A stretch of DNA of 64,000 nucleotides, from the NCBI RefSeq assembly GCF_900141715.1, contig NZ_FQYK01000006.1:62001-126000 (forward strand), in the 5' to 3' direction. The notes under the pieces are model-generated. The model worked only from the letters and a program-made list of their open reading frames with translations, ran no database searches and was not told where the DNA came from. The position numbers were made by a program, and so were the translations under genes. Of the stretch, positions 1 to 64,000 are shown piece after piece (position 1 is the stretch's first letter; every line of letters begins with the position of its first letter). The stretch is from Algibacter luteus (GTDB lineage Bacteria; Bacteroidota; Bacteroidia; Flavobacteriales; Flavobacteriaceae).

Positions 1-1
1 T

Positions 2-154
2 ACCACAAACATGCCCAAGTTTCTCGAAGTTGCAGGATATAGAAATGAAATTTACAAAGGAAGATTCCCAACAGGCTCCTGGTTGGGTGTAAAAGAATTG
101 GCTATTTCCGAATTTATGATTGAAATTGAATTAGAAGCACATAAAGCCAAATAA
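2..154 (+). CDS. C-terminal end of a probable RidA (YjgF/YER057c/UK114) family protein, partial
   Basis: The window opens inside a reading frame that runs to a TAA at 152-154, giving about 50 C-terminal residues. The segment includes FPTGSWLGVKELA followed by FMIEIELEAH. This pattern, a hydrophobic strand ending in an EIE-type stretch at the C-terminus, fits the last beta strands of RidA-family proteins, which hydrolyse reactive enamine/imine intermediates. Only the tail is visible, so the catalytic arginine cannot be checked and the family call is an inference. The next gene starts 42 nt downstream on the same strand, so co-transcription is possible. Confidence 0.45.
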   Translation, partial: TTNMPKFLEVAGYRNEIYKGRFPTGSWLGVKELAISEFMIEIELEAHKAK

Positions 155-196
155 CAAATTATCACTAAAACTATTAACCAACCAAAAATTAAAATC

Positions 197-1036
197 ATGA
201 GAAATCTTAAAAACATACTGCTATTATTTGTTGTCTCAATCAGCGCACCGAGTTCATTTTATGTACATGCTCAAAATGTGGACGTAGAAAGAATGCACCA
301 ACAATATATCACGTTGATAGATACTGAGAATCTAGACTTTATAGATGCCTTGTATACTAATGATGCCTCAATTAAAAATACAGACGGTAGTATGGTATCT
401 GGTTTAGATGCCATAAAAGCTCAATATGGTGCCACATTTAATGCTGGAAAATATAATATTACCTTAAAAACGATTGATGAAACGGTGTTAAAAAAAGGAT
501 TTATGTTTGTGAGTGGCTCTTTTGTATTTAGTAAAATTGATGAACCAAAAGTTGTACAAAGTGGGCAATTTGTAAACACATTAAAAAAGGTAAAGGGCAA
601 TTGGAAAATTTTTAAAAGCTATCGCTATGCCATACCTCAAAAAAATGCAGCCATAGTTGATGCAATGTATAAGGCATTTTCAGAAGGCGATATTCCGGCA
701 GTATTAAGCCGGTTTGATTCTAAAATAGTCTGGAATGAAGCAGAAAGTAATAAAATGGCAGATGGTAATCCTTACATTGGTCCAGATGCTGTTTTAAACG
801 GTGTTTTTGCACGTGTTGGTGAAGACCATGAATATTTTAAACTCGCTGATATTACATTGCATGAAATGAGCAATAATAAAGTTTTGGCAACATTGCGCTA
901 TGATGCCAAATATAAAGAAAGTGGTAAAACTTATAATGCACAGGCAGCTCACCTCTGGACAATAAATGACGGAAAAGTAATTGCTTTTCAGCAATACGTA
1001 GATACCAAAAAACTCGCCGAAGCAGAAAAAAAATAA
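197..1036 (+). CDS. Exported protein with two NTF2-like (SnoaL/DUF4440) domains
   Basis: A 279-residue protein with an N-terminal signal peptide (basic start, hydrophobic core to about residue 25, small residues before AQN). Two cone-shaped NTF2-like folds can be read in tandem: residues about 30-150 (DAL-YTNDASIKNTDGS, a SnoaL/DUF4440 pattern, ending in GNWKIFKSYRY) and about 153-270 (AFSEGDIPAVLSRFD through NDGKVIAFQQYVDT). Such domains bind small hydrophobic ligands or serve as scaffolds, and no catalytic residues can be assigned safely. It lies 6 nt before the SGNH gene and may share its transcript. The substrate is unknown. Confidence 0.75.
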   Translation: MRNLKNILLLFVVSISAPSSFYVHAQNVDVERMHQQYITLIDTENLDFIDALYTNDASIKNTDGSMVSGLDAIKAQYGATFNAGKYNITLKTIDETVLKKGFMFVSGSFVFSKIDEPKVVQSGQFVNTLKKVKGNWKIFKSYRYAIPQKNAAIVDAMYKAFSEGDIPAVLSRFDSKIVWNEAESNKMADGNPYIGPDAVLNGVFARVGEDHEYFKLADITLHEMSNNKVLATLRYDAKYKESGKTYNAQAAHLWTINDGKVIAFQQYVDTKKLAEAEKK

Positions 1037-1042
1037 ACCGTC

Positions 1043-2080
1043 ATGCAATTAAAACAATCACTCATAATTGCAGTAACTATTGGATTTCTATCAGTAACTG
1101 CATGGGAGCTTTATTGGCGCTCTCAAGGTCATCACCCAAATATCGACGATAATAAAAACCTTTGGGCGAATCAAAGAGCGAAATTAGAAAATAGCCAAGA
1201 AAACACAGTAGCTATTATAGGTTCTTCCAGGATTTTATATGATTTACAATTAGATATTTGGAAAACAGAAACCAACACCGACCCAGTTATGTTAGCCACA
1301 CAAGGGGCATCGCCTATTCCTGTTTTTAAAGATATTGTAGATAATACCGATTTTAGTGGAACACTCTTAGTAGGCGTTACACCTCCGTTACTATTCGCTA
1401 CAACATATCCTGAAGCGGAGTTTATGAAGCGATCTCAAACACTTGTTGATTACTATTATAATAGAACCTACGCACAACGTATTAATCACAAATTATCGGT
1501 TCCGCTTCAAAAAAGTTTGGCATTTATTCGTGATGGTGATGAAAATTGGGATTCTGATGTGGATTTAAAAACACTACTAAAAAATTTAAATCCAGACGAA
1601 CGTGGAGGCCCAATTTATCCGCCCTTCAACAATTTTGAAGACATTACTTTAGAAAGGCATATGAAAATGACCAAACGAATGGAAAACGACACAGCATATG
1701 CCAACACCGTAAAAAAAGTATGGACCGCTATTTTATCGGGCGACCATCCACCACCAGATAAAGATGGAACAATTGCTGCATTTTCTGAATTAGCTAAGAA
1801 ATTCAAAGCAAGAGGTGGCAACCTCATTTTAATAAGGTGCCCGTCATCAGGTCTTTTTCAAATGGTTGAAAGTAAAGGGTTTCCGAGAGAAGCGTTTTGG
1901 AACGTCCTTGTTGAACAATCGGGAGCGAAAGCTTATAATTACCTTGACTACCCACAGTTTCAAAATTTATTTTTACCAGAATGGTCTCATTTAGCTTTAA
2001 AAGATGCTCAGTTTTTTACCAGAGAGCTTATTAAAATTATGAAATCTGATGGCGCTTTAACTAACTATAATACCAATTAA
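1043..2080 (+). CDS. SGNH-hydrolase-like protein paired with MBOAT (polysaccharide O-acylation)
   Basis: A 345-residue protein with an N-terminal membrane anchor (residues about 5-22) and an extracytoplasmic domain. GSSR at 60-63 follows a hydrophobic strand, as in block I (nucleophile serine) of SGNH esterases. EWSHL at 313-317 is in the right place for the C-terminal catalytic histidine, but the usual DxxH aspartate is not obvious (PEWSH instead). The next gene, 2 nt downstream, is an MBOAT acyltransferase. In alginate and peptidoglycan O-acetylation systems such pairs (AlgJ/AlgX with AlgI, or PatB with PatA) move acetyl groups to sugars outside the membrane. The same role is inferred here; the polymer is unknown. 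Confidence 0.7.
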   Translation: MQLKQSLIIAVTIGFLSVTAWELYWRSQGHHPNIDDNKNLWANQRAKLENSQENTVAIIGSSRILYDLQLDIWKTETNTDPVMLATQGASPIPVFKDIVDNTDFSGTLLVGVTPPLLFATTYPEAEFMKRSQTLVDYYYNRTYAQRINHKLSVPLQKSLAFIRDGDENWDSDVDLKTLLKNLNPDERGGPIYPPFNNFEDITLERHMKMTKRMENDTAYANTVKKVWTAILSGDHPPPDKDGTIAAFSELAKKFKARGGNLILIRCPSSGLFQMVESKGFPREAFWNVLVEQSGAKAYNYLDYPQFQNLFLPEWSHLALKDAQFFTRELIKIMKSDGALTNYNTN

Positions 2081-2082
2081 TT

Positions 2083-3498
2083 ATGTTATTTAATTCATTA
2101 AGCTTCGTAGTGTTTTTGGTTATAGTTTTAGCACTTTATTATTTAAAACTATTTAGTTGGACTGGAAAAAAGAGAATGCTCCTTTTGGCGAGTTACGTCT
2201 TTTATGGCTTATGGAATCCGCCATTAGTTATTTTACTTTGGATTTCTACGGTTGTAGACTGGACGGCAGGTAAAAAGCTTGCTGTCGAGGAGAATCAAAA
2301 GAAACGAAAAATGTGGTTAATGCTTAGCATGTTTGTTAATCTTGGATTTTTAGCATTTTTTAAATATGGCGATTTTATACTTGAAAACTTTGTCGCTCTT
2401 ATGAATGCTTTTGGGGTAGATTTTCAGGCGCGACCAATGGATATTATTTTACCAATGGGTATTTCCTTTTACACGTTTCAAACCATGTCTTATACCATCG
2501 ACATGTATAAGAGAAAAATTGAACCAGCTAGAACTTTTCTAGATTTCGCATTATACGTTACCTTTTTTCCTCAATTGGTTGCAGGACCAATTGTTAGAGC
2601 AAAAGAATTAATCTCTCAGTTTTACGAAGAAAAGAAAGCAACGACTAATCAATTTATTTGGGGTTTGTTTTTATTAACCATCGGCTTGTTTCAAAAAGTA
2701 GTAATGGCTGATACCTTATTGGCTGATACCTCAGATACCGTTTTTGGTGCTGGAAAAATACTCAATGGTGTTGATGCTTGGATCGGAACCATTGCTTTTT
2801 CAGGACAAATATTTTTCGATTTTGCAGGCTACTCAACCTGTGCAATAGGAATCGCTTTAATGTTAGGAATCATTCTACCAGACAACTTTAGATACCCTTA
2901 TGCATCGCTTGGATTTTCTGACTTATGGAAACGTTGGCACATTTCATTATCATCATGGTTAAAAGATTATTTATACATACCATTAGGAGGAAATCGACAT
3001 GGAATTACTAGAATGTATGTAGCGCTGATGTTAACTATGTTTTTAGGCGGTTTATGGCACGGAGCAGCTTGGACTTTTATTGTTTGGGGCGGTTTACATG
3101 GCACCTATTTAATTTTAGAACGACTGCAACAGCAATATTTACCATTTAAAATAACCAAATGGAATGGTATTTTTTTAGCATTCATCACGTTTTCATGCGT
3201 TAATATTACATGGGTGTTTTTTAGAGCTAGAGAATTTGAAACCGCTTGGAACATGATAAAATCTATGTTTTATTTAAACCAAGATGGTGCCAAAATTCTT
3301 CAATCATTCGATATAATGAAAGTATCAATAGTTATAAGTCTTTTATTTTTATGCCATTGGATCATGCGAAATACTTCAATGAAAGAAGTATCTTTAAAAA
3401 CACCAACGTGGGTATTGGGTGTTGTTTGGGCAATCATGTTTTTTTTAATCGTTATTGCACAAGGCAGCGGCGAACAATTTATTTATTTTCAATTTTAA
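2083..3498 (+). CDS. MBOAT-family membrane-bound O-acyltransferase (AlgI/DltB-like)
   Basis: A 471-residue polytopic membrane protein. The family hallmarks are clear: KRWHISLSSWLKDYLYIPLGG with His286, and GGLWHGAAWTFIVWGGLHG with the invariant catalytic His326 in a membrane helix. Length and motif spacing match AlgI-type proteins, which move acyl groups from a cytoplasmic donor across the membrane. It is translationally linked to the SGNH gene upstream (2-nt gap) and followed 17 nt later by another predicted acyltransferase, so the three probably form one cell-surface glycan modification operon. The acceptor sugar cannot be predicted. The family call is secure. Confidence 0.92.
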   Translation: MLFNSLSFVVFLVIVLALYYLKLFSWTGKKRMLLLASYVFYGLWNPPLVILLWISTVVDWTAGKKLAVEENQKKRKMWLMLSMFVNLGFLAFFKYGDFILENFVALMNAFGVDFQARPMDIILPMGISFYTFQTMSYTIDMYKRKIEPARTFLDFALYVTFFPQLVAGPIVRAKELISQFYEEKKATTNQFIWGLFLLTIGLFQKVVMADTLLADTSDTVFGAGKILNGVDAWIGTIAFSGQIFFDFAGYSTCAIGIALMLGIILPDNFRYPYASLGFSDLWKRWHISLSSWLKDYLYIPLGGNRHGITRMYVALMLTMFLGGLWHGAAWTFIVWGGLHGTYLILERLQQQYLPFKITKWNGIFLAFITFSCVNITWVFFRAREFETAWNMIKSMFYLNQDGAKILQSFDIMKVSIVISLLFLCHWIMRNTSMKEVSLKTPTWVLGVVWAIMFFLIVIAQGSGEQFIYFQF

Positions 3499-3515
3499 AC
3501 ACTTAAATTAGTTGC

Positions 3516-4700
3516 ATGAGTATCATAAAATCAACCCGAATTGAATCTATTGATGTATTAAGAGGTGTTGTCATGGTAATTATGGCGCTAGATCATGTTA
3601 GAGATTATTTTCATTATGGAGCGTTTTTTAACGACCCAACCAATCTTGAAACAACAACACCATTCTTGTTTTTTACTAGATTTATAACACACTATTGCGC
3701 ACCGGTTTTTATATTCTTAGCAGGGACTTCTGCATTTTTATATGGTAGTAAAAAATCAAAGTCCCAACTTTTTAAATTCCTTTTTACAAGAGGGTTGTGG
3801 TTAGTTTTTTTAGAGATTGTTTTAAACAATTTATTTTGGTGGTTTAATATTAATTATGAATTTATTGCGCTTCAAGTTATTTGGGCTATAGGCCTATGTA
3901 TGATACTTTTATCTTTTCTTATTTACCTCCCAAAAAAACTACTGTTACTGATTGGTGTAATTTTAATTGCATGCCATAATTTGTTAGATGGAATTGTGCT
4001 TCAAGGCAAAAGTTTTACGTCTATCTTATGGTATATATTGCACCAATTTCAATTTGTAAGTTTTGAGAATGGCAGAATGATAGCCTTTGTTTATCCCATA
4101 ATTCCGTGGGTCGGATTAATAAGTTTGGGTTATTGCTTTGGAACGTTTTATAACAAAGATTTTGATGCTACTTTAAGAAAAAAATGGTTACTACGCCTAG
4201 GTCTTGGAGCTATTCTTTTATTTTTTGTTATAAGAGGGTTAAATGTTTATGGAGATTTAGTCCCATGGACAGAACAGGCCACCACTACAAATACTATTTT
4301 ATCATTTTTTAAAGTAACCAAATACCCACCTTCCCTTTCGTTTTTGTTAATTACCATAGGACCTGCACTTTTATTTTTATATGGTATAGAACGTGTGAAA
4401 AATAAAATTACCGACTTCTTACTAGTCTTTGGACGTGTGCCCTTCTTTTTTTACTTCATACATGTCCTTGTTATTCACGTTTTGGCCATAATAGGTATGC
4501 TTATTTTTGGCGGTAATTGGAAAAACATGATTATTACTGTAGATGTTTTTAATAACGCAAAGCTTCTAGACTACGGTTATTCACTATTTGTGGTATATTT
4601 AGTTTGGATTGGAGTTATTGCACTCCTATATTTTCCGAGCAAAAAATACATGATTTACAAAGCTAATAATAAAGACAAATGGTGGTTAAGCTATTTATAA
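3516..4700 (+). CDS. HGSNAT/DUF1624-like integral membrane protein
   Basis: A 394-residue membrane protein with about ten hydrophobic segments. The N-terminus carries the heparan-alpha-glucosaminide N-acetyltransferase/DUF1624 signature RIESIDVLRGVVMVIMALDHVRDYF (shown in part), with Asp-His in the first membrane region, followed by HYCAPVFIFLAGTSAFLYG. Human HGSNAT uses a histidine to carry acetyl across the lysosomal membrane; bacterial relatives are mostly uncharacterised. Its place directly after the SGNH-MBOAT pair suggests a further transmembrane acyl transfer step on an envelope glycan, which is inference. The APC permease starts 10 nt downstream. Confidence 0.8.
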   Translation: MSIIKSTRIESIDVLRGVVMVIMALDHVRDYFHYGAFFNDPTNLETTTPFLFFTRFITHYCAPVFIFLAGTSAFLYGSKKSKSQLFKFLFTRGLWLVFLEIVLNNLFWWFNINYEFIALQVIWAIGLCMILLSFLIYLPKKLLLLIGVILIACHNLLDGIVLQGKSFTSILWYILHQFQFVSFENGRMIAFVYPIIPWVGLISLGYCFGTFYNKDFDATLRKKWLLRLGLGAILLFFVIRGLNVYGDLVPWTEQATTTNTILSFFKVTKYPPSLSFLLITIGPALLFLYGIERVKNKITDFLLVFGRVPFFFYFIHVLVIHVLAIIGMLIFGGNWKNMIITVDVFNNAKLLDYGYSLFVVYLVWIGVIALLYFPSKKYMIYKANNKDKWWLSYL

Positions 4701-4710
4701 TAAGGAAACT

Positions 4711-6009
4711 ATGATTCAAAAAGAAGAAGGATTAAAAAGGCGAGTTGGTGTATTAGGCTTATCAGCAAACATCGTTAATATTATAATTGGGTCTGGTATA
4801 TTTGTACTTCCTGCCATTGTAGCCAGCTATATGGGAGCTTCAAGCATCATTGCTTACCTTTTTTGCGGCTTATTAATGGCAATGATAATGCTTTGCTTTG
4901 CAGAAGCAGGCAGTAAAGTGACCAACACTGGCGGTCCTTATACGTATATAGAAACCGCGTTTGGAGATTATGCCGGTTTTATTGCAGGCTTTTTTGCCAT
5001 TGGAAGTAATTTGTTTGCAGATGCGGCAGTATCCAATGCTTTAGTTAATGTTATTGGTTCTGCATACCCGATTTTCGCAGAAGGTTTACCTCGGTTTGTG
5101 TTCCTTTTTATATTGTTTTATGGCATGGTGTACATAAATGTTATTGGCCTGAAACAAGGTATTGGCTTAGTGAAATTTAACACACTAATGAAACTCATAC
5201 CACTACTACTTCTTATTGTTATCGGTTTTAAAGATGTTTCAATAAGTAATTTATATTTTGAAAATATGCCAAGTATTAAAACGCTTGGTGAAACATCGCT
5301 TATATTATTTTTTGCCTTTCAAGGGTGTGAAACTGGTATTATTGTTGGTGGTGAGGTTATCAATCCTAAACGTACAATTCCTAGAGCTATCTTAATAAGT
5401 ATTACAACAGTAGTTGTTGTCTATGTATTAATTCAAACGGTTTCTCAAGGTGTTATGGGAACTGATTTACCAAATTTTAAGGCTGCACCTTTAGCCGAAA
5501 CCGCTAAGGTGGTTATGGGTTCTTTTGGGTATACGCTGTTAATTATTGGTGCCGTTATTTCTATGTTTGGTTATATGAGTGGCACTATATTAAATAGCCC
5601 AAGAATAGTTTACGCCCTTTCAAGAGATAACGTTATACCTATAAAAGCATTATCTAAAATTCACAAATCATTTGCAACCCCCTATGTCGCCATAATTGTA
5701 TATGCAACCATCGGCTTCATTTTAGCCATATCTGGGAGTTTCGAACAACTTGCAGTTATTGCCAGTAGTTCTATGCTAATCCTATATTTAGGAGTAGCAT
5801 TGTCTGTAATCAAATTACGTAAATCTGAAAAAGATTCTTATGAAGGTTTTAAAATTCCTGGAGGTTGGACCGTACCAATTGTAGCTATTGCCACTATTCT
5901 GTATTTTTTATCAAATCTATCAACAAATGAAATGGCAGTAACTGGAATAGTCATCTCAATTTTAAGCTTAATCTTTTTTATTATGAGATTTATTAGAAGA
6001 AAAGGATAA
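4711..6009 (+). CDS. APC-superfamily amino acid permease
   Basis: A 432-residue protein with about 12 predicted membrane helices. The helix-1 motif IIIGSGIFVLPA (residues about 25-36) is the unwound substrate-binding GSGIF segment of APC transporters, and helix 6 has the typical FFAFQGCETGIIVGGEVINPKRTIPRAI region. It therefore most likely takes up or exchanges amino acids with protons. Substrate specificity is not readable. It ends a same-strand run of genes and converges with the DinB-like gene 14 nt away; no clear terminator hairpin lies between them. Confidence 0.9.
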   Translation: MIQKEEGLKRRVGVLGLSANIVNIIIGSGIFVLPAIVASYMGASSIIAYLFCGLLMAMIMLCFAEAGSKVTNTGGPYTYIETAFGDYAGFIAGFFAIGSNLFADAAVSNALVNVIGSAYPIFAEGLPRFVFLFILFYGMVYINVIGLKQGIGLVKFNTLMKLIPLLLLIVIGFKDVSISNLYFENMPSIKTLGETSLILFFAFQGCETGIIVGGEVINPKRTIPRAILISITTVVVVYVLIQTVSQGVMGTDLPNFKAAPLAETAKVVMGSFGYTLLIIGAVISMFGYMSGTILNSPRIVYALSRDNVIPIKALSKIHKSFATPYVAIIVYATIGFILAISGSFEQLAVIASSSMLILYLGVALSVIKLRKSEKDSYEGFKIPGGWTVPIVAIATILYFLSNLSTNEMAVTGIVISILSLIFFIMRFIRRKG

Positions 6010-6023
6010 AAAAGAAGAACTCA

Positions 6024-6578
6024 CTATTCTCTTAACTTTCCAGAGAACACACTAACTTTAGAATTAAACGGATTACCAGAAGCACGTCTCAACATAACTA
6101 CTTGTCCGCAATGCCACAGCGCATCTGAAATTGGCCCATTTATAAGATTCCAAAACGGGAATTTTTCATTATCGAATTTTGATAAATCATTTGTTCCTCT
6201 TAGTAATTCTGAAGCCTTTTGAAAGTTTAGCAATGTTTGCTTTCTTTGTTCTTGAAACGTCATGTCTTCAGCTTCCAAAGCTTTAAAATCTGAAGAAATT
6301 GATTTTAAAATAAAATTAGAAAGTCCAAATATATGAGCAATGGTTTCTTTTGAAGTTCGTCCCGATTCACTCGGTTTATAGTTTAAATCCTCAGGCTTTA
6401 AACCTTCAGTAGCCCAATAATATCTAAATCCTAACCCATCAACCATTCTTGAAGCCACTGTTCCAGGAGTATAAGTTTCAGCGTAATCTGGTATTTGATA
6501 AAAGGGTAGTTTTTCTTCGTTCTGAGCCATAACAAAGGTGTTTAAAATTAAGACTAAAATGATGGGTAATTTTTTCAT
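6024..6578 (-). CDS. DinB-like protein with signal peptide
   Basis: A 184-residue protein with an N-terminal signal sequence (hydrophobic to about residue 18, cleavage after VMA). The mature part has the helical-bundle pattern of DinB/YfiT proteins: YYWATEGLKPEDLNYKPSES, then ETIAHIFGLSNFIL with a histidine, and LWHCGQVVMLRRASGNP with a second histidine. DinB-fold proteins usually hold a metal with three histidines and act as thiol-dependent transferases; an exported form is less usual. It lies 9 nt downstream of the M28 peptidase on the same strand and is probably co-transcribed. Function unknown beyond the fold. Confidence 0.7.
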   Translation of the reverse strand: MKKLPIILVLILNTFVMAQNEEKLPFYQIPDYAETYTPGTVASRMVDGLGFRYYWATEGLKPEDLNYKPSESGRTSKETIAHIFGLSNFILKSISSDFKALEAEDMTFQEQRKQTLLNFQKASELLRGTNDLSKFDNEKFPFWNLINGPISDALWHCGQVVMLRRASGNPFNSKVSVFSGKLRE

Positions 6579-6587
6579 TTAGTTAAA

Positions 6588-8000
6588 CTAATCTTTTATT
6601 GGCGCCGCATTAGCAATCGGGTTTACGCCATATTTATCGAACAAGTATACCAAAGCGGTCATGGTAGCTGCACCCAACTCTAACTCCCGTTTATTAACCG
6701 CATCAAAGGTATCGTTACTTGCATGATGATGGTCAAAGTAGCGCTGGGAGTCTGGACGCAATCCTGCCAACACGTTGGTTTCTGTTTTAAGCGGACCAAC
6801 ATCGGCACCGCTTCCACCCTTTTCAAAATAATGAATAAGATAAGGCTTGAATAAAGGTTGCCAACTTAACACTTGATTAAAAGCAGCATCGTTACAATCA
6901 AAACTAAACCCACGTGGAGTAAAACCACCTGAATCACTTTCAAGTGCGAATACATGGTTTTCACCCTTTTGTTTGGCCACCTCAGCATATTTTCTTCCAC
7001 CTCGTAAACCATTTTCTTCATTCATAAACAAAACTACTCGAATGCTGCGCTTTGGTGTTATTCCTGATTCCTTTAAAAGCCTCAGTACGTCCATAGATTG
7101 TACAACACCCGCACCATCGTCGTGTGAGCCATCACCTAAATCCCATGAATCTAAATGACCACCAACAACTATATATTCATTAGGGTATTCGCTTCCTGTT
7201 ATTTCTCCAATAACATTATAAGACTGCACATCATTAAGTTGTTTGCAGTTTTGTTTGAAGTAAAATTTAATGTTCTTGTTTAGCTTTAGCATGGTACTTA
7301 ATAATTCGGCATCATTGGTGCTAATTGCGGCAGATGGAATACGTCTATCTACAGGTAAGTTATCGTAAGTCATACTTCCGGTATGAGGCAAATCATCCAT
7401 TCGTAAATTCATAGAACGTACAATAACCCCAATTGCTCCATATTTAATGGTCTCGGCAGCCCCTTTATAACGTTGATTTACACAACCACCGTATGCTTCA
7501 AATGTATTTACTAAATCGGCTTTCATGGGACGGTTATAGAACACAATTTTACCTTCAATATTTTCGGCTCCCAAAGCGTTTAACTCTTCAAAATTTTTCA
7601 CTTCAACAACTTCGGCTTTTAAACCTAAAGCTGGTGTAGCTACTGAGCCACCTAAAGCACAAATATTCACATTGGTTGTTTTTCCTGGTTCACTTTCAAT
7701 ATAGGCGTACTCTTTAGAACCTCGAACCCATTTAGGAACCATGACAGGTTGCAACCATACTTTGTCTAATCCCAGTTTATCAAGCTCTTCTTTTGTATAT
7801 TCAACAGCTCTTTCGGCTCCTAAAGACCCTGATAAACGGCTACCAATTTGATTGGATAAATGATTTAACCAAGCATAACTTTTACCGTTGGTCAAGGATT
7901 GTTTATAAATGGTTTTTAGAACATCCTCATCGGTTTGTGCATTAAAATTTAATGTTGAAATGACTGTGACGATAAGTAGAATAAATTTTAAAATTTTCAT
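6588..8000 (-). CDS. Exported M28-family metallopeptidase (carboxypeptidase Q-like)
   Basis: A 470-residue protein with a signal peptide (residues 1-21, ending FNA). A PA-domain-like insert (about 100-220) precedes the zinc peptidase core. Visible metal-site elements are GGHLDSWDLGDGSHDDGAG (first His/Asp and bridging Asp), MNEENGLRGG (general-base Glu plus zinc Glu), ESDSGG (Asp) and YFDHHHASNDTFD (last His). This is the M28 co-catalytic two-zinc arrangement found in carboxypeptidase Q and aminopeptidases, so it should trim peptides in the periplasm or outside the cell. The DinB-like gene follows on the same strand. Confidence 0.9.
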   Translation of the reverse strand: MKILKFILLIVTVISTLNFNAQTDEDVLKTIYKQSLTNGKSYAWLNHLSNQIGSRLSGSLGAERAVEYTKEELDKLGLDKVWLQPVMVPKWVRGSKEYAYIESEPGKTTNVNICALGGSVATPALGLKAEVVEVKNFEELNALGAENIEGKIVFYNRPMKADLVNTFEAYGGCVNQRYKGAAETIKYGAIGVIVRSMNLRMDDLPHTGSMTYDNLPVDRRIPSAAISTNDAELLSTMLKLNKNIKFYFKQNCKQLNDVQSYNVIGEITGSEYPNEYIVVGGHLDSWDLGDGSHDDGAGVVQSMDVLRLLKESGITPKRSIRVVLFMNEENGLRGGRKYAEVAKQKGENHVFALESDSGGFTPRGFSFDCNDAAFNQVLSWQPLFKPYLIHYFEKGGSGADVGPLKTETNVLAGLRPDSQRYFDHHHASNDTFDAVNKRELELGAATMTALVYLFDKYGVNPIANAAPIKD

Positions 8001-8135
8001 TGATTTGGAATATTATTTTAAACAATGCTTGGTATGACATTTTCACTACGATCTGATATCAATTTTATCTTTGCTAAAGATACTATTAATTGAAATCTGA
8101 AAACTAAAACTGAACTTAAATTTGTGTTAATACCA

Positions 8136-8152
8136 TGCATTAATTGCATTAA
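8136..8152. repeat. Tandem TGCATTAA pair in the M28/PPK2 intergenic region
   Basis: TGCATTAA occurs at 8136-8143 and again at 8145-8152, a 9-bp period, within the 225-bp gap between the PPK2 gene and the M28 gene (both minus strand). It could be an operator for the M28 gene, whose start is about 140 nt away, but there is no further evidence. The rest of the gap is AT-rich and holds no gene. Confidence 0.3.
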
Positions 8153-8225
8153 CGCTTATACGGTTTGAATTATGCGAATATAAATCTGTAGATTAGTTAA
8201 AAGGTATAAAAACTACCTAATAAAC

Positions 8226-9077
8226 TTATTCATTATTAAGTTGCTGTTTATACATTTCGATATTGGCTTTTATATCGTCGTCAAGTTCGGGTTCTTTTAT
8301 ATTATTGTATGTTTTTAAGGTATCCAACATAATTTTTGCCACCAAATAACGAGCAGTCGGTTTATCGTCGGCAGGAATAGTAAACCAAGGCGCATGAGGC
8401 TTTGAGGTTCTATTGATAGCGTCTTCATAACAGTTTTGGTATTTATCCCATAGCTTGCGTTCTTTTAAATCACCTGGTGAGAATTTCCAGTTTTTTTCTT
8501 GTTTACGCAAACGACGCAAAAGTCTATTTTTTTGTTCAGCTTTAGATAGGTTTAAGAAGAATTTAAAAATGATAGTTCCGTTTTCTGCAATGTGTTTTTC
8601 GAAGTTATTTATTTGCTCGAAACGCTTATTCCAAAAAGCATCGTTAACATCTTCTACACTTTCTACTCCCGGAATATTTTCACCCATAATGTAATACGGA
8701 TGCACCCGAGTTACTAATACATTTTCGTAGTGCGTTCTATTAAAAACACCAAACTTACCACGTGCCGGAAGCGCGATGTAATGCCTCCATAAATAGTCGT
8801 GTTTTAACTCTAATTCTGTAGGCACTTTAAAACTATGAACTACAACACCTCTAGCATTAAAGTCTTTAAAAACCTCTCGAATTAAACTGTCTTTACCCGC
8901 TGTATCCATACCTTGTAAACATACCAATACTGAATATTTACCGTGTGCGTAAAGTGTGTCTTGAAGTTTTCCTAATTCTTTTCTAAGTTTTTTAAGTTGC
9001 TTTTCAGCATCGTCTATAACAACTTTGGTTTGTGTGTTTTTTAAAGAAATGTTTGAGGTTACTTTGTAATCGTTCAT
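8226..9077 (-). CDS. Polyphosphate kinase 2 family protein (PPK2)
   Basis: A 283-residue cytoplasmic protein. The Walker A motif GMDTAGKDS is at residues 56-64, followed by IREVFKDFNARGVVVHSFKVPTE and WRHYIALPARGKFGVFNRTHYE, the characteristic PPK2 core and lid regions. The length fits single-domain PPK2. The family phosphorylates nucleoside mono- or diphosphates with polyphosphate, or the reverse; class I versus class III cannot be decided by eye. It stands alone on the minus strand, divergent from the flavodoxin-fold gene. Confidence 0.92.
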   Translation of the reverse strand: MNDYKVTSNISLKNTQTKVVIDDAEKQLKKLRKELGKLQDTLYAHGKYSVLVCLQGMDTAGKDSLIREVFKDFNARGVVVHSFKVPTELELKHDYLWRHYIALPARGKFGVFNRTHYENVLVTRVHPYYIMGENIPGVESVEDVNDAFWNKRFEQINNFEKHIAENGTIIFKFFLNLSKAEQKNRLLRRLRKQEKNWKFSPGDLKERKLWDKYQNCYEDAINRTSKPHAPWFTIPADDKPTARYLVAKIMLDTLKTYNNIKEPELDDDIKANIEMYKQQLNNE

Positions 9078-9210
9078 AAAATTTTTAATTAACTGGATTT
9101 AAATATATAAAAATGCTATCGATTTTCTCATGCATAGCATTATTAGTTTCTATTTAAAAACGATAATTCAAGGACATAAAAGTTGTTATTTTGTTATAAT
9201 GAATTGAATT

Positions 9211-9726
9211 ATGAATAAAACTGTTATTATACAAGGTAGCTCTAGAAGTGAGGGAGACACTAGCAAAATAGTGAATTATCTCGCTAGTAAAAATCATTTT
9301 GATGTTATTGATTTGAACACAAAAACAATTGGACATTATGATTATGATTATAAGAATGAAGATGACGATTTCATAGATTTAATCACCAACATTATAAACA
9401 CATATGATACCATCATTTTTGCAACACCTGTATATTGGTACAGTATGAGCGGCTTACTAAAAGTTTTTTTTGATAGAATTTCTGATTTGATAAGGGTGCA
9501 TAAAAATACAGGTAGAAAATTACGGGGTAAAAACATGGCAATGATTAGCATTAATAATCATGATGATTTAGTTGAAGGATTTAACATGCCGTTTGTGCAG
9601 TCTGCTAAATATTTAGGGATGCATTATTTGGGTGATATCCATACCTATGTTGAAGACAATAGGATACCCGATGTTATAAAAAAAAGAATCGATGATTTTG
9701 CTAAACATATTAAAGGGGTCTTATAA
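9211..9726 (+). CDS. Flavodoxin-fold NAD(P)H-dependent oxidoreductase
   Basis: A 171-residue protein with the FMN_red/flavodoxin_2 pattern: first strand and phosphate loop QGSSRSEGDTSKI (residues about 9-21), then IIFATPVYWYSMSGLLKVFFDRISD, the flavin-contacting loop. This family reduces quinones, azo compounds or metals through FMN. It lies between the divergent PPK2 gene and the convergent response regulator, and its stop codon sits inside its own terminator hairpin. The physiological substrate is unknown. Confidence 0.85.
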   Translation: MNKTVIIQGSSRSEGDTSKIVNYLASKNHFDVIDLNTKTIGHYDYDYKNEDDDFIDLITNIINTYDTIIFATPVYWYSMSGLLKVFFDRISDLIRVHKNTGRKLRGKNMAMISINNHDDLVEGFNMPFVQSAKYLGMHYLGDIHTYVEDNRIPDVIKKRIDDFAKHIKGVL

Positions 9727-9742
9727 AAATAAGACCTCTTTT
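9715..9742 (+). terminator. Intrinsic terminator overlapping the oxidoreductase stop codon
   Basis: GGTCTTAT (9717-9724) pairs perfectly with ATAAGACC (9729-9736) around an AAAA loop. The stem extends by two more pairs, one of them G-T, and is followed by TTTT at 9739-9742. The TAA stop of the + strand gene lies within it. The response regulator gene on the other strand ends only a few bases further on. Confidence 0.75.
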
Positions 9743-9745
9743 GAT

Positions 9746-10909
9746 TTATTTAGAAGCAAATAACTTAACATCCTGTTCGCTAACTTCGTTACCTCCAAGA
9801 ATAATTAAGCGTTCTATAACATTACGAAGTTCTCGAATATTCCCTGTCCAATCATACTCTTGTAAAAGTTTAATTGCTTTATCTGAAAACGTCTTTTTAG
9901 TTGTCCCTTGCTCGTTGGCTATTTTTTCTGAGAAATGATCTACTAGCAACGGAATATCATCTCGTCTCTCATTTAAAGCTGGAACTTTAATTAAAATAAC
10001 GGCGAGTCTGTGATATAAATCTTCACGGAAATTACCCTCCTCTATTTCCTTTTTTAAATTCTTGTTTGTGGCTGCAATTACTCGAACATCAACTTTAATA
10101 TCCTTATCGCTTCCAACACGTTGCACTCTACTTTCTTGAAGTGCCCTTAATACTTTAGCTTGGGCCGAAAGGCTCATGTCGCCAATTTCATCTAGAAAAA
10201 TAGTTCCTCCATTAGCCGCTTCAAATTTTCCTGCACGATCCTTATTAGCACTCGTAAAGGCTCCTTTTACATGCCCGAACAATTCACTTTCAATTAATTC
10301 ACTTGGAATAGCAGCACAGTTTACTTCAATTAAACTACCTTTTGCACGTTCACTTTTTTCGTGTAGCCAATGTGCTACTAATTCTTTACCAGTTCCATTT
10401 GGCCCTGTTATTAATACACGTGCATCAGTTGGTGCTACTTTATCGATAATTTCTTTAATCTGAGAAATGGCCTCACTTTCGCCAATCATTTCATACTTTT
10501 TACTTACCTTCTTTTTTAGAATTTTGTTTTCTACAACTAATTCCTTTCTATCTAAAGCATTTCTAACCGTGTTTAACAATCTGTTTAAATCTGGTGGTTT
10601 TGAGATATAATCAAAAGCCCCTAGTCGCATCGTGTTTACTGCAGTATCTAAATCGCCATGACCAGAAATCATAACAATAGGAATTTCAGGTTTAATTTTT
10701 TTAACTGCTTCTAACACCTCAACACCATCCATTTTAGGCATTTTGATATCGCAGAGAATTAAATCGAAATCATCATTTTTTATTTTTTCTATACCAGACA
10801 ATCCATCTTCTGCTTCGTCCACAGAATATGCTTCATTTTCTTCAGATAGTATTTTAACTAGCACGCGTCTTATAGCTGCTTCATCTTCAATAACTAGTAT
10901 TTTTGCCAT
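9746..10909 (-). CDS. Sigma-54-type (NtrC-family) response regulator lacking a C-terminal HTH
   Basis: A 387-residue protein. The receiver domain (about 1-120) has the acidic pair near residues 8-10, phospho-acceptor Asp54 in CDIKMPK and Lys104. The AAA+ domain (about 141-380) has Walker A GPNGTGKE at 169-176, Walker B GTIFLDEIGD at 235-244 and the sigma-54 loop as GAFTSA at 216-221 instead of GAFTGA. The protein ends at VSEQDVKLFASK, just after the AAA+ lid, with no Fis-type helix-turn-helix. DNA-free activators of this kind can act from solution. It is the last gene of a minus-strand run behind a beta-barrel protein (2-nt gap). Confidence 0.92.
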   Translation of the reverse strand: MAKILVIEDEAAIRRVLVKILSEENEAYSVDEAEDGLSGIEKIKNDDFDLILCDIKMPKMDGVEVLEAVKKIKPEIPIVMISGHGDLDTAVNTMRLGAFDYISKPPDLNRLLNTVRNALDRKELVVENKILKKKVSKKYEMIGESEAISQIKEIIDKVAPTDARVLITGPNGTGKELVAHWLHEKSERAKGSLIEVNCAAIPSELIESELFGHVKGAFTSANKDRAGKFEAANGGTIFLDEIGDMSLSAQAKVLRALQESRVQRVGSDKDIKVDVRVIAATNKNLKKEIEEGNFREDLYHRLAVILIKVPALNERRDDIPLLVDHFSEKIANEQGTTKKTFSDKAIKLLQEYDWTGNIRELRNVIERLIILGGNEVSEQDVKLFASK

Positions 10910-10911
10910 AT

Positions 10912-11817
10912 TTATATTTTAAATTTTAAACCTGTTCTTAAATAAAATGCATTCACATCGTTCAATTTAAAAACTTCATCTCTATTTTTATTTCGTAATA
11001 CATTATTCAATCTAAACGTATATCCTGTATACATATAAGCCACTAAATGTTTTGTAAAGCAATATTCATACCCAAGTCCGCCAATGGCAACAGATAATGA
11101 AATATGATCTACATTTTCACCATTTATTGTAGTAGGTTCTTGTAAATGTGCCAAATAGCCATCTAACCCAACAAACGCTTGTAAGTTGTTTTCTTTGTTA
11201 AAGGTATATTTAATATTAGACTTTGGTACGCCTAAATTAAAACTCCATTGCTCATTCACCTCTCTAAAATAACTTACAAAGGGTAGCGGAAAAGGAATCC
11301 CTGTTGTTGCATTGTAAGTTAATCCTAAAATTAAACGGTATGGACGTTTTAAACTTTCATCTTTAGTTCTGTCGTTTAAAACAAAAACACCTCCATTCAT
11401 GAAATAATCATCGGAGTTTAAAGTCTTTGAAAGTGTTGATGCAATTCTAGGATTAAACTTCACACCAAACCGCCAGTTTTCATTCCATTTAAAAGTATAA
11501 CCAAGGTTTAAATCTATTACATGAATTTTATTTAAACTCGATGTTTCAAACGGATAACTATCTTCTAAGTTAAGTAATATTCGATTATATTCCGCGCCAA
11601 CAATAAGATAAGAGTCGTTTTTTAATTCTATAGGGTAATTTAAAAGTGCTCGTAATCGGGTGTATTGATCTTCAGATTTACTTTGAGGTATAAACGAATA
11701 CTCTAGCCTCGCCAAATCAGTAAGTTGAGCAGTTGTAACCTGAAAAGATAAGAACATAGATATCACTACAAATCTTGCTTTTAGCTTTAATTTATAATCT
11801 AATTTGCAATTAATCAA
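10912..11817 (-). CDS. DUF6268-like outer membrane beta-barrel protein, probable TTG start
   Basis: A 301-residue protein reading as alternating beta strands with frequent aromatic ends (for example LDLNLGYTFKWNENWRFGVKFNP) and a C-terminal strand FYLRTGLKFKI, typical of Bacteroidota outer-membrane barrels of the DUF6268 type. The first ATG (11757) would cut the signal peptide to about ten residues. The TTG at 11817 gives a normal one, with a lysine-rich start, the hydrophobic stretch FVVISMFLSF and then TTAQ, so TTG is preferred. It sits 8 nt after the MscS gene and 2 nt before the response regulator. Its function is not known. Confidence 0.65.
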   Translation of the reverse strand: MINCKLDYKLKLKARFVVISMFLSFQVTTAQLTDLARLEYSFIPQSKSEDQYTRLRALLNYPIELKNDSYLIVGAEYNRILLNLEDSYPFETSSLNKIHVIDLNLGYTFKWNENWRFGVKFNPRIASTLSKTLNSDDYFMNGGVFVLNDRTKDESLKRPYRLILGLTYNATTGIPFPLPFVSYFREVNEQWSFNLGVPKSNIKYTFNKENNLQAFVGLDGYLAHLQEPTTINGENVDHISLSVAIGGLGYEYCFTKHLVAYMYTGYTFRLNNVLRNKNRDEVFKLNDVNAFYLRTGLKFKI

Positions 11818-11825
11818 TTCGATGT

Positions 11826-12749
11826 CTATTTTTTTATAATATGAATATCTCTTTGTGGGAATGGTATAGTAACGTTATGTTCTCTAAATAATCTATCTAT
11901 TTCAAAACGAATATCGCTCTTAGGAAATTGTGCTTTAAAACTATCGTTTAATGTAAATACGATTTTAAAATTAAGTGAGCTGTCGCCAAAATCTGTAAAA
12001 ACAACTGTGGGCTCTGGTGTACTAATAACCTCTGGATGTGCACTGGCTGCTTGAATTAATAACTTTTTTACCAATTGTACATCACTTCCATAGGCAACAC
12101 CAACACTTACAGACTCTCTTGTGGTTGTGCCATTTTGTGTCCAATTAAATAAACTATTTTCTAAATATAAATGATTCGGAATAACCAACACCTTATTATC
12201 TATCGTTACAGCGCGAGTAGTTCTTAGTTTTATTTCTTCTACTCTACCAATTTTATCATCAATTTCAATAATATCGCCTACATGAACAGATTGGTCTACT
12301 AAAATAAAAATACCAGAGATAATATCTTGAAAAAGCGTTTGCAGCGCTAAACCAATACCAATTAATAGAGCTGCTGAAGCTGCAAAAATAGCTGTTACAT
12401 TAATCCCTATAGAATCAAAAACAACGAGTAAAACGATGGTGTAAATTATCCATTTAGCAAACGAAAAAACGGTTGTAAATTTAACCTTATCGTCTTTAGG
12501 CATGTTTTTAGTTACCAATTTTCTAACCGACCTTAAGACGAATGTTGTTGCGATTAAGACTAAAGCAACCAATAATACATATTTTACCTTAAGCACAATA
12601 TCGTGGGCTTCAGCACCTGTTCCGGTTGTATAATTAATAATTTTATATTCGAGAAACTCATTAATTTTCTCCCATAAAGAACTTTCAGTAATGACTTCTT
12701 CTACTTGTTGTACTTTATCTTCGATTTGATTTTTTACATTGTCTTGCAT
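11826..12749 (-). CDS. MscS-family small-conductance mechanosensitive channel
   Basis: A 307-residue membrane protein with about three N-terminal membrane segments. The pore helix region reads FAASAALLIGIGLALQTLFQDIISGIFIL, with the alanine/glycine packing typical of MscS TM3. It is followed by the beta domain (VGDIIEIDDKIGRVEEIKLRTTRAVTIDNKVLVIPNHLYLEN; excerpt of a longer run) and an alpha-beta C-terminal domain. It should release solutes on hypo-osmotic shock. It is preceded by the ABC permease (1-nt gap) and followed by the DUF6268 barrel, so it is probably in the same operon. Confidence 0.9.
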   Translation of the reverse strand: MQDNVKNQIEDKVQQVEEVITESSLWEKINEFLEYKIINYTTGTGAEAHDIVLKVKYVLLVALVLIATTFVLRSVRKLVTKNMPKDDKVKFTTVFSFAKWIIYTIVLLVVFDSIGINVTAIFAASAALLIGIGLALQTLFQDIISGIFILVDQSVHVGDIIEIDDKIGRVEEIKLRTTRAVTIDNKVLVIPNHLYLENSLFNWTQNGTTTRESVSVGVAYGSDVQLVKKLLIQAASAHPEVISTPEPTVVFTDFGDSSLNFKIVFTLNDSFKAQFPKSDIRFEIDRLFREHNVTIPFPQRDIHIIKK

Positions 12750-12750
12750 G

Positions 12751-14064
12751 CTAATATTTAATCCATTTAATTAATTCTTTGTAACTCGGTTTCTTACCAT
12801 ACATCAATATACCAACACGATAAATTTTTGCTGCAAACCAAACCGTAAACATAAAAGAGCCTATTAAAACTAATAAGGATAGTACCTGTTGCCAAATTGG
12901 AACACCAAAAGGAATCCGCATTAGCATAACCACAGGCGAAGTTAATGGTATAAATGAAAATACCGTTGAAACTGTACCGTGGGGATCTTCTATAACCGTA
13001 AATATACCAATATATACTGCTAAAATAAGTGGAAGCATTATGGGTAACATAAATTGTTGGGTATCTGTTTCGTTATCAACTGCTGCACCAATTGCTGCGT
13101 ATAACGAACTGTATAATAAATAGCCACCAATAAAAAATAATATAAAAGCAACAATTAAATTAGTTAACGGTAAATTATAAAAACCTGTTAGAATATTTTG
13201 TAATTGTGCATTCACCTCCGGGTTTTCCATGGCTTGTTCTATAATTTGTTGCTGCGGCGTTTGCATTTGCGCCATATCAATTCCTAAAATCAATGACACT
13301 ATACTCATTAATATAGAACCTAAAATTATCCAAATTACGAATTGAGTAATTCCGGCTAGCGACGTTCCAATAATTTTACCAAGCATGAGTTGGACAGGTT
13401 TTACTGAAGAAATTATCACCTCAATAATTCTACTTGTTTTTTCCTCAATAACGCTCCGCATAATCATGTTACCATAAATAATGATAAACATGAATAATAA
13501 GTAACCTGCTAAACCTCCAAAAATAAGTTTGATTACACTATCTGCCTTAGATGTTTTTTCACCTTCAAAACTTTCTTGATTAATTTCAATATTAACTATA
13601 GAAGCTTTGAGTTTTTCAACATCAATTCCTTCTTTTATCCTATTTTGAAGGGTTAACTCTGATTGAATTTGACTTTCTAAACCAGATATTAAAGTAAGAG
13701 ATGGTGATTCTTCGGAATAGAATGTGATATTTTTTGATTCGATTTTTCCACCTGAAATATCTTCAATATGTAACAACCCATAACCATTAGAAATTTTTAC
13801 TAAGTTTTTAGCGTCTTCCAAAGACATACTTTCTAGAATATTATACGATGTGTTTTTAGTACTCTTAAAAATATTTTTTACTAAACCAGATTCATCTAAT
13901 ATAGTTACTACTCTTACTTTATCACTATTTAACTGGGATAAATAGGCAACAATGGCAACAAATGCTATAACAATTAACGGGCTCAAAAAAGTCATTATAA
14001 TAAACGACTTGTTTTTCACTTTCGTTAAATATTCACGTTTAATAATAAGTGGTAAGTGATTCAT
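12751..14064 (-). CDS. ABC-2 type permease (NatB-like)
   Basis: A 437-residue membrane protein. One N-terminal helix (about 20-42) is followed by a large extracytoplasmic domain and a cluster of five or six helices from about residue 180. The motif VIEEKTSRIIEVIISSVKPVQLMLGKIIG is the diagnostic ABC2_membrane_3/NatB signature just after the second helix. Together with the ATPase encoded 3 nt upstream it forms an exporter; NatAB homologues extrude sodium, but other cargo is equally possible. Confidence 0.88.
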   Translation of the reverse strand: MNHLPLIIKREYLTKVKNKSFIIMTFLSPLIVIAFVAIVAYLSQLNSDKVRVVTILDESGLVKNIFKSTKNTSYNILESMSLEDAKNLVKISNGYGLLHIEDISGGKIESKNITFYSEESPSLTLISGLESQIQSELTLQNRIKEGIDVEKLKASIVNIEINQESFEGEKTSKADSVIKLIFGGLAGYLLFMFIIIYGNMIMRSVIEEKTSRIIEVIISSVKPVQLMLGKIIGTSLAGITQFVIWIILGSILMSIVSLILGIDMAQMQTPQQQIIEQAMENPEVNAQLQNILTGFYNLPLTNLIVAFILFFIGGYLLYSSLYAAIGAAVDNETDTQQFMLPIMLPLILAVYIGIFTVIEDPHGTVSTVFSFIPLTSPVVMLMRIPFGVPIWQQVLSLLVLIGSFMFTVWFAAKIYRVGILMYGKKPSYKELIKWIKY

Positions 14065-14067
14065 AGC

Positions 14068-14994
14068 TTAGTTATTCTTAACAGCTTTAATAAATATATC
14101 GTTTACACTAGGAATAAGCTCCACAAAATGAGACACATCGCCTCTTTCTGTTAGATAGCGCAATAACTCATTCGGGGTTTCATTTTCTTGAAGTTTTATA
14201 TTGAGTTTCAACTCGTCTTCTAAAGTTTTAAAATTAGCTTTTGAAATACTAAATTTATCAGCTAAATCCTTTTCTAGATCATTTTGATTGTTGGTTCTAA
14301 TTCCTACTTCATAAGTATTAATTTTAAATTGACGCTTTATATCAACCAAATTACCATCTAATATTTTATTAGATTCATGTATTAAAGCAATATCGTCGCA
14401 TAATTCTTCAACAGATTCCATTCTATGTGTTGAAAATATAACGGTTGCGCCATTTTCGCGCAATCTTAAAATTTCATCCTTTATTAAATTAGCATTTATA
14501 GGGTCGAAGCCAGAAAAAGGTTCATCAAAAATTAACAATTTAGGTTCATGAAGCACAGTAACTACAAATTGAATTTTTTGTGCCATCCCTTTAGAGAGTT
14601 CTTGAATTTTTTTATTCCACCAATCTCCAATATCTAGACGCTCAAACCAATATTTTAATCTTTTTTTTGCTTCAGCTTTACTCAATCCTTTTAATTGGGC
14701 CAAATAAATACACTGCTCTCCAACCTTCATTGATTTATATAAGCCACGTTCTTCAGGCAAATACCCTATATCTTCAATATGCTTTTGACTTAAGCTTTCA
14801 CCATCCAAAAACACCGATCCAGAATCTGGCATTGTGATTTGGTTGATTACTCTAATTAATGTTGTTTTACCAGCACCATTAGGGCCTAATAATCCAAAAA
14901 TACTACCTTTTGGTATTGAAATAGACACGTCATTCAATGCCCTAAAATCGCCAAAATACTTGGAAACACCGTTTACTTCAAGTAAGTTATTCAT
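14068..14994 (-). CDS. ABC transporter ATP-binding protein (NatA-like, DUF4162 tail)
   Basis: A 308-residue ATPase. Walker A GPNGAGKTT is at about 38-46, the signature is degenerate (ELSKGMAQKIQF instead of LSGG), Walker B LLIFDEPFSGFDP follows, and the H-loop is in STHRMESVE. Residues about 215-308 form the DUF4162-type C-terminal extension found in NatA relatives. It opens the operon with the ABC-2 permease, MscS channel, barrel protein and response regulator. The altered LSGG motif (LSKG) is common in this subfamily. Confidence 0.92.
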   Translation of the reverse strand: MNNLLEVNGVSKYFGDFRALNDVSISIPKGSIFGLLGPNGAGKTTLIRVINQITMPDSGSVFLDGESLSQKHIEDIGYLPEERGLYKSMKVGEQCIYLAQLKGLSKAEAKKRLKYWFERLDIGDWWNKKIQELSKGMAQKIQFVVTVLHEPKLLIFDEPFSGFDPINANLIKDEILRLRENGATVIFSTHRMESVEELCDDIALIHESNKILDGNLVDIKRQFKINTYEVGIRTNNQNDLEKDLADKFSISKANFKTLEDELKLNIKLQENETPNELLRYLTERGDVSHFVELIPSVNDIFIKAVKNN

Positions 14995-15179
14995 GCAAAT
15001 TTTTTAATTAACTTCTAAATGGTAAATATATTAAATGTTGCCTAAGAAGTTCGGTGCTTTCAGCAATAATTATTTTTAATTAGTAAGACATTTATTAAAT
15101 TTTTTAAGTGAACCCGATATACATTCAGGTTAAATTCTACTTACATTTTCTTGGCTTCCTAAAATTGAGTTTTACTTAA

Positions 15180-15262
15180 AAAACAAAACCCACCCTTAAT
15201 AAATTAAGGATGGGAAAAAAATTGCTATGAAAAAGAAAAATTACCACTAAATAAATTTAGTG
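15180..15262 (-). ncRNA. Candidate small RNA between dnaJ and the ABC operon
   Basis: Read on the minus strand, a TATATTTG box (15275-15268, a full match to TAnnTTTG) with TTTG at 15301-15298 lies just before a perfect hairpin, CACTAAAT-AA-ATTTAGTG on the plus strand (15245-15262). A U-rich linker follows, then a 12-bp stem with one mismatch (15189-15214), and on the minus strand TTTTGTTTTTT. That is a complete promoter-to-terminator unit of roughly 80 nt with no ATG-started reading frame. The dnaJ terminator lies upstream and the ABC operon start is almost 190 nt downstream. It could instead be chance stems in AT-rich DNA. Confidence 0.35.
15189..15214 (-). terminator. Intrinsic terminator (minus strand) of the candidate small RNA
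   Basis: CCCACCCTTAAT (15189-15200) and ATTAAGGATGGG (15203-15214) form a 12-pair stem with one mismatch and a 2-base loop on the plus strand. On the minus strand the hairpin is followed by TTTTGTTTTTT. It cannot be the primary dnaJ terminator, which has its own hairpin at about 15331-15358, but it could back that one up. Confidence 0.6.
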
Positions 15263-15267
15263 ATAGT

Positions 15268-15275
15268 CAAATATA
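15268..15275 (-). promoter_or_regulatory. Promoter-like TATATTTG (-7) for the candidate small RNA
   Basis: On the minus strand this is TATATTTG, matching the Bacteroidota -7 consensus TAnnTTTG. TTTG at 15301-15298 stands 22 nt upstream, slightly wider than the usual spacing. The only structure downstream before the next terminator is the double hairpin at 15189-15262. Confidence 0.4.
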
Positions 15276-15330
15276 GTTTTTTTTTCAATAATAATAGCAA
15301 AACTATTAATTATCTTCACTTTTTATGCAA

Positions 15331-15358
15331 AAAAAAATCCACTATAAAAGTGGATTTT
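15331..15358 (-). terminator. Intrinsic terminator downstream of dnaJ
   Basis: On the minus strand AAAATCCACT pairs with AGTGGATTTT across a short TTTAT loop and runs into a long T stretch (15338 and below). It lies about 20 nt after the dnaJ stop codon and ends the grpE-dnaJ transcript. Confidence 0.8.
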
Positions 15359-15379
15359 CATGCTGTATGACCCGTTTTC

Positions 15380-16495
15380 TTAAGAAAACATATCTTTTAC
15401 TTTTTCAAAGAAAGACTTATCTGAACTTTCAGGTTTCGGTGAAAAATGGTCGTCATCTTGCATCGATTCAAAAAAGTCTTTTTGTTGTTTATTTAGTGTT
15501 TTGGGCGTCCAAACATTAACATGAACTAACAAATCGCCTTTACCATAACCATTTATGCTTGGTATTCCTTTTCCGCGTAATCTTAAAATTTTACCAGACT
15601 GTACACCGGCTTCAACCTTTATGCGCACTTTACCTGTTACGGTATCAATTTCTTTTGAAGTCCCTAAAACGGCCTCTGGGAAACTTACATACAAATCGTA
15701 GTGTAAATTATCGCCCTCGCGTTGTAATTTTTCGTGAGTTTCTTCTTCAATCACTACAATTAAATCTCCTGAAATTCCATTTCCTGGTGCTTCATTTCCT
15801 TTACCAGAAACTTTAAGTTGCATACCATCAACTACACCTGCAGGAATTTTAATTGATACTGTTTCTTCGGCTACTTTCAAGCCTTGTGCATCTGCATCAC
15901 TTGGTTTTTTATCAATAGTTTGTCCTGCGCCACCACATACATTACAAGGTGATGATGTTTGCATTCTACCTAATATTGTATTCGCTATTCTGGTAACTTG
16001 CCCAGAACCATTACATGTCGAGCAGGTTTTATATGTTGTACCTGGTGCTTGAACTTTTCGTTTTACCTTAACTTTCTTTTCAACGCCATTAGCTATTTCT
16101 TCCAAAGTTAGTTTTACTCGAATACGTAAGTTACTCCCTTTTACTCGACGTTGGCCACCGCCACCGCCAAATCCAGAGAAACCACCTCCAAAGCCACCAC
16201 CAAAAATATCACCAAACTGACTGAATATGTCGTCCATATTCATACCACCGCCACCAAAGCCGCCGCCATTCTCGAAAGCTTGATGACCATATTGATCGTA
16301 ACGCGCTTTTTTATTATCGTCGCTTAGAACTTCATAAGCTTCAGCTGCTTCCTTAAAATTCGCTTCTGCTTGTTTATCATCTGGGTTTTTATCAGGATGA
16401 AATTCAATCGCTTTTTTTCTGTAAGCTTTTTTTATTTCGGCAGCACTTGCGCCTTTACTAATACCTAATATTTCGTAATAATCTCTTTTAGCCAT
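15380..16495 (-). CDS. dnaJ: Chaperone DnaJ (Hsp40) with a reduced zinc region
   Basis: A 371-residue co-chaperone. The J domain occupies 1-70 with HPD at 33-35. A Gly/Phe-rich linker covers about 75-115. The cysteine region has only two CxxCxGxG motifs, CSTCNGSG (158-165) and CNVCGGAG (184-191), where classical DnaJ has four, leaving one zinc site. The C-terminal peptide-binding domains follow ([23 protein letters not shown]). It stimulates the DnaK ATPase and delivers unfolded substrates. grpE is encoded 9 nt upstream, so the two are translated from one transcript. Confidence 0.97.
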
Positions 16496-16504
16496 GTCTT
16501 AATT

Positions 16505-17053
16505 TTATTGCCCTATAACTACTTTTGGAAAACGAATTACTTTCTCTCCAAGAAGGTATCCTTTTTCTACGATGTCGATAATTTTTCCTTTTAAATCATC
16601 GCTTGGGGCAGGTATTTGTGTGATTGCTTCATGGTTATCTGCATTAAAGGCATCGCCTTTGTTAACTTCCATTGCTTTTAAACCTTTTTGCTCTAATGTT
16701 TTTATTAATTTTTGATAAATTAACAACACGCCTTTACGTAATTCTTCAGCTTCTTTATCTTCTTCAATATGAGTTAATGCGCGCTCGAAATCATCAAGAA
16801 CAGGTAATAAGGTTTTCATCACATCTTCACTAGCTGTTGAAAATAACTCAATGCGTTCTTTTGATGTGCGTCTTTTATAATTTTCAAATTCTGCAAACAA
16901 ACGTAAAAACTTATCTTTTTCTTGTTTCAATTCAGCTTCAAGTTTTTCTTCTTTGGTTTGCTCTTCAGTTACTTGCTCCTCAATTTCAACAGTTTCTGCT
17001 TGAGAAGTTTCAACTTGTTCCTTATCAATATTCTTCTTATCTTTTTTACTCAT
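16505..17053 (-). CDS. grpE: Nucleotide exchange factor GrpE
   Basis: A 182-residue protein. A long Glu/Lys/Gln-rich N-terminal helix (about 1-75) leads into RLFAEFENYKRRTSKERIELF, the conserved GrpE coiled-coil motif. The C-terminal beta domain has NADNHEAITQIPAPSDDLKGKIIDIVEKGYLLGEKVIRFPKVVIG (excerpt of a longer run). It exchanges ADP for ATP on DnaK. It is the first gene of the grpE-dnaJ operon, with a TACTTTTG promoter box 35 nt upstream, divergent from the YceI lipoprotein. Confidence 0.97.
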   Translation of the reverse strand: MSKKDKKNIDKEQVETSQAETVEIEEQVTEEQTKEEKLEAELKQEKDKFLRLFAEFENYKRRTSKERIELFSTASEDVMKTLLPVLDDFERALTHIEEDKEAEELRKGVLLIYQKLIKTLEQKGLKAMEVNKGDAFNADNHEAITQIPAPSDDLKGKIIDIVEKGYLLGEKVIRFPKVVIGQ

Positions 17054-17088
17054 AGTAAATTCAAATTTTCAATCTTAAATTTAGTTGG

Positions 17089-17096
17089 CAAAAGTA
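17089..17096 (-). promoter_or_regulatory. Promoter -7 box TACTTTTG for grpE-dnaJ
   Basis: The minus strand reads TACTTTTG, a full match to TAnnTTTG, 35 nt before the grpE start codon. No clear TTTG -33 element is present upstream. Confidence 0.5.
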
Positions 17097-17112
17097 CTGC
17101 CAATATTATAAA

Positions 17113-17128
17113 AATGTCATAATGTCAT
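17113..17128. repeat. Tandem AATGTCAT repeat in the grpE/YceI divergent promoter
   Basis: AATGTCAT at 17113-17120 is immediately repeated at 17121-17128. It lies upstream of the grpE -7 box and about 70 nt from the YceI start, where an operator controlling either gene could sit. It is not CIRCE-like (no TTAGCACTC/GAGTGCTAA), so no HrcA control is indicated. Confidence 0.35.
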
Positions 17129-17198
17129 TAAAATTATTTTAATTTTTTTTTTGAAAGCGAATGACTAATTTTACAAGCCAACACTAAAAACAATTAAA

Positions 17199-17852
17199 AT
17201 GAAAAAGAATTTTGTAATTATTTTATTTATTTCAGCATTTACATTTGCTGTAACATCCTGTAAAGACAAGGCAAAAGAAGCAACGACTACAGCAGCCGAG
17301 GCAGTTGAAGAAGTTGTAAACGCAGAAGCTTACACGGTTAACAAAGACGCATCAACAATTGCATGGAAAGGGTTTAAACCTACGGGAACGCACACTGGCA
17401 CCATTGCTATTGAAAATGGGGTGCTTGATGTTTCTAATGGAAACATAGTAGGTGGAACTTTTTTAATTGACATGAACTCTATAGTTGTAACCGATATTCC
17501 TGCTGAAGACGAGAAAAACGCAAAATTAACTGGCCATTTAAAAAGTCCAGACTTTTTTGATGCCGAAAAGTATCCAAGTGCAGGATTTACAATAACTGGT
17601 TTAGAAGAGGTTGAAGGAAAAATGATGCTTTCTGGTAATTTATCTCTTAAAGACGCTAAGAACAATGTAACATTTCCAGTAAGTGTAACTAATGAAAATG
17701 GTGTGGTTACTTTAACAAGTGAAACGTTTACCATCGACAGAAGTAAATGGAATGTGCAATACGGTTCTAAATCGTTTTTTGATAATTTAGGTGATAAATT
17801 TATTAACGACGATATTGAATTAAAGGTTTCTGTTTCGGCTGCAAAGTCTTAA
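17199..17852 (+). CDS. YceI-family lipoprotein
   Basis: A 217-residue protein with a lipoprotein signal peptide (hydrophobic 4-20, lipobox VTSC with Cys21), an Ala/Glu/Thr-rich tether to about residue 45, then a YceI lipocalin-like barrel. Diagnostic strands are VNKDASTIAWKGFKPTGTHTGTI, NAKLTGHLKSPDFFDAEKYPSAGFTITG and DRSKWNVQYGSKSF. YceI proteins bind long-chain isoprenoids or lipids in the periplasm. It is monocistronic: its own terminator follows at 17873, and it is divergent from grpE with a TAATTTTA box upstream. Confidence 0.92.
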   Translation: MKKNFVIILFISAFTFAVTSCKDKAKEATTTAAEAVEEVVNAEAYTVNKDASTIAWKGFKPTGTHTGTIAIENGVLDVSNGNIVGGTFLIDMNSIVVTDIPAEDEKNAKLTGHLKSPDFFDAEKYPSAGFTITGLEEVEGKMMLSGNLSLKDAKNNVTFPVSVTNENGVVTLTSETFTIDRSKWNVQYGSKSFFDNLGDKFINDDIELKVSVSAAKS

Positions 17853-17872
17853 TTGATAGAACAACCTAATTG

Positions 17873-17905
17873 AAAAACCATCTTGTAAAAATAGGATGGT
17901 TTTTT
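17873..17905 (+). terminator. Intrinsic terminator after the YceI gene
   Basis: AAAACCATC and GATGGTTTT pair around a 12-base loop and run into TTTTTT. The hairpin lies about 20 nt after the YceI stop codon. Confidence 0.75.
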
Positions 17906-17970
17906 ATTTATATACCGATGAGCATCGTATGAAAAAAGTAATAATCCTGCACTAAGCTTTAACGCGAATA

Positions 17971-18879
17971 TTATTTACCCAACAAATCTGTCAATGCTGG
18001 TTCTAGATAGTTATACTCAAAATTAAACCCTTTGTTTTCGATTTTTTTAGAACTTACACGTTGACTTTCAAAGAGTAGAATATGCATTTCGCCCAAAATC
18101 AATTTCATAAAAAACTTAGGAATATTTGGCATAAATAAAGGCTTGTTTAATACACTTGCCGCCGTTTTGGTTAACTCTAAATTAGAAACTGGATTTGGTG
18201 CTACCGCATTATAAACACCAATTAAATTATTTTGTAATACATACATAAATAAGTTTGCTAAATCGTGAATATGAATCCACGATTGCCATTGCTTACCGCT
18301 ACCAAAAGCAGCGCCTACACCAAACTTTATTGGTTTTACAATTTCTGTAAGTGCGCCACCTTCACTGGAAAGCACCAAGCCTATTCTTATTTTTGAAACA
18401 CTTATGGATAGTTTAGCAAACTCATCGACTGCCTGTTCCCAAACCTCAACTACGTTTCCTAAAAACGACGTACTAACTTCTTGATGAGATTGGTCGTAAT
18501 AATTGGTTAATGAGTCTGGATAGATACCAATTGCACTTGCCGATATTACTTGTGTAACTTTATGTTTATTATGCTTAAGCGCATCAACTAATAAAGCCGT
18601 AGTTTGGGTTCTACTGCTTAAAATTGCTTTTTTATAACTAGGTGTCCAACGTTTTGAAACCGTTGCGCCTGCTAAATGAATAATGGCATCAACATCTTTG
18701 ATGCACTCAACATCAATTTCGTTTGCTTTTGGATTCCAATAAAATCCTTTATAATTTTCTTTTTGAACAATTTTAGATTTACTTGTTGTTAAGTAATTTA
18801 CTTGAATGTCTTTTTCATGACAAAGCTTTACAATTTCTCCTCCAATTAATCCGGTTGCTCCAGTAATTAAAACTCGCAT
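17971..18879 (-). CDS. TIGR01777-family SDR epimerase (YfcH-like)
   Basis: A 302-residue protein. The N-terminal Rossmann motif ITGATGLIGGEIV (residues 5-17) binds NAD(P). The region GFYWNPKANEID, then AIIHLAGATVSKRW and SASAIGIYP, matches the YfcH/SDR39U1 subfamily, and the C-terminal FKNFEYNYLEPALTDLLG-like segment is the DUF1731 tail. Substrates of these proteins are unknown. It stands alone, with 160 nt between it and mnmD upstream. Confidence 0.88.
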   Translation of the reverse strand: MRVLITGATGLIGGEIVKLCHEKDIQVNYLTTSKSKIVQKENYKGFYWNPKANEIDVECIKDVDAIIHLAGATVSKRWTPSYKKAILSSRTQTTALLVDALKHNKHKVTQVISASAIGIYPDSLTNYYDQSHQEVSTSFLGNVVEVWEQAVDEFAKLSISVSKIRIGLVLSSEGGALTEIVKPIKFGVGAAFGSGKQWQSWIHIHDLANLFMYVLQNNLIGVYNAVAPNPVSNLELTKTAASVLNKPLFMPNIPKFFMKLILGEMHILLFESQRVSSKKIENKGFNFEYNYLEPALTDLLGK

Positions 18880-19039
18880 TTACTTTTTTTTATAAAGTTA
18901 CGAAATGGTAAGAGGCTTATTGAAATTTTATATTAGGTTTAACACAGTGTAGGAAGAAGATGCAAGTTTCAAGCAGGAAATTAAAAATTATCACTTGCCT
19001 TAAATTCTTCTACCCCAAACTGAGAAAGAATACGGCAAA

Positions 19040-19723
19040 TTATTTGGTAGCCCTTAGCATTTCGCGTTTACCTGGAGGCCCAGGAAGTCTTTCTACTTTA
19101 AACCCAACGGCTTGCATTGCTCTACGCACACTTCCTTTGGCAGAGTAAGTTACCAAAATGCCTTTTGGCTTTAAAGCCTTGTACATTATTGTGAATATTT
19201 GCTCTGTCCATAAATCGGGTTGTACCCGAGCTCCAAAAGCATCGAAATAGATGATATCGTGTGCTTCGTAATCATTAATTTTTGAAAAAAATTGTTTTCG
19301 TTTTATTAAATTGAACGCATCATTAATTTGATGTTTTTCTTCCCAAGTGACTTTATGAAGGGTTTTAAAAACTTCAGATTTGTTTTCTGCATTTAAAGTT
19401 TCGATATAATTTAATGCTTGAATTTCAGCTGTTGAAACTGGGTAAGCTTCTACCCCATTATAATTGATGTTTAGTTTTAGTTTTTCGGCTTCTAAAAGTG
19501 TAATGAAGGCATTTAAGCCTGTACCGAAACCGATTTCTAGTATGGAGATGTTATTACCATATTCGTCACTTTGTTTTGGATGACAAAAATGATGCAAACC
19601 AGACTTAATAAATACATGATACGCTTCTTGGATTGCCCCGTGTTTTGAATGGTATTGTTCGTTCCATTCTGGGATGTGAATGGTTGAAGATCCATCGGCG
19701 GTAATAATAATTTCGCGCTTCAT
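19040..19723 (-). CDS. mnmD: tRNA 5-methylaminomethyl-2-thiouridine methyltransferase, MnmD-type
   Basis: A 227-residue stand-alone MnmC N-terminal methyltransferase domain. After the start MKREIIITADGSSTI come the SAM-binding loop EIGFGTGLNAF, the acidic strand IIYFDAFGARVQPDLWTEQIF with its DAF motif, and the C-terminal PGPPGKREMLRA signature. It completes the wobble-uridine modification mnm5s2U in tRNA and lacks the FAD domain of bifunctional MnmC. The ATG at 19723 is chosen; the frame stays open to 19897 only because it reads through a dispersed repeat whose translation has nothing to do with the family. Confidence 0.92.
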   Translation of the reverse strand: MKREIIITADGSSTIHIPEWNEQYHSKHGAIQEAYHVFIKSGLHHFCHPKQSDEYGNNISILEIGFGTGLNAFITLLEAEKLKLNINYNGVEAYPVSTAEIQALNYIETLNAENKSEVFKTLHKVTWEEKHQINDAFNLIKRKQFFSKINDYEAHDIIYFDAFGARVQPDLWTEQIFTIMYKALKPKGILVTYSAKGSVRRAMQAVGFKVERLPGPPGKREMLRATK

Positions 19724-19790
19724 GTGTTGTTTATCTATAATTGAGTTGATTTTATTTTGAACTAAAAGCTGTCCATTATTGATTGACCCC

Positions 19791-19896
19791 GCGTTAGGGA
19801 TAGTAATGGAAAGCCCACAGCGGAGGTACGAAGCGAGGACTTGTAATGTATAGCCCGACCCTTGTGGTAACCTGCCTGCCGGCAGGCCGACGCCCA
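19791..19896 (+). repeat. Dispersed flavobacterial intergenic repeat, copy 1
   Basis: Starts with GCGTTAGGGAT, continues with GAAAGCCC, then TAGCCCGACC, TTGTGGTAACCTGCCTGCC and the perfect 14-bp palindrome GCCTGCCGGCAGGC (19874-19887), ending CGCCCAAA. The same order of blocks in the same orientation recurs at 59002-59110. The middle part differs between copies, while both ends are conserved. It sits between mnmD and the DUF4920 gene and is much richer in GC than its surroundings. No reading frame of its own. Confidence 0.8.
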
Positions 19897-19908
19897 AAAA
19901 ATTATTTT

Positions 19909-20412
19909 TTACTGTGCTACTAAAACACCATCGGCCTCGAAGGAGTACGTGCGTTTAGGCTCTGTAATACTTGCAATTTCTTCGGGGGTTTTACCAGCAT
20001 CTTCGGCATAATGGCGCTGCTCGTCTACAGAGACTTCTTGTATAAATGCCTTACCATTAATAATAACGGTTTTGCCTGAAATGTCTTTTGGAACGAAAAA
20101 CCCATAGTCTTTAAATTTTACCATTACCTCATTTTCGTCGTCTAACTGTAAACGCATCCAACAGCCTTTGGCTTGACAAACGTCGTTTACTTTTGCTTTT
20201 ATTTTTGAGTCGATGCTATCGCCTACATTCAAGGTTTTATAATGGGTTGCCATAGAGCTCGCTGCAATGGCATCTGTGGCAATAATACTTTTACCGAATG
20301 AGGCGTATTCTATTTTTTTTTCTTTTGGGGTAGTTTCTGTATTTTCTTGAGCATTGTTTTTGCAAGAAATTAACATAAAAACTGATATAATTAATAATGT
20401 AACTGATTTCAT
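19909..20412 (-). CDS. DUF4920 lipoprotein
   Basis: A 167-residue protein with a lipoprotein signal (lipobox LISC, Cys17). The globular part has the DUF4920 signature DVCQAKGCWMRLQLDDENEVMVKFKDYGFFVPKDI (excerpt), where two cysteines flank KG, then GKAFIQEVSVDEQRHYAED. Proteins of this family are common in Bacteroidota and their role is unknown; the CxxKGCW motif suggests metal or redox chemistry, which is inference. It is divergent from ilvE. Confidence 0.88.
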   Translation of the reverse strand: MKSVTLLIISVFMLISCKNNAQENTETTPKEKKIEYASFGKSIIATDAIAASSMATHYKTLNVGDSIDSKIKAKVNDVCQAKGCWMRLQLDDENEVMVKFKDYGFFVPKDISGKTVIINGKAFIQEVSVDEQRHYAEDAGKTPEEIASITEPKRTYSFEADGVLVAQ

Positions 20413-20477
20413 AACACTAAAATTTCAATTTTAAACGATTTATGTAAATATACCGCTTTTTTAAAAACGATTTTCTT

Positions 20478-20485
20478 TAAATTTG
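20478..20485 (+). promoter_or_regulatory. Promoter -7 box TAAATTTG for ilvE
   Basis: A perfect TAnnTTTG match ending 20 nt before the ilvE start codon, in the divergent gap between the DUF4920 gene and ilvE. The -33 element is not clear. Confidence 0.6.
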
Positions 20486-20505
20486 TCTCTTAAAATAACA
20501 AGACT

Positions 20506-21573
20506 ATGAATACTATTATCAACAACATAGCGATTGAAAAAGCTAAAACTTCGAAAATCAATGAAGTAGATTTTGATAATTTGAAATTTGGACATGTTTT
20601 CTCTGACCACATGTTGGAATGTAACTATAAAGGTGGTAAATGGCAAACTCCTGTAGTGAAGCCTTACCAACCTATTGTATTGGATCCTGCTGCTAAAATT
20701 TTTCATTACGGGCAATCTGTTTTTGAAGGCATGAAAGCTTATAAGGATGTCGATGAGAAAGTCTGGTTATTTCGTCCGTTAGAGAACTTTAAACGTTTGA
20801 ATATTTCATCGAAACGATTGGCTATTCCTGAGCTTCCTGAAAGTTATTTTATGGATGGTTTGAAAACGTTATTAGAAGTTGATAAAGATTGGATTCCAAA
20901 AAAAGCAGGAAGTTCGTTATATATAAGACCGTTTATTTTTGCTTCAGGAAATGGCTTTCATGCATCGCCAGCAGATGAGTATAAATTTATAATTTGTACT
21001 GCACCATCAGGGGCTTATTTTGCTGGTGAAGTTAGAGTTTTAATTGAAGAAAAATATTCGCGTTCTGCTAATGGTGGTGTTGGTTTTGCCAAAGCTGGTG
21101 GTAACTATGCAGGACAATTTTACCCAACACAGTTAGCTATAGAAAAAGGTTATCAACAAGTGATTTGGACTGATGATAATACCCACGAATATATTGAAGA
21201 GGCCGGAGCTATGAATATTTTTGTGCGAATTAATGATACATTAGTTACCGGACCAACTAGTGATAGAATTCTTGATGGTATTACCAGAAAGAGTATTATT
21301 GAATTGGCTAAATCTGAAAACATCCCTGTAGAGGTTAGAAAAATAACGGTTAGTGAAGTTGTTGAAGCTGCTAAAAATGGCTCGTTAAAAGAAATGTTTG
21401 GTGCAGGAACTGCTGCTGTAATCTCTCCTATTTCTGGGTTTGGTTATAAAAATGAAGATTACGAATTACCAAAATTTGATGATACTTACGCTAGTTATTT
21501 AAAGAAGCGTATTACCGATATTCAAACTAATAAAGCAGCAGATCCTTTTGGATGGCGCTACGAAGTTAAGTAA
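20506..21573 (+). CDS. ilvE: Branched-chain amino acid aminotransferase
   Basis: A 355-residue class IV PLP enzyme. Family motifs are HYGQSVFEGMKAYK (about 67-80), IRPFIFASGNGFHASP, the segment GGVGFAKAGGNYAGQF that holds the PLP lysine, and WTDDNTHEYIEEAGAMNIF followed by TSDRILDGITRKSI, the phosphate-binding region. It interconverts Val, Leu and Ile with their 2-oxo acids using glutamate. It is flanked by its own TAAATTTG promoter and a strong terminator, so it is monocistronic. Confidence 0.96.
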   Translation: MNTIINNIAIEKAKTSKINEVDFDNLKFGHVFSDHMLECNYKGGKWQTPVVKPYQPIVLDPAAKIFHYGQSVFEGMKAYKDVDEKVWLFRPLENFKRLNISSKRLAIPELPESYFMDGLKTLLEVDKDWIPKKAGSSLYIRPFIFASGNGFHASPADEYKFIICTAPSGAYFAGEVRVLIEEKYSRSANGGVGFAKAGGNYAGQFYPTQLAIEKGYQQVIWTDDNTHEYIEEAGAMNIFVRINDTLVTGPTSDRILDGITRKSIIELAKSENIPVEVRKITVSEVVEAAKNGSLKEMFGAGTAAVISPISGFGYKNEDYELPKFDDTYASYLKKRITDIQTNKAADPFGWRYEVK

Positions 21574-21574
21574 T

Positions 21575-21603
21575 AAAAAAGCAGCCAATTGGCTGCTTTT
21601 TTT
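21575..21603 (+). terminator. Intrinsic terminator after ilvE
   Basis: A GCAGCC/GGCTGC stem with an AATT loop (21581-21596), flanked by an A-run before and a T-run after, lies directly after the ilvE stop. The A and T flanks also make it usable for the convergent gene at 21624. Confidence 0.9.
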
Positions 21604-21623
21604 ATATATAAATTATTTGGAAT

Positions 21624-22010
21624 CTATTTGTCTAAAATGGCTTCAATATTTGGTTTGAAATAATTTGGACCTTTTAAAACTTTACCGTCTTCTCGATAAA
21701 TAGGCTTTCCGTCTTCACCCAATTTACTCATGTTACTGCGCTGAATTTCTTCAAACACTTCTTCAATTTTATGTTGCAAACCATGTTCGATGATTGTTCC
21801 ACATAAAATATACAGCATATCTCCTAACGCATCGGCGACTTCAACTAAATCATTATTATTGGCTGCATCAAGGTATTCTTCATTTTCTTCTCGCATTAAC
21901 TTATACCGTAACATGTTTTTTGCGAGACCTAAATCTGCTTTAGGAGTTTCTCTATGACCTATTTTAAAAGCGGTATGAAATGCTTTTACAGCTTCAATTT
22001 TATTTTCCAT
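21624..22010 (-). CDS. MazG-like / phosphoribosyl-ATP-type pyrophosphohydrolase family protein
   Basis: A 128-residue all-alpha protein. The metal-binding pattern is visible as LMREENEEYLDAANNNDLVEVADALGDMLYILCGTII: EExxE followed by ExxDxxxD, the magnesium site of the all-alpha NTP pyrophosphatase superfamily. Such proteins remove aberrant or excess NTPs, releasing pyrophosphate. The C-terminal GKPIYREDGKVLKGPNYFKPNI is typical of the stand-alone flavobacterial form. The nucleotide substrate is not readable. Confidence 0.85.
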   Translation of the reverse strand: MENKIEAVKAFHTAFKIGHRETPKADLGLAKNMLRYKLMREENEEYLDAANNNDLVEVADALGDMLYILCGTIIEHGLQHKIEEVFEEIQRSNMSKLGEDGKPIYREDGKVLKGPNYFKPNIEAILDK

Positions 22011-22098
22011 CTAGTTGATTTTTAGTTGTTTAATTTACGATGCGGTTTAATTTTTTTGGAACATTCTTATTTCAAAGTAAATCCTATCTTGATTTTGC

Positions 22099-22106
22099 TA
22101 AATTTG
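22099..22106 (+). promoter_or_regulatory. Promoter -7 box TAAATTTG for the small membrane protein gene
   Basis: A perfect TAnnTTTG match ending 16 nt before the ATG at 22123. It supports transcription of the 61-codon reading frame. Confidence 0.5.
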
Positions 22107-22122
22107 CAATAAAAATAACTAT

Positions 22123-22308
22123 ATGTTTAGTAAAGGTCAAATCATTTTTGGAATTATATTTTTTTTGGTGTTCGCTACTATAATTGCATACACTTACCGA
22201 AAAGATTTAAAAATACATAAGCGCTTTTATGCTGGTAGCGTTTGGATATTAATTGCCTTTATTTCATTTATATTATTTATTTCTGCTATTAAGTTTTTCT
22301 TTAAGTGA
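22123..22308 (+). CDS. Small two-helix membrane protein
   Basis: A 61-residue protein with two hydrophobic segments (about 6-23 and 40-58) separated by the basic loop TYRKDLKIHKRFY, so both ends probably face the same side of the membrane. The positive loop suggests a cytoplasmic hairpin. A consensus promoter box precedes it, which favours a real gene. No function can be assigned. Confidence 0.65.
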   Translation: MFSKGQIIFGIIFFLVFATIIAYTYRKDLKIHKRFYAGSVWILIAFISFILFISAIKFFFK

Positions 22309-22351
22309 GTTAATTAAAACGTCTATTTTCATCAATTCCTAAAGTATGAAG

Positions 22352-22395
22352 CCTTATTTCGGTTTTTTATGCTTTTTATCTAGGATTTAGCTTTT
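22352..22395 (+). promoter_or_regulatory. 44-bp shared upstream motif, copy 1
   Basis: CCTTATTTCGG, then a T-rich stretch, ATCTAGG and TTTAGCTTT. Aligned without gaps to 26132-26175 it matches at 38 of 44 positions. It lies about 120 nt before the PAS-LuxR gene, in a gap with no reading frame. Both copies are read on the same strand as the gene they precede. It may be a regulator binding site, a leader RNA segment or a short dispersed repeat. Confidence 0.5.
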
Positions 22396-22515
22396 AAAAA
22401 TTTGGTTTCTCTATCTTTTTAAATTAATATGCATATGTGATATGTTTTGATATTTAATCTTAAAAATAATTAGCAAACCCTCCTAAAACATCTACTAAAA
22501 ATAGTGTCTTAATTA

Positions 22516-23250
22516 ATGATTAAATCCAATCGGAAATTTATAAGCGAAATTACTTCAAAATTAAAAGAGTTAGACTATCATAAAAATGACTTTGAAAACA
22601 TCGACAACTTCCCTCTCAATTCAAAACAATGTTTGTATGTTATTGACTGGCAAGATGGAAAAGTTTCATATCAAAAAGATATTGACAAACTTTTAGGATA
22701 CCGTGCAGATGAATTTAATTTAGATACCGTTCTAAGCATTGCCCACCCTGATGATTTAAATCTTATAAAAAAAATTACTCAGGCAGCGGTAAGTCATCTT
22801 ATTAATAACATATGCTTGAATTTGGAAAAAAGTTCTCTTAATCTTACTTACAGATTTAGAAAAAAAGACGGTTCGTACGTTAAATTACTGAGACAGTCTT
22901 CCCTTTTTGAAGCCACCAAAAACGGTAAGCTAAAAAGCAACTTATCACTATTAACCGATATTTCATTTATTGATAATTCAAATACGGTTCATTGGGAATT
23001 TAATGCCCCACATATTGAACAAGAAGCTTTTAAACAAGAAATTTATAAGGAGTTCAACTCATTTTTTACTCATAGAGAAATTGAAGTTATCAAATTAATT
23101 TCAGATAAATTTAGCACTAAAGCTATCGCCGATAAACTTTATATAAGTGAACATACTGTGTACTCTCATAGAAAAAATATTCTTAAAAAAAGCAATTGCC
23201 ATAATGCTGCAGATCTTGTTGACTTTTGCTATAAAATTGGTGTTATTTAA
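22516..23250 (+). CDS. PAS-domain LuxR-type transcriptional regulator
   Basis: A 244-residue protein. Residues about 40-160 look like a PAS/PAC sensor (VIDWQDGKVSYQKDIDKLLGYRADEF, then LTYRFRKKDGSYVKLLRQSS, the PAC pattern). Residues about 180-244 form a LuxR/GerE helix-turn-helix: FFTHREIEVIKLISDKFSTKAIADKLYISEHTVYSHRKNIL (excerpt). It has no receiver domain, so it probably senses a ligand or redox state directly. One copy of the 44-bp shared motif lies upstream. The alpha/beta hydrolase gene starts 16 nt after its stop. Confidence 0.9.
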   Translation: MIKSNRKFISEITSKLKELDYHKNDFENIDNFPLNSKQCLYVIDWQDGKVSYQKDIDKLLGYRADEFNLDTVLSIAHPDDLNLIKKITQAAVSHLINNICLNLEKSSLNLTYRFRKKDGSYVKLLRQSSLFEATKNGKLKSNLSLLTDISFIDNSNTVHWEFNAPHIEQEAFKQEIYKEFNSFFTHREIEVIKLISDKFSTKAIADKLYISEHTVYSHRKNILKKSNCHNAADLVDFCYKIGVI

Positions 23251-23266
23251 ATATGTTTTATTCCAT

Positions 23267-24061
23267 ATGAAAAACAAAACTCAGATAATAAATAATTTAA
23301 AAATAGCGTATTTAGATAATGAAGTAAATTCAAATATTGCTATTGTTTTTATTCATGGAAATTCACAAAGCTCTAAAAGTTATGCCTATCAATTAAAAGA
23401 TGATTTATTAAACAATTTCAGGCTCATTGCATTGGATTTACCTGGTCATGGAGATTCTGATTCAGCAACAAATTACACGTTACCACTATTTACTAATACA
23501 GTTGTTGGTTTTTGTGACAGTTTAAAACTCAAAAACTTTGTAATAGTTGGACATTCTTTAGGGGGACATTTTACTATACAATCCTTACCTAAATTAAAAA
23601 ATTGCATTGGTGTATTTATTATTGGTGCTTCACCACTAAATATCCCTTTAATTATTGAAGATGCTTATTTGCCAAGTGAATTGATGGCTTTACTATTTAA
23701 AAAAGAATTGACTAAAACAGAAATCAACCAATTTGCTACCAGCATAACAACCAATACAGTTTTAATAGAAAATGATATTAAAAATACTGATGCAAAATTT
23801 AGAGAACATCTAGCGGTTTCTATTGGAAATGGAGAGATGCACAATGAAGTTGATATTCTAAAAAACGCAACGGTACCAATTGCGATGGTATTTGGTATTA
23901 ATGATTCATTGGTCAATACAAATTATGTGGCTAATTTGACTATTCCAATGCTATGGAACGCACAACTTATTTTTATTGAAAATGCGCTACATTGTCCGCA
24001 ATTGGATTCTCCAAAAGAGCTAAATGCCATATTAATAGATTTTATTGAATCGATAAAGTAG
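23267..24061 (+). CDS. Alpha/beta hydrolase
   Basis: A 264-residue protein from the ATG at 23267. An earlier in-frame start would overlap the regulator gene by about 100 nt and add a meaningless segment, so it is rejected. Features are the oxyanion-loop strand VFIHGNSQSS, the nucleophile elbow VGHSLGGH, a late Asp in VFGINDSLV, and the last His in ENALHCPQLDSP, giving a complete Ser-Asp-His triad. The substrate is unknown. It directly follows the PAS-LuxR gene and ends at a strong terminator. Confidence 0.88.
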   Translation: MKNKTQIINNLKIAYLDNEVNSNIAIVFIHGNSQSSKSYAYQLKDDLLNNFRLIALDLPGHGDSDSATNYTLPLFTNTVVGFCDSLKLKNFVIVGHSLGGHFTIQSLPKLKNCIGVFIIGASPLNIPLIIEDAYLPSELMALLFKKELTKTEINQFATSITTNTVLIENDIKNTDAKFREHLAVSIGNGEMHNEVDILKNATVPIAMVFGINDSLVNTNYVANLTIPMLWNAQLIFIENALHCPQLDSPKELNAILIDFIESIK

Positions 24062-24113
24062 TTGATAATAGCAGAAAAACACTTTATCGATATATTTTTT
24101 GACTCAAAACCAA

Positions 24114-24140
24114 AAAATCCCCAGTATTGGGGATTTTATT
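24114..24140 (+). terminator. Intrinsic terminator after the alpha/beta hydrolase
   Basis: AAAATCCCC (24114-24122) pairs perfectly with GGGGATTTT (24129-24137) around a 6-base loop, about 50 nt after the stop codon, followed by ATT. Confidence 0.85.
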
Positions 24141-24198
24141 GTTTCATATCATTCATTATGTTTGAATAGCTATTAATTATTCTATAAAAACTCTCATT

Positions 24199-25767
24199 AT
24201 GAAACAATTATTACTTTTTTTTACATTACTAATTTTTACTTCTTTCAATTTACAAGCGCAAATATTATGGCAAAATACTATTGGAGGCAATACTTTTGAC
24301 GATGTTGAAGATGTTATAAATACTTCTGATGGGGGTTTTTTAATAATTGGTGTTTCAGAATCTAATATTTCAGGAGACAAAACTGAAAACTCTCGAGGAA
24401 GTAGTGACTATTGGATAGTTAAAACCAATAATCTAGGAGTTGTTCTATGGGATAAAACTTTTGGAGGCAGCGGAGAAGATTTTCCAGTGTCGGCCATTGA
24501 AACATCAGATGGCGGTTTTGTTATCGTTGGAGATTCTAACTCAAACATGTCAGGTGATAAATCTGAAAATTCAAAAGGCGGTTTTGATTTTTGGATAGTA
24601 AAAATCAATAGTGCAGGAACAAAACTTTGGGATAAAACTTTTGGAGGTTCAGATGATGAGTATGGAGTTACCGTACGCGAAAATGCTAGTAATGAACTTG
24701 TTATTGCTGGCGATTCGTTCTCAAATATATCAGGTGATAAATCTGAAAATTCACGAGGATTTACAGATGCTTGGATTATAAAAACTTCCAGTACTGGAAC
24801 TTTAATATGGGATAAAACCCTTGGTGGTGATGCTGATGAAGAGCTAATCGGGATAGAACTTACCGCAGATAGCGGTTACATAATTGGGGTTATTGCAGAA
24901 TCTGGAATTTCAGGAGATAAAACAGTCAATACCAGTAACAATGAAGATTATTGGGTCGTAAAATTAAGTAGCACAAATACCATTGATTGGCAAAAAAATT
25001 ATGGTGGCACCTCAACTTCTGTTAGTGCACTTTCAACACTAATTAAAACTTCTGATGGAGGCTACCTTTTAGCGGGAGATTCAGACTCAAACATTGGTGG
25101 TGAAAAAACCGAAGACACGAATGGCGGAACTGATTTATGGTTTATAAAAACAGACAATACAGGTACCATACAATGGCAAAATACTATTGGCGGATCGGAT
25201 GATGAATATACGCCCTATGGTTTTGAAAAATCTAGCGGAGGTTATGTTTTTGCTGCCGAAACTCTATCCAACATTTCGGGTGATAAAACCGAAAACAGTG
25301 CAAGCAATGATATTTGGTTAATAGAACTTGATAGCAATGGCAATTTAATTGCAGATAAAACTTATGGAACCAATTCAACGGAATACCCCGAACAAATATT
25401 ACAAACCAGCGATGGTAATTATGTCGTTGTTTCAACTGTTGATGAATTATCTGGCGATAATACCGAAGCTCCAAATGGCGATACTGATTATTGGCTTTTT
25501 AAAGTCGATAAAAGCACCTTGTCTTTAAATTCAATTACAAGTGATTTAAAAATCAATATTTATCCAAATCCTACTGAAGCTTATTTAAATATTATTTCAA
25601 AAGCAGAAATTGATTATGCTGAGATATTCGATATAACTGGGAAATTAATCTCAAAAATTGAATCACCAAATAAAGCAATTAACATTTCAGAATTATCAAA
25701 AGGCATGTATTTGATTAAATTATCATCTCAAAATAAGACTGTGACAAAACGCATTATTAAACAATAA
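24199..25767 (+). CDS. Repetitive beta-propeller-like protein with T9SS type A sorting domain
   Basis: A 522-residue secreted protein with a signal peptide ending LQAQ (about residue 22). The body is a run of about 55-residue repeats, each with DGGF-IIVG, SN-SGDK-EN, D-WI-K and W-KTFGG elements, roughly seven to eight copies, probably a beta-propeller. Residues about 450-522 form a Por secretion-type C-terminal domain: INIYPNPTEAYLNI, then EIFDITGKLI, ISELSKGMYLIKL and VTKRIIK. The CTD directs export through T9SS and attachment to or release from the surface. No enzymatic motif is seen. A second, orphan sorting domain lies directly downstream. Confidence 0.9.
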   Translation: MKQLLLFFTLLIFTSFNLQAQILWQNTIGGNTFDDVEDVINTSDGGFLIIGVSESNISGDKTENSRGSSDYWIVKTNNLGVVLWDKTFGGSGEDFPVSAIETSDGGFVIVGDSNSNMSGDKSENSKGGFDFWIVKINSAGTKLWDKTFGGSDDEYGVTVRENASNELVIAGDSFSNISGDKSENSRGFTDAWIIKTSSTGTLIWDKTLGGDADEELIGIELTADSGYIIGVIAESGISGDKTVNTSNNEDYWVVKLSSTNTIDWQKNYGGTSTSVSALSTLIKTSDGGYLLAGDSDSNIGGEKTEDTNGGTDLWFIKTDNTGTIQWQNTIGGSDDEYTPYGFEKSSGGYVFAAETLSNISGDKTENSASNDIWLIELDSNGNLIADKTYGTNSTEYPEQILQTSDGNYVVVSTVDELSGDNTEAPNGDTDYWLFKVDKSTLSLNSITSDLKINIYPNPTEAYLNIISKAEIDYAEIFDITGKLISKIESPNKAINISELSKGMYLIKLSSQNKTVTKRIIKQ

Positions 25768-25768
25768 G

Positions 25769-26038
25769 CCAGTATACAACCATTCATCGATAAACTATCT
25801 TTACACAAATAAGATTACTTTTTATCCAAATCCAACTTCTAATATTTTACATATTAAATTAAATAATTTAGAAGCTGATAAAGCCATATTATATGATCTT
25901 AGTAGAAAACAGATATTAGATATCGAACTAAAAACCAATATTACAATTGCAGATATTAGCAAACTGAATTCAGGCATTTATATTTTAAAAATTAAAACTA
26001 CCAATAACTTATTTGTAAAACGAATTGTAAAAAAATAA
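25769..26038 (+). pseudogene. Orphan T9SS sorting-domain fragment
   Basis: Directly after the stop of the T9SS cargo gene, another frame is open to a TAA at 26036-26038 and has no ATG, GTG or TTG start. It reads KITFYPNPTSNILHIKL, AILYDLSRKQILDIEL, ITIADISKLNSGIYILKI and NLFVKRIVKK, all the elements of a type A sorting domain. The protein sequence is clearly different from the CTD of the gene before it, so it is not a simple tandem copy. It is best read as the 3' remnant of a second cargo gene whose body was deleted. Confidence 0.75.
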
Positions 26039-26131
26039 ATTAAACAGTTAATTTAAACTACTATAAATTTTTTCGATGTAAATTTAGAAGTCAAGCTTCG
26101 AATGCGCCAACAATATATTTAACGCGAAAAC

Positions 26132-26175
26132 CCTTACTTCGGTTTTATTTGCTTTATATCTAGGTTTTAGCTTTG
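26132..26175 (+). promoter_or_regulatory. 44-bp shared upstream motif, copy 2
   Basis: CCTTACTTCGG, a T-rich stretch, ATCTAGG and TTTAGCTTT; 38 of 44 positions equal the copy at 22352-22395. It ends about 50 nt before the DUF5723 gene. In this copy AAAACC just upstream and GGTTTT inside it could pair. The gap between the T9SS gene and the DUF5723 gene holds only this motif and the orphan sorting domain. Confidence 0.5.
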
Positions 26176-26226
26176 AAAAAATTTAATTATTTAGATTGTT
26201 GCAGCTATTAACCAACCAATTAAAAA

Positions 26227-27552
26227 ATGAAGAAATTAAAACTATTAATTACGCTATTGCTTTTTAGTACCATTTTAACAAATTTAAAAGCCCAAAGCTA
26301 TGTTGGGTTTGCTGTTGATAATTACTCAGGTGTTCATTCCTTAATTTCTAACCCCTCAAACGTCGTAGATTCTCGACTTAAAGCTGATATTAATATAATT
26401 TCTGTGAGTGCTTTTGGAGGGAGTGATTATTTTGGTATCGACGTTAGCAATATAATTAAATCTGAAGGCAGTATTGATATTGAATCTGATACTGAAAAAT
26501 TCCCATCTGATGCCAATAACTTTTTTTTAAATGCTGATGTTTTAGGTCCTTCCTTTATGTTTAACCTGTCACCAAAAAGTAGTATAGGTGTTGTTAGTAG
26601 AGTAAGAGCCTTTTTCAATTTGAATAACATTAGCGGTGAGTTGTACGAAAACATATCTGATAATTTTGATATTGGTGAAGATTTTGATTTTAATTCTGAA
26701 AACTTAACTGGTACCATTCATGCTTGGGCAGAAGTCGGATTAGTATACGGGCGCATTTTAGTTGATAATGAAAACAGCTTCCTTAAAGGAGGTGTCACTT
26801 TAAAATATTTACAAGGTGCTGGCGGTGTGTTTTTAAACAGCCCAAACTTTACGGGACAGTATAATGCAACTAATGAAACTTTAACTACTACTGGAGAATT
26901 GCAATATGGTATTAGTCAAGATTTTGATAACAGTGACATCGACTTTTCAAACTTAACTGCTGGTTTCGGTGCAGATGTTGGGTTTACTTATGAATTTAGA
27001 CCAAATGTGGATCTTGATTCTGTAACTAGAAAACACAACAAATACAAGTTAAAAATTGGAGCTTCAATAACAGATATAGGCTCTATTGATTACAAGGAAA
27101 GTGTTGTCACAACCTACGATTTAAATGCTACAGCCGATGCTTCAACTTTCAATGAAGACACTGAAGAATTTTTAGATAATAATTATACCAGTAGCGAAGA
27201 AACCATTGCACAAAAAATTAATTTACCAACTGCTTTTCACTTTTTAGCAGATTATCACATAATGAATAAACTTTATATTAGTTTACAGACTAATTTATCG
27301 TTGGTTAAAAAGAATTCAACCCACAGCAATAATATCATTAACTCTGTAACATTGGCTCCTCGATTAGAAACAAAATGGTTTAGTTTATACTCGCCTGTAA
27401 GCTTTAGAGAATATGGTGATTTTGCATGGGGTGCAGGCTTAAGATTTGGCCCATTAATGATTGGTTCTGGCTCTATGTTATCAAACTTACTTTCAGACTC
27501 ATCAAAAACCACAGACGCCTATATTGGGCTAAAAATTCCATTATATCAATAA
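26227..27552 (+). CDS. DUF5723-like outer membrane protein
   Basis: A 441-residue protein with a signal peptide ending LKAQ (about residue 22). The mature part starts SYVGFAVDNYSGVHSLISNPSNV, resembling the plug/hatch entry of FadL-like and DUF5723 barrels of Bacteroidota, followed by many amphipathic strands (VGLVYGRIL, LKGGVTLKYLQGAG, GFGADVGFTYEF) and a last strand TDAYIGLKIPLY. It is probably an outer-membrane barrel of unknown cargo. The 44-bp shared motif lies upstream. Confidence 0.75.
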   Translation: MKKLKLLITLLLFSTILTNLKAQSYVGFAVDNYSGVHSLISNPSNVVDSRLKADINIISVSAFGGSDYFGIDVSNIIKSEGSIDIESDTEKFPSDANNFFLNADVLGPSFMFNLSPKSSIGVVSRVRAFFNLNNISGELYENISDNFDIGEDFDFNSENLTGTIHAWAEVGLVYGRILVDNENSFLKGGVTLKYLQGAGGVFLNSPNFTGQYNATNETLTTTGELQYGISQDFDNSDIDFSNLTAGFGADVGFTYEFRPNVDLDSVTRKHNKYKLKIGASITDIGSIDYKESVVTTYDLNATADASTFNEDTEEFLDNNYTSSEETIAQKINLPTAFHFLADYHIMNKLYISLQTNLSLVKKNSTHSNNIINSVTLAPRLETKWFSLYSPVSFREYGDFAWGAGLRFGPLMIGSGSMLSNLLSDSSKTTDAYIGLKIPLYQ

Positions 27553-27855
27553 TAATCCATTTATAGATTTCTTAAAATCCATAATTAGTTTAAAGAAAAC
27601 ATAACATTGGACAGCAAACGATTTTAGTTTAAATAATTCATCAAATGAAACACCTGGAAAATTATTAAATCAAACTTGAGTTACTTGTGAAAGTGAGGCT
27701 CATTCAATACTCTGTTTTATAAAACTTTAAGAAGTAAATAATAATTAAAAACCAAGAATAAAAGCAAGCCATTTCAATGAGTTAATAAATTATTGATTTT
27801 TGACGCAACCATTTTTAAAAGATTGCATCTAGTATATACTAAACCAAACTAAAAA
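27553..27855. other. Intergenic region, no gene seen
   Basis: About 300 bp of AT-rich DNA between the DUF5723 gene and a 28-codon reading frame. Reading frames are only a few codons long, and no hairpin terminator or promoter match stands out. Confidence 0.5.
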
Positions 27856-27942
27856 ATGAATATTTTATTAATTGTTTGCGCTCTCGTAATAGTCAATCTA
27901 ATTTTATTAGTTTTTAGTGTAAACAACAAAACAGAACCTTAA
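27856..27942 (+). CDS. Possible 28-residue single-helix membrane peptide
   Basis: ATG-started frame of 28 codons: MNILLIVCALVIVNLILLVF then a polar tail SVNNKTEP. It would be a single membrane helix with a short outside tail. Its last codons lie in the left arm of an imperfect hairpin, AACAAAACAGAA pairing with TTCTGCTTTTGTT (about 27924-27963), which could terminate the transcript. The size alone does not prove coding. Confidence 0.4.
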   Translation: MNILLIVCALVIVNLILLVFSVNNKTEP

Positions 27943-27980
27943 AAAAGATTCTGCTTTTGTTATTCCATTTATTTCAATAT

Positions 27981-30020
27981 TTAATTTACCTCTGGTAAAA
28001 AGCTATATTGCTCGCTGTAGTTTAGCATTTGTCCAGCAAATGTTTCTTGTTGCGTTACTTTTACATCTGTAATTTCACCTTCATCATTTTTTTCTGCAAC
28101 TAATACAGGGTTGACAAAACCGCTATAAGGTGCCGATGTGAATTGCTTGTTTCGTTCTAAAACTTCAGCATGTATGGCTTGATCTACTTTCACGCCGTAA
28201 CCTTCAACCAATTCCTCAACTGCTGCATAATCGCCCTCAGATTTTATGCGTTGGGTTTCTCTTAATAATTGACCGAAAAGTTCATGGAGTTTTTCATAAT
28301 CGTTAATATTAAAATAGGTTTTGCCATCTCGGGTTACTTTTTCTATGACATTATCTTTTAGCCCCTTTTCATAAACCCAAGCAGAAATCCATTGTCTGTT
28401 TCGCATGTGAGCTTCTTCAACATCATCACCTAGATTTAAACGAATTAACTGCATCATCAATCCATTACGGATGTACCCATCATAAGTAGCTTTTCCAACC
28501 GCTTTCCAGTCATCAACCAGTCCTAATTCTTGCAGTTTTGGGTTATACAAATAATATAATGCCACTAAATCTGCTCGTCCTTCTTCTAACGTGGAAGCGT
28601 AATTTTTTAGCGTTTCTTTAGTTTCGCCAACACCAGGATTTAACTGACCCGATGCATGACCAATCACTTCGTGTAATGCTGTGTGTAACTTGTCTCCTGA
28701 CTGACCATATTTTTCTTCCAATTCAAATTCTTCATCATCATTTACAAATTCTTTTAATCGTCCGGAGCTTGAAGCATTATTATAAGCATTGGTTATATTT
28801 CCTAATGAAACCGATTTACTACCTACAGCAGCACGAATCCAGTTGGCGTTTGGTAAATTCACGCCAATAGGTGTACTTGGTGAAGCATCTCCAGCTTCTC
28901 CAGCTACATTAACCACCTTATAAGTTACACCCACAACGTTTTTCTTTTTATGAGCGTCCATTAATGTAGAATTGTCTTCAAACCATTGTGCATTATCAGA
29001 CAACACCTTCATTTTCTGTGACATATCAAAATCATTAATTTGTACGATATTTTCATAAGAACCTCTGTATCCTAAAGGGTCATTATACACTTCTATAAAA
29101 CTATTGATGTAATCAATATTACCTTCTGTTGCTGCTGTCCAAGCAACATTGTAATCATCCCAAGTTTGTAAATCACCAGTTTTGTAATAATCTATTAACA
29201 GCCCAAGAGCATTTCCTTGCGCTTCATTTTCTGCCACACCTTTTGCAAATTCTAGCCATTTTACAATTTCATCAATGGCTTGCCCGTAAAGTCCGCCCGA
29301 CTTATACACACGCTCTTTTAAAACACCGTTTTCTTTTACTAGTTGTGAGTTTAAACCAAAAGATAAAGGCTTTTTAGGGTCTGGAGATTTTTTTGCTTTA
29401 TAAAATGTTTCAACATCTGCATTGGTAACATTGGGTCCGTAAAAATTCACAGCAGAAAGTGCTACATTATCTACACCTTTAGCTTGATTAACCTTTTTAG
29501 CATCTTCGTTATTAAAAATAACATCAAAGGCTTCACCTTTTAAGGTTGTTTTAGTTGAAGTTAATAACTCCTTCAAATAATCTGAAGAAAATTCGGGTTT
29601 TAACTTGTCATTTGAATAGTGGTGGTGAATTCCATTACTAAACCAAACACGCTTTAAATACGTCTCAAAAGCCTTCCAATTTTCCGAAGTTTTATCACCA
29701 TCAAAATTCGTATAGATGTTTTCTAAAGCTTTTCTTATGGTTAAATTATGTCTGTAATTTTGATCCCACATAATATCTCTTCCTGATAATCCTGCCTGAA
29801 CCAAATAATAAACTAATTTTTTCTCCTTAATTGTAAGTTGCTCCCAACCAGGAACTTGGTATCTTAATATTTTAATATCAGCGAACTGCTCAACGTTATG
29901 ATCAAACGCTACAGATTCTTTTGATGCCAAAATATCACTATCTTTTTGAGATTTCTCATTACCACAGGAGAACAAAATTGTGGCAACAAATAATAAATTT
30001 AATATAGATTTTAGTTTCAT
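27981..30020 (-). CDS. M49-family metallopeptidase (dipeptidyl peptidase III-like), lipoprotein
   Basis: A 679-residue protein with a lipoprotein signal (LFSC, Cys19). The M49 zinc motif HExxxH is present as HEVIGHASG with His450, Glu451 and His455, and the second motif as EEGRAD with Glu479/Glu480, the classic spacing of about 25 residues. M49 enzymes release dipeptides from oligopeptide N-termini; the lipidated form should act in the periplasm or at the outer membrane. Such Bacteroidota proteins are sometimes labelled dihydrofolate reductase, which the motifs do not support. It stands alone, divergent from the GyrI-like gene. Confidence 0.92.
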   Translation of the reverse strand: MKLKSILNLLFVATILFSCGNEKSQKDSDILASKESVAFDHNVEQFADIKILRYQVPGWEQLTIKEKKLVYYLVQAGLSGRDIMWDQNYRHNLTIRKALENIYTNFDGDKTSENWKAFETYLKRVWFSNGIHHHYSNDKLKPEFSSDYLKELLTSTKTTLKGEAFDVIFNNEDAKKVNQAKGVDNVALSAVNFYGPNVTNADVETFYKAKKSPDPKKPLSFGLNSQLVKENGVLKERVYKSGGLYGQAIDEIVKWLEFAKGVAENEAQGNALGLLIDYYKTGDLQTWDDYNVAWTAATEGNIDYINSFIEVYNDPLGYRGSYENIVQINDFDMSQKMKVLSDNAQWFEDNSTLMDAHKKKNVVGVTYKVVNVAGEAGDASPSTPIGVNLPNANWIRAAVGSKSVSLGNITNAYNNASSSGRLKEFVNDDEEFELEEKYGQSGDKLHTALHEVIGHASGQLNPGVGETKETLKNYASTLEEGRADLVALYYLYNPKLQELGLVDDWKAVGKATYDGYIRNGLMMQLIRLNLGDDVEEAHMRNRQWISAWVYEKGLKDNVIEKVTRDGKTYFNINDYEKLHELFGQLLRETQRIKSEGDYAAVEELVEGYGVKVDQAIHAEVLERNKQFTSAPYSGFVNPVLVAEKNDEGEITDVKVTQQETFAGQMLNYSEQYSFLPEVN

Positions 30021-30171
30021 TGTGATTAAATATGTTTTAAATTATAAATAAAAAAACGCTTAAAAAAGCTCTTAAATTATTGATAATACGAAAATATTAC
30101 GTTTTAAATATTAATTATCTATTATCAACACAACAAATGTAATAATTTATTAATCGAAAATTAAAAATGAT

Positions 30172-30179
30172 TATCTTTG
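30172..30179 (+). promoter_or_regulatory. Promoter -7 box TATCTTTG for the SRPBCC/GyrI-fluC run
   Basis: A perfect TAnnTTTG match 26 nt before the ATG at 30206, in the divergent gap behind the M49 peptidase. Confidence 0.55.
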
Positions 30180-30205
30180 ATTTGTAAATAATCAAACAAA
30201 AAATA

Positions 30206-31225
30206 ATGAAAGCTCTCAAATACATTTTATTCTTATTACTCATAGTTATAATTGGTGTAGCTATATATATTGCAATTCAACCTAACGAGTTTGAAGTGAG
30301 CAGAACTAGAACGATAAAAGCACCTGCACCAGTTATTTATAACAATGTCATTGATTTTAAAAACTGGGAAGCTTGGTCGTCTTGGGTGGAAGCAGATCCA
30401 GATATGCAAATAATGCTTTCTGATCAAACTCAAGGTGTTGATGGTTCTTATTCATGGGAAGATAAGGATGGCGTAGGTACGATGAAAAATATTGCTACAA
30501 CTCCAAATAAATCCATCACACAACAAATGCAATTTGCCGATTTTCCACCTTCTGATATTTCTTGGGAGTTTAATCCAAATGAAGACCAGACAACAGATGT
30601 TACCTGGACCATTTCAGGAAAAGATTTACCGTTTGGATTTAAGGCCTTTGCAACCTTTACTGGAGGTATGGAAAAACAAATTGCACCACATTACGAGCGT
30701 AGTTTAGAGAAATTAGATAGTATTGTTGTTGCCGATATGAAAAAATTTAGTGTTACCGTTGATGGTGTTACCGAACATAGCGGTGGGTTTTATATATACA
30801 ACACTGTATCGTGTAAAATCCCAGATATGCCAGCAAATATCGAAAAAATGATGCCTAAATTAGGTGCATATGCCATTGACAATAATATTAAGATGGCTGG
30901 AGCTCCTTTTAATTATTATCATAAGTGGGATGAAGAAAATAATACAACCATGTTCTCATGTTGTATCCCAACCATTAGTAAAATTATTTCAACTGAACCC
31001 GATATTCTAACTGGTCAGTTAAAGCCATTTAAAGCACTTAAAACAACTTTAAAAGGTGATTATTCTAATTTAAAAGAAGCTTGGGAAGTTGCTATGAAAT
31101 ATATTGAGGATAATAATTTAGTACAAGATGAAAATGGTCCTGCTCTTGAAGTGTACACGAACGATCCTATGCAACATCCAAATCCTGCCGATTGGACAAC
31201 CGAAATTTATTTGGCATTAAAGTAA
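30206..31225 (+). CDS. SRPBCC-domain protein with GyrI-like C-terminal domain
   Basis: A 339-residue protein. An N-terminal membrane anchor (about 5-23) is followed by a START/SRPBCC polyketide-cyclase-like domain (VSRTRTIKAPAPVIYNNVIDFKNWEAWSSWVEADP, excerpt; about 32-180) and a GyrI-like/AraC effector-binding domain (about 195-339, ending PNPADWTTEIYLALK). Both folds bind hydrophobic small molecules. The start codon of fluC overlaps its stop (TAATG), so the genes are translationally coupled. Function unknown. Confidence 0.85.
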   Translation: MKALKYILFLLLIVIIGVAIYIAIQPNEFEVSRTRTIKAPAPVIYNNVIDFKNWEAWSSWVEADPDMQIMLSDQTQGVDGSYSWEDKDGVGTMKNIATTPNKSITQQMQFADFPPSDISWEFNPNEDQTTDVTWTISGKDLPFGFKAFATFTGGMEKQIAPHYERSLEKLDSIVVADMKKFSVTVDGVTEHSGGFYIYNTVSCKIPDMPANIEKMMPKLGAYAIDNNIKMAGAPFNYYHKWDEENNTTMFSCCIPTISKIISTEPDILTGQLKPFKALKTTLKGDYSNLKEAWEVAMKYIEDNNLVQDENGPALEVYTNDPMQHPNPADWTTEIYLALK

Positions 31226-31590
31226 TGAAGCAACTGTTTTTAGTTTTTGTTGGTGGCGGATTTGGAAGTGTGTTACGATTTATACTCGGGAAATATTTAA
31301 ACAACGCTGAAAACAGCTTACCATATGGTACTTTTTTAGCCAATATAATAGGAAGTTTACTTATAGGTATTATTCTCGGTTTAGCGGCTAAAAACAATAC
31401 CTTATCACAAAGTCAATCCTTACTTTTAGCTACGGGTTTTTGCGGCGGTTTTACAACCTTTTCAACTTTCGCTTATGAGAATCATATCTTTTTAAAATCT
31501 GGCGATTTTACAAATTTTGCCATATATACCATAGCTAGTTTCGTTATCGGTTTTTTAGCAGTTTTTCTAGGAATCTTTTTAGTGAAATAA
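31225..31590 (+). CDS. fluC: Fluoride ion channel FluC (CrcB)
   Basis: A 121-residue protein of four membrane helices starting MKQLFLVFVGGGFGS at the ATG that overlaps the preceding stop. Family motifs are GGGFGSVLRF near the N-terminus, PYGTFLANIIGSLLIG with the conserved Asn, and GFCGGFTTFSTF with the Phe box and sodium-site residues. It exports fluoride as an antiparallel dimer. No fluoride riboswitch can be expected in front of it because it is embedded in an operon. The YdeI-type gene starts 3 nt after its stop. Confidence 0.95.
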   Translation: MKQLFLVFVGGGFGSVLRFILGKYLNNAENSLPYGTFLANIIGSLLIGIILGLAAKNNTLSQSQSLLLATGFCGGFTTFSTFAYENHIFLKSGDFTNFAIYTIASFVIGFLAVFLGIFLVK

Positions 31591-31593
31591 AAA

Positions 31594-32229
31594 ATGAATG
31601 CAAAAGTAGATACATTTTTAGCTAACCTCAAAACTTGGCAAGAAGAGTTGACACGATTACGAGAACTTATTCTTGATTGCGGTTTAACTGAAGATTTTAA
31701 ATGGATGCACCCTTGCTACACTGACAATGGTAAGAATGTGATTTTAATTCACGGTTTTAAAGATTATTGTGCCCTACTTTTCAATAAAGGTGCCTTGTTA
31801 AGTGATGAAAAAGGCATTTTAGTACAACAAACAGAAAACACACAATCTGCAAGACAATTAAGATTTACAAACCTTAATGACATTGAGAAACAAAAGTCCG
31901 TTATTAAATCTTATATTTTTGAAGCCATAGAAGTTGAAAAAATGGGTCTAAAAGTAAAGATGAAAACAACTTCTGAATTTGAAACTCCAGATGAATTAGA
32001 GCAGATATTTGAAACAAATTCATCTTTTAAAAATGCTTTTTATAAATTATCTGAAGGCAGACAGCGCGGTTACCTATTACATTTTACTAAACCAAAACAA
32101 TCTAAAACTAGAATTTCAAGAATTGAAAAAAACATCAAAAGAATAATTGATGGTTATGGTTTAAATGATTGCACTTGTGGCTTATCCAAACGAAAACCGA
32201 ATTGCGACGGTTCCCATAAATTTATTTGA
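31594..32229 (+). CDS. YdeI/DUF1801-type protein with C-terminal CDGSH iron-sulfur motif
   Basis: A 211-residue protein. Residues about 1-115 match the DUF1801/YdhG-like domain (WQEELTRLRELILDCGLTEDFKWMHPCYT). Residues about 125-185 match the YdeI/OmpD-associated helical tail. The last 20 residues hold an exact CDGSH signature, C-x-C-x2-S-x3-P-x-C-D-G-S-H, using Cys193, Cys195, Cys204 and His208, the ligand set of 2Fe-2S mitoNEET-type clusters. The rest of a CDGSH fold is missing, so cluster binding would need a dimer or other support. It lies directly downstream of fluC and converges with the DUF1684 gene 4 nt on. Confidence 0.8.
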   Translation: MNAKVDTFLANLKTWQEELTRLRELILDCGLTEDFKWMHPCYTDNGKNVILIHGFKDYCALLFNKGALLSDEKGILVQQTENTQSARQLRFTNLNDIEKQKSVIKSYIFEAIEVEKMGLKVKMKTTSEFETPDELEQIFETNSSFKNAFYKLSEGRQRGYLLHFTKPKQSKTRISRIEKNIKRIIDGYGLNDCTCGLSKRKPNCDGSHKFI

Positions 32230-32233
32230 AACC

Positions 32234-32839
32234 CTATTTTTTAGAAAAAGCTTTTACTCCCGCTTCAATTCTAGTTTTTAAATAATTTTTTCTTGGAACT
32301 AACGGACAAGAATATTTATCATTATAAGCGCAATACGGATTATAAGCTTGGTTAAAATCAATTATCATAGTTTCGCCCTCAGGTATTCTGGCATCAACAT
32401 ACCTACCTCCACCATAACTTTCTAAACCGTTGGTTTCATCTAAAAAAGGTAAAAACAAATAATCTTCATAACCTTCTTTGGTGATTACTTCTTGATTTTG
32501 ATAAATATTTAAAGTAAAAGATTCGCCTTTCAAATTAAAAGATAACTCACCATATTTCACATAAATGGGTCTTCTTGAAGTTGTCGTTTTCATTTTAAAG
32601 GGTTTTTCATTTGGTGTTCTTTTAAAACTGGCTTCAACAACATAAAGCGAATCAAACTTAAAAAAATCTAATCCTTCAAATTGTTTTCTATCCTTATCTT
32701 TTAAAGGAGATTGTGAGGCATCCTTATATTTTGCGTTAAGCTCTTTTTGAAACTTGGTTTCCCCTTTTAACGCTCTTTTTTTTTGTGCGCAACTCAACAG
32801 TGAAATGAATAGAATACTAATAAAAATTGCATTTTTCAT
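32234..32839 (-). CDS. DUF1684 lipoprotein
   Basis: A 201-residue protein with a lipoprotein signal (LLSC, Cys17). DUF1684 hallmarks are the strand pair MIIDFNQAYNPYCAYNDKYSCPLVPRKNYL (excerpt), with two cysteines, and GGRYVDARIPEG. The family is widespread in Bacteroidota and its function is not established. The upstream DUF4252 gene ends at the first base of this start codon region, so the two overlap by one base and are probably translationally coupled. Confidence 0.88.
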   Translation of the reverse strand: MKNAIFISILFISLLSCAQKKRALKGETKFQKELNAKYKDASQSPLKDKDRKQFEGLDFFKFDSLYVVEASFKRTPNEKPFKMKTTTSRRPIYVKYGELSFNLKGESFTLNIYQNQEVITKEGYEDYLFLPFLDETNGLESYGGGRYVDARIPEGETMIIDFNQAYNPYCAYNDKYSCPLVPRKNYLKTRIEAGVKAFSKK

Positions 32840-33366
32840 TAATTTTCTGGATTAAATGATGGATTAAGATTGGTATTATAATTTTGTATTAAATCGTTTG
32901 AAAATGTATTAAAAGTCTCTTCATCAGCAAACATTTTGATTTTTTCAGGATCAAAATTTCCTTGCAAATAAAAAGCTGTTGTCTCAGTTGGATTACTATT
33001 AAAAATAATGGCATCGGTAACGACAACTCCCGATTCACGCACAGAAATAATTCGAGTATTATCAAGCTCATTTTTTCTAAATACATCTGTAAATCCATTA
33101 TTTGTAACGACACTCATTTCTGCAATTAAGTTTTGTCGCTTTATATTATCAACCTTCTCGAATTTTATGTATTTGAAATCTGAAATATTTCCAATGGCAT
33201 GTTTTACTTCGGGAGAAATATTACCTAAAACAGCTTTCATGAAATTGGGCACTTGAAACGATGTTGTGCCTATATCTGCTTTATGGTTATCATAAAAACT
33301 TTGAAAACTACTACTACAAGAAACCAGCAAAAAGCTGATTAATAATGCTAAACCAAATCGCTTCAT
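32839..33366 (-). CDS. DUF4252 lipoprotein
   Basis: A 175-residue protein from the ATG at 33366; the longer in-frame start would put ten non-signal residues ahead of a clean lipoprotein signal (MKRFGLALLISFLLVSC, Cys17). The mature protein has the DUF4252 pattern: DFKYIKFEKVDN, then VVTDAIIFNSNPTETTAFYLQGNFDPEKI. Function unknown. It is the first gene of a two-gene lipoprotein operon with the DUF1684 gene. Confidence 0.85.
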   Translation of the reverse strand: MKRFGLALLISFLLVSCSSSFQSFYDNHKADIGTTSFQVPNFMKAVLGNISPEVKHAIGNISDFKYIKFEKVDNIKRQNLIAEMSVVTNNGFTDVFRKNELDNTRIISVRESGVVVTDAIIFNSNPTETTAFYLQGNFDPEKIKMFADEETFNTFSNDLIQNYNTNLNPSFNPEN

Positions 33367-33413
33367 ATTATAGAAATTATCAATGTAAAAATACAAGTTA
33401 AATTTATTTTACC

Positions 33414-33421
33414 TAGATTTG
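33414..33421 (+). promoter_or_regulatory. Promoter-like TAGATTTG ahead of an orphan terminator
   Basis: A perfect TAnnTTTG match on the plus strand, with no gene start until 33638. The next structure downstream is the terminator at 33552-33582. Together they bracket about 160 nt. Confidence 0.35.
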
Positions 33422-33447
33422 ATTCACGAAAAGAAATAAAATGTTAA

Positions 33448-33552
33448 ATAACGTCAGAATTTATAGAAAGCAATGGACCTCTTGTATTAAGGCAAGAAGC
33501 TGGACTTTTTATATATTATGGTGATATGATTATAAATTATTACAATATGTAA
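33448..33552 (+). pseudogene. Possible gene remnant or small RNA between promoter-like box and terminator
   Basis: A start-less open frame of about 34 codons reads EFIESNGPLVLRQEAGLFIYYGD then MIINYYNM and stops at TAA (33550-33552), directly before a strong terminator. The composition looks protein-like rather than random, but no family is recognised. An alternative frame with an ATG at 33441 (27 codons) has unusual Trp content and is less convincing. Either a decayed gene or a transcribed RNA of about 160 nt is possible. Confidence 0.35.
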
Positions 33553-33586
33553 AAGTCCGACTTCACCGTCGGACTTTTTATTTTTA
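33552..33586 (+). terminator. Strong intrinsic terminator without a gene in front
   Basis: AAAAGTCCGAC pairs perfectly with GTCGGACTTTT around a TTCACC loop and is followed by a T-rich run. It is one of the strongest hairpins in the window, yet the divergent gap between the DUF4252 gene and the MFS gene has no annotated plus-strand gene before it. Confidence 0.85.
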
Positions 33587-33637
33587 AAGACATTACGAAT
33601 TCAATTTTAATATGCAGTTTCGCACCAATTAAAACCA

Positions 33638-34846
33638 ATGAAAAAATTATTCAACAATTATCTTGATACATTTAAAGGACTTTCAAAAGAAGTATGGTGG
33701 CTTGCTTTAATTACATTAATTAATAGAGCCGGTACTATGGTCATTCCTTTTTTATCATTATATCTTACTGAAGATTTAAACTTTTCTTTAAGTAATGTTG
33801 GTACGCTTATGGTTTGTTTTGGTCTGGGTTCAGTTTCTGGTTCATGGTTAGGAGGTAAATTAACCGATACTATTGGCTACTACAAAGTTATGGTAAGAAG
33901 TCTTTTAAGCACGGGCGTTTTATTTATAGCGCTTCAGTTTTTAGATACTTTTTACGCCTTATGCTTTGGTATTTTTTTAGTGATGTTGGTTGCAGATATG
34001 TTTCGTCCTGCCATGTTTGTGGCTTTAAGTGCTTATAGCAAACCCGAAAATAAAACACGAAGTGTAACGCTTATAAGGTTAGCAATAAACTTAGGTTTTT
34101 CAGCGGGTCCTGCAATTGGTGGAATTATTATTACTACTATGGGATACGGCGGCTTATTTTGGGTAGATGGTATAACATGCATACTGGCAACAGTAGTTTT
34201 AATAATGGTATTAAATCCTAAAAAATCTACAGTACTCGATGATATTTTGGTGACTAATCCTGTTTCTGCATATAATGATAAAGCATTCACAATATTTTTG
34301 ATAGCCATGTTTTTATTCGGTGTTATATTTTTACAATACTTCTCTACAATGCCTATTTATTACCGAGAAATTCATGTTTTATCAGAACTTGAAATTGGGC
34401 TACTTCTTGGTGCCAATGGATTTTTTATTTTTTTATTAGAAATGCCTTTAATAAAGTGGCTAGAAAATAGCAGACTGTCGAAAACCGAACTCATGCTCAT
34501 AGGTGCAACCCTAACGACATCAAGTTTTATAATTTTAAATTATACAACTTGGTCTGGTATTTTAATTGTTGGTATGTTTTTAATGACCATAGGCGAAATG
34601 ATTGCTTTTCCTTTCTCCAATGCTTTTGCAATGGAACGCGCTAAAAAAGGAAATCAAGGGGAATATATGGCTCTTTATTCCATCGCGTTTTCAATGGCAC
34701 ATATTTTCGGACACAAGGCAGGTATGCAAATGGTTGATGGTTTCGGATTTGATAATACTTGGTATATGATTACCATTATAGGTGGCTTTTGCATGCTGTT
34801 ACTTCTTATTTTGAGGAGTCATTTAAAATTAAAGAAAAGCTTTTAA
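33638..34846 (+). CDS. MFS transporter
   Basis: A 402-residue protein with about 12 hydrophobic segments. The loop between helices 2 and 3 reads LGGKLTDTIGYYKVM, a G-x-L-x-D-x-x-G-[RK] MFS signature variant. It resembles drug/proton antiporters of the MdtG/YdeE kind, but the substrate is not readable. The VOC gene starts 12 nt after its stop on the same strand. Confidence 0.9.
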   Translation: MKKLFNNYLDTFKGLSKEVWWLALITLINRAGTMVIPFLSLYLTEDLNFSLSNVGTLMVCFGLGSVSGSWLGGKLTDTIGYYKVMVRSLLSTGVLFIALQFLDTFYALCFGIFLVMLVADMFRPAMFVALSAYSKPENKTRSVTLIRLAINLGFSAGPAIGGIIITTMGYGGLFWVDGITCILATVVLIMVLNPKKSTVLDDILVTNPVSAYNDKAFTIFLIAMFLFGVIFLQYFSTMPIYYREIHVLSELEIGLLLGANGFFIFLLEMPLIKWLENSRLSKTELMLIGATLTTSSFIILNYTTWSGILIVGMFLMTIGEMIAFPFSNAFAMERAKKGNQGEYMALYSIAFSMAHIFGHKAGMQMVDGFGFDNTWYMITIIGGFCMLLLLILRSHLKLKKSF

Positions 34847-34858
34847 AATTCTTTGTTT

Positions 34859-35236
34859 ATGAATTTAAATCAAATAACCGTTCCGTCGCTTCACTTAGAA
34901 CAAGCAGTAACGTTTTATAAATCGTTAGGATTGAAATTAATTGTGGATGCCATCCCAAATTATGCAAGATTTGAATGTCCTGATGGAGATACTACCTTTT
35001 CTATTCATAAAGTTGATGAGCTTCCAAAAGGTGCAGGTGTTACCATCTATTTTGAAGAAAATGATTTAGATGCATATGTAGATGAACTTCGAAAAAAAGG
35101 TATTCAATTCGATGTACTACCAGAGGACAAACCGTGGCTTTGGCGCGAAGCACATTTAAAGGATCCTGACGGAAATTGTATCATTTTATATAAAGCAGGT
35201 GAAAACAGAAAAAATCCACCTTGGCGCGTTCACTAA
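34859..35236 (+). CDS. VOC-family protein (glyoxalase/bleomycin-resistance fold)
   Basis: A 125-residue protein from the ATG at 34859; a TTG two codons earlier is possible but unnecessary. It has the paired beta-alpha-beta-beta-beta units of VOC proteins: LEQAVTFYKSLGLKLIV, YARFECPDGDTTFSIHKV and, in the second half, WREAHLKDPDGNCIILYKAG with the metal-ligand positions His and Glu/Asp region. Its role is not readable; the MFS gene upstream may suggest detoxification, which is speculation. Confidence 0.88.
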   Translation: MNLNQITVPSLHLEQAVTFYKSLGLKLIVDAIPNYARFECPDGDTTFSIHKVDELPKGAGVTIYFEENDLDAYVDELRKKGIQFDVLPEDKPWLWREAHLKDPDGNCIILYKAGENRKNPPWRVH

Positions 35237-35240
35237 AGGA

Positions 35241-35684
35241 TTACTTAAGTGGTTTTATTTCTTTTTGTTTAACAACCCGAGACAAAACGATTTGTGTTTT
35301 TGATTCACCATAGGTAATCAATTGGTCTATAAAGGTTTCTAAATGTTTTTGATTTTTCAAAACTACTTCCATTACAATGTTTTCATCACCTGTAATTCTA
35401 TAACAATTGATAACTTCATCATAGGTTTTTACTTTTTCTAAAAAGGGCTTCAGTTTACCCATAAAAGCACGTAAGGTTATGATAGCTTTAAGTTGATATC
35501 CAATTTCAAATGGAGAAACAATAGTTTTATAACCCTCTATTATTCCAAGATCTTCCATTTTTTTAATGCGTTCTGAAACTGCAGGAGAACTTATGCCAAC
35601 TTGCCTCCCAATGGCAGCATTTGATAGTCTCGCATTTTCTTGTAAGCACTTTAAAATTTTGCTATTTATATTATCGATACTCAT
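35241..35684 (-). CDS. Lrp/AsnC-family transcriptional regulator
   Basis: A 147-residue regulator. The N-terminal helix-turn-helix is clear: KILKCLQENARLSNAAIGRQVGISSPAVSERIKKMEDLGII (excerpt, residues about 8-50). The C-terminal RAM/ligand domain has YDEVINCYRITGDENIVMEVVLKN. It probably responds to an amino acid. It is divergent from the four-helix-bundle-like gene and converges with the VOC gene. Confidence 0.93.
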   Translation of the reverse strand: MSIDNINSKILKCLQENARLSNAAIGRQVGISSPAVSERIKKMEDLGIIEGYKTIVSPFEIGYQLKAIITLRAFMGKLKPFLEKVKTYDEVINCYRITGDENIVMEVVLKNQKHLETFIDQLITYGESKTQIVLSRVVKQKEIKPLK

Positions 35685-35753
35685 TTAAAGGAAAATTAAC
35701 TAAAAATAATTAATAATTAAAGCAAATATACATTTTTACTTTAAAAACTAAAG

Positions 35754-35782
35754 TTGAATATCATAACTTGTGAGTAATTTTG
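35754..35782 (+). promoter_or_regulatory. Bacteroidota-type promoter (TTG -33, TAATTTTG -7)
   Basis: TTG at 35754-35756 and TAATTTTG at 35775-35782, 18 nt apart, the spacing expected for the TTTG/TAnnTTTG promoter. It lies 25 nt before the gene at 35808. Confidence 0.55.
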
Positions 35783-35807
35783 GTAAAATTGCTTACTGAA
35801 TTAAGAT

Positions 35808-36203
35808 ATGTTACACAATACCCCATCAAACCTATCGGATTTACCGGTTTATCAAAAGGCTTTAGAGATTTTCGCTTTATCTCAGAACATATCTTTGTAT
35901 TTAAATCACGACCTATCTAATTTAAAACCAGATGGTTCAGAAGATATCAATATCTATTTCTCTGGTGATATTGTACAACAATCTGTATCCCTTGTTCCTG
36001 AAATTGTTAATGCCGAATTAGAGCGCTATTCGGATAAGAAACATAAACATCTTGCGTCTTTAAGAAAACTTACAAACAAACTTTACAGAAACTCCTATCG
36101 ATTAGAAAAATCTAATAGTAACGGTAAAGATTTCTTGCCAATTTTAAGAAGTGAATTGAAAAAATTCAAAAAACTTCAAAGTTCTTGGATGTTAACTTTA
36201 TAA
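35808..36203 (+). CDS. Four-helix-bundle-like protein of unknown function
   Basis: A 131-residue helical protein. DLPVYQKALEIFALSQNISLYL resembles the opening helix of S23/IVP-type four-helix-bundle proteins, and residues about 70-131 are rich in Lys, Leu and Ser. The family call is tentative and the function unknown. A good promoter stands upstream, divergent from the Lrp gene. Confidence 0.6.
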   Translation: MLHNTPSNLSDLPVYQKALEIFALSQNISLYLNHDLSNLKPDGSEDINIYFSGDIVQQSVSLVPEIVNAELERYSDKKHKHLASLRKLTNKLYRNSYRLEKSNSNGKDFLPILRSELKKFKKLQSSWMLTL

Positions 36204-36296
36204 TTTCTTAAATTTTAGTACTCGACATTCATATAATTCTACCTTTTGATTAGCTTTCAAAAATGAAATTATGTTCTAAGTTAAGTGATTAACGGC

Positions 36297-39200
36297 TTAC
36301 ATATTTCTGCGATACTGCCCTCCAACTTCAAATAATGCATTCGTTATTTGCCCTAAGGAGCAAACTTTACAAACCTCCATTAAAGATTCAAAAATGTTTT
36401 GGTTATGAATAGCTTTTTGTTGAAGTTCTTTAAGTAAGGCTTCGGTTTTATGTGCTTTATGAAGATTTTCTAAAGTTTTAATTTGGAACTTCTTTTCCTC
36501 TTCCGTAGCTCGAATTACTTCAGCAGGTAAAACTGTTGGAGATCCTTTACTACTCAAAAATGTATTTACACCGATGATTGGGAAATCTCCGTTATGTTTT
36601 AAAGTTTCATAATACAAACTTTCTTCTTGGATTTTAGATCGTTGATACATGGTTTCCATGGCACCAAGAACACCTCCTCTTTCAGTAATTCTATCGAATT
36701 CTAACAACACAGCTTCTTCTACCAAATCGGTTAACTCTTCAATAATGAAAGATCCTTGAATTGGATTTTCGTTTTTCGCTAATCCCAATTCTTTATTTAT
36801 TATGAGCTGTATAGCCATTGCACGACGTACAGATTCTTCAGTAGGTGTTGTTATAGCTTCATCATAAGCATTGGTATGAAGTGAGTTACAATTATCGTAA
36901 ATGGCATATAATGCTTGAAGCGTAGTACGAATATCATTAAAATCAATTTCCTGAGCATGTAAACTTCGTCCTGAGGTTTGGATATGATATTTTAGCATTT
37001 GTGCACGGGCATTGGCTCCGTATTTAAGCTTCATAGCTTTAGCCCAAATTTTTCGTGCCACACGACCTATAACGGCATATTCAGGATCGATTCCGTTTGA
37101 AAAGAAAAACGATAAATTAGGACCAAATTTATTGATGTCCATACCGCGACTTAAATAATATTCTACATAAGTAAAACCATTAGACAGTGTTAATGCCAAC
37201 TGTGTAATTGGGTTTGCCCCAGCTTCTGCAATATGATAGCCTGAAATAGAAACTGAATAAAAATTACGCACATTATTTTCAATAAAATATTCCTGAACAT
37301 CACCCATTAAGCGCAATGCAAATTCAGTTGAAAAAATACAGGTATTTTGTGCTTGATCTTCTTTTAAAATATCGGCTTGAACCGTTCCTCTTACTTGGGC
37401 AATGGTATTCGCTTTTATACTTTCGTAAACATCTTCAGGCAACACTTGATCACCTGTTACCCCTAACAACATTAACCCTAGTCCGTTATTACCTTCAGGT
37501 AATTCTCCATTATATTTGGGTCTCTCTTTACCTTCATAGAACTTTGCAATTTTAGCTTCAACCTCTTTTTCTAAACCGTTTTCTTTTATATAAATTTCAC
37601 ATTGTTGGTCGATGGCTGCATTAATAAAAAAACCTAATAACATGGGCGCAGGACCATTTATTGTCATACTCACCGATGTCATAACATCAGCCAAATTAAA
37701 CCCTGAGTACAGTTTTTTAGCATCATCTAAACAGCAAATACTAACACCTGCATTTCCAATTTTTCCGTAAATATCTGGTCTATAATCTGGATCGTTTCCA
37801 TAAAGCGTTACACTATCAAAAGCTGTAGATAAACGTTTGGCAGGCAAACCAGCACTTACATAATGAAAACGTTTGTTGGTTCGTTCTGGACCACCTTCGC
37901 CCGCAAACATTCTAGCAGGATCTTCGCCAGTTCGTTTAAACGGATACAGTCCAGATGTAAAAGGAAATTCCCCCGGAACATTTTCCTGCAAACACCATTT
38001 TAAAATATCGCCCCAAGCCTGGTATTTAGGAAGCGCTACTTTTGGAATTTGGACATGTGATAAAGACTCCGTATGGGTTTCAATTTTCACCTCTTTATTT
38101 CTAACTTTGAAGCTATAAACTGGATTTTTGTATCTGTTTACTTTTTCGTTCCAACCTGTTATCATTTCCCAATTATGAGGGTCTAGGTTTAGTTTTACTC
38201 TATCGAATTCTCCTGTAAGCAATTTTATAAACTCTCTATTTTCTTTAGATTCGATTGACTTTGAATCAATACCAGCTTTATCTAATTGTGGAGATTTTCC
38301 CAAAACAGATTCTAAGGTTTTATAAATTCCATATAATTTTTGTGCAACATCAACCTGATCAATAGCTGTTTTATCATAAGCCCTATTATTCTCTGCAATT
38401 TCCGATAAATAACGGGTTCTATTTGGGGGAATTACAAAAATCTTTTCACTCATTTCAAGTGAAATTTCAAACGTAGATTTTAAATCAGCGTCGGTCTTAT
38501 CAACCAATTTATCCATGACTGCTTTATATAGAGTGTTCATACCTGGATCATTAAACTGTGATGCTATGGTACCAAAAACAGGTAAGTCCTCTTGTGGCGT
38601 ATTCCATAAATTATTGTTACGCATGTATTGCTTTTTTACATCGCGTAAAGCATCTAAAGAGCCTCGTTTATCAAATTTATTAATAGCTACTAAGTCTGCA
38701 AAATCAAGCATATCAATTTTTTCTAATTGTGTAGCTGCTCCAAATTCTGGAGTCATAACATACAACGAGACATCACTATGTTCAATAATTTCGGTATCAG
38801 ATTGACCAATTCCTGAAGTTTCTAAAATAATCAAATCAAACTCAGCTGCTTTTAAAACTTCAACCGCTTCATTAACATGTTTTGATAATGCTAAATTAGA
38901 TTGACGTGTAGCTAAACTGCGCATATAAACTCTTGAGTTATTAATAGAATTCATTCTGATTCTATCGCCCAATAATGCGCCACCTGTTTTTCTTTTAGAG
39001 GGGTCAACAGATATAATACCAACTGTCTTAGAAGGAAAATCAATTAAAAATCGTCTTACTAATTCATCGACTAAACTAGATTTACCTGCGCCTCCTGTTC
39101 CTGTTATACCTAAAACTGGGATTTTTGAATTTTTATTCTTTATATGAATTTTATCCAATGTTTCTTTTGCTATATCCGGAAAATTTTCTGCGGAAGATAT

Positions 39201-39707
39201 AACCCTGGCAATGGTTTTTGGAGTTTTATTTTCTAAGTCCGCTAGCGCTATATTTAAATTATCACCAATGGCAAAATCTGATTGCTTAACCAAATCATTA
39301 ATCATACCTTGCAATCCCATTTCTCGACCATCATCTGGCGAATAGATTCTAGCAATTCCATAATCCATTAAATCTTTTATTTCAGCAGGCAAAATTACGC
39401 CTCCGCCGCCGCCAAATATTTTGATATTATCTGCACCTTTTTCCTTGAGCAAATCATACATATATTTAAAATACTCGTTATGTCCACCTTGATATGAAGT
39501 TAAACAAATAGCATTCACATCTTCTTGAATGGCAGTATTAACAACCTCTTCGACGCTTCTATCATGTCCTAAATGTATCACTTCTACACCTGTTGCTTGA
39601 ATAATACGGCGCATAATGTTTATTGACGCATCATGTCCGTCAAAAAGTGATGCAGCTGTTACAATTCTAACTTTATGCTCGGGCTTATAAGGCACTTGTT
39701 GGTTCAT
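36297..39707 (-). CDS. icmF: Fused isobutyryl-CoA mutase (IcmF)
   Basis: A 1136-residue fusion. Residues about 10-140 are the B12-binding domain, with the lower-ligand motif DGHDASIN and His25. Residues about 195-430 are the MeaI-type G-protein chaperone with P-loop GTGGAGKSS (203-211) and NKFDKRG. The rest is the mutase large subunit ([23 protein letters not shown], excerpt). It interconverts isobutyryl-CoA and butyryl-CoA, or related acyl-CoAs, using adenosylcobalamin, with GTP-driven cofactor maintenance. Domain order distinguishes it from two-subunit methylmalonyl-CoA mutases. Length is slightly over the usual 1,080-1,110. Confidence 0.93.
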
Positions 39708-39852
39708 TCGTAAAGATTATTACATTTTAGTACCGCAATTTACGAAATATTCAAAAAAATAAGCCATTTACAAAAGATTATATAAAACTATTATTCCAAT
39801 TCTTGCCTAAGTCAATTTTAAACTATTTTTAGCGCCGAATACTGAAGGCATT

Positions 39853-40707
39853 ATGAATAAGATTACCATATTAATACATTGTAAAGACCGACCTAAAATA
39901 ATTGCATCTGTTACAAGTTTTATTGCAGAACAAGGCGGAAATATTGTTTATATTGACCAACATGTTGATCGAGAACAAGACATCTTTTTTATGCGATTAG
40001 AGAGTGAATTTAGTTCGGAATCATTTTCTACAGAACATTTTAAATCTGTTTTTGAAACTGGTTTAGCTAAAACATTTGAAATGAAATGGCGTATTTATTC
40101 TTCTGAAAAGAAACCTAAAATGGCTTTATTTGTATCAAAATATGACCATTGCTTATACGATCTACTTGGACGCTACAACTCAGGTGAACTCAATTTAGAA
40201 ATACCTTTTATTATTAGCAATCATTTGGATTTAAAACCTATTGCAGACAGTTTTAATATTCCGTTTTATCATATTCCAGTAACTAAAGAGTTAAAAGATG
40301 AAGCCGAAAACCAACAGCTGGAACTTCTAAAAAACCATAGAATAGATTTTATAGTACTTGCCAGATATATGCAAATAGTTTCTGGAAAATTAATTGATCA
40401 ATACCCTAATAAAATCATCAACATTCATCATTCGTTCTTACCAGCGTTTGTTGGTGCCAAACCTTATCACTCTGCTTTTAAACGTGGTGTTAAAATTATT
40501 GGTGCCACAAGCCATTATGTTACAGAGGAGCTAGATGCTGGTCCTATTATCGAACAAGATGTTACAAGAGTATCACATTCTCATGCCATATCAGATTTAA
40601 TTGCAAAAGGACGCGATTTAGAAAAGATAGTTCTCGCCAACGCAGTTAAACTGCACGCTAATAGAAAAGTAATGGTTTTTAATAATAAAACTGTGATCTT
40701 CTCCTAG
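39853..40707 (+). CDS. purU: Formyltetrahydrofolate deformylase
   Basis: A 284-residue protein. The N-terminal ACT domain (about 1-85, starting ITILIHCKDRPKIIASVTSFIAEQGGNIV) is followed by the formyltransferase-like catalytic domain with NIHHSFLPAFVGAKPYHSAFKRGVKIIGATSHYV (excerpt), which holds the catalytic Asn-His, and ELDAGPIIEQDV. It releases formate from 10-formyl-THF, feeding formate-dependent purine synthesis and balancing one-carbon pools. It stands alone, divergent from icmF. Confidence 0.95.
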   Translation: MNKITILIHCKDRPKIIASVTSFIAEQGGNIVYIDQHVDREQDIFFMRLESEFSSESFSTEHFKSVFETGLAKTFEMKWRIYSSEKKPKMALFVSKYDHCLYDLLGRYNSGELNLEIPFIISNHLDLKPIADSFNIPFYHIPVTKELKDEAENQQLELLKNHRIDFIVLARYMQIVSGKLIDQYPNKIINIHHSFLPAFVGAKPYHSAFKRGVKIIGATSHYVTEELDAGPIIEQDVTRVSHSHAISDLIAKGRDLEKIVLANAVKLHANRKVMVFNNKTVIFS

Positions 40708-40850
40708 TCTATTTATTTAAGATTTTTATTGCAAAAAATTAAAATTTACTCTTAACAAATGTTAATTTCTTTTTTTTTGTGTGACTTATTTATTTTATGT
40801 GTGTCTCACAACTGTGGAAATATTAACCCATTAACTAAATTTTAATTTTT

Positions 40851-41948
40851 ATGAAAACAAAAGTATTTTTATGCCTAACTTTTTTATTAGGCTTAGGTTT
40901 TGCTCAAGCTCAAAACCTACCCTCGAACCCAGAACCAGGGAAGTGTTATGTAAAATGTATCACAAAAGATGAATTCAATGAAGTTACAGAAACTATTGAA
41001 GTATATCCTTCTTATACAAAATTAGAAGTTGTCCCTGCAACTTACAAGACTGTTGAAGATCGTGTATTAATTAAAGAAGCGTCTAAAAAATTCGTATATG
41101 TACCTGCTGTATATGAAACTGTTGATGTTCCTTATACTAAAAAAGATGGTAGAGGTGATTTAAAGGTAAATCCTGCATCATTTGCTACTAACTCTAGAAC
41201 TTTTGAGGTTTATCCTGAAACTTCTGGATGGGAATACAAAGAAACTGCATGTGATTCTCCAAACAAAGAGGACTGTATGGTTGCTTGTTATGTTGGGTAC
41301 CCAGCTCAATTTAAAGATGTTAGCTTTACAACTTTAGCAAAAGATGCTACAGTAAGTAACTCACCAGTTGGAGAAGTAGGTGGAACTTACAAAAAACGTG
41401 TTGTTAAAACTCCAGCTACAATGACTGAGATTGAGATTCCTGCTGAATATGGAACTATCACTCGTCAAGTTGTTGCTAGTCCTGCAACAACAAGAAGTAT
41501 AACTGTACCTGCAAAAACACAAACTATTACTAGAACTGTTTTAGCTAAAAAAGGTGGAATCACTACTTGGGAAGAAGTTGACTGTGGATTATTTGATGCT
41601 AACGTATTACCAATTTTCTATGAGTTAGGTAGCGCGCGTATTACTCCAGCCTCTAAGAAAACTATTGATGAAACTTTATTACCATTATTAAACAGTAAGC
41701 CTGTAAATATTGAATTAATGTCTCATACAGATGCTAGAGGTAATGATGATTTCAACATGTCTTTATCACAACAACGTGCTAATGCTGTTGTAAACTACTT
41801 AGTATCTAAAGGTATTAACAGAAGCCGTTTATCTGGAAGAGGATACGGAGAAACTAGATTAGTTAACCGTTGTTCTAATGGTGTAGAGTGCTCTGAAGCA
41901 GAACACCAAAAAAATAGAAGAACTGAATTTAGAGTATTAAACAACTAA
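40851..41948 (+). CDS. OmpA-family outer membrane protein
   Basis: A 365-residue protein with a signal peptide ending AQAQ (about residue 21). Residues about 30-240 have repeated PA-x-Y/T-x-x-V-type strands (VVPATYKTVEDR, YVPAVYETVDVP, TPATMTEIEIPAEYG, SPATTRSITVPA), an unusual proline-alanine strand repeat. Residues about 255-365 are an OmpA C-terminal peptidoglycan-binding domain: MSHTDARGNDDFNMSLSQQRANAV, RSRLSGRGYGETRL and KNRRTEFRV. It anchors the envelope to peptidoglycan. Preferred codons are strongly biased, suggesting high expression. It has its own terminator. Confidence 0.93.
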   Translation: MKTKVFLCLTFLLGLGFAQAQNLPSNPEPGKCYVKCITKDEFNEVTETIEVYPSYTKLEVVPATYKTVEDRVLIKEASKKFVYVPAVYETVDVPYTKKDGRGDLKVNPASFATNSRTFEVYPETSGWEYKETACDSPNKEDCMVACYVGYPAQFKDVSFTTLAKDATVSNSPVGEVGGTYKKRVVKTPATMTEIEIPAEYGTITRQVVASPATTRSITVPAKTQTITRTVLAKKGGITTWEEVDCGLFDANVLPIFYELGSARITPASKKTIDETLLPLLNSKPVNIELMSHTDARGNDDFNMSLSQQRANAVVNYLVSKGINRSRLSGRGYGETRLVNRCSNGVECSEAEHQKNRRTEFRVLNN

Positions 41949-41972
41949 TAGTTATAATTCAACACTAAAAAT

Positions 41973-42003
41973 AAAAAAGGCATCCACTAGGATGCCTTTT
42001 TTA
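41973..42003 (+). terminator. Intrinsic terminator after the OmpA gene
   Basis: AAAAAAGGCATCC pairs perfectly with GGATGCCTTTTTT around an ACTA loop, 25 nt after the stop codon. Flanking A and T runs make it bidirectional, so it can also serve the convergent TlpA-type gene. Confidence 0.92.
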
Positions 42004-42024
42004 CTTTATTAATATACCAGAAGA

Positions 42025-43149
42025 TTAATTTCTTCCTTTTCTTGTTATGGTATACTCCGGATATTCAATAACTTTCTTTTCAATATCAATGCCATAATTA
42101 TCTTTCATTATGGACACCATCAAATCAAAATACTTATAATGAATATCCCAATCATGCTTTTGGTTTTCAACATTCGATGTTACAATTATAGGTGTTTCAA
42201 GCACATTAGAAAGCTGAAATTTAACTTGATTTAATGTAACATTATCTGCCTTAATTTCAGAATCACCAATTAAAAACTGCTGTGTATCCTTACCCCAATC
42301 GATTTGATTAGTATCCCAAAATGTTGGGTTTTTAATTTCAAAAACCAAAGCCTCTCCCTCAGTATATTTTCTAGACTCCTTCATTTTTAAGGCCTTCAAT
42401 ACATATTTAGATTTATTATTAAACGCATCCGAATCAATTCTTAATTTAACCCGATACGAATCATTATTGGCATTAGTTAATTTAATTTGGCTTTTGTAAC
42501 AATCTAAAGCATATGCCAAAATATCCTTTAAATTACCGGTTAACTCAATAAAACTATCATGTTTTACAATTTGCAAAGCGGCATCCCAAGTTTCATTTAA
42601 AGGCGTTATCTCAATGTCTTTTTTAAGCACATCTTCCTTTTTAACTACCGTTTTTTGATATGCTTGTGTTAGTATTATTTTATCTACTTCTATTTTATTG
42701 GGGTTATCTCTCAAAAACTGTTCTAAATGATTTGGCTTAAAATCGGCAGGATGACCTTCCCAAAGTTTCATACCATGTGCGTTGTATAAAATGCTGTAAG
42801 GTAAACTCTGTACTTTATTTTTGGAAAAAGTTTGTCCTTCGTAGTCAATTGCTGTAGCTAATCCATTTTGATGTTTAAGCATAAAACGTTTCACAACTTC
42901 AGGACTTTCTTGAGATAACGAAAGCACATAAAAATCATCAGCATATTGCTTTTGTAGCGATTCAATATATTTAGATGCATGAACACAAGGACCGCACCAG
43001 GTAGCCCAAAAATCTACAAAATAAAGCTTATTGTCTGTTTGAGTCGCAATGGTTGATTGTTGAATATATTCAGAAACCTTTATTTGTCCGAAGATAAACG
43101 TCGAACTAAAAAAGCATACTAAATAAAAAGATATCTTTTTAAATTTCAT
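42025..43149 (-). CDS. TlpA-type thioredoxin fused to a C-terminal DUF3738-like domain
   Basis: A 374-residue exported protein. The signal peptide ends about residue 21. A thioredoxin-like domain (about 25-150) carries the CxxC site FWATWCGPCVHASKYIE. Residues about 190-370 match a Bacteroidota extension (TIGR03435/DUF3738-like) with GNLKDILAYALDCYKSQI and a second domain of alternating strands. Thioredoxins of this kind reduce periplasmic disulfides. The extension is of unknown function. It converges with the OmpA gene. Confidence 0.85.
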   Translation of the reverse strand: MKFKKISFYLVCFFSSTFIFGQIKVSEYIQQSTIATQTDNKLYFVDFWATWCGPCVHASKYIESLQKQYADDFYVLSLSQESPEVVKRFMLKHQNGLATAIDYEGQTFSKNKVQSLPYSILYNAHGMKLWEGHPADFKPNHLEQFLRDNPNKIEVDKIILTQAYQKTVVKKEDVLKKDIEITPLNETWDAALQIVKHDSFIELTGNLKDILAYALDCYKSQIKLTNANNDSYRVKLRIDSDAFNNKSKYVLKALKMKESRKYTEGEALVFEIKNPTFWDTNQIDWGKDTQQFLIGDSEIKADNVTLNQVKFQLSNVLETPIIVTSNVENQKHDWDIHYKYFDLMVSIMKDNYGIDIEKKVIEYPEYTITRKGRN

Positions 43150-43268
43150 TATAATTTAAACTTTAACTTGATTAAATTGACTTTGTATCAATTACATAAC
43201 AAACATTGTGCTAAAATAGTATTTTATTAAATAAAAGTATAAACCTAAAAATTTTAAGAACTAAAATT

Positions 43269-43276
43269 TATCTTTG
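43269..43276 (+). promoter_or_regulatory. Promoter -7 box TATCTTTG for the DUF4197 gene
   Basis: A perfect TAnnTTTG match ending 22 nt before the ATG at 43299. No clear -33 TTTG. Confidence 0.5.
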
Positions 43277-43298
43277 TTTTCACATAAAACCCAAAATC

Positions 43299-44003
43299 AT
43301 GACACGTAAATTATTAGCCTTAATTTTAATTCTTAACCTAACTGCCTGTGCAGAACTTCAACAAGTTGTCAATCAACTCCCGCAAGGAGGAACCCTTGGA
43401 AATTCTGATATTGCTGCTGGATTAAGACAAGCATTAGACTTTGGTATAGATAAACAGGTAACTAAACTAACCCAAACCGATGGATTTTTTAAAAATGAAT
43501 TGGTTAAAATATTACTACCTGAAGAACTTCAGAAAGTCGATAAAACACTTAGAGATATTGGTTTAGATAATTTGGCAGACGAAGGTCTAAAAGTACTTAA
43601 CAGAGCTGCGGAAGATGCCGTTAAAGAAGCTACTCCAATATTTGCGGATGCTGTAAAGGAAATTACTTTTGATGATGCTAAAAACATTCTATTAGGAGAT
43701 AATGATGCTGCAACACAATACCTCACCGCAAAAACACAATTGGAGTTATACGCTAAATTCAACCCAGTAATTAAAAATTCTTTTGATAAAGTAGGTGCAG
43801 ATGAAATTTGGAGTAATTTGATTAATAGATACAATAACATTCCTTTTACAAACAAGGTGAATCCAGATTTAACGGATTATGTAACTGGTGAAGCTTTAAA
43901 AGGGGTTTATACCATGATAGCCGTTGAAGAAAAAGATATTAGAACAAATATATCATCAAGAACAACAGATTTACTCAAAAAAGTTTTCGCACTACAAGAT
44001 TAG
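43299..44003 (+). CDS. DUF4197 lipoprotein
   Basis: A 234-residue, largely helical protein with a signal ending LNLTAC (lipobox-like, Cys17). DUF4197 signatures: SDIAAGLRQALDFGIDKQV near residue 40, then QYLTAKTQLELYAKFNPVIKNSFDKVGADEIW (excerpt) and PDLTDYVTGEALKGVYTMIAVEEKDIR. Function unknown. A good promoter box is present, and two small reading frames follow. Confidence 0.9.
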   Translation: MTRKLLALILILNLTACAELQQVVNQLPQGGTLGNSDIAAGLRQALDFGIDKQVTKLTQTDGFFKNELVKILLPEELQKVDKTLRDIGLDNLADEGLKVLNRAAEDAVKEATPIFADAVKEITFDDAKNILLGDNDAATQYLTAKTQLELYAKFNPVIKNSFDKVGADEIWSNLINRYNNIPFTNKVNPDLTDYVTGEALKGVYTMIAVEEKDIRTNISSRTTDLLKKVFALQD

Positions 44004-44095
44004 AGTAAAAAGCCTTGTCTTATTGGACTAATTTTTCTCGTTTGAATTTTTTAAATAAAAAATGTATATTTAAATGATTGAAATTTAACTAAGTC

Positions 44096-44293
44096 ATGCA
44101 AAACACGGATGTGATTCTTAAAAAGCAGGAAGAACTCAATAGTAAATACAAAAAATTAGTTGAACAAGCTTATAATTTTAGACAAACAGATTCTGCATTA
44201 AGTGATATTTCAGAATACAAAGCAATAAAGCTTCTAAACAAACTTAATCGACTAAAATTTCTTGCTAGAGAACAATATCAATCTATTGCTTAA
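44096..44293 (+). CDS. Small helical protein, 65 residues
   Basis: The 65-residue frame starts MQNTDVILKKQEELNSKYKK and is highly charged, Lys/Gln/Glu rich, and predicted helical throughout. It lies 92 nt after the DUF4197 gene. No family is recognised. The sequence is plausible as a real short gene but this cannot be proved. Confidence 0.5.
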   Translation: MQNTDVILKKQEELNSKYKKLVEQAYNFRQTDSALSDISEYKAIKLLNKLNRLKFLAREQYQSIA

Positions 44294-44348
44294 GTTTATT
44301 TAATAATTCTTTAACTATTCCGTCACATCTAATTGGCTCATTTATACG

Positions 44349-44360
44349 TACTTTAAAGTA
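44349..44360. promoter_or_regulatory. Palindromic operator-like site ahead of a small ORF
   Basis: TACTTTAAAGTA (44349-44360) is a perfect 12-bp palindrome. It is framed by TATACGT (44343-44349) and ACGTATA (44370-44376), so two nested inverted repeats lie directly before the ATG of a 48-codon frame. Such symmetry would suit a dimeric repressor or a translation-blocking hairpin. Confidence 0.35.
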
Positions 44361-44375
44361 TAAAAAAGAACGTAT

Positions 44376-44522
44376 ATGAACACACAATTTTGTAGAGTTG
44401 GAAAAATAAGACCCAACCTTAGTAAAGCAATCAGTTTAAAAGAATTAGAAAGACGAATAGCGAACTTTGTAGACGACACATCAAAAGTCTATTATTCTGA
44501 AGATTTAAAAAGTGCTTTTTAA
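44376..44522 (+). CDS. Possible 48-residue small protein
   Basis: ATG-started frame: 48 residues beginning MNTQFCRVGKIRPNLSK, with a charged helix-like middle (KELERRIANFVDDTSK) and polar end. No family recognised. Its start codon overlaps the outer arm of the palindromic site at 44343-44376. It converges with pyrF. Confidence 0.45.
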   Translation: MNTQFCRVGKIRPNLSKAISLKELERRIANFVDDTSKVYYSEDLKSAF

Positions 44523-44599
44523 AACTTTCATCGAAATATATTAAAATATCTAGCTAGTTTCGAAAGAGAATAGCTTAGATATTTATGGCTAAAACTCAA

Positions 44600-45418
44600 T
44601 TAAATTAATTCTAATATTGAGCGCATTTCTTCCTGCAATTCTTGAGATTTTCTTGCAGCGGCCTGTGCAAAATCAGTATCGTTTGAAGCATAAATAATAC
44701 CTCTTGAAGAATTTATTAGCAAGCCCACATTGTTGTTCATCCCATACTTACAAACGTCTTGCAAATTTCCACCTTGAGCGCCAACACCAGGAACCAATAA
44801 AAAACTATCAGGAATTATTTTTCTAATATCCGCTAGATATTCGGCCTTGGTAGCTCCAACTACATACATTAATTGCTCAGCATTTTTCCATTGTTTTGAA
44901 GTTTCCAATACCTGTTTGTACACTTCTTTTCCATCAATAGTTTTTGTCTGAAAATCAAAAGCACCTTGGTTTGAAGTAAGGGCCAGAAGAATAGTGTGCT
45001 TATTTGTAAATGCTAAAAAAGGCTCGACGGAATCTTGACCCATGTAAGGTGCAACTGTTACAGAATCGAACGCAAGGTCTTCAAAAAATGCTTTAGCGTA
45101 CATACTGCTTGTGTTACCAATATCACCACGTTTAGCATCGGCAATTGTAAATATTTCAGGATGATTATTATTAATGTAGTTAATAGTTTTTTCTAAAGAC
45201 TGCCAACCTTTAATACCATAAGCTTCATAAAATGCCGTATTTGGTTTGTAAGCTACACATAAATGATGAGTGGCATCAATTATGGCTTTATTGAATTCGA
45301 AAATTGGATCCTCGGCTTCTATAAGATGCTTTGGTATTTTATTTAAATCAACATCTAATCCTATGCATAAAAAGGATTTCTTTTTTTTGATTTCCTGAAC
45401 GAGTTGTGCTGTTGTCAC
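44600..45418 (-). CDS. pyrF: Orotidine 5'-phosphate decarboxylase (type 2)
   Basis: A 272-residue protein of the longer bacterial OMPDC class. The lysine-rich active-site motif is present as [19 protein letters not shown], preceded by CIGLDVDL and [11 protein letters not shown]. It decarboxylates OMP to UMP, the last step of pyrimidine synthesis. The start is GTG at 45418 ([22 protein letters not shown]), because no ATG lies in front of the conserved SFLCIGLD strand. prfA is encoded 10 nt upstream, so the two are probably one transcript. Confidence 0.95.
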
Positions 45419-45428
45419 TTAGTTAGTT

Positions 45429-46505
45429 TTAAATTACGTCGCTATTTGCCTTTAACTTTTCAGTATTTTCAGCAAGCTGTAATTCGTCAATTATTTTTTG
45501 AATATCGCCATTTACTATATTACTCAAATCGTAAAGTGTTAAACCAATTCTATGGTCTGTTACACGACCTTGTGGATAGTTATACGTTCTAATTTTTGCA
45601 CTTCTATCACCAGAAGACACCATACTACCACGTTTAGCCGCATCTTCTTCTTGCTTTTTAGCAAGTTCTAAATCGTATAATCGTGAGCGTAAAACTTTAA
45701 ATGCCTTTTCTTTATTTTTATGTTGTGATTTTTGATCTTGACATTGAGCAACTAAACCTGTTGGAATATGTGTTAAACGTACCGCCGAATACGTGGTGTT
45801 TACCGATTGACCACCAGGACCAGAAGAACAGAAAAAATCAATTCTTACATCCTTCGGGTTTATTTCAACATCAAATTCTTCAGCTTCAGGAAAAACCATA
45901 ACGGTAGCTGCACTAGTATGCACACGACCTTGTGTTTCTGTTTGTGGTACGCGTTGAACACGATGCACTCCTGCTTCAAATTTTAATGTTCCGTAAACAT
46001 CTTCACCAGTAACTTCAAACTGAATTTCCTTGAAGCCTCCATTGGTGCCTTCACTAAAATCTACAGTATCTACTTTCCAACCTTTACTTTCGCAATATTT
46101 AGTATACATTCTAAATAAATCACCTGCAAAAATACTTGCTTCATCACCACCTGTACCCGCACGTAATTCTACAACGGCATTTTTAGCATCTTCAGGATCT
46201 TTAGGTATTAATAACACTTTAATTTCTTCTTCTAAAGCTGAAATTCCTGATTTGGCTTCATCATATTGCATTTTAGCCATTTCAACCATTTCTGAATCGC
46301 TTCCATCAGAAATAATTTCTTCAGCTTCTGCTAAATTATTGGTAAGTTCTATGTATTTCTCGCGTTTATCCATAAGAATTCGCAAGTCTTTATATTCCCT
46401 ATTTAGCTCAACATATCGCTTTTGATCTGATATAATATCTGGTTGGATAATTAAATCGCTAACCTCATCAAAACGTTGCTTTACTATCTGTAATTTCTCT
46501 AACAT
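45429..46505 (-). CDS. prfA: Peptide chain release factor 1
   Basis: A 358-residue class I release factor. The conserved GGQ loop is in [21 protein letters not shown], which triggers peptidyl-tRNA hydrolysis; upstream helices include [23 protein letters not shown]1 reads UAA and UAG. The ATG at 46505 ([10 protein letters not shown]) is the correct start: an upstream TTG would lie inside the TATTTTTG promoter box. It is followed by pyrF. Confidence 0.96.
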
Positions 46506-46526
46506 CTGCCTTTTATAATTGGACAC

Positions 46527-46555
46527 CAAAAATACGATAATTTATCAATTTTCAA
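46527..46555 (-). promoter_or_regulatory. Bacteroidota-type promoter for prfA-pyrF
   Basis: On the minus strand TTG (46555-46553) and TATTTTTG (46534-46527) stand 18 nt apart, a full match to the -33/-7 arrangement, ending 21 nt before the prfA ATG. Confidence 0.6.
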
Positions 46556-46615
46556 TGATTAGAAAGGGTTGTAATTGGTAAAATAAAAAATAATATCTCG
46601 TATAAATCGTTATTA

Positions 46616-46912
46616 ATGATACTCATGCAGCAACTATTATCCATATTGATGTTTTACAGACCATTTATTATTTGGTCTTTAATACTAAACATGTTGTTTT
46701 CTTTTATAAAGTTAGACATCATCGTAATTCTTATAGTTAAATTGCTTTTAGTACTTTCATTATGGCATTTATTGAATGAATCTCGTGCCAAACGTAAACT
46801 AAATCTCTACAAAAATTTAGGCATTACAACTTTAAAATTATTCTCAATTATTTTTATTATTGACGCGGTATTTTCGCTTCCCTTTTTAATCATATTACAA
46901 GAGTTTATATAA
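46616..46912 (+). CDS. Small integral membrane protein, 98 residues
   Basis: A 98-residue protein with three hydrophobic segments (about 10-30, 33-52 and 72-95) and a basic middle region, LNESRAKRKLNLYKNL. It is divergent from prfA and converges with nrdJ across a shared terminator. An internal ATG three codons in (46625) is an alternative start. No family recognised. Confidence 0.6.
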   Translation: MILMQQLLSILMFYRPFIIWSLILNMLFSFIKLDIIVILIVKLLLVLSLWHLLNESRAKRKLNLYKNLGITTLKLFSIIFIIDAVFSLPFLIILQEFI

Positions 46913-46935
46913 TTGAAGTTGCCTTTTGAATAATG

Positions 46936-46965
46936 AAAAAAGGAAACCAATGGGCTTCCTTTTTT
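46936..46965. terminator. Bidirectional terminator between the small membrane gene and nrdJ
   Basis: AAAAAAGGAA pairs with TTCCTTTTTT around about ten bases in which ACC/GGG can pair further. A-run before and T-run after make it usable from both strands for these convergent genes. Confidence 0.75.
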
Positions 46966-46987
46966 AAAAATCTATTTTATTCTAATA

Positions 46988-49543
46988 TTAACCGCACTTT
47001 GAAGAACCGCAATCTTTACAAGTTAAACAACCTTCTTGGTAAATTAAATTTTCAGATTTGCAATTATCGCAAGCTTGTCCTTTGGCCTTTGTACCATCTG
47101 CAACATAACGCTTCAATGCTCTTACAACACCGTTTTTCCAGGTATTGATAGATTCACTATCTAATTGCAAACTGTTAATTAAATCTACAATTTTATCTAT
47201 TGGCATACCGTGACGCAGCGTACTTGAAATGAGTTTTGCATAATTCCAAAACTCTGGATTAAATTTATGCGACAACCCTTCTATAGTTGTTTTATAACCT
47301 CGGGTGTTTTTGTATTGAAAATCGTATCTGGTACTACCATCCTCATCTTTATTTTTAATGATTACACCTTTATTAACCCAACGCGGAATTAAGATTCCAT
47401 CTTCATCATCAGCTAGTCCAGTAAACACTTCATAAGGCTTCTCATCTATTAATCCTATGAAGGCAATCCACTTTTCTTTACTATTCTGAAAACGAACAAC
47501 ATCAGCTTCTAAAACTTGCGGACGCTTAATTGGGAACGCCGTTAGCGTTGTATCTGCTTTTTCTTCTTTATTATCTTCATTAGAAATTAATACTCCTGAA
47601 CGCGAACCATCTCTATAAACGGTAACGCCTTTACAACCTACTTCCCATGCTTTTAAGTACAATTCACCAACTAAATCTTCTGAAACATCATTTGGTAAAT
47701 TGATAGTTACACTAATGGAGTGGTCTACCCATTTTTGAATAGCACCTTGCATACTCACTTTACTTAACCAATCGACATCATTGGAAGTCGCTTTATAGTA
47801 AGGCGATTTTTTTATTAGCTTGTCTATTTCAGTTTGAGAAAAGTTTTTCGTAGTATCAATGCCTTTCACTTCCATCCATTGTTTGAATCGGTGATGAAAA
47901 ACAACATATTCTTCCCAAGAATCCCCTACTTCATCAACAAAATCAACACGTGCGTCATTATCGTTAGGATTTACTTTTCTTCTTCTTTTATATACAGGCA
48001 TAAACACCGGTTCAATTCCCGAAGTTGTTTGTGTCATTAAACTTGTTGTTCCTGTTGGAGCGATAGTTAACAACGCAATATTACGTCTGCCATATTCCAA
48101 CATTTCATAGTAGAGTTGACTATCGGCTTCTTTTAACCTATTTATAAAAGGATTATTTTTTTCACGCTCTACATCAAAAATCGAAAATGCACCACGATCT
48201 TTAGCTAAATGCACAGATGCTCTATAAGCTTCAATTGCAATTGTTTTATGAACTTCTAATGAAAATGCATTACCTGCTTTACTTCCATACTGAATACCTA
48301 ATGCAGCCAACATATCGCCTTCTGCCGTAATACCAACTCCTGTTCTTCTTCCTTCTTCAGCTTTACGCTGAATGTTTAACCATAAATTACGTTCGGTAGC
48401 TTTAACTTCGTCCAATTCTGGGTCTTGGTCAATTTTTTTAATGATATTATCGATTTTTTCAAGTTCTAAATCAATGATATCATCCATAATACGTTGTGCT
48501 GCCGCAACGTGTTTTTTAAATAAATCAAAATTGAATGCTGCTTTATCTGTAAACGGATTTTCTACATAAGAAAACAAGTTAATAGCTAACAATCTACAAG
48601 AATCATAAGGACACAAAGGGATTTCTCCGCAAGGGTTAGTAGACACGGTCTTATAACCTAAATCAGCATAACAATCTGGAACTGATTCGTTGATTATAGT
48701 ATCCCAAAATAAAATTCCGGGTTCTGCAGATTTCCATGCATTATGAACTATTTTTTTCCATAAAGCATTTGCTTTTATAGTTTTAGAAACTTTTGGGTTT
48801 TCACTGAAGACTGGATATTTCTGAATGTAATCTGAGTCGTTTTTAACAGCTTTCATAAACTCATCATCAATTCTTACTGAAACGTTCGCACCAGTTACTT
48901 TACCTTGCTCTAATTTGGCATTGATAAAATCTTCGGAATCTGGATGATTAATTGAAACTGAAAGCATAAGTGCACCTCGTCTTCCATCTTGCGCTACTTC
49001 TCTTGTAGAATTTGAATAACGCTCCATAAAAGGCACAATACCTGTAGAGGTTAATGCCGAATTTTTTACGGCTGATCCTTTAGGTCTGATATGTGACAAA
49101 TCGTGACCAACACCACCACGGCGCTTCATAAGCTGAACTTGTTCTTGGTCAATTTTCATGATGCCACCGTAAGAATCAGAATTTCCATCATTACCAATAA
49201 CAAAACAATTGGATAGTGACCCAATTTGATAAGGATTTCCTATTCCGGCCATTGGGCTTCCTTGAGGAACTATATATTTAAAATCTTTAATAAGATCAAA
49301 TATTTCTTTTTCAGACATCGGATTTGCATACTTTTTCTCGACTCTAGCAATTTCTTTTGCTATGCGAGTATGCATATCGTTAGGCGTTAATTCGTAAATG
49401 TTCCCTTCCGAATCTTTTAAAGCGTATTTGTTTAACCAAACACGGGCGGCTAATTCATCATTTTTAAAATATTTGAGGGAGGCTTCAAATGCACTGTCAG
49501 TGCTGTAAGTTTTGGCTGTTTTTTGGGCAAGTTCAGTGTTCAT
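46988..49543 (-). CDS. nrdJ: Adenosylcobalamin-dependent ribonucleotide reductase (class II)
   Basis: An 851-residue protein from the ATG at 49543; the frame extends four codons further upstream to a TTG, which is not needed. The active-site motif NPCGE is at 303-307, the finger-loop region has SNCFVIGNDG, and the C-terminal zinc ribbon is CDNCKSENLIYQEGCLTCKDCGSS (excerpt) with CxxC pairs. Class II enzymes reduce ribonucleotides using B12 to generate the thiyl radical, with or without oxygen. A second B12 enzyme, icmF, lies 7 kb away. No B12 riboswitch is visible in the gap upstream. Confidence 0.95.
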   Translation of the reverse strand: MNTELAQKTAKTYSTDSAFEASLKYFKNDELAARVWLNKYALKDSEGNIYELTPNDMHTRIAKEIARVEKKYANPMSEKEIFDLIKDFKYIVPQGSPMAGIGNPYQIGSLSNCFVIGNDGNSDSYGGIMKIDQEQVQLMKRRGGVGHDLSHIRPKGSAVKNSALTSTGIVPFMERYSNSTREVAQDGRRGALMLSVSINHPDSEDFINAKLEQGKVTGANVSVRIDDEFMKAVKNDSDYIQKYPVFSENPKVSKTIKANALWKKIVHNAWKSAEPGILFWDTIINESVPDCYADLGYKTVSTNPCGEIPLCPYDSCRLLAINLFSYVENPFTDKAAFNFDLFKKHVAAAQRIMDDIIDLELEKIDNIIKKIDQDPELDEVKATERNLWLNIQRKAEEGRRTGVGITAEGDMLAALGIQYGSKAGNAFSLEVHKTIAIEAYRASVHLAKDRGAFSIFDVEREKNNPFINRLKEADSQLYYEMLEYGRRNIALLTIAPTGTTSLMTQTTSGIEPVFMPVYKRRRKVNPNDNDARVDFVDEVGDSWEEYVVFHHRFKQWMEVKGIDTTKNFSQTEIDKLIKKSPYYKATSNDVDWLSKVSMQGAIQKWVDHSISVTINLPNDVSEDLVGELYLKAWEVGCKGVTVYRDGSRSGVLISNEDNKEEKADTTLTAFPIKRPQVLEADVVRFQNSKEKWIAFIGLIDEKPYEVFTGLADDEDGILIPRWVNKGVIIKNKDEDGSTRYDFQYKNTRGYKTTIEGLSHKFNPEFWNYAKLISSTLRHGMPIDKIVDLINSLQLDSESINTWKNGVVRALKRYVADGTKAKGQACDNCKSENLIYQEGCLTCKDCGSSKCG

Positions 49544-49737
49544 TAATACATTCAAGGTTTTAAGGTTAATACAGATTAATTAATTCTATAAAGAAACCCT
49601 AAATGTACAACATAAAATATGACAAAAGTCATAAAGTTTACCAACAAAACGACCTAAGTAACTGATTTATAGTGTTTTAATAATTTATCAACATAAAAAA
49701 GTTAACAAATTTTTCAATAAAGTTGTGATTTATTTTT

Positions 49738-50697
49738 TTAGAAATCTAGAGCAAAACCAACTCCTAAAAACTGTTTCCATTGCACTTTAGCCCCAGCTTC
49801 ATCAAACTCCCCCTCTATCTCGGTAGGTGTTTGTATTTTAACATCGTCGTCATATCTAATATGAGAACCAAGTGTGGCTCGAACAAACGAGTTCACTTTA
49901 AAATCGAAATCTATTCTCCAATCAATATCTAGATTTCCGAAGTTATTTATATAATCTGAATAAAGACTTAATTGATTTTTAACGTTTATATTTTCTGCAA
50001 GCTCCATTTGATAACTATTGGTTACCAAAACTCCTACTTCCCGCCTTATTTGTTCGCCAGGAACAAGCACATTGCCTTCATCATCGAAAATCGCAGGCGT
50101 AACACCAAATGATCCAGCATTTGCTAAATCTTCATCTAAAACAAAAGTGGCTTTTAAAGTTAATGGAGAAAAGTAAAATGATAGTTGTTCAATTCGTTTA
50201 CCATATTCCATACCAACACCTAAAAACAAGTAGCCTGGAGCCATTAATCTAGAAATTGGCTCATCAGTATTTGGATATTTATAACCGTTGGTAAGTTGAG
50301 TTCTGAAATTTAGTCTTGCGGAGTAAAACCAATTTGATAAACTATCTGGTTTATACCCCATATTCGAGTTTAACTCAAATAAATCGTCGGTTTTTCTAAG
50401 CTCACGTGATTGCTGTTTATTAATACCGTAACTAATGGATGCGTTATTTTTCCAATTGAAGAATTTATCACTATAATTTAAGGCAGATCTTAAACCAACT
50501 AAAGCAGAAATTGAATTACTACCACCAGAATTCCAGTTAGTAAATGAAACTTGATTGATATCTGCTGATACATTATTCTTTTGTTTCCATTGTGGCCCTG
50601 TGTATTTTTCTTTTTTAACTTTTATGTAAAGCGTATCTGGTTGCGCAAAGACAAAATTAACAAATAGACATACTAAAATTAAAATGGTGTTTTTCAT
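49738..50697 (-). CDS. DUF3078 outer membrane-type protein
   Basis: A 319-residue protein with a signal peptide ending VFA. The mature protein starts with KKEKYTGPQWKQKNNVSADINQVSFTNWNSGGSNSISALVGLRSALNY, typical of DUF3078 barrels (the NWNSGGSNS box). Later strands include RATLGSHIRYDDDVK and KQFLGVGFALDF, the final strand. It probably forms an outer-membrane beta-barrel of unknown role. It lies downstream of purM with a 70-nt gap. Confidence 0.85.
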   Translation of the reverse strand: MKNTILILVCLFVNFVFAQPDTLYIKVKKEKYTGPQWKQKNNVSADINQVSFTNWNSGGSNSISALVGLRSALNYSDKFFNWKNNASISYGINKQQSRELRKTDDLFELNSNMGYKPDSLSNWFYSARLNFRTQLTNGYKYPNTDEPISRLMAPGYLFLGVGMEYGKRIEQLSFYFSPLTLKATFVLDEDLANAGSFGVTPAIFDDEGNVLVPGEQIRREVGVLVTNSYQMELAENINVKNQLSLYSDYINNFGNLDIDWRIDFDFKVNSFVRATLGSHIRYDDDVKIQTPTEIEGEFDEAGAKVQWKQFLGVGFALDF

Positions 50698-50769
50698 GGT
50701 TGTTAGGTTGATTTTAAAATCAGTTTTTGCCTCAAAAACTATTCCATAGTAAATTAAATTTTAAGAATT

Positions 50770-51948
50770 TTAGTAACTAAACTCACCAAACTCTGATTTT
50801 ATTGTAAGCTTCTTAACTTTTGAAGCCTCAACTCTACCTATAATTTTAGCATTTACATTAAAAGACTTCGATATTTCAATGATGCTTTCCGCCACTTCAG
50901 GTGATACATATAATTCCATGCGGTGTCCGCAATTAAAGACTTGATACATTTCCTTCCAATCGGTTTTTGATTGCTCTTGAATCAATTTAAATAATGGTGG
51001 AATTGGAAACATATTATCTTTTACAATATGAAACTCATCAACAAAATGAAGAATTTTAGTTTGTGCACCACCAGAACAATGTACCATACCATGAATAGAT
51101 TCACTGTTATATTTAGATAAAATGGTTTTTATAATTGGCGCATACGTTCGAGTAGGCGATAGCACTAATTTACCAGCATCAAGCGGTGAATCATTAACAC
51201 TATCTGTTAGTTTCACACCTCCAGAATACACTAAATCTTCTGGAACTGACGCGTCAAAACTTTCAGGGTATTTTTTTGCTAGATATTTACTGAACACATC
51301 GTGTCGTGCAGATGTTAAACCGTTACTTCCCATACCTCCATTATATTCCTTCTCATAAGTGGCTTGCCCGAAACTCTCTAAACCAACAATAACATCGCCA
51401 GCTTTGATATTTGCATTATCTATAACCTCGCTTCGTTTCATTCTTGCGGTTACGGTAGAATCAACAATAATGGTTCTAACCAAATCGCCAACATCGGCAG
51501 TTTCACCACCTGTAGAATGAATAGTTACACCGAACGATTTTAAATCATCGAGCAATTCTTCAGTACCGTTAATAATAGCAGAAAGTACTTCGCCTGAAAT
51601 TAAATTTTTATTTCTTCCTATGGTTGATGATAACATGATATTATCAGTTGCCCCAACACATAACAGGTCGTCGATATTCATGATTAACGCATCTTGAGCA
51701 ATACCTTTCCAAACAGAAATATCGCCAGTTTCTTTCCAATACATGTAAGCTAAAGAAGATTTTGTCCCTGCACCATCGGCATGCATGATTAGGCAATAAT
51801 CGTCATCTTTAGTTAAATAATCTGGAACTATTTTGCAGAATGCTTTAGGATACAATCCTTTATCAATGTTCTTAATGGCATTATGCACATCTTCTTTTGA
51901 TGCTGATACACCGCGTTGCGCATATCGTTTTGAAACTTCTTGACTCAT
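50770..51948 (-). CDS. purM: Phosphoribosylformylglycinamidine cyclo-ligase (AIR synthetase)
   Basis: A 392-residue protein of the AIR synthetase fold: GVSASKEDVHNAIKNID, ADGAGTKSSLAYMYWKETG (the PurM DGVGTK-like motif, here DGAGTK), DIDDLLCVGAT, STGGETADVGDLVR and FNCGHRMELYV near the C-terminus. Purine synthesis step 5: FGAM to AIR with ATP. It is somewhat longer than E. coli PurM (about 345), a normal feature of the Bacteroidota type. A full TACCTTTG promoter box is located 18 nt upstream. Confidence 0.92.
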   Translation of the reverse strand: MSQEVSKRYAQRGVSASKEDVHNAIKNIDKGLYPKAFCKIVPDYLTKDDDYCLIMHADGAGTKSSLAYMYWKETGDISVWKGIAQDALIMNIDDLLCVGATDNIMLSSTIGRNKNLISGEVLSAIINGTEELLDDLKSFGVTIHSTGGETADVGDLVRTIIVDSTVTARMKRSEVIDNANIKAGDVIVGLESFGQATYEKEYNGGMGSNGLTSARHDVFSKYLAKKYPESFDASVPEDLVYSGGVKLTDSVNDSPLDAGKLVLSPTRTYAPIIKTILSKYNSESIHGMVHCSGGAQTKILHFVDEFHIVKDNMFPIPPLFKLIQEQSKTDWKEMYQVFNCGHRMELYVSPEVAESIIEISKSFNVNAKIIGRVEASKVKKLTIKSEFGEFSY

Positions 51949-51965
51949 AAATATATAATATGGTG

Positions 51966-51973
51966 CAAAGGTA
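51966..51973 (-). promoter_or_regulatory. Promoter -7 box TACCTTTG for purM
   Basis: The minus strand reads TACCTTTG, a perfect TAnnTTTG match, 18 nt before the purM start codon. A -33 TTTG is not obvious. Confidence 0.5.
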
Positions 51974-52122
51974 ATTCTTTGTATTAAAACTTAAGTGCTT
52001 TTTTAATCCAGTTTTACTAACAGGTTTTAAACTAAAACAAATTTCATTTTGTAAAAATTTTCAATTAAATTCGTTTATTTAATTAAAAATAACGCATCTG
52101 AGTTTTTAATTGCCAACTAATA

Positions 52123-53001
52123 ATGAAGGGGAAAATATTTGCTATTTGGATTGTCTTTTTATTACTAACATTACTAAGTTGTTCTGATTCTGACTCAAAA
52201 ATTGAATATTTCCCTGACTATGATAAAGTCGAACAGTTTAAAATGGTTTGGGTTGGCGCCGAAAAAGAATACAATTCAAATATAAGATATCGTTTTGATA
52301 CTAATAACAACTACACATCTTTTAGTACTGGTAGTCTTTTTGCAGAAAAATTTAGCGAGCCGGATAGTTTAGTGATTGATGATTATTTTACGAATTTAAC
52401 AAATCTCTACATAACAAGAAGATGTATTAAATTTAATCATGAGCAAGTTGTCATATATAGATTTGATAGCAAAATGAAATTTATTGAACACAAATCAATA
52501 ATTCATTTTAACCAAAATAAAGTCATCACAAAAATTCAAACCTTTATTTCTTCAGATAAAGATTCTCTTGGGTTTCTCGAGGGGCATAAAATTATTTTTT
52601 CTCATAACGATCAAGAAAATTTAATCAAAATAGAAGAGTTTACAAACGAAAACCCATCGCCAGTAAGAAACACCAATACAAACTGGAGAAAAGGATCTAT
52701 TTATGAAAATTTTGAATTCTTAGACCATTCATTTCCCAGCTTATTACTTAGTAAACAATATTATTATGTTCTACCCCAAGAGCTATTTGTTATACTCTAC
52801 AACAAAGGTTTTCGATTTTCTAAAAAAGGAATTACAAGTTTTTACCGAAACTATATAGATTATAATGGCAATTTAAGTCCTTACAGTTATTCTTTAGAAA
52901 TCAGAAAACAGAATAAATTCCAGTATGAAGTTAAATCCTTCGATAACAATTCAAAATCTAGTAAGTATGATTATTTAGTTTCATTTAAAGCTTTAGAATG
53001 A
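52123..53001 (+). CDS. Uncharacterised lipoprotein
   Basis: A 292-residue protein with a lipoprotein signal (LTLLSC, Cys20). The rest is rich in aromatic, Asn and Lys residues with strand-like segments (VIYRFDSKMKFIEHKSIIHF). No known domain is recognised. It stands alone between the divergent purM and convergent GSIII genes. Confidence 0.7.
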   Translation: MKGKIFAIWIVFLLLTLLSCSDSDSKIEYFPDYDKVEQFKMVWVGAEKEYNSNIRYRFDTNNNYTSFSTGSLFAEKFSEPDSLVIDDYFTNLTNLYITRRCIKFNHEQVVIYRFDSKMKFIEHKSIIHFNQNKVITKIQTFISSDKDSLGFLEGHKIIFSHNDQENLIKIEEFTNENPSPVRNTNTNWRKGSIYENFEFLDHSFPSLLLSKQYYYVLPQELFVILYNKGFRFSKKGITSFYRNYIDYNGNLSPYSYSLEIRKQNKFQYEVKSFDNNSKSSKYDYLVSFKALE

Positions 53002-53140
53002 ATCAGAACCAAGTTTTCAAGCGAATTTAATTTTACACTTTTATCTCTTTTCCTAAGAAAAACATTATTTATTAAAAATATCAAGAAGTCATTTGAACTT
53101 AAACTCCAAAAAAAGTCACCTCAATTGACTAATGAAAAAA

Positions 53141-55327
53141 CTATCTTGTAAACAACATTTCACGGTACTTGGTTAGAGGCCAAATTTCGTCGTCGATTAA
53201 CAATTCTAACTTGTCGCAATGATAACGAATATCATCAAATAATGGTTTAACCTGATTGCAATAAGAATGTGCCTTTTTATCAATGTCTTTCATATCGTTT
53301 GCCACTTTTCTCGCGTCAATCATTTTATTTACATTAATGTTGATGCCTTCTATATGATTTGAAATTTCTTCAATAAGATTGATTTGCTCCTTAGACACAC
53401 TGTTGTACTTTTCTTCAAATATCTCCTTCAATCCGCGTACGTTTTCAACCAATATATTTTGATATTTCACAGCAGTTGGTACGATATGATTTCTTGCAAT
53501 ATCACCTAACACTCGGCTTTCAATTTGCACATGCATGATGTAAGCTTCAACCTCAATTTCGTAACGAGCTTCAGTTTCGGTTTTACTCATTACTTTCATG
53601 TCTTCAAACAAAGCAATACTTTCTTTTGAAATTTTAGCTTTTAAGGCTTCGGGCGTGGTTTTGTTATTACTTAATCCACGCTTTTTCGCTTCTTTTTCCC
53701 ATTCTTTTCCATAACCGTTTCCTTCAAATAAGATAGCTCTCGAAGATTTAATATATTCTCTTAGTACATTAAAAACGGCTTCGTCTTTCTTTAAGTCTTT
53801 TTTCGCTATTAAGGTATCAACCTCTTTTTTGAAGTCTTTTAGTTGTTTAGCAACGATGGTGTTTAAAACCGTCATCGGGTTACCGCAATTTGCAAGCGAC
53901 CCCACAGCTCTAAACTCAAACTTATTTCCTGTAAAGGCGAAAGGCGATGTACGATTTCTATCAGTATTGTCAAGAAGTACATCAGGAATTTTACCTACTA
54001 CATTTAATTTTAATTCGGTTTTTTCTTCTGGCGATAATTTACCTTTGGTTACACCCTCTAACTCCTCTAAAACCTTTGTTAATTGGTCTCCAATAAACAC
54101 CGACATAATTGCTGGCGGCGCTTCGTTAGCTCCCAATCTATGATCGTTACTTGCAGAAGCAATCGATGCTCGCAGAAGAGCTTCGTAGGTATGTACTGCT
54201 TTAATGGTATTAATGAAAAATGTCAAAAACTGCAGATTACTCATTGGGGTCTTTCCGGGTGCCAATAAATTCACACCGGTATCTGTAGACAATGACCAAT
54301 TGTTATGCTTACCAGAACCATTTACACCTGCAAACGGTTTTTCATGAAGCAACACTTTAAAATTATGTCGTGAAGCGACGCGTCCCATAATATCCATAAG
54401 TAAAGCGTTATGATCGACAGCTAAATTGGCTTCTTCAAATATTGGAGCCAATTCAAATTGATTCGGAGCCACCTCATTATGTCTTGTTTTAACCGGAATA
54501 CCAAGAAGCATACATTCGGTTTCTAATTCACGCATAAAGTTAAGAGCTCTGTTAGGAATAGATCCAAAGTAATGATCATCTAATTGTTGTCCCTTGGCTG
54601 AAGAATGTCCTAATAAGGTTCTGCCCGTTAAGGAAATATCTGGACGACTGGCCGCCATTAATTTATCTATTAAAAAGTATTCTTGTTCCCAACCTAAAGA
54701 TGAAGTTACTTTTTTTACGTTTTTATCAAAATATTTACACACAGCTGTTGCCGCTGAATCTACAGCTTGTAAGGCTCTTAAAAGTGGTGTTTTATAATCT
54801 AAAGCCTCTCCTGTATAAGCTACGAAAATGGTTGGAATACAAAGCGTTGTACCATATATAAAAGCTGGTGATGTTGGATCCCAAGCGGTATATCCTCTTG
54901 CTTCAAATGTATTCCGAATACCTCCACTTGGAAAACTAGACGCATCTGGTTCCTGTTGTACCAATTGGTTACCTCCAAATTTCTCAATAGCCATTCCGCC
55001 TTCTATAGTTTCAAAAAAGGCGTCATGTTTTTCTGCAGTCGCACCCGTTAAAGGCTGAAACCAATGCGTATAATGGGTTACGCCCTTAGATAAGGCCCAA
55101 TCTTTCATAGATGAAGCCACCTGGTCGGCAATTGATCTTTTAATTTTGGTACCATCCTGAATGGCACTCATTACACCAAGAAAAGCGTCTTTTGTTAAAT
55201 ACTGACGCATCGTGTTCTCATTAAATACATTTTTTCCAAAAATCTCTGAACGCTTCAAAGATTCTTCAATAGGAATAGGTTTATGAGCGAATGATTCTTT
55301 TAAAGCATGAAATCGTAATGTTGACAT
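53141..55327 (-). CDS. glnN: Type III glutamine synthetase
   Basis: A 728-residue protein from the ATG at 55327 (MSTLRFHALKESFAHKP); seven codons of upstream TTG-started extension are not needed. The length of about 730 residues is diagnostic for GSIII. Core motifs are TSSLGWEQEYFLID, TRHNEVAPNQFELAPIFEEANLAVDHNALLMD (excerpt) and NGSGKHNNWSLSTDTG, the ATP and glutamate-binding segments. It makes glutamine from glutamate and ammonia. It is divergent from the GSII gene, with 246 bp between the two start codons. Confidence 0.95.
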   Translation of the reverse strand: MSTLRFHALKESFAHKPIPIEESLKRSEIFGKNVFNENTMRQYLTKDAFLGVMSAIQDGTKIKRSIADQVASSMKDWALSKGVTHYTHWFQPLTGATAEKHDAFFETIEGGMAIEKFGGNQLVQQEPDASSFPSGGIRNTFEARGYTAWDPTSPAFIYGTTLCIPTIFVAYTGEALDYKTPLLRALQAVDSAATAVCKYFDKNVKKVTSSLGWEQEYFLIDKLMAASRPDISLTGRTLLGHSSAKGQQLDDHYFGSIPNRALNFMRELETECMLLGIPVKTRHNEVAPNQFELAPIFEEANLAVDHNALLMDIMGRVASRHNFKVLLHEKPFAGVNGSGKHNNWSLSTDTGVNLLAPGKTPMSNLQFLTFFINTIKAVHTYEALLRASIASASNDHRLGANEAPPAIMSVFIGDQLTKVLEELEGVTKGKLSPEEKTELKLNVVGKIPDVLLDNTDRNRTSPFAFTGNKFEFRAVGSLANCGNPMTVLNTIVAKQLKDFKKEVDTLIAKKDLKKDEAVFNVLREYIKSSRAILFEGNGYGKEWEKEAKKRGLSNNKTTPEALKAKISKESIALFEDMKVMSKTETEARYEIEVEAYIMHVQIESRVLGDIARNHIVPTAVKYQNILVENVRGLKEIFEEKYNSVSKEQINLIEEISNHIEGININVNKMIDARKVANDMKDIDKKAHSYCNQVKPLFDDIRYHCDKLELLIDDEIWPLTKYREMLFTR

Positions 55328-55357
55328 GGGCGTATTAATTTGATTCAATTAGAATTA

Positions 55358-55365
55358 CAAAATTA
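55358..55365 (-). promoter_or_regulatory. Promoter -7 box TAATTTTG for the GSIII gene
   Basis: Minus strand TAATTTTG, a full TAnnTTTG match 31 nt before the GSIII start codon, inside the divergent GSIII/GSII gap. Confidence 0.5.
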
Positions 55366-55530
55366 ACTATAGCGATTGAATCCTGAAACACCTAGTTAAC
55401 AATTTTTCAATATTTATATAATATACTATGCTTTTTTTAAAATAAACCCCAAAAAAATAGGGTATAAATAAAAATAACTCAGGTTTTCACATTAACACCC
55501 CCTCAAATATGCAGTGTCTCAATAAAAATA

Positions 55531-55538
55531 TATATTTG
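55531..55538 (+). promoter_or_regulatory. Promoter -7 box TATATTTG for the GSII gene
   Basis: A perfect TAnnTTTG match 34 nt before the ATG at 55573. The gap between the two divergent glutamine synthetase genes thus carries one box for each. Confidence 0.55.
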
Positions 55539-55572
55539 TTGAAACAATATTAATTTCTCATTTTAAAATATT

Positions 55573-56595
55573 ATGGCAAAAATTAAATTAGAATACATTT
55601 GGTTAGACGGGTATTTCCCAACTCAAAATTTGAGAAGTAAAACTAAAGTAGAAGAGCATGAAAACTTTAAAGGAACTATTGAAGAATTAGACAATTGGTC
55701 TTTTGACGGATCTTCAACTAGACAAGCGGAGGGCGGATCTTCTGATTGTATCCTTAAACCAGTTGCTATTTTTCCAGATCCAGAGCGCGTTAACGGTTAT
55801 TTAGTTATGACTGAAGTTTTAAATGCTGATGGAACACCTCACGTATCAAACGGAAGAGCAACTATTGATGATGATGATAATGATTTCTGGTTTGGTTTTG
55901 AGCAAGAATATTTCATAATGGATACTGCTACTCAATTACCATTAGGTTTCCCTGTAGGAGGATATCCTGCGCCACAAGGAATGTACTACTGTTCTGTTGG
56001 TGGTAAAAACACACATGGTAGAGATTTAGTTGAAGAGCACGCTGATCTATGTATTGCTGCTGGATTAAACTTTGAAGGTATTAACCAGGAGGTTGCTTGT
56101 GGACAATGGGAATTCCAACTATTCGCAAAAGGTGCTAAATTAGCTGGTGACGAAATGTGGGTTGCTAGATATTTATTAGATAGATTGACTGAAAAATATG
56201 GATACTACATTGATTACCATCCAAAACCACTTGGAAAAGATATGGATTGGAATGGTTCTGGTATGCACGCTAACTTCTCTAACACGACTTTAAGAACTTG
56301 TGGTTCTAAAGAAGTTTACGAGAAAATATGTGAAGCTTTCCGCCCTGTAGTGAAAGAACACATTGCTGTTTATGGTGAGTTTAACGATCAACGTTTAACT
56401 GGTTTACACGAAACAGCTGCTATTACTGATTTCTCTTATGGAGTATCTGACCGTGGAGCTTCAATAAGAATTCCAATTATTACAGTAGAAAAAGGATGGA
56501 AAGGCTGGTTAGAAGACAGAAGACCTGCTTCTAATGGTGACCCTTATAAAATTGCAGGACGTATTATTAAAACTGTTAAATCTGCAAAAGTTTAA
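55573..56595 (+). CDS. glnII: Type II (eukaryotic-like) glutamine synthetase
   Basis: A 340-residue protein. LEYIWLDG near the N-terminus is the GSII signature, followed by NWSFDGSSTRQAEGGSSDC, DFWFGFEQEYFIMD and the ATP/glutamate site DWNGSGMHANFSN. GSII is short and widespread in eukaryotes and some bacteria. The neighbour, divergently transcribed, is GSIII. Both make glutamine from ammonia, so they are probably regulated differently. A very strong terminator follows. Confidence 0.95.
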   Translation: MAKIKLEYIWLDGYFPTQNLRSKTKVEEHENFKGTIEELDNWSFDGSSTRQAEGGSSDCILKPVAIFPDPERVNGYLVMTEVLNADGTPHVSNGRATIDDDDNDFWFGFEQEYFIMDTATQLPLGFPVGGYPAPQGMYYCSVGGKNTHGRDLVEEHADLCIAAGLNFEGINQEVACGQWEFQLFAKGAKLAGDEMWVARYLLDRLTEKYGYYIDYHPKPLGKDMDWNGSGMHANFSNTTLRTCGSKEVYEKICEAFRPVVKEHIAVYGEFNDQRLTGLHETAAITDFSYGVSDRGASIRIPIITVEKGWKGWLEDRRPASNGDPYKIAGRIIKTVKSAKV

Positions 56596-56613
56596 TAATA
56601 TTAGTTTTGTTCA

Positions 56614-56650
56614 TAAAAAAAAGCGCTTACAGTTGTAAGCGCTTTTTTTT
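56614..56650 (+). terminator. Strong intrinsic terminator after the GSII gene
   Basis: A perfect stem of AAGCGCTTAC and GTAAGCGCTT around an AGTT loop, with an A-run before and eight Ts after, about 20 nt after the stop codon. Confidence 0.93.
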
Positions 56651-56746
56651 TATAAATAACTTTAAGAGGGTCTTTAATTGAATTTGTATTTAAAACACCT
56701 AACTTAGTGATTCACAAATACATTAAACTAACTAACCTCTAATGTT

Positions 56747-57898
56747 ATGAAACTATTTCAATATCTTTTTATAGCACTCTTATTAATGGGGTGCGAAACT
56801 AAAATACCCACAAAAAATACATCATCTGAAGATTTAAAAAATTGGGCATTTCCGTATTTTGAAAAAGTTGATAGCTTAAACCCTATTTTAAGTCCAACCT
56901 CGGATTTAAAATTTATAGACCCTATTACAAACAATACGGTAAATTGGGAAGAACGCAATGTGCTTAACCCAACAGCAATTGTAAAAGACAATAAAGTTTA
57001 TTTATTATACAGAGCACAAGACTCTTTGGGAACTTCCCGAATTGGTATGGCTATAAGTGAAGACGGTTTGCATTTCGATAAAATGCCAGAACCTATTTTC
57101 TATCCTGATACCGATGCTATGAAAATTTACGAATGGAACTATAAAAAAGATTCGACTGCGAAAACAAATTCTGAAGACTGTTATTTCTGTTATTTTGATG
57201 GTGTGGAAGACCCTAGAATTATAGAGAGTGATACTGGAGAATATTTTATGACCTACACATCTTACGATGGAAAAACGGCTCGCTTGAGTATCGCATCATC
57301 AAAAGATTTAGCAACTTGGATAAAACACGGATTGATTTTAAAAAATGAAAAATATAAAGATTTATGGTCTAAAGCTGGAGCCATAGTAAGTGAATTACTA
57401 GGCAATAAAATGGTTGCAAAAAAAATTGATGGCAAATACTGGATGTATTTTGGCGATACTAATATTTTTATGGCATATTCTGAAGACCTTATAAATTGGG
57501 AAGTCGCTGAAAACTCGGAATCTAAAAAAATGATTTCTGTGTTACATCCAAGAATGGGTTATTTTGATAGCAGATTAGTTGAACCTGGACCTTATGCGTT
57601 AATTACAGACGATGGCATTCTGTTAATTTATAATGGTAGTAATGCCGAAAATTTTAACGATACGAGTTTACCGAAATTTACTTATGCTGCAGGACAAGCC
57701 TTGTTTGATAAAAACGCACCTTTTAAACTAATTGATAGAACGGATAAGCATTTTATTCACCCAGATAAAGATTATGAAAAAGTGGGTGAAGTGAATGAAG
57801 TATGTTTCGTTGAAGGTTTAGTTTATTTTAATAACCAATGGTTTTTATATTATGGTACTGCAGATTCTAAAATTGCAGTTGCCGTATATAAAGATTAA
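56747..57898 (+). CDS. GH130-family lipoprotein (glycoside phosphorylase/hydrolase-like)
   Basis: A 383-residue protein with a lipoprotein signal (LLLMGC, Cys16). The five-bladed propeller fold of GH130 is suggested by ERNVLNPTAIVKDNKVYLLYRAQD, GVEDPRIIESDTGEYFMTYTSYDG with the catalytic-type Asp in EDPRI, DTNIFMAYSEDLINWE, and LIYNGSN. GH130 enzymes attack beta-mannosidic linkages by phosphorolysis or hydrolysis. The lipidated form suggests action in the periplasm or on the surface. The exact substrate is not readable. Confidence 0.85.
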   Translation: MKLFQYLFIALLLMGCETKIPTKNTSSEDLKNWAFPYFEKVDSLNPILSPTSDLKFIDPITNNTVNWEERNVLNPTAIVKDNKVYLLYRAQDSLGTSRIGMAISEDGLHFDKMPEPIFYPDTDAMKIYEWNYKKDSTAKTNSEDCYFCYFDGVEDPRIIESDTGEYFMTYTSYDGKTARLSIASSKDLATWIKHGLILKNEKYKDLWSKAGAIVSELLGNKMVAKKIDGKYWMYFGDTNIFMAYSEDLINWEVAENSESKKMISVLHPRMGYFDSRLVEPGPYALITDDGILLIYNGSNAENFNDTSLPKFTYAAGQALFDKNAPFKLIDRTDKHFIHPDKDYEKVGEVNEVCFVEGLVYFNNQWFLYYGTADSKIAVAVYKD

Positions 57899-57903
57899 AA
57901 ATT

Positions 57904-58854
57904 TTAAAATTTGCCTTTGGTAAATACTAAAAACATAAAAACACCATAACAAATTACCAGAAAGAATCCTTCGAGTCGTCCTATTTGTAATCGTTTGGGT
58001 AAAAATATTAATGGAATTAAAACTGCCGAAAAACCAAGCATCCAAAAAATATCGCTTGAAAGAATTTGTGGTTCTGTTACTGGAATTGGCTTAACTAAGG
58101 CTGTTAATCCTAAAACGGAACCTATATTAAATATATTTGAGCCAATTAAATTTCCTAAAGAAATAGCTTTCTCCTTTTTAGCTGCGGCTATTACCGATGC
58201 TGCTAATTCTGGAACACTGGTGCCAATTGCAATTAAAGAAACGCCTATTACGGCTTCACTTACTCCTACAGAACGCGCGATTTCTTTAGAACCTTCTACC
58301 AACCATTCGCTACCAAAATATAACGCCACCGCACCAATTAATAACCATAGTGCAATTTTAAAATTTGATATAGTAGAAAGTGCTTCGTCAACTTCTTCTA
58401 CAACCAAATCCTTTTTTGCACTTTTAATAAGAATGACTAAAAATAAAAGAAGGCCGATGAAAAGTATAGCTCCTTCTAATGCCGATAGCAGGTTGTCGTT
58501 TTTTAAAAAATAATAAAGTACTATTGAAAAAACCATCATTACTGGCCAATTAAGCTTGTAAAACGATTTATCGACAGCTATAGCACCTACCAAAGCAGTA
58601 ATTCCCAGAACTAAACCGATATTAGCAATATTTGATCCTACAACATTATTTATGGCTATTGCAGGTGAACCTGAAAGTGCTGCTTGTAAACTAACTAATA
58701 ACTCGGGTGCAGACGTGGCAAAAGATACCACCGTCATACCAATAACCATTCTAGAGATATTAAATTTAAATGATAATGCTACCGAAGATCTAACAAGATA
58801 CTCTCCTCCTACGACTAACAAAATAAAACCAAGGATTACCCAAAGGATACTCAT
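57904..58854 (-). CDS. Calcium/sodium antiporter (CaCA family, YrbG-like)
   Basis: A 316-residue protein with about ten membrane segments in two homologous halves. Both alpha-repeats are visible: SFATSAPELLVSLQAA with NNVVGSNIANIGLVLG, and AIGTSVPELAASVIAA with GNLIGSNIFNIGSVLG. The GxSxPE and GSN motifs form the ion path of sodium/calcium exchangers. It is a single minus-strand gene that converges with the GH130 gene (5 nt apart). Confidence 0.94.
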   Translation of the reverse strand: MSILWVILGFILLVVGGEYLVRSSVALSFKFNISRMVIGMTVVSFATSAPELLVSLQAALSGSPAIAINNVVGSNIANIGLVLGITALVGAIAVDKSFYKLNWPVMMVFSIVLYYFLKNDNLLSALEGAILFIGLLLFLVILIKSAKKDLVVEEVDEALSTISNFKIALWLLIGAVALYFGSEWLVEGSKEIARSVGVSEAVIGVSLIAIGTSVPELAASVIAAAKKEKAISLGNLIGSNIFNIGSVLGLTALVKPIPVTEPQILSSDIFWMLGFSAVLIPLIFLPKRLQIGRLEGFFLVICYGVFMFLVFTKGKF

Positions 58855-59001
58855 AAATAAAATTTTTGCGAAGATAATACAAGAATTTACGAATTACGAT
58901 TTTTGAATTATGATTTTCAAATTGGAGTTGAAAACTTAAAATTTAGTTAAATAACTACTAACATAGTTGTATAACTATAAAAATAGTTATAGGTTTGTAA
59001 T

Positions 59002-59110
59002 GCGTTAGGGATTGCAGTGCTTAGCTTTTGGCGAGGCGAGCATCGAGCCAAAACTAGTAGCGAAAAGCCCGACCATTGTGGTAACCTGCCTGCCGGCAGG
59101 CAGGCGCCCA
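59002..59110 (+). repeat. Dispersed flavobacterial intergenic repeat, copy 2
   Basis: GCGTTAGGGATTG, then a middle hairpin TTTTGGC (59026-59032) with GCCAAAA (59047-59053), AAAAGCCCGACC, TTGTGGTAACCTGCCTGCC and a 20-bp perfect palindrome CCTGCCTGCCGGCAGGCAGG (59085-59104), ending GCGCCCAAATT. The same blocks occur in the same order at 19791-19896. It lies in the 308-bp gap before the BlaI gene, which holds no other gene. Confidence 0.8.
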
Positions 59111-59161
59111 AATTAAAACACATAAGTTTACGCTTGTACCGACTTAAAAACACATGAATTA

Positions 59162-59521
59162 ATGGAAAAATTAACCAATAAGGAAGAGGAAATTATGCAC
59201 ATTTTATGGAAGTTAGAAAAGGCTTTTGTAAAAGATGTACTTGCAGAAATAAAAGATGACAAACCACATTATAACACGCTTTCTACAATTATTAGAAATT
59301 TAGAAGACAAAGGTTATGTGGCTTACAACGCTTATGGTAAAACACACCAGTACTACCCTATTGTGAAAAAAGAGGATTATAGAAAACGATTTATGAACAT
59401 GGCCATAGATAATTATTTTAATAATTCGTATAAAAATGTGGTGTCGTTTTTTGCTAAGGAAGAAAAAATAAGTGTTGAGGACTTAAAGGAGATTATTAAA
59501 CTAATTGAAAAAGAAGCCTAA
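59162..59521 (+). CDS. BlaI/MecI/CopY-family transcriptional repressor
   Basis: A 119-residue winged-helix protein: LTNKEEEIMHILWKLEKAFVKDVLAEI, then YNTLSTIIRNLEDKGYVAYNAYGKTHQYYPIV, the typical BlaI DNA-binding helix and wing (excerpts). It lies 2 nt before the M56 gene, the classic arrangement of a repressor cleaved or relieved by a membrane metallopeptidase. Its target operator is not obvious in the upstream gap. Confidence 0.92.
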   Translation: MEKLTNKEEEIMHILWKLEKAFVKDVLAEIKDDKPHYNTLSTIIRNLEDKGYVAYNAYGKTHQYYPIVKKEDYRKRFMNMAIDNYFNNSYKNVVSFFAKEEKISVEDLKEIIKLIEKEA

Positions 59522-59523
59522 TC

Positions 59524-61314
59524 ATGGAACATATTATTAAAGCCAGTGCCATTATAACTATATTATACTTGTTTTATAAACTACTGTTACAGCGAGAAAC
59601 ATTCTTTAAGTCTAACCGATGGTTTTTGTTAATAGGACTGTTAGTTGCTTTAACTTTACCTTTGATTGTTATTCCGGTATACGTTGAGTATACACCTGTT
59701 AATGTAACCAATTACGCTTTTATTGATGTTACGCCTGCCGCGACAGATTCGGGATTGAGCTTACTAGATTATACCATATTTGCCTATGTATTGGGGATGG
59801 TCTTGTTTTTTACGCGATTCTTAATTCAAATGTCTTCTTTAGCACGAGTTATAGCAGGAAATGACAAAGAGAAAATTGGCGAATACACTTTTGTGAAAAC
59901 AGCTGAGGACGTGTCTCCCTTCTCATTCTTTAATTGGATTGTTTACAATCCAGATCAATTTGATCAAGCAGAGTTAAATCAGATAATAGCACACGAAAAG
60001 GTTCATGCAAAACAATACCACAGTATTGATATTTTACTTACACATTTGGCATGTATTGCGCTTTGGTTTAATCCGTTTATATGGCTTTATACTAAAGATT
60101 TAAAACAAAATTTAGAGTTTTTAGCTGATCATGATACCGTTAATACTGCGGTATGCAAAAAAACGTATCAATATACCTTGCTTAAAACGAGTGTGCCAAC
60201 TCATCAATTGGCCTTAAGCAATAATTTCTATAATTCATTAATCAAAAAACGAATCGTTATGTTACAAAAAACAAAATCAAAAAACATTAAAAAAATTAAG
60301 TATGCCCTTGTTGTTCCTTTAATAGCTCTATTTCTTATGAGTTTTAATATGAAGGAAATTTATATTGAAAAGACAGAACCTGTTGTGAATATGATGCCCA
60401 ATACGATTCTAGGTAATTTAGAACCGTTTGAAACTTCAACTGCGCTTGGAAACGAAATGGTAACCGTTAAGCCATCCGTTATTAGCAATGGTATAGATGC
60501 ACGAAAAGAATTAGAAGTATTTATTATTACAAAAACCACAACCGATGCCGAATTAGATAAAATAGCGAAAACCGCCAAATCAAAAGGCGTTACATTAAAG
60601 TTTAAAGGTGTGAGTCGTAATGCAGAAGGTGAAATAACTGCCATTAAAATTGAAGCTTCTGGAAAAGACTCGAACGCCAATTTTAACTTAAACTCTGATG
60701 AAGCCATTGCACCTATTAAAATAGCTTTTGGTAAAAACGGGAAAAACATTTCTATTGGCAATGCAGATATTAAAAAAGAAATAATCTCTTATGTTATAAA
60801 AGATGGCGATACTGTTAGTCACAAAATTCGTAAAACAGGAAGTGGCACTAATGCTATTTTTATTTCTGATGAGGACGAAGTTTATGAATTAAATAATAAT
60901 TCTATTCATTTTATAACTAAAGATAAGGGAGAAAACACCTTTAAAAAACGCATTAAGGTTGTTGAAATTAACGAAAACAGTGATAAAGACGATATTATTG
61001 AAGTGATGGTAGATAATGACGACATCAATAAAGAAGAAGACATTATTATTGTTAAAGGCAATGAATCAAACGGGAAATCTTATAAAATAAAAACATTAGG
61101 AAAAGGTGAAGGTAAAAACAAGTTTGTTTTAAAAACTGAAGATGGTGAAGAACCTTTATACATTATTGATGGTAAAGTTGTAGATTCAAAAACGTTTAAA
61201 GCATTAGATAATGATGATATTAAAACTATAAACGTGATTAAAGGAGATTCCGCCATTAAAAAACATGGTAAACCGGCTGAACATGGTGTTGTTGAAATTA
61301 CTACCAAAAAATAA
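59524..61314 (+). CDS. BlaR1-like M56 metallopeptidase with TonB-plug-like C-terminal tail
   Basis: A 596-residue protein. Four membrane helices surround the cytoplasmic zinc protease, whose site is HEKVH (His157, Glu158, His161) in IIAHEKVHAKQYHSIDIL. A fourth helix lies near 260. A long extracytoplasmic region of beta strands follows. The last 55 residues (EEPLYIIDGKVVDSKTFKALD through IKTINVIKGDSAIKKHGKPAEHGVVEITTKK; excerpts) match the plug-domain sequence of TonB-dependent receptors. It probably senses an outside signal and relieves the BlaI repressor. A terminator follows. Confidence 0.9.
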   Translation: MEHIIKASAIITILYLFYKLLLQRETFFKSNRWFLLIGLLVALTLPLIVIPVYVEYTPVNVTNYAFIDVTPAATDSGLSLLDYTIFAYVLGMVLFFTRFLIQMSSLARVIAGNDKEKIGEYTFVKTAEDVSPFSFFNWIVYNPDQFDQAELNQIIAHEKVHAKQYHSIDILLTHLACIALWFNPFIWLYTKDLKQNLEFLADHDTVNTAVCKKTYQYTLLKTSVPTHQLALSNNFYNSLIKKRIVMLQKTKSKNIKKIKYALVVPLIALFLMSFNMKEIYIEKTEPVVNMMPNTILGNLEPFETSTALGNEMVTVKPSVISNGIDARKELEVFIITKTTTDAELDKIAKTAKSKGVTLKFKGVSRNAEGEITAIKIEASGKDSNANFNLNSDEAIAPIKIAFGKNGKNISIGNADIKKEIISYVIKDGDTVSHKIRKTGSGTNAIFISDEDEVYELNNNSIHFITKDKGENTFKKRIKVVEINENSDKDDIIEVMVDNDDINKEEDIIIVKGNESNGKSYKIKTLGKGEGKNKFVLKTEDGEEPLYIIDGKVVDSKTFKALDNDDIKTINVIKGDSAIKKHGKPAEHGVVEITTKK

Positions 61315-61338
61315 AAGCATCATTTTAGTTTAAAATTC

Positions 61339-61366
61339 AAAGGCACTCCTACGAGTGTCTTTTTTT
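61339..61366 (+). terminator. Intrinsic terminator after the M56 gene
   Basis: AAAGGCACTC pairs with GAGTGTCTTT (one G-T pair) around a CTAC loop, then TTTTT, about 25 nt after the stop codon. Confidence 0.8.
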
Positions 61367-61369
61367 GTT

Positions 61370-61688
61370 TTAAATATCCTAAAAAAAGATGAATTCATTA
61401 AAATATTGAATTTTTATAACAAAAAGCCCCTAGGGTTTTAAAAAACAGAACAAAACACCTCTATATTTATAACATAATTTTACTTTTTTAATATAATTTA
61501 TTACTAATTGAAACTTAGATAAAGGTAGTCACTACAATATTAAAACTAATTTCATTTTATTAATTACAAATCTATATCCAAATTCATCGATTTTTGCTTA
61601 AACGTTTGGTAGACATATCTTGAAATCTATATCTTCAAAAAACATTCAAAAAAATAATCTAATTAATAATCTTCTAAATTTTAAAACT
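61370..61688. other. Intergenic region, no gene seen
   Basis: About 320 bp of very AT-rich DNA after the M56 terminator. No reading frame of note, no strong hairpin and no clear promoter match were seen before the small frame at 61689. Confidence 0.5.
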
Positions 61689-61748
61689 ATGATTGCACTT
61701 GCCAAAATTATCATTAGTGTGATATTATTTCTAATCGCACTTATTTAA
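61689..61748 (+). CDS. Possible 19-residue hydrophobic peptide
   Basis: ATG-started frame of 19 codons, MIALAKIIISVILFLIALI, an almost pure membrane helix. Such tiny hydrophobic frames can be real membrane micropeptides or toxin-like peptides, but in AT-rich DNA they also arise by chance. No promoter or antisense RNA candidate is obvious. Confidence 0.25.
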   Translation: MIALAKIIISVILFLIALI

Positions 61749-61786
61749 TCAAAATGCTGTAAAACTTAGTCTAGAATAAGTTTTAC

Positions 61787-61794
61787 TATTTTTG
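61787..61794 (+). promoter_or_regulatory. Promoter -7 box TATTTTTG for the 50-residue protein gene
   Basis: A perfect TAnnTTTG match ending 19 nt before a GTG start at 61814. Confidence 0.5.
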
Positions 61795-61813
61795 CATTAA
61801 AACAGACAGCAAC

Positions 61814-61966
61814 GTGAAAAAGCAAGTTTTTAAAATATTAGCAAAGGTTAACAAACTCATCTTACCGAGTTATTCCAAAAAACAATTAGATTTAGCTAAA
61901 GCCACTAAAATACAAATGGCAATTATAGGCTGGAGATGGTTTGTAACCAGAAATGCATTAAATTGA
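61814..61966 (+). CDS. Conserved-looking 50-residue protein, GTG start
   Basis: From GTG at 61814 to TGA at 61964-61966 the frame reads MKKQVFKILAKVNKLILPSY, then SKKQLDLAKATKIQMAIIGWRW and FVTRNALN. It is basic and amphipathic. A perfect promoter box precedes it at the right distance, and the sequence reads as a structured small protein. I associate similar short flavobacterial proteins with no established role. It is too short for standard ORF thresholds and easily missed because of the GTG start. Confidence 0.6.
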   Translation: MKKQVFKILAKVNKLILPSYSKKQLDLAKATKIQMAIIGWRWFVTRNALN

Positions 61967-62019
61967 TAGGTAAAATTTGCATTTTGGCTTAAATTTTGTT
62001 TTTTAAATGATTGGTATAT

Positions 62020-62027
62020 TACATTTG
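62020..62027 (+). promoter_or_regulatory. Promoter -7 box TACATTTG for the repeat-protein gene
   Basis: A perfect TAnnTTTG match 38 nt before the ATG at 62065. A TTG at 61996-61998 lies 21 nt upstream. Confidence 0.5.
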
Positions 62028-62064
62028 TACAATAATTAAAAAAAGCCCCACAAATCGAACACTC

Positions 62065-64000
62065 ATGGTTAAACATATTTATCCATTAATATTATTTTTA
62101 AGCTTCACCATAAACCTATTTGCTCAAGAAGAAGCCAAAATTGCTACCAAATTCGCTCAAGATGGTGCGCTTTATGCCACTGAAGCATCAAATTCTGAAA
62201 CTATTGCTGAATTTAAAGAGAACGAAAGATGTATCGTAACTAGCTACTTAGGCAGTTATACCTACAAAGTAAAATATAAAGACCTTGTTGGCTTTGTAAA
62301 AGATCAATATCTCTTTGTGAATGAGCAAATGATGGATTTATATTTCGATCATGAAGAAGCTCAAAGAATAAAAGCTATTGCCGAAAGGAAAGAAAGACAA
62401 AGAAAATTAGACGAAATAGCGAATAAAGCCAATGCAGAAAAAGCTTTAATCGAACAACGAAAGAAAGATTCTATTGCAGCAATTGAAGCTGAAGCCAATA
62501 GAATACTGATGGAGAAAAAACGTAATGACTCCATTGCTAAGGCTAAAGTTGAAGCTGAAAGACTTTTAGCCTTACAAAAACGTAACGACTCCATTGCAAA
62601 AGCGAAAGCCGAAGAAGAACGCCTGCGTTTAGTGCAAGCCAAAAAAGATTCTTTGGCCCGAGTAGCTTTAGAACAAAAAAGACTTCTAGAAGAAAAACGA
62701 AAACAAGATTCAATCGCTAAAGCAAAAGCGGAAGCCCAAGCTGAAGCTGAAAGACTTTTAGCCTTACAAAAACGTAACGACTCCATTGCAAAAGCTAAAG
62801 CCGAAGAAGAACGCCTGCGTTTAGAACAAGCCAAAAAAGATTCTTTGGCCCAAGTAGCTTTAGAACAAAAAAGACGATTAGAAGAAAAGCAGAAGCAAGA
62901 CTCTATCGCTAAAGCAAAAGCGGAAGCCCAAGCTGAAGCTGAAAGACTTTTAGCCTTACAAAAACGTAACGACTCCATTGCAAAAGCTAAAGCCGAAGAA
63001 GAACGCCTGCGTTTAGAACAAGCCAAAAAAGATTCTTTGGCCCAAGTAGCTTTAGAACAAAAAAGACGATTAGAAGAAAAGCAAAAGCAAGACTCTATCG
63101 TTAAAGCAAAAGCGGAAGCCCAAGCTGAAGTAGAAAGACTCCTTGCAATACAAAAACGTAACGACTCCATCGCAAAAGCTAAAGCCCAAGAAGAACGACT
63201 GCGTTTAGAACAAGCCAAAAAAGATTCTTTAGCCCGAGTAGCTTTAGAACAAAAAAGACTTTTAGAAGAAAAGAAAAAACAAGACTCTATCATTAAAGCA
63301 AAAGCTGATGCTCAAGCCGAAGCTGAAAGACTTTTAGCCATACAAAAACGTAACGACTCTATAGCTAAAGCGAAAGCCGAAGAAGAACGACTGCGTTTAG
63401 CGCAAGTCAAAAAAGATTCTTTAGCCCAAGTAGCTTTAGAACAAAAAAGACGATTAGAGGAAAAGCAAAAACAAGACTCTATCGCCAAAGCAAAAGCTGA
63501 GGCTCAAGCTGAAGCTGAAAGACTCCTTGCATTACAAAAACGTAACGACTCCATTGCAAAAGCTAAAGCCGAAGAAGAACGCCTGCGTTTAGAGCAAGCC
63601 AAAAAAGATTCTTTAGCCCAAGTAGCTTTAGAACAAAAAAGACTTTTAGAAGAAAAGCAAAAACAAGATTCTATCGCTAAAGCAAAAGCTAAGGCTCAAG
63701 CCGAAGCAGAAAGACTCCTTGCGTTGCAAAAACGTAACGACTCTATAATAAAAGCTAAAGCCGAAGAAGAACGCCTGCGTTTGGAACAAGCCAAAAAAGA
63801 TTCTATTGCCAAAGCTGAAGCAGAAGCAGAAAAGCTAATAGCACTGCGAAAACGAAACGACTCTATAATTAAAGCAGAAAAAGAAGCACAAGAGAAAGCA
63901 CTGGAGCTACTAAGAAAAAGAAACGACTCTGTTGCTAAAGTTCAAGCAGCACAAAAAGCATTGGACGAAAGAAAAAAGCAAGAAGCGATGGCCAAAGCTG
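62065..64000 (+). CDS. Exported coiled-coil protein with SH3-like head and 64-residue tandem repeats, partial
   Basis: The frame from ATG at 62065 is open to the window end (645 codons, no stop). A signal peptide ends at FAQE (about residue 21). Residues about 25-95 look like an SH3-type small beta domain (CIVTSYLGSYTYKVKYKDLVGFVKDQYL). From about residue 100 it is a charged helix rich in Ala, Lys, Glu, Arg and Gln. Residues 164-547 are six exact-period 64-residue repeats, each with NDSIAKAKAEEERLRLEQAKK, KDSLAQVALEQKR and QDSIAKAKAEAQAEAERLL. The Asp-Ser motif recurs about every 20-24 residues. Beyond that, shorter degenerate units continue. A rod-like periplasmic or surface spacer is inferred. 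No enzyme motif is seen. Confidence 0.88.
   Translation, partial: MVKHIYPLILFLSFTINLFAQEEAKIATKFAQDGALYATEASNSETIAEFKENERCIVTSYLGSYTYKVKYKDLVGFVKDQYLFVNEQMMDLYFDHEEAQRIKAIAERKERQRKLDEIANKANAEKALIEQRKKDSIAAIEAEANRILMEKKRNDSIAKAKVEAERLLALQKRNDSIAKAKAEEERLRLVQAKKDSLARVALEQKRLLEEKRKQDSIAKAKAEAQAEAERLLALQKRNDSIAKAKAEEERLRLEQAKKDSLAQVALEQKRRLEEKQKQDSIAKAKAEAQAEAERLLALQKRNDSIAKAKAEEERLRLEQAKKDSLAQVALEQKRRLEEKQKQDSIVKAKAEAQAEVERLLAIQKRNDSIAKAKAQEERLRLEQAKKDSLARVALEQKRLLEEKKKQDSIIKAKADAQAEAERLLAIQKRNDSIAKAKAEEERLRLAQVKKDSLAQVALEQKRRLEEKQKQDSIAKAKAEAQAEAERLLALQKRNDSIAKAKAEEERLRLEQAKKDSLAQVALEQKRLLEEKQKQDSIAKAKAKAQAEAERLLALQKRNDSIIKAKAEEERLRLEQAKKDSIAKAEAEAEKLIALRKRNDSIIKAEKEAQEKALELLRKRNDSVAKVQAAQKALDERKKQEAMAKA
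62554..63705 (+). repeat. Six in-frame 192-bp tandem repeats
   Basis: Units start at 62554, 62746, 62938, 63130, 63322 and 63514, exactly 192 bp apart. Units 2 (62746) and 3 (62938) differ at only two of 192 bases. The period equals 64 codons, so copy changes keep the frame. A shorter, more diverged unit follows from 63706. Confidence 0.95.

Follow-up and report, generated by a model that had tools for sequence, protein, structure and literature searches.

A repeat-built charged rod with mostly regularly spaced Asp-Ser-hydrophobic sequons in an exported protein of Algibacter luteus

Results

The rod gene and its tandem array

The window analysed in this study is a whole stretch of 64,000 nt from Algibacter luteus (GCF_900141715.1, contig NZ_FQYK01000006.1, positions 62,001-126,000 of the forward strand), and at its right end lies a gene encoding a rod-like protein (Table 1). 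The reading frame begins with the ATG at 62065 and stays open as far as the window end; when the same contig is read onward, the stop codon ends 794 bases beyond the window, and the product has 909 residues. The original prediction of six 192-bp units following each other inside one gene is confirmed by Tandem Repeats Finder, which reports a single array in the region, and by comparison of the units, which also upholds the near-identity claimed for units 2 and 3. Pairwise, the six units differ at 2 to 26 bases; the 192 bases after unit 6 differ from them at 49 to 58, hence the repeat is confined to the first part of that stretch. As for the Asp-Ser motif said to occur three times in each unit, the spacing of 20, 20 and 24 residues holds within the array and becomes irregular downstream of it, but the third motif is not always DSIA, since unit 3 has DSIV there and unit 4 has DSII. 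Contigs ending inside repeats are usual when assemblies meet them, and seven of the 57 related loci described below end with their contig inside the rod, so the copy number in A. luteus may be affected by misassembly.

Table 1. Features of the rod gene and its upstream flank, in window coordinates
Feature	Position	Strand	Basis
Terminator-like hairpin after the upstream M56-peptidase-like gene	61339..61362	+	Consensus match only
Rod-protein gene, cut by the window end (locus L003:2066-4795)	62065..64000	+	ORF reading, contig read onward
Signal peptide, about 20 residues, without lipobox Cys	62065..62124	+	Judged by eye; aligned in relatives
SH3b-type head, about residues 25-87	62137..62325	+	Limits transferred from the model of relative L050
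Charged rod, residues 99-767, extending 365 bases past the window	62359..64000	+	Counted here
Tandem array, period 192 bp, 6.6 copies, 91% matches	62546..63804	+	Tandem Repeats Finder
Unit 1 (64 residues)	62554..62745	+	Units cut at 62554
Unit 2 (differs from unit 3 at 2 of 192 bases)	62746..62937	+	Units cut at 62554
Unit 3	62938..63129	+	Units cut at 62554
Unit 4	63130..63321	+	Units cut at 62554
Unit 5	63322..63513	+	Units cut at 62554
Unit 6	63514..63705	+	Units cut at 62554
Partial unit 7, repeat degenerate thereafter	63706..63804	+	Tandem Repeats Finder, unit comparison

The hairpin upstream points to the rod gene being a separate transcription unit. By our own reading, window positions 59162-61314 hold a BlaI-like repressor adjoining an M56-type membrane peptidase whose C-terminal part resembles a TonB plug; relatives of this peptidase occur at five of 58 loci, which indicates no conserved link to the rod gene. 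More generally the gene neighbourhood is not conserved, and an operon partner was rejected as the commonest neighbour cluster is confined to 13 of the 58 loci. On the minus strand, an antisense open frame of 310 aa (62361-63293) runs through the array and is probably a by-product of repeat codon use.

Layout of the protein

From the N-terminus, the protein consists of a signal peptide, a bacterial SH3 head, a charged rod of 669 residues and a beta tail of 140 residues. The signal peptide, recognised by eye in the A. luteus protein as well as in its relatives, marks the protein as exported. Further repeats or a C-terminal anchor had been anticipated past the window end. The array is indeed followed by degenerate repeats and then by a C-terminal domain some 140 residues long, but neither an OmpA nor a type IX profile was found with Pfam and NCBIfam.

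The structure was modelled for a relative of 369 residues from Confluentibacter lentus (L050) together with 26 relatives. In this model (mean pLDDT 85), six strands at residues 25-78 are followed by one helix at 86-187, a low-confidence stretch at 183-227 and then the beta tail; the rod motifs at 147 and 179 lie within the helix, and the one at 210 lies in the low-confidence stretch. The best match of the modelled head is 6biq_A (Z 10.9, rmsd 1.6, 65 aligned residues), and its fold matches include the SH3 domains of NlpC/P60-type proteins, a phage endolysin and LytB. The head is therefore predicted to have the SH3b fold, which bears out the SH3-like head proposed earlier. The protein differs from these SH3b proteins in having no catalytic domain and in its scores for PF08239, which stay below the cut-off: five of 27 relatives give weak matches (best E 0.00089, 19.8 bits against a gathering cut-off of 27), and the A. 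luteus protein has none at E up to 1.

The tail, modelled alone from 57 sequences, reaches a mean pLDDT of 93, and its four Cys are invariant in all 57. Its clear first row in VIA-align is IalB, the Bartonella invasion-associated protein B (3dtd; 121 aligned residues, rmsd 3.5, Z 7.5, 5% identity), with the next row at 5.1; the Z under 8 may merely reflect a common arrangement. Foldseek gives E 0.037 for the same pair, and a search of the A. luteus genome with the IalB profile PF06776 gave one match, on another contig (E 1.61), and did not match the rod gene. Among the families listed by the fold search, IalB was thus set aside as the family of the tail and kept as a fold lead only. DUF6209 was likewise rejected, as it reaches E 0.16 in the A. 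luteus tail, below the cut-off.

Searched with the A. luteus protein, Pfam yields nothing above cut-off and NCBIfam matches no family at E up to 1, including any type IX C-terminal sorting-domain profile, models of which we take NCBIfam to contain. No PDB sequence matches the protein (E up to 0.01) or the tail profile (E up to 1). The family of the rod protein goes unnamed in these three libraries, and the earlier statement that no named family combines this head and repeat stands for the A. luteus protein and its relatives in Pfam and NCBIfam.

Distribution and relatives

Among 299 genomes of the bacterial family, 25 have the tail, A. luteus included. With part of the first-look candidates scored, the tail profile occurs in three of the 296 genomes searched in the order and in one of the 395 searched in the phylum, A. 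luteus being counted in both, and on these figures a wide distribution was rejected. A scan of named genomes gave 57 related loci, whose genera include Algibacter, Hyunsoonleella, Flavivirga, Flaviramulus, Mariniflexile, Tamlana, Wocania and Yeosuana. A plasmid collection gave no match, which speaks against plasmid carriage.

Several relatives depart from the common layout. In an uncultured Algibacter (isolate 4-491; L052:5005-6423), head, rod pieces and tail share one frame with two in-frame stops within the rod, so this gene is decayed or otherwise interrupted. In Mariniflexile maritimum (L066:5426-6423), head and tail lie in different frames, joined by a short sequon-free linker. Mariniflexile gromovii (L065) shows the order head-rod-head-rod-tail in a frame of 994 residues, where many D-S positions read E-A. 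Two small proteins bear the tail, one of 191 aa without SH3 head or rod (L086:5848-6423) and one with the tail within a 182-aa open frame (G681:C8:141566-141961), and they raise the possibility that the tail arose earlier as a unit of its own.

Turnover of the rod between species

Rod lengths were compared in 41 of 58 sequences (the 57 loci and the A. luteus protein); seven were left out as cut by a contig end (L045, L047, L051, L054, L059, L083, L084) and ten for want of a head anchor (L046, L052, L066, L068, L069, L076, L081, L082, L085, L086). Length ranges from 132 to 872 residues with a median of 451, and the strongest repeat lag depends on the species, with examples of 20, 34, 38, 54, 60, 64 and 67. 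In seven species pairs whose tails are at least 85% identical, the rods differ in length in six, by 40 to 474 residues, and are equal in one; as one genome per species was compared, these are differences between species.

Within the A. luteus array the units are 88-98% identical at the protein level, against at most 58% identity between a unit and any 64-residue stretch in the rods of 40 relatives. The array must therefore have arisen, or been homogenised, after the split from the relatives compared, which supports the original proposal of recent local duplication or homogenisation. These data suggest that repeat turnover may change the rod length quickly while a single three-residue motif stays.

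Physical character of the rod

The A. luteus rod is 44% charged and holds 220 attractive i/i+3 and i/i+4 charge pairs where shuffled sequences give 125.7 +/- 9.2; its repulsive pairs number 25. Hydrophobic occupancy of heptad positions a and d is 0.566 against 0.586 shuffled with Ala counted, and 0.370 against 0.359 without Ala; since by this coarse test the occupancy is not clearly over the shuffled one, a coiled coil is disfavoured. By such coarse tests a single alpha-helix accounts for the rod better than a coiled coil does, and the L050 model together with the A. luteus composition supports the helical rod proposed earlier. The class that it resembles is presumably that of the single alpha-helix (ER/K) domains, with which it shares high charge, attractive i/i+3 and i/i+4 pairs and perhaps the absence of a clear heptad, and from which it differs by its regular D-S-hydrophobic motifs. 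TolA domain II is another long charged helical envelope linker; unlike TolA, the A. luteus protein has no TolA profile match in NCBIfam, and the rod length is not conserved. TIGR02794 (TolA) matches two of 27 relatives (best E 2.4e-5), which we read as charged-helix likeness.

An alpha-helix rises 1.5 A per residue, so that 669 residues would extend over about 100 nm. The periplasm is narrower than 100 nm, which makes a straight rod crossing it unlikely; the A. luteus rod would rather lie along the wall, bend, or sit outside. Given the range of 132 to 872 residues in the 41 rods, a fixed-length ruler spanning the periplasm was rejected; of the earlier idea that unit number sets the reach of a surface or periplasmic structure, a fixed periplasmic reach is doubtful.

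Constraint on the Asp-Ser motif

In 40 rods, i.e. the above set with L036 additionally left out for a run of N, each sequon was compared codon by codon with the position one repeat lag away. Between neighbouring units the amino acid changed at 3.9% of D, 5.3% of S and 12.3% of the next residues, against 15.8-29.5% at 21 other offsets from -10 to +13, where the bootstrap resamples rods, not phylogenetic events, and the units are not independent because the arrays are homogenised. Looser rod limits, which restore all left-out rods but L052, L066, L085 and L086 (54 rods, 50 contributing), had the same outcome: 4.2% at D, 6.5% at S and 11.6% at the third residue, with 19.5-28.0% at 13 further offsets. 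In the 40 rods, amino-acid and synonymous changes stand at 11:49 for D and 15:64 for S, against an amino-acid share of 44-68% among all changes at the 21 other offsets.

As a control for the choice of sites by motif, we ranked all dipeptides with at least 60 sites in at least 15 rods. D-S changes least among the 47 that qualify (4.6%, the median being 20%), and the three ranked directly after it, S-I, Q-D and L-D, share letters with it. In addition, 524 of 699 D in the 41 rods are followed by S or T, against 107 of 3109 E, with Glu over four times commoner than Asp.

The constraint is centred on D and S and extends in part to the hydrophobic residue that follows. Its footprint is that of the three-residue O-glycosylation sequon of Bacteroidota, with D first, S or T second and usually L, I, V, T, A, S or M third, which according to the available part of PMC12871550 is used phylum-wide in non-cytoplasmic proteins; Prevotella intermedia is described as preferring DS(L/I/V) (PMC10897501, in part). 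The original prediction had missed that its Asp-Ser-hydrophobic motif is this sequon and the most constrained part of the unit.

Sequon counts within and outside the rods

The A. luteus rod holds 27 D-S-hydrophobic sequons, 24 of them inside the window, where 0.6 would be expected from composition, and the 41 rods together hold 512 against 13.6 expected. D-T occurs 5 times in the 41 rods against about 517 D-S, and this near-absence of a form that the system allows, and for which Thr ought to serve almost as well as Ser, counts against the glycosylation reading. Ala follows the Ser of D-S just twice, although the system allows it as well; in the neighbouring unit, a sequon Ser is matched by Ala in 11 cases and by Thr in one.

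Five long rods from three Mariniflexile and two Algibacter records (L036, L037, L065, L067, L073) contain one to five sequons each, and in L066, L081 and L086 sequons are absent in the frame read. In Mariniflexile rods Ile is often kept where D-S reads E-A or A-A, which fits a removable modification site and also shows the motif to be dispensable.

In a sample of exported proteins chosen by a home-made export rule (111 small, 51 large), the full sequon is not enriched, which also counts against the glycosylation reading: the small proteins have 77 against 69.2 expected, the large ones 80 against 131.1, and the counts of a smaller sample agree. For D-S-[ILV], the exported small proteins have 47 against 21.3 expected, the exported large ones 24 against 38.6 and the cytosolic small ones 52 against 51.7; D-A-[ILV] is likewise raised in the exported small proteins (35 against 18.0). 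The sequon as a general trait of exported helix-rich segments was rejected, there being 4 against 2.8 expected outside the rod-protein family and 3 against 4.4 in cytosolic ones.

Discussion

Observed in the sequences are the anatomy of the protein, the turnover of its repeats between species and the constraint on D-S; from these we infer glycosylation, place in the envelope and function. We prefer, with modestly better than even credence, an interpretation in which, in the cell envelope, an SH3b head and a beta tail are joined by a helical rod that can be extended and that offers 27 candidate sites for O-glycans. The product would be a non-lipidated exported envelope protein, whose charged alpha-helical rod, probably a single helix, would link the SH3b head to the beta tail with its four invariant Cys. 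Gain or loss of in-frame DNA units would lengthen or shorten the rod, and as each A. luteus unit bears three sequons, one added unit would bring three glycan sites and about 10 nm of helix. The serines of D-S-hydrophobic would be glycosylated by the general O-glycosylation system of Bacteroidota, the head would bind peptidoglycan, and the whole may serve, in the periplasm or at the outer membrane, as a spacer or filler studded with glycans. The wider proposal of a genetically extendable glycan scaffold, in which repeat duplication sets the number of O-glycans regularly spaced along the helix and rods of differing repeat length share little besides the selected sequon, is more tentative, and we put its chance a little under even.

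Like known substrates of O-glycosylation in Bacteroidota, the A. luteus protein is exported and carries D-S-[I/L/V], the commonest accepted form; unlike them, its sites are candidates, and 27 of them occur in one rod with mostly regular spacing. In Bacteroides a glycosylation locus lies at metG, as stated in the available part of PMC12871550; in our own reading, no wzx or glycosyltransferase genes occur within 17 kb on one side of metG. A literature search on O-glycosylation with tandem repeats in Bacteroidota found nothing related, and the accessible portions of the literature on O-glycosylation in this phylum make no mention of a comparable sequon-bearing rod.

The most serious alternative, in our view unlikely but worth about one part of belief to three of doubt, is that D-S-hydrophobic acts as an unglycosylated contact point where the helix meets a partner protein or a metal or keeps its register, with the rod as a plain mechanical spacer. 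It would explain why Ile follows the Ser in 433 of 517 cases in the 41 rods, though Leu exceeds Ile in the A. luteus rod (78 against 34), and why change from S to T is nearly absent where a glycosylation motif should tolerate more. On the other hand, the constraint is at background again at -1, +3 and +4, and the motif spacing varies widely, with peaks at 19-21, 27, 29-36 and 40 residues, a variation hard to reconcile with a fixed partner or register. This alternative is also opposed by another exported protein from the same bacterial family (L111:151-3180), whose front part is PorP/SprF-like by our own reading: it contains a very long run of the ten-residue charged repeat AEQDRLAREK, in which D-S is absent, so charged repeat rods do not require the motif.

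It is improbable that the protein is a periscope-type surface projector, whose rod would hold the SH3 head or the tail off the cell surface with its length tuning the exposure. Its highly identical tandem repeats in a stalk, the latter resting on model and composition, its change of rod length between close species and its folded end domains recall periscope proteins (PMC8201768, available part) such as SasG, Rib and Sgo_0707. In those three, however, the rod is a row of folded domains, unlike the charged helix of the A. luteus protein, for which no surface anchor is seen: there is no lipobox, and neither Pfam nor NCBIfam yields an anchor profile, be it type IX, OmpA or another; bacterial SH3 domains moreover, as known for the family, commonly bind the cell wall. 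Least credible of all is neutral inheritance, in which array homogenisation would carry along a functionless motif and length would vary neutrally, for although the A. luteus array is private among the relatives compared and the motif is largely gone from five long rods, synonymous changes exceed amino-acid changes at D (49 to 11) and S (64 to 15) against 44-68% amino-acid changes elsewhere, and D-S ranks first of 47 dipeptides in conservation, so that codon test and dipeptide ranking already disfavour it.

If the glycan-bearing rod is accepted as the working interpretation, its use is practical. The available part of PMC12871550 describes the function of the Bacteroidota O-glycosylation system as largely unknown, and a mostly sequon-bearing rod whose natural relatives have lost most sequons would offer a direct handle on it, as it would allow comparisons in which head and tail stay the same while glycan sites are present or absent and the rod takes many lengths.

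The motif also occurs in much shorter segments. Short charged connectors between head and tail already bear D-S-L or D-S-I, once in L085 and four times in L028. Moreover, a lipoprotein-like protein with a SPOR-like end by our own reading (L112) carries D-S-L and D-S-V in a short charged linker.
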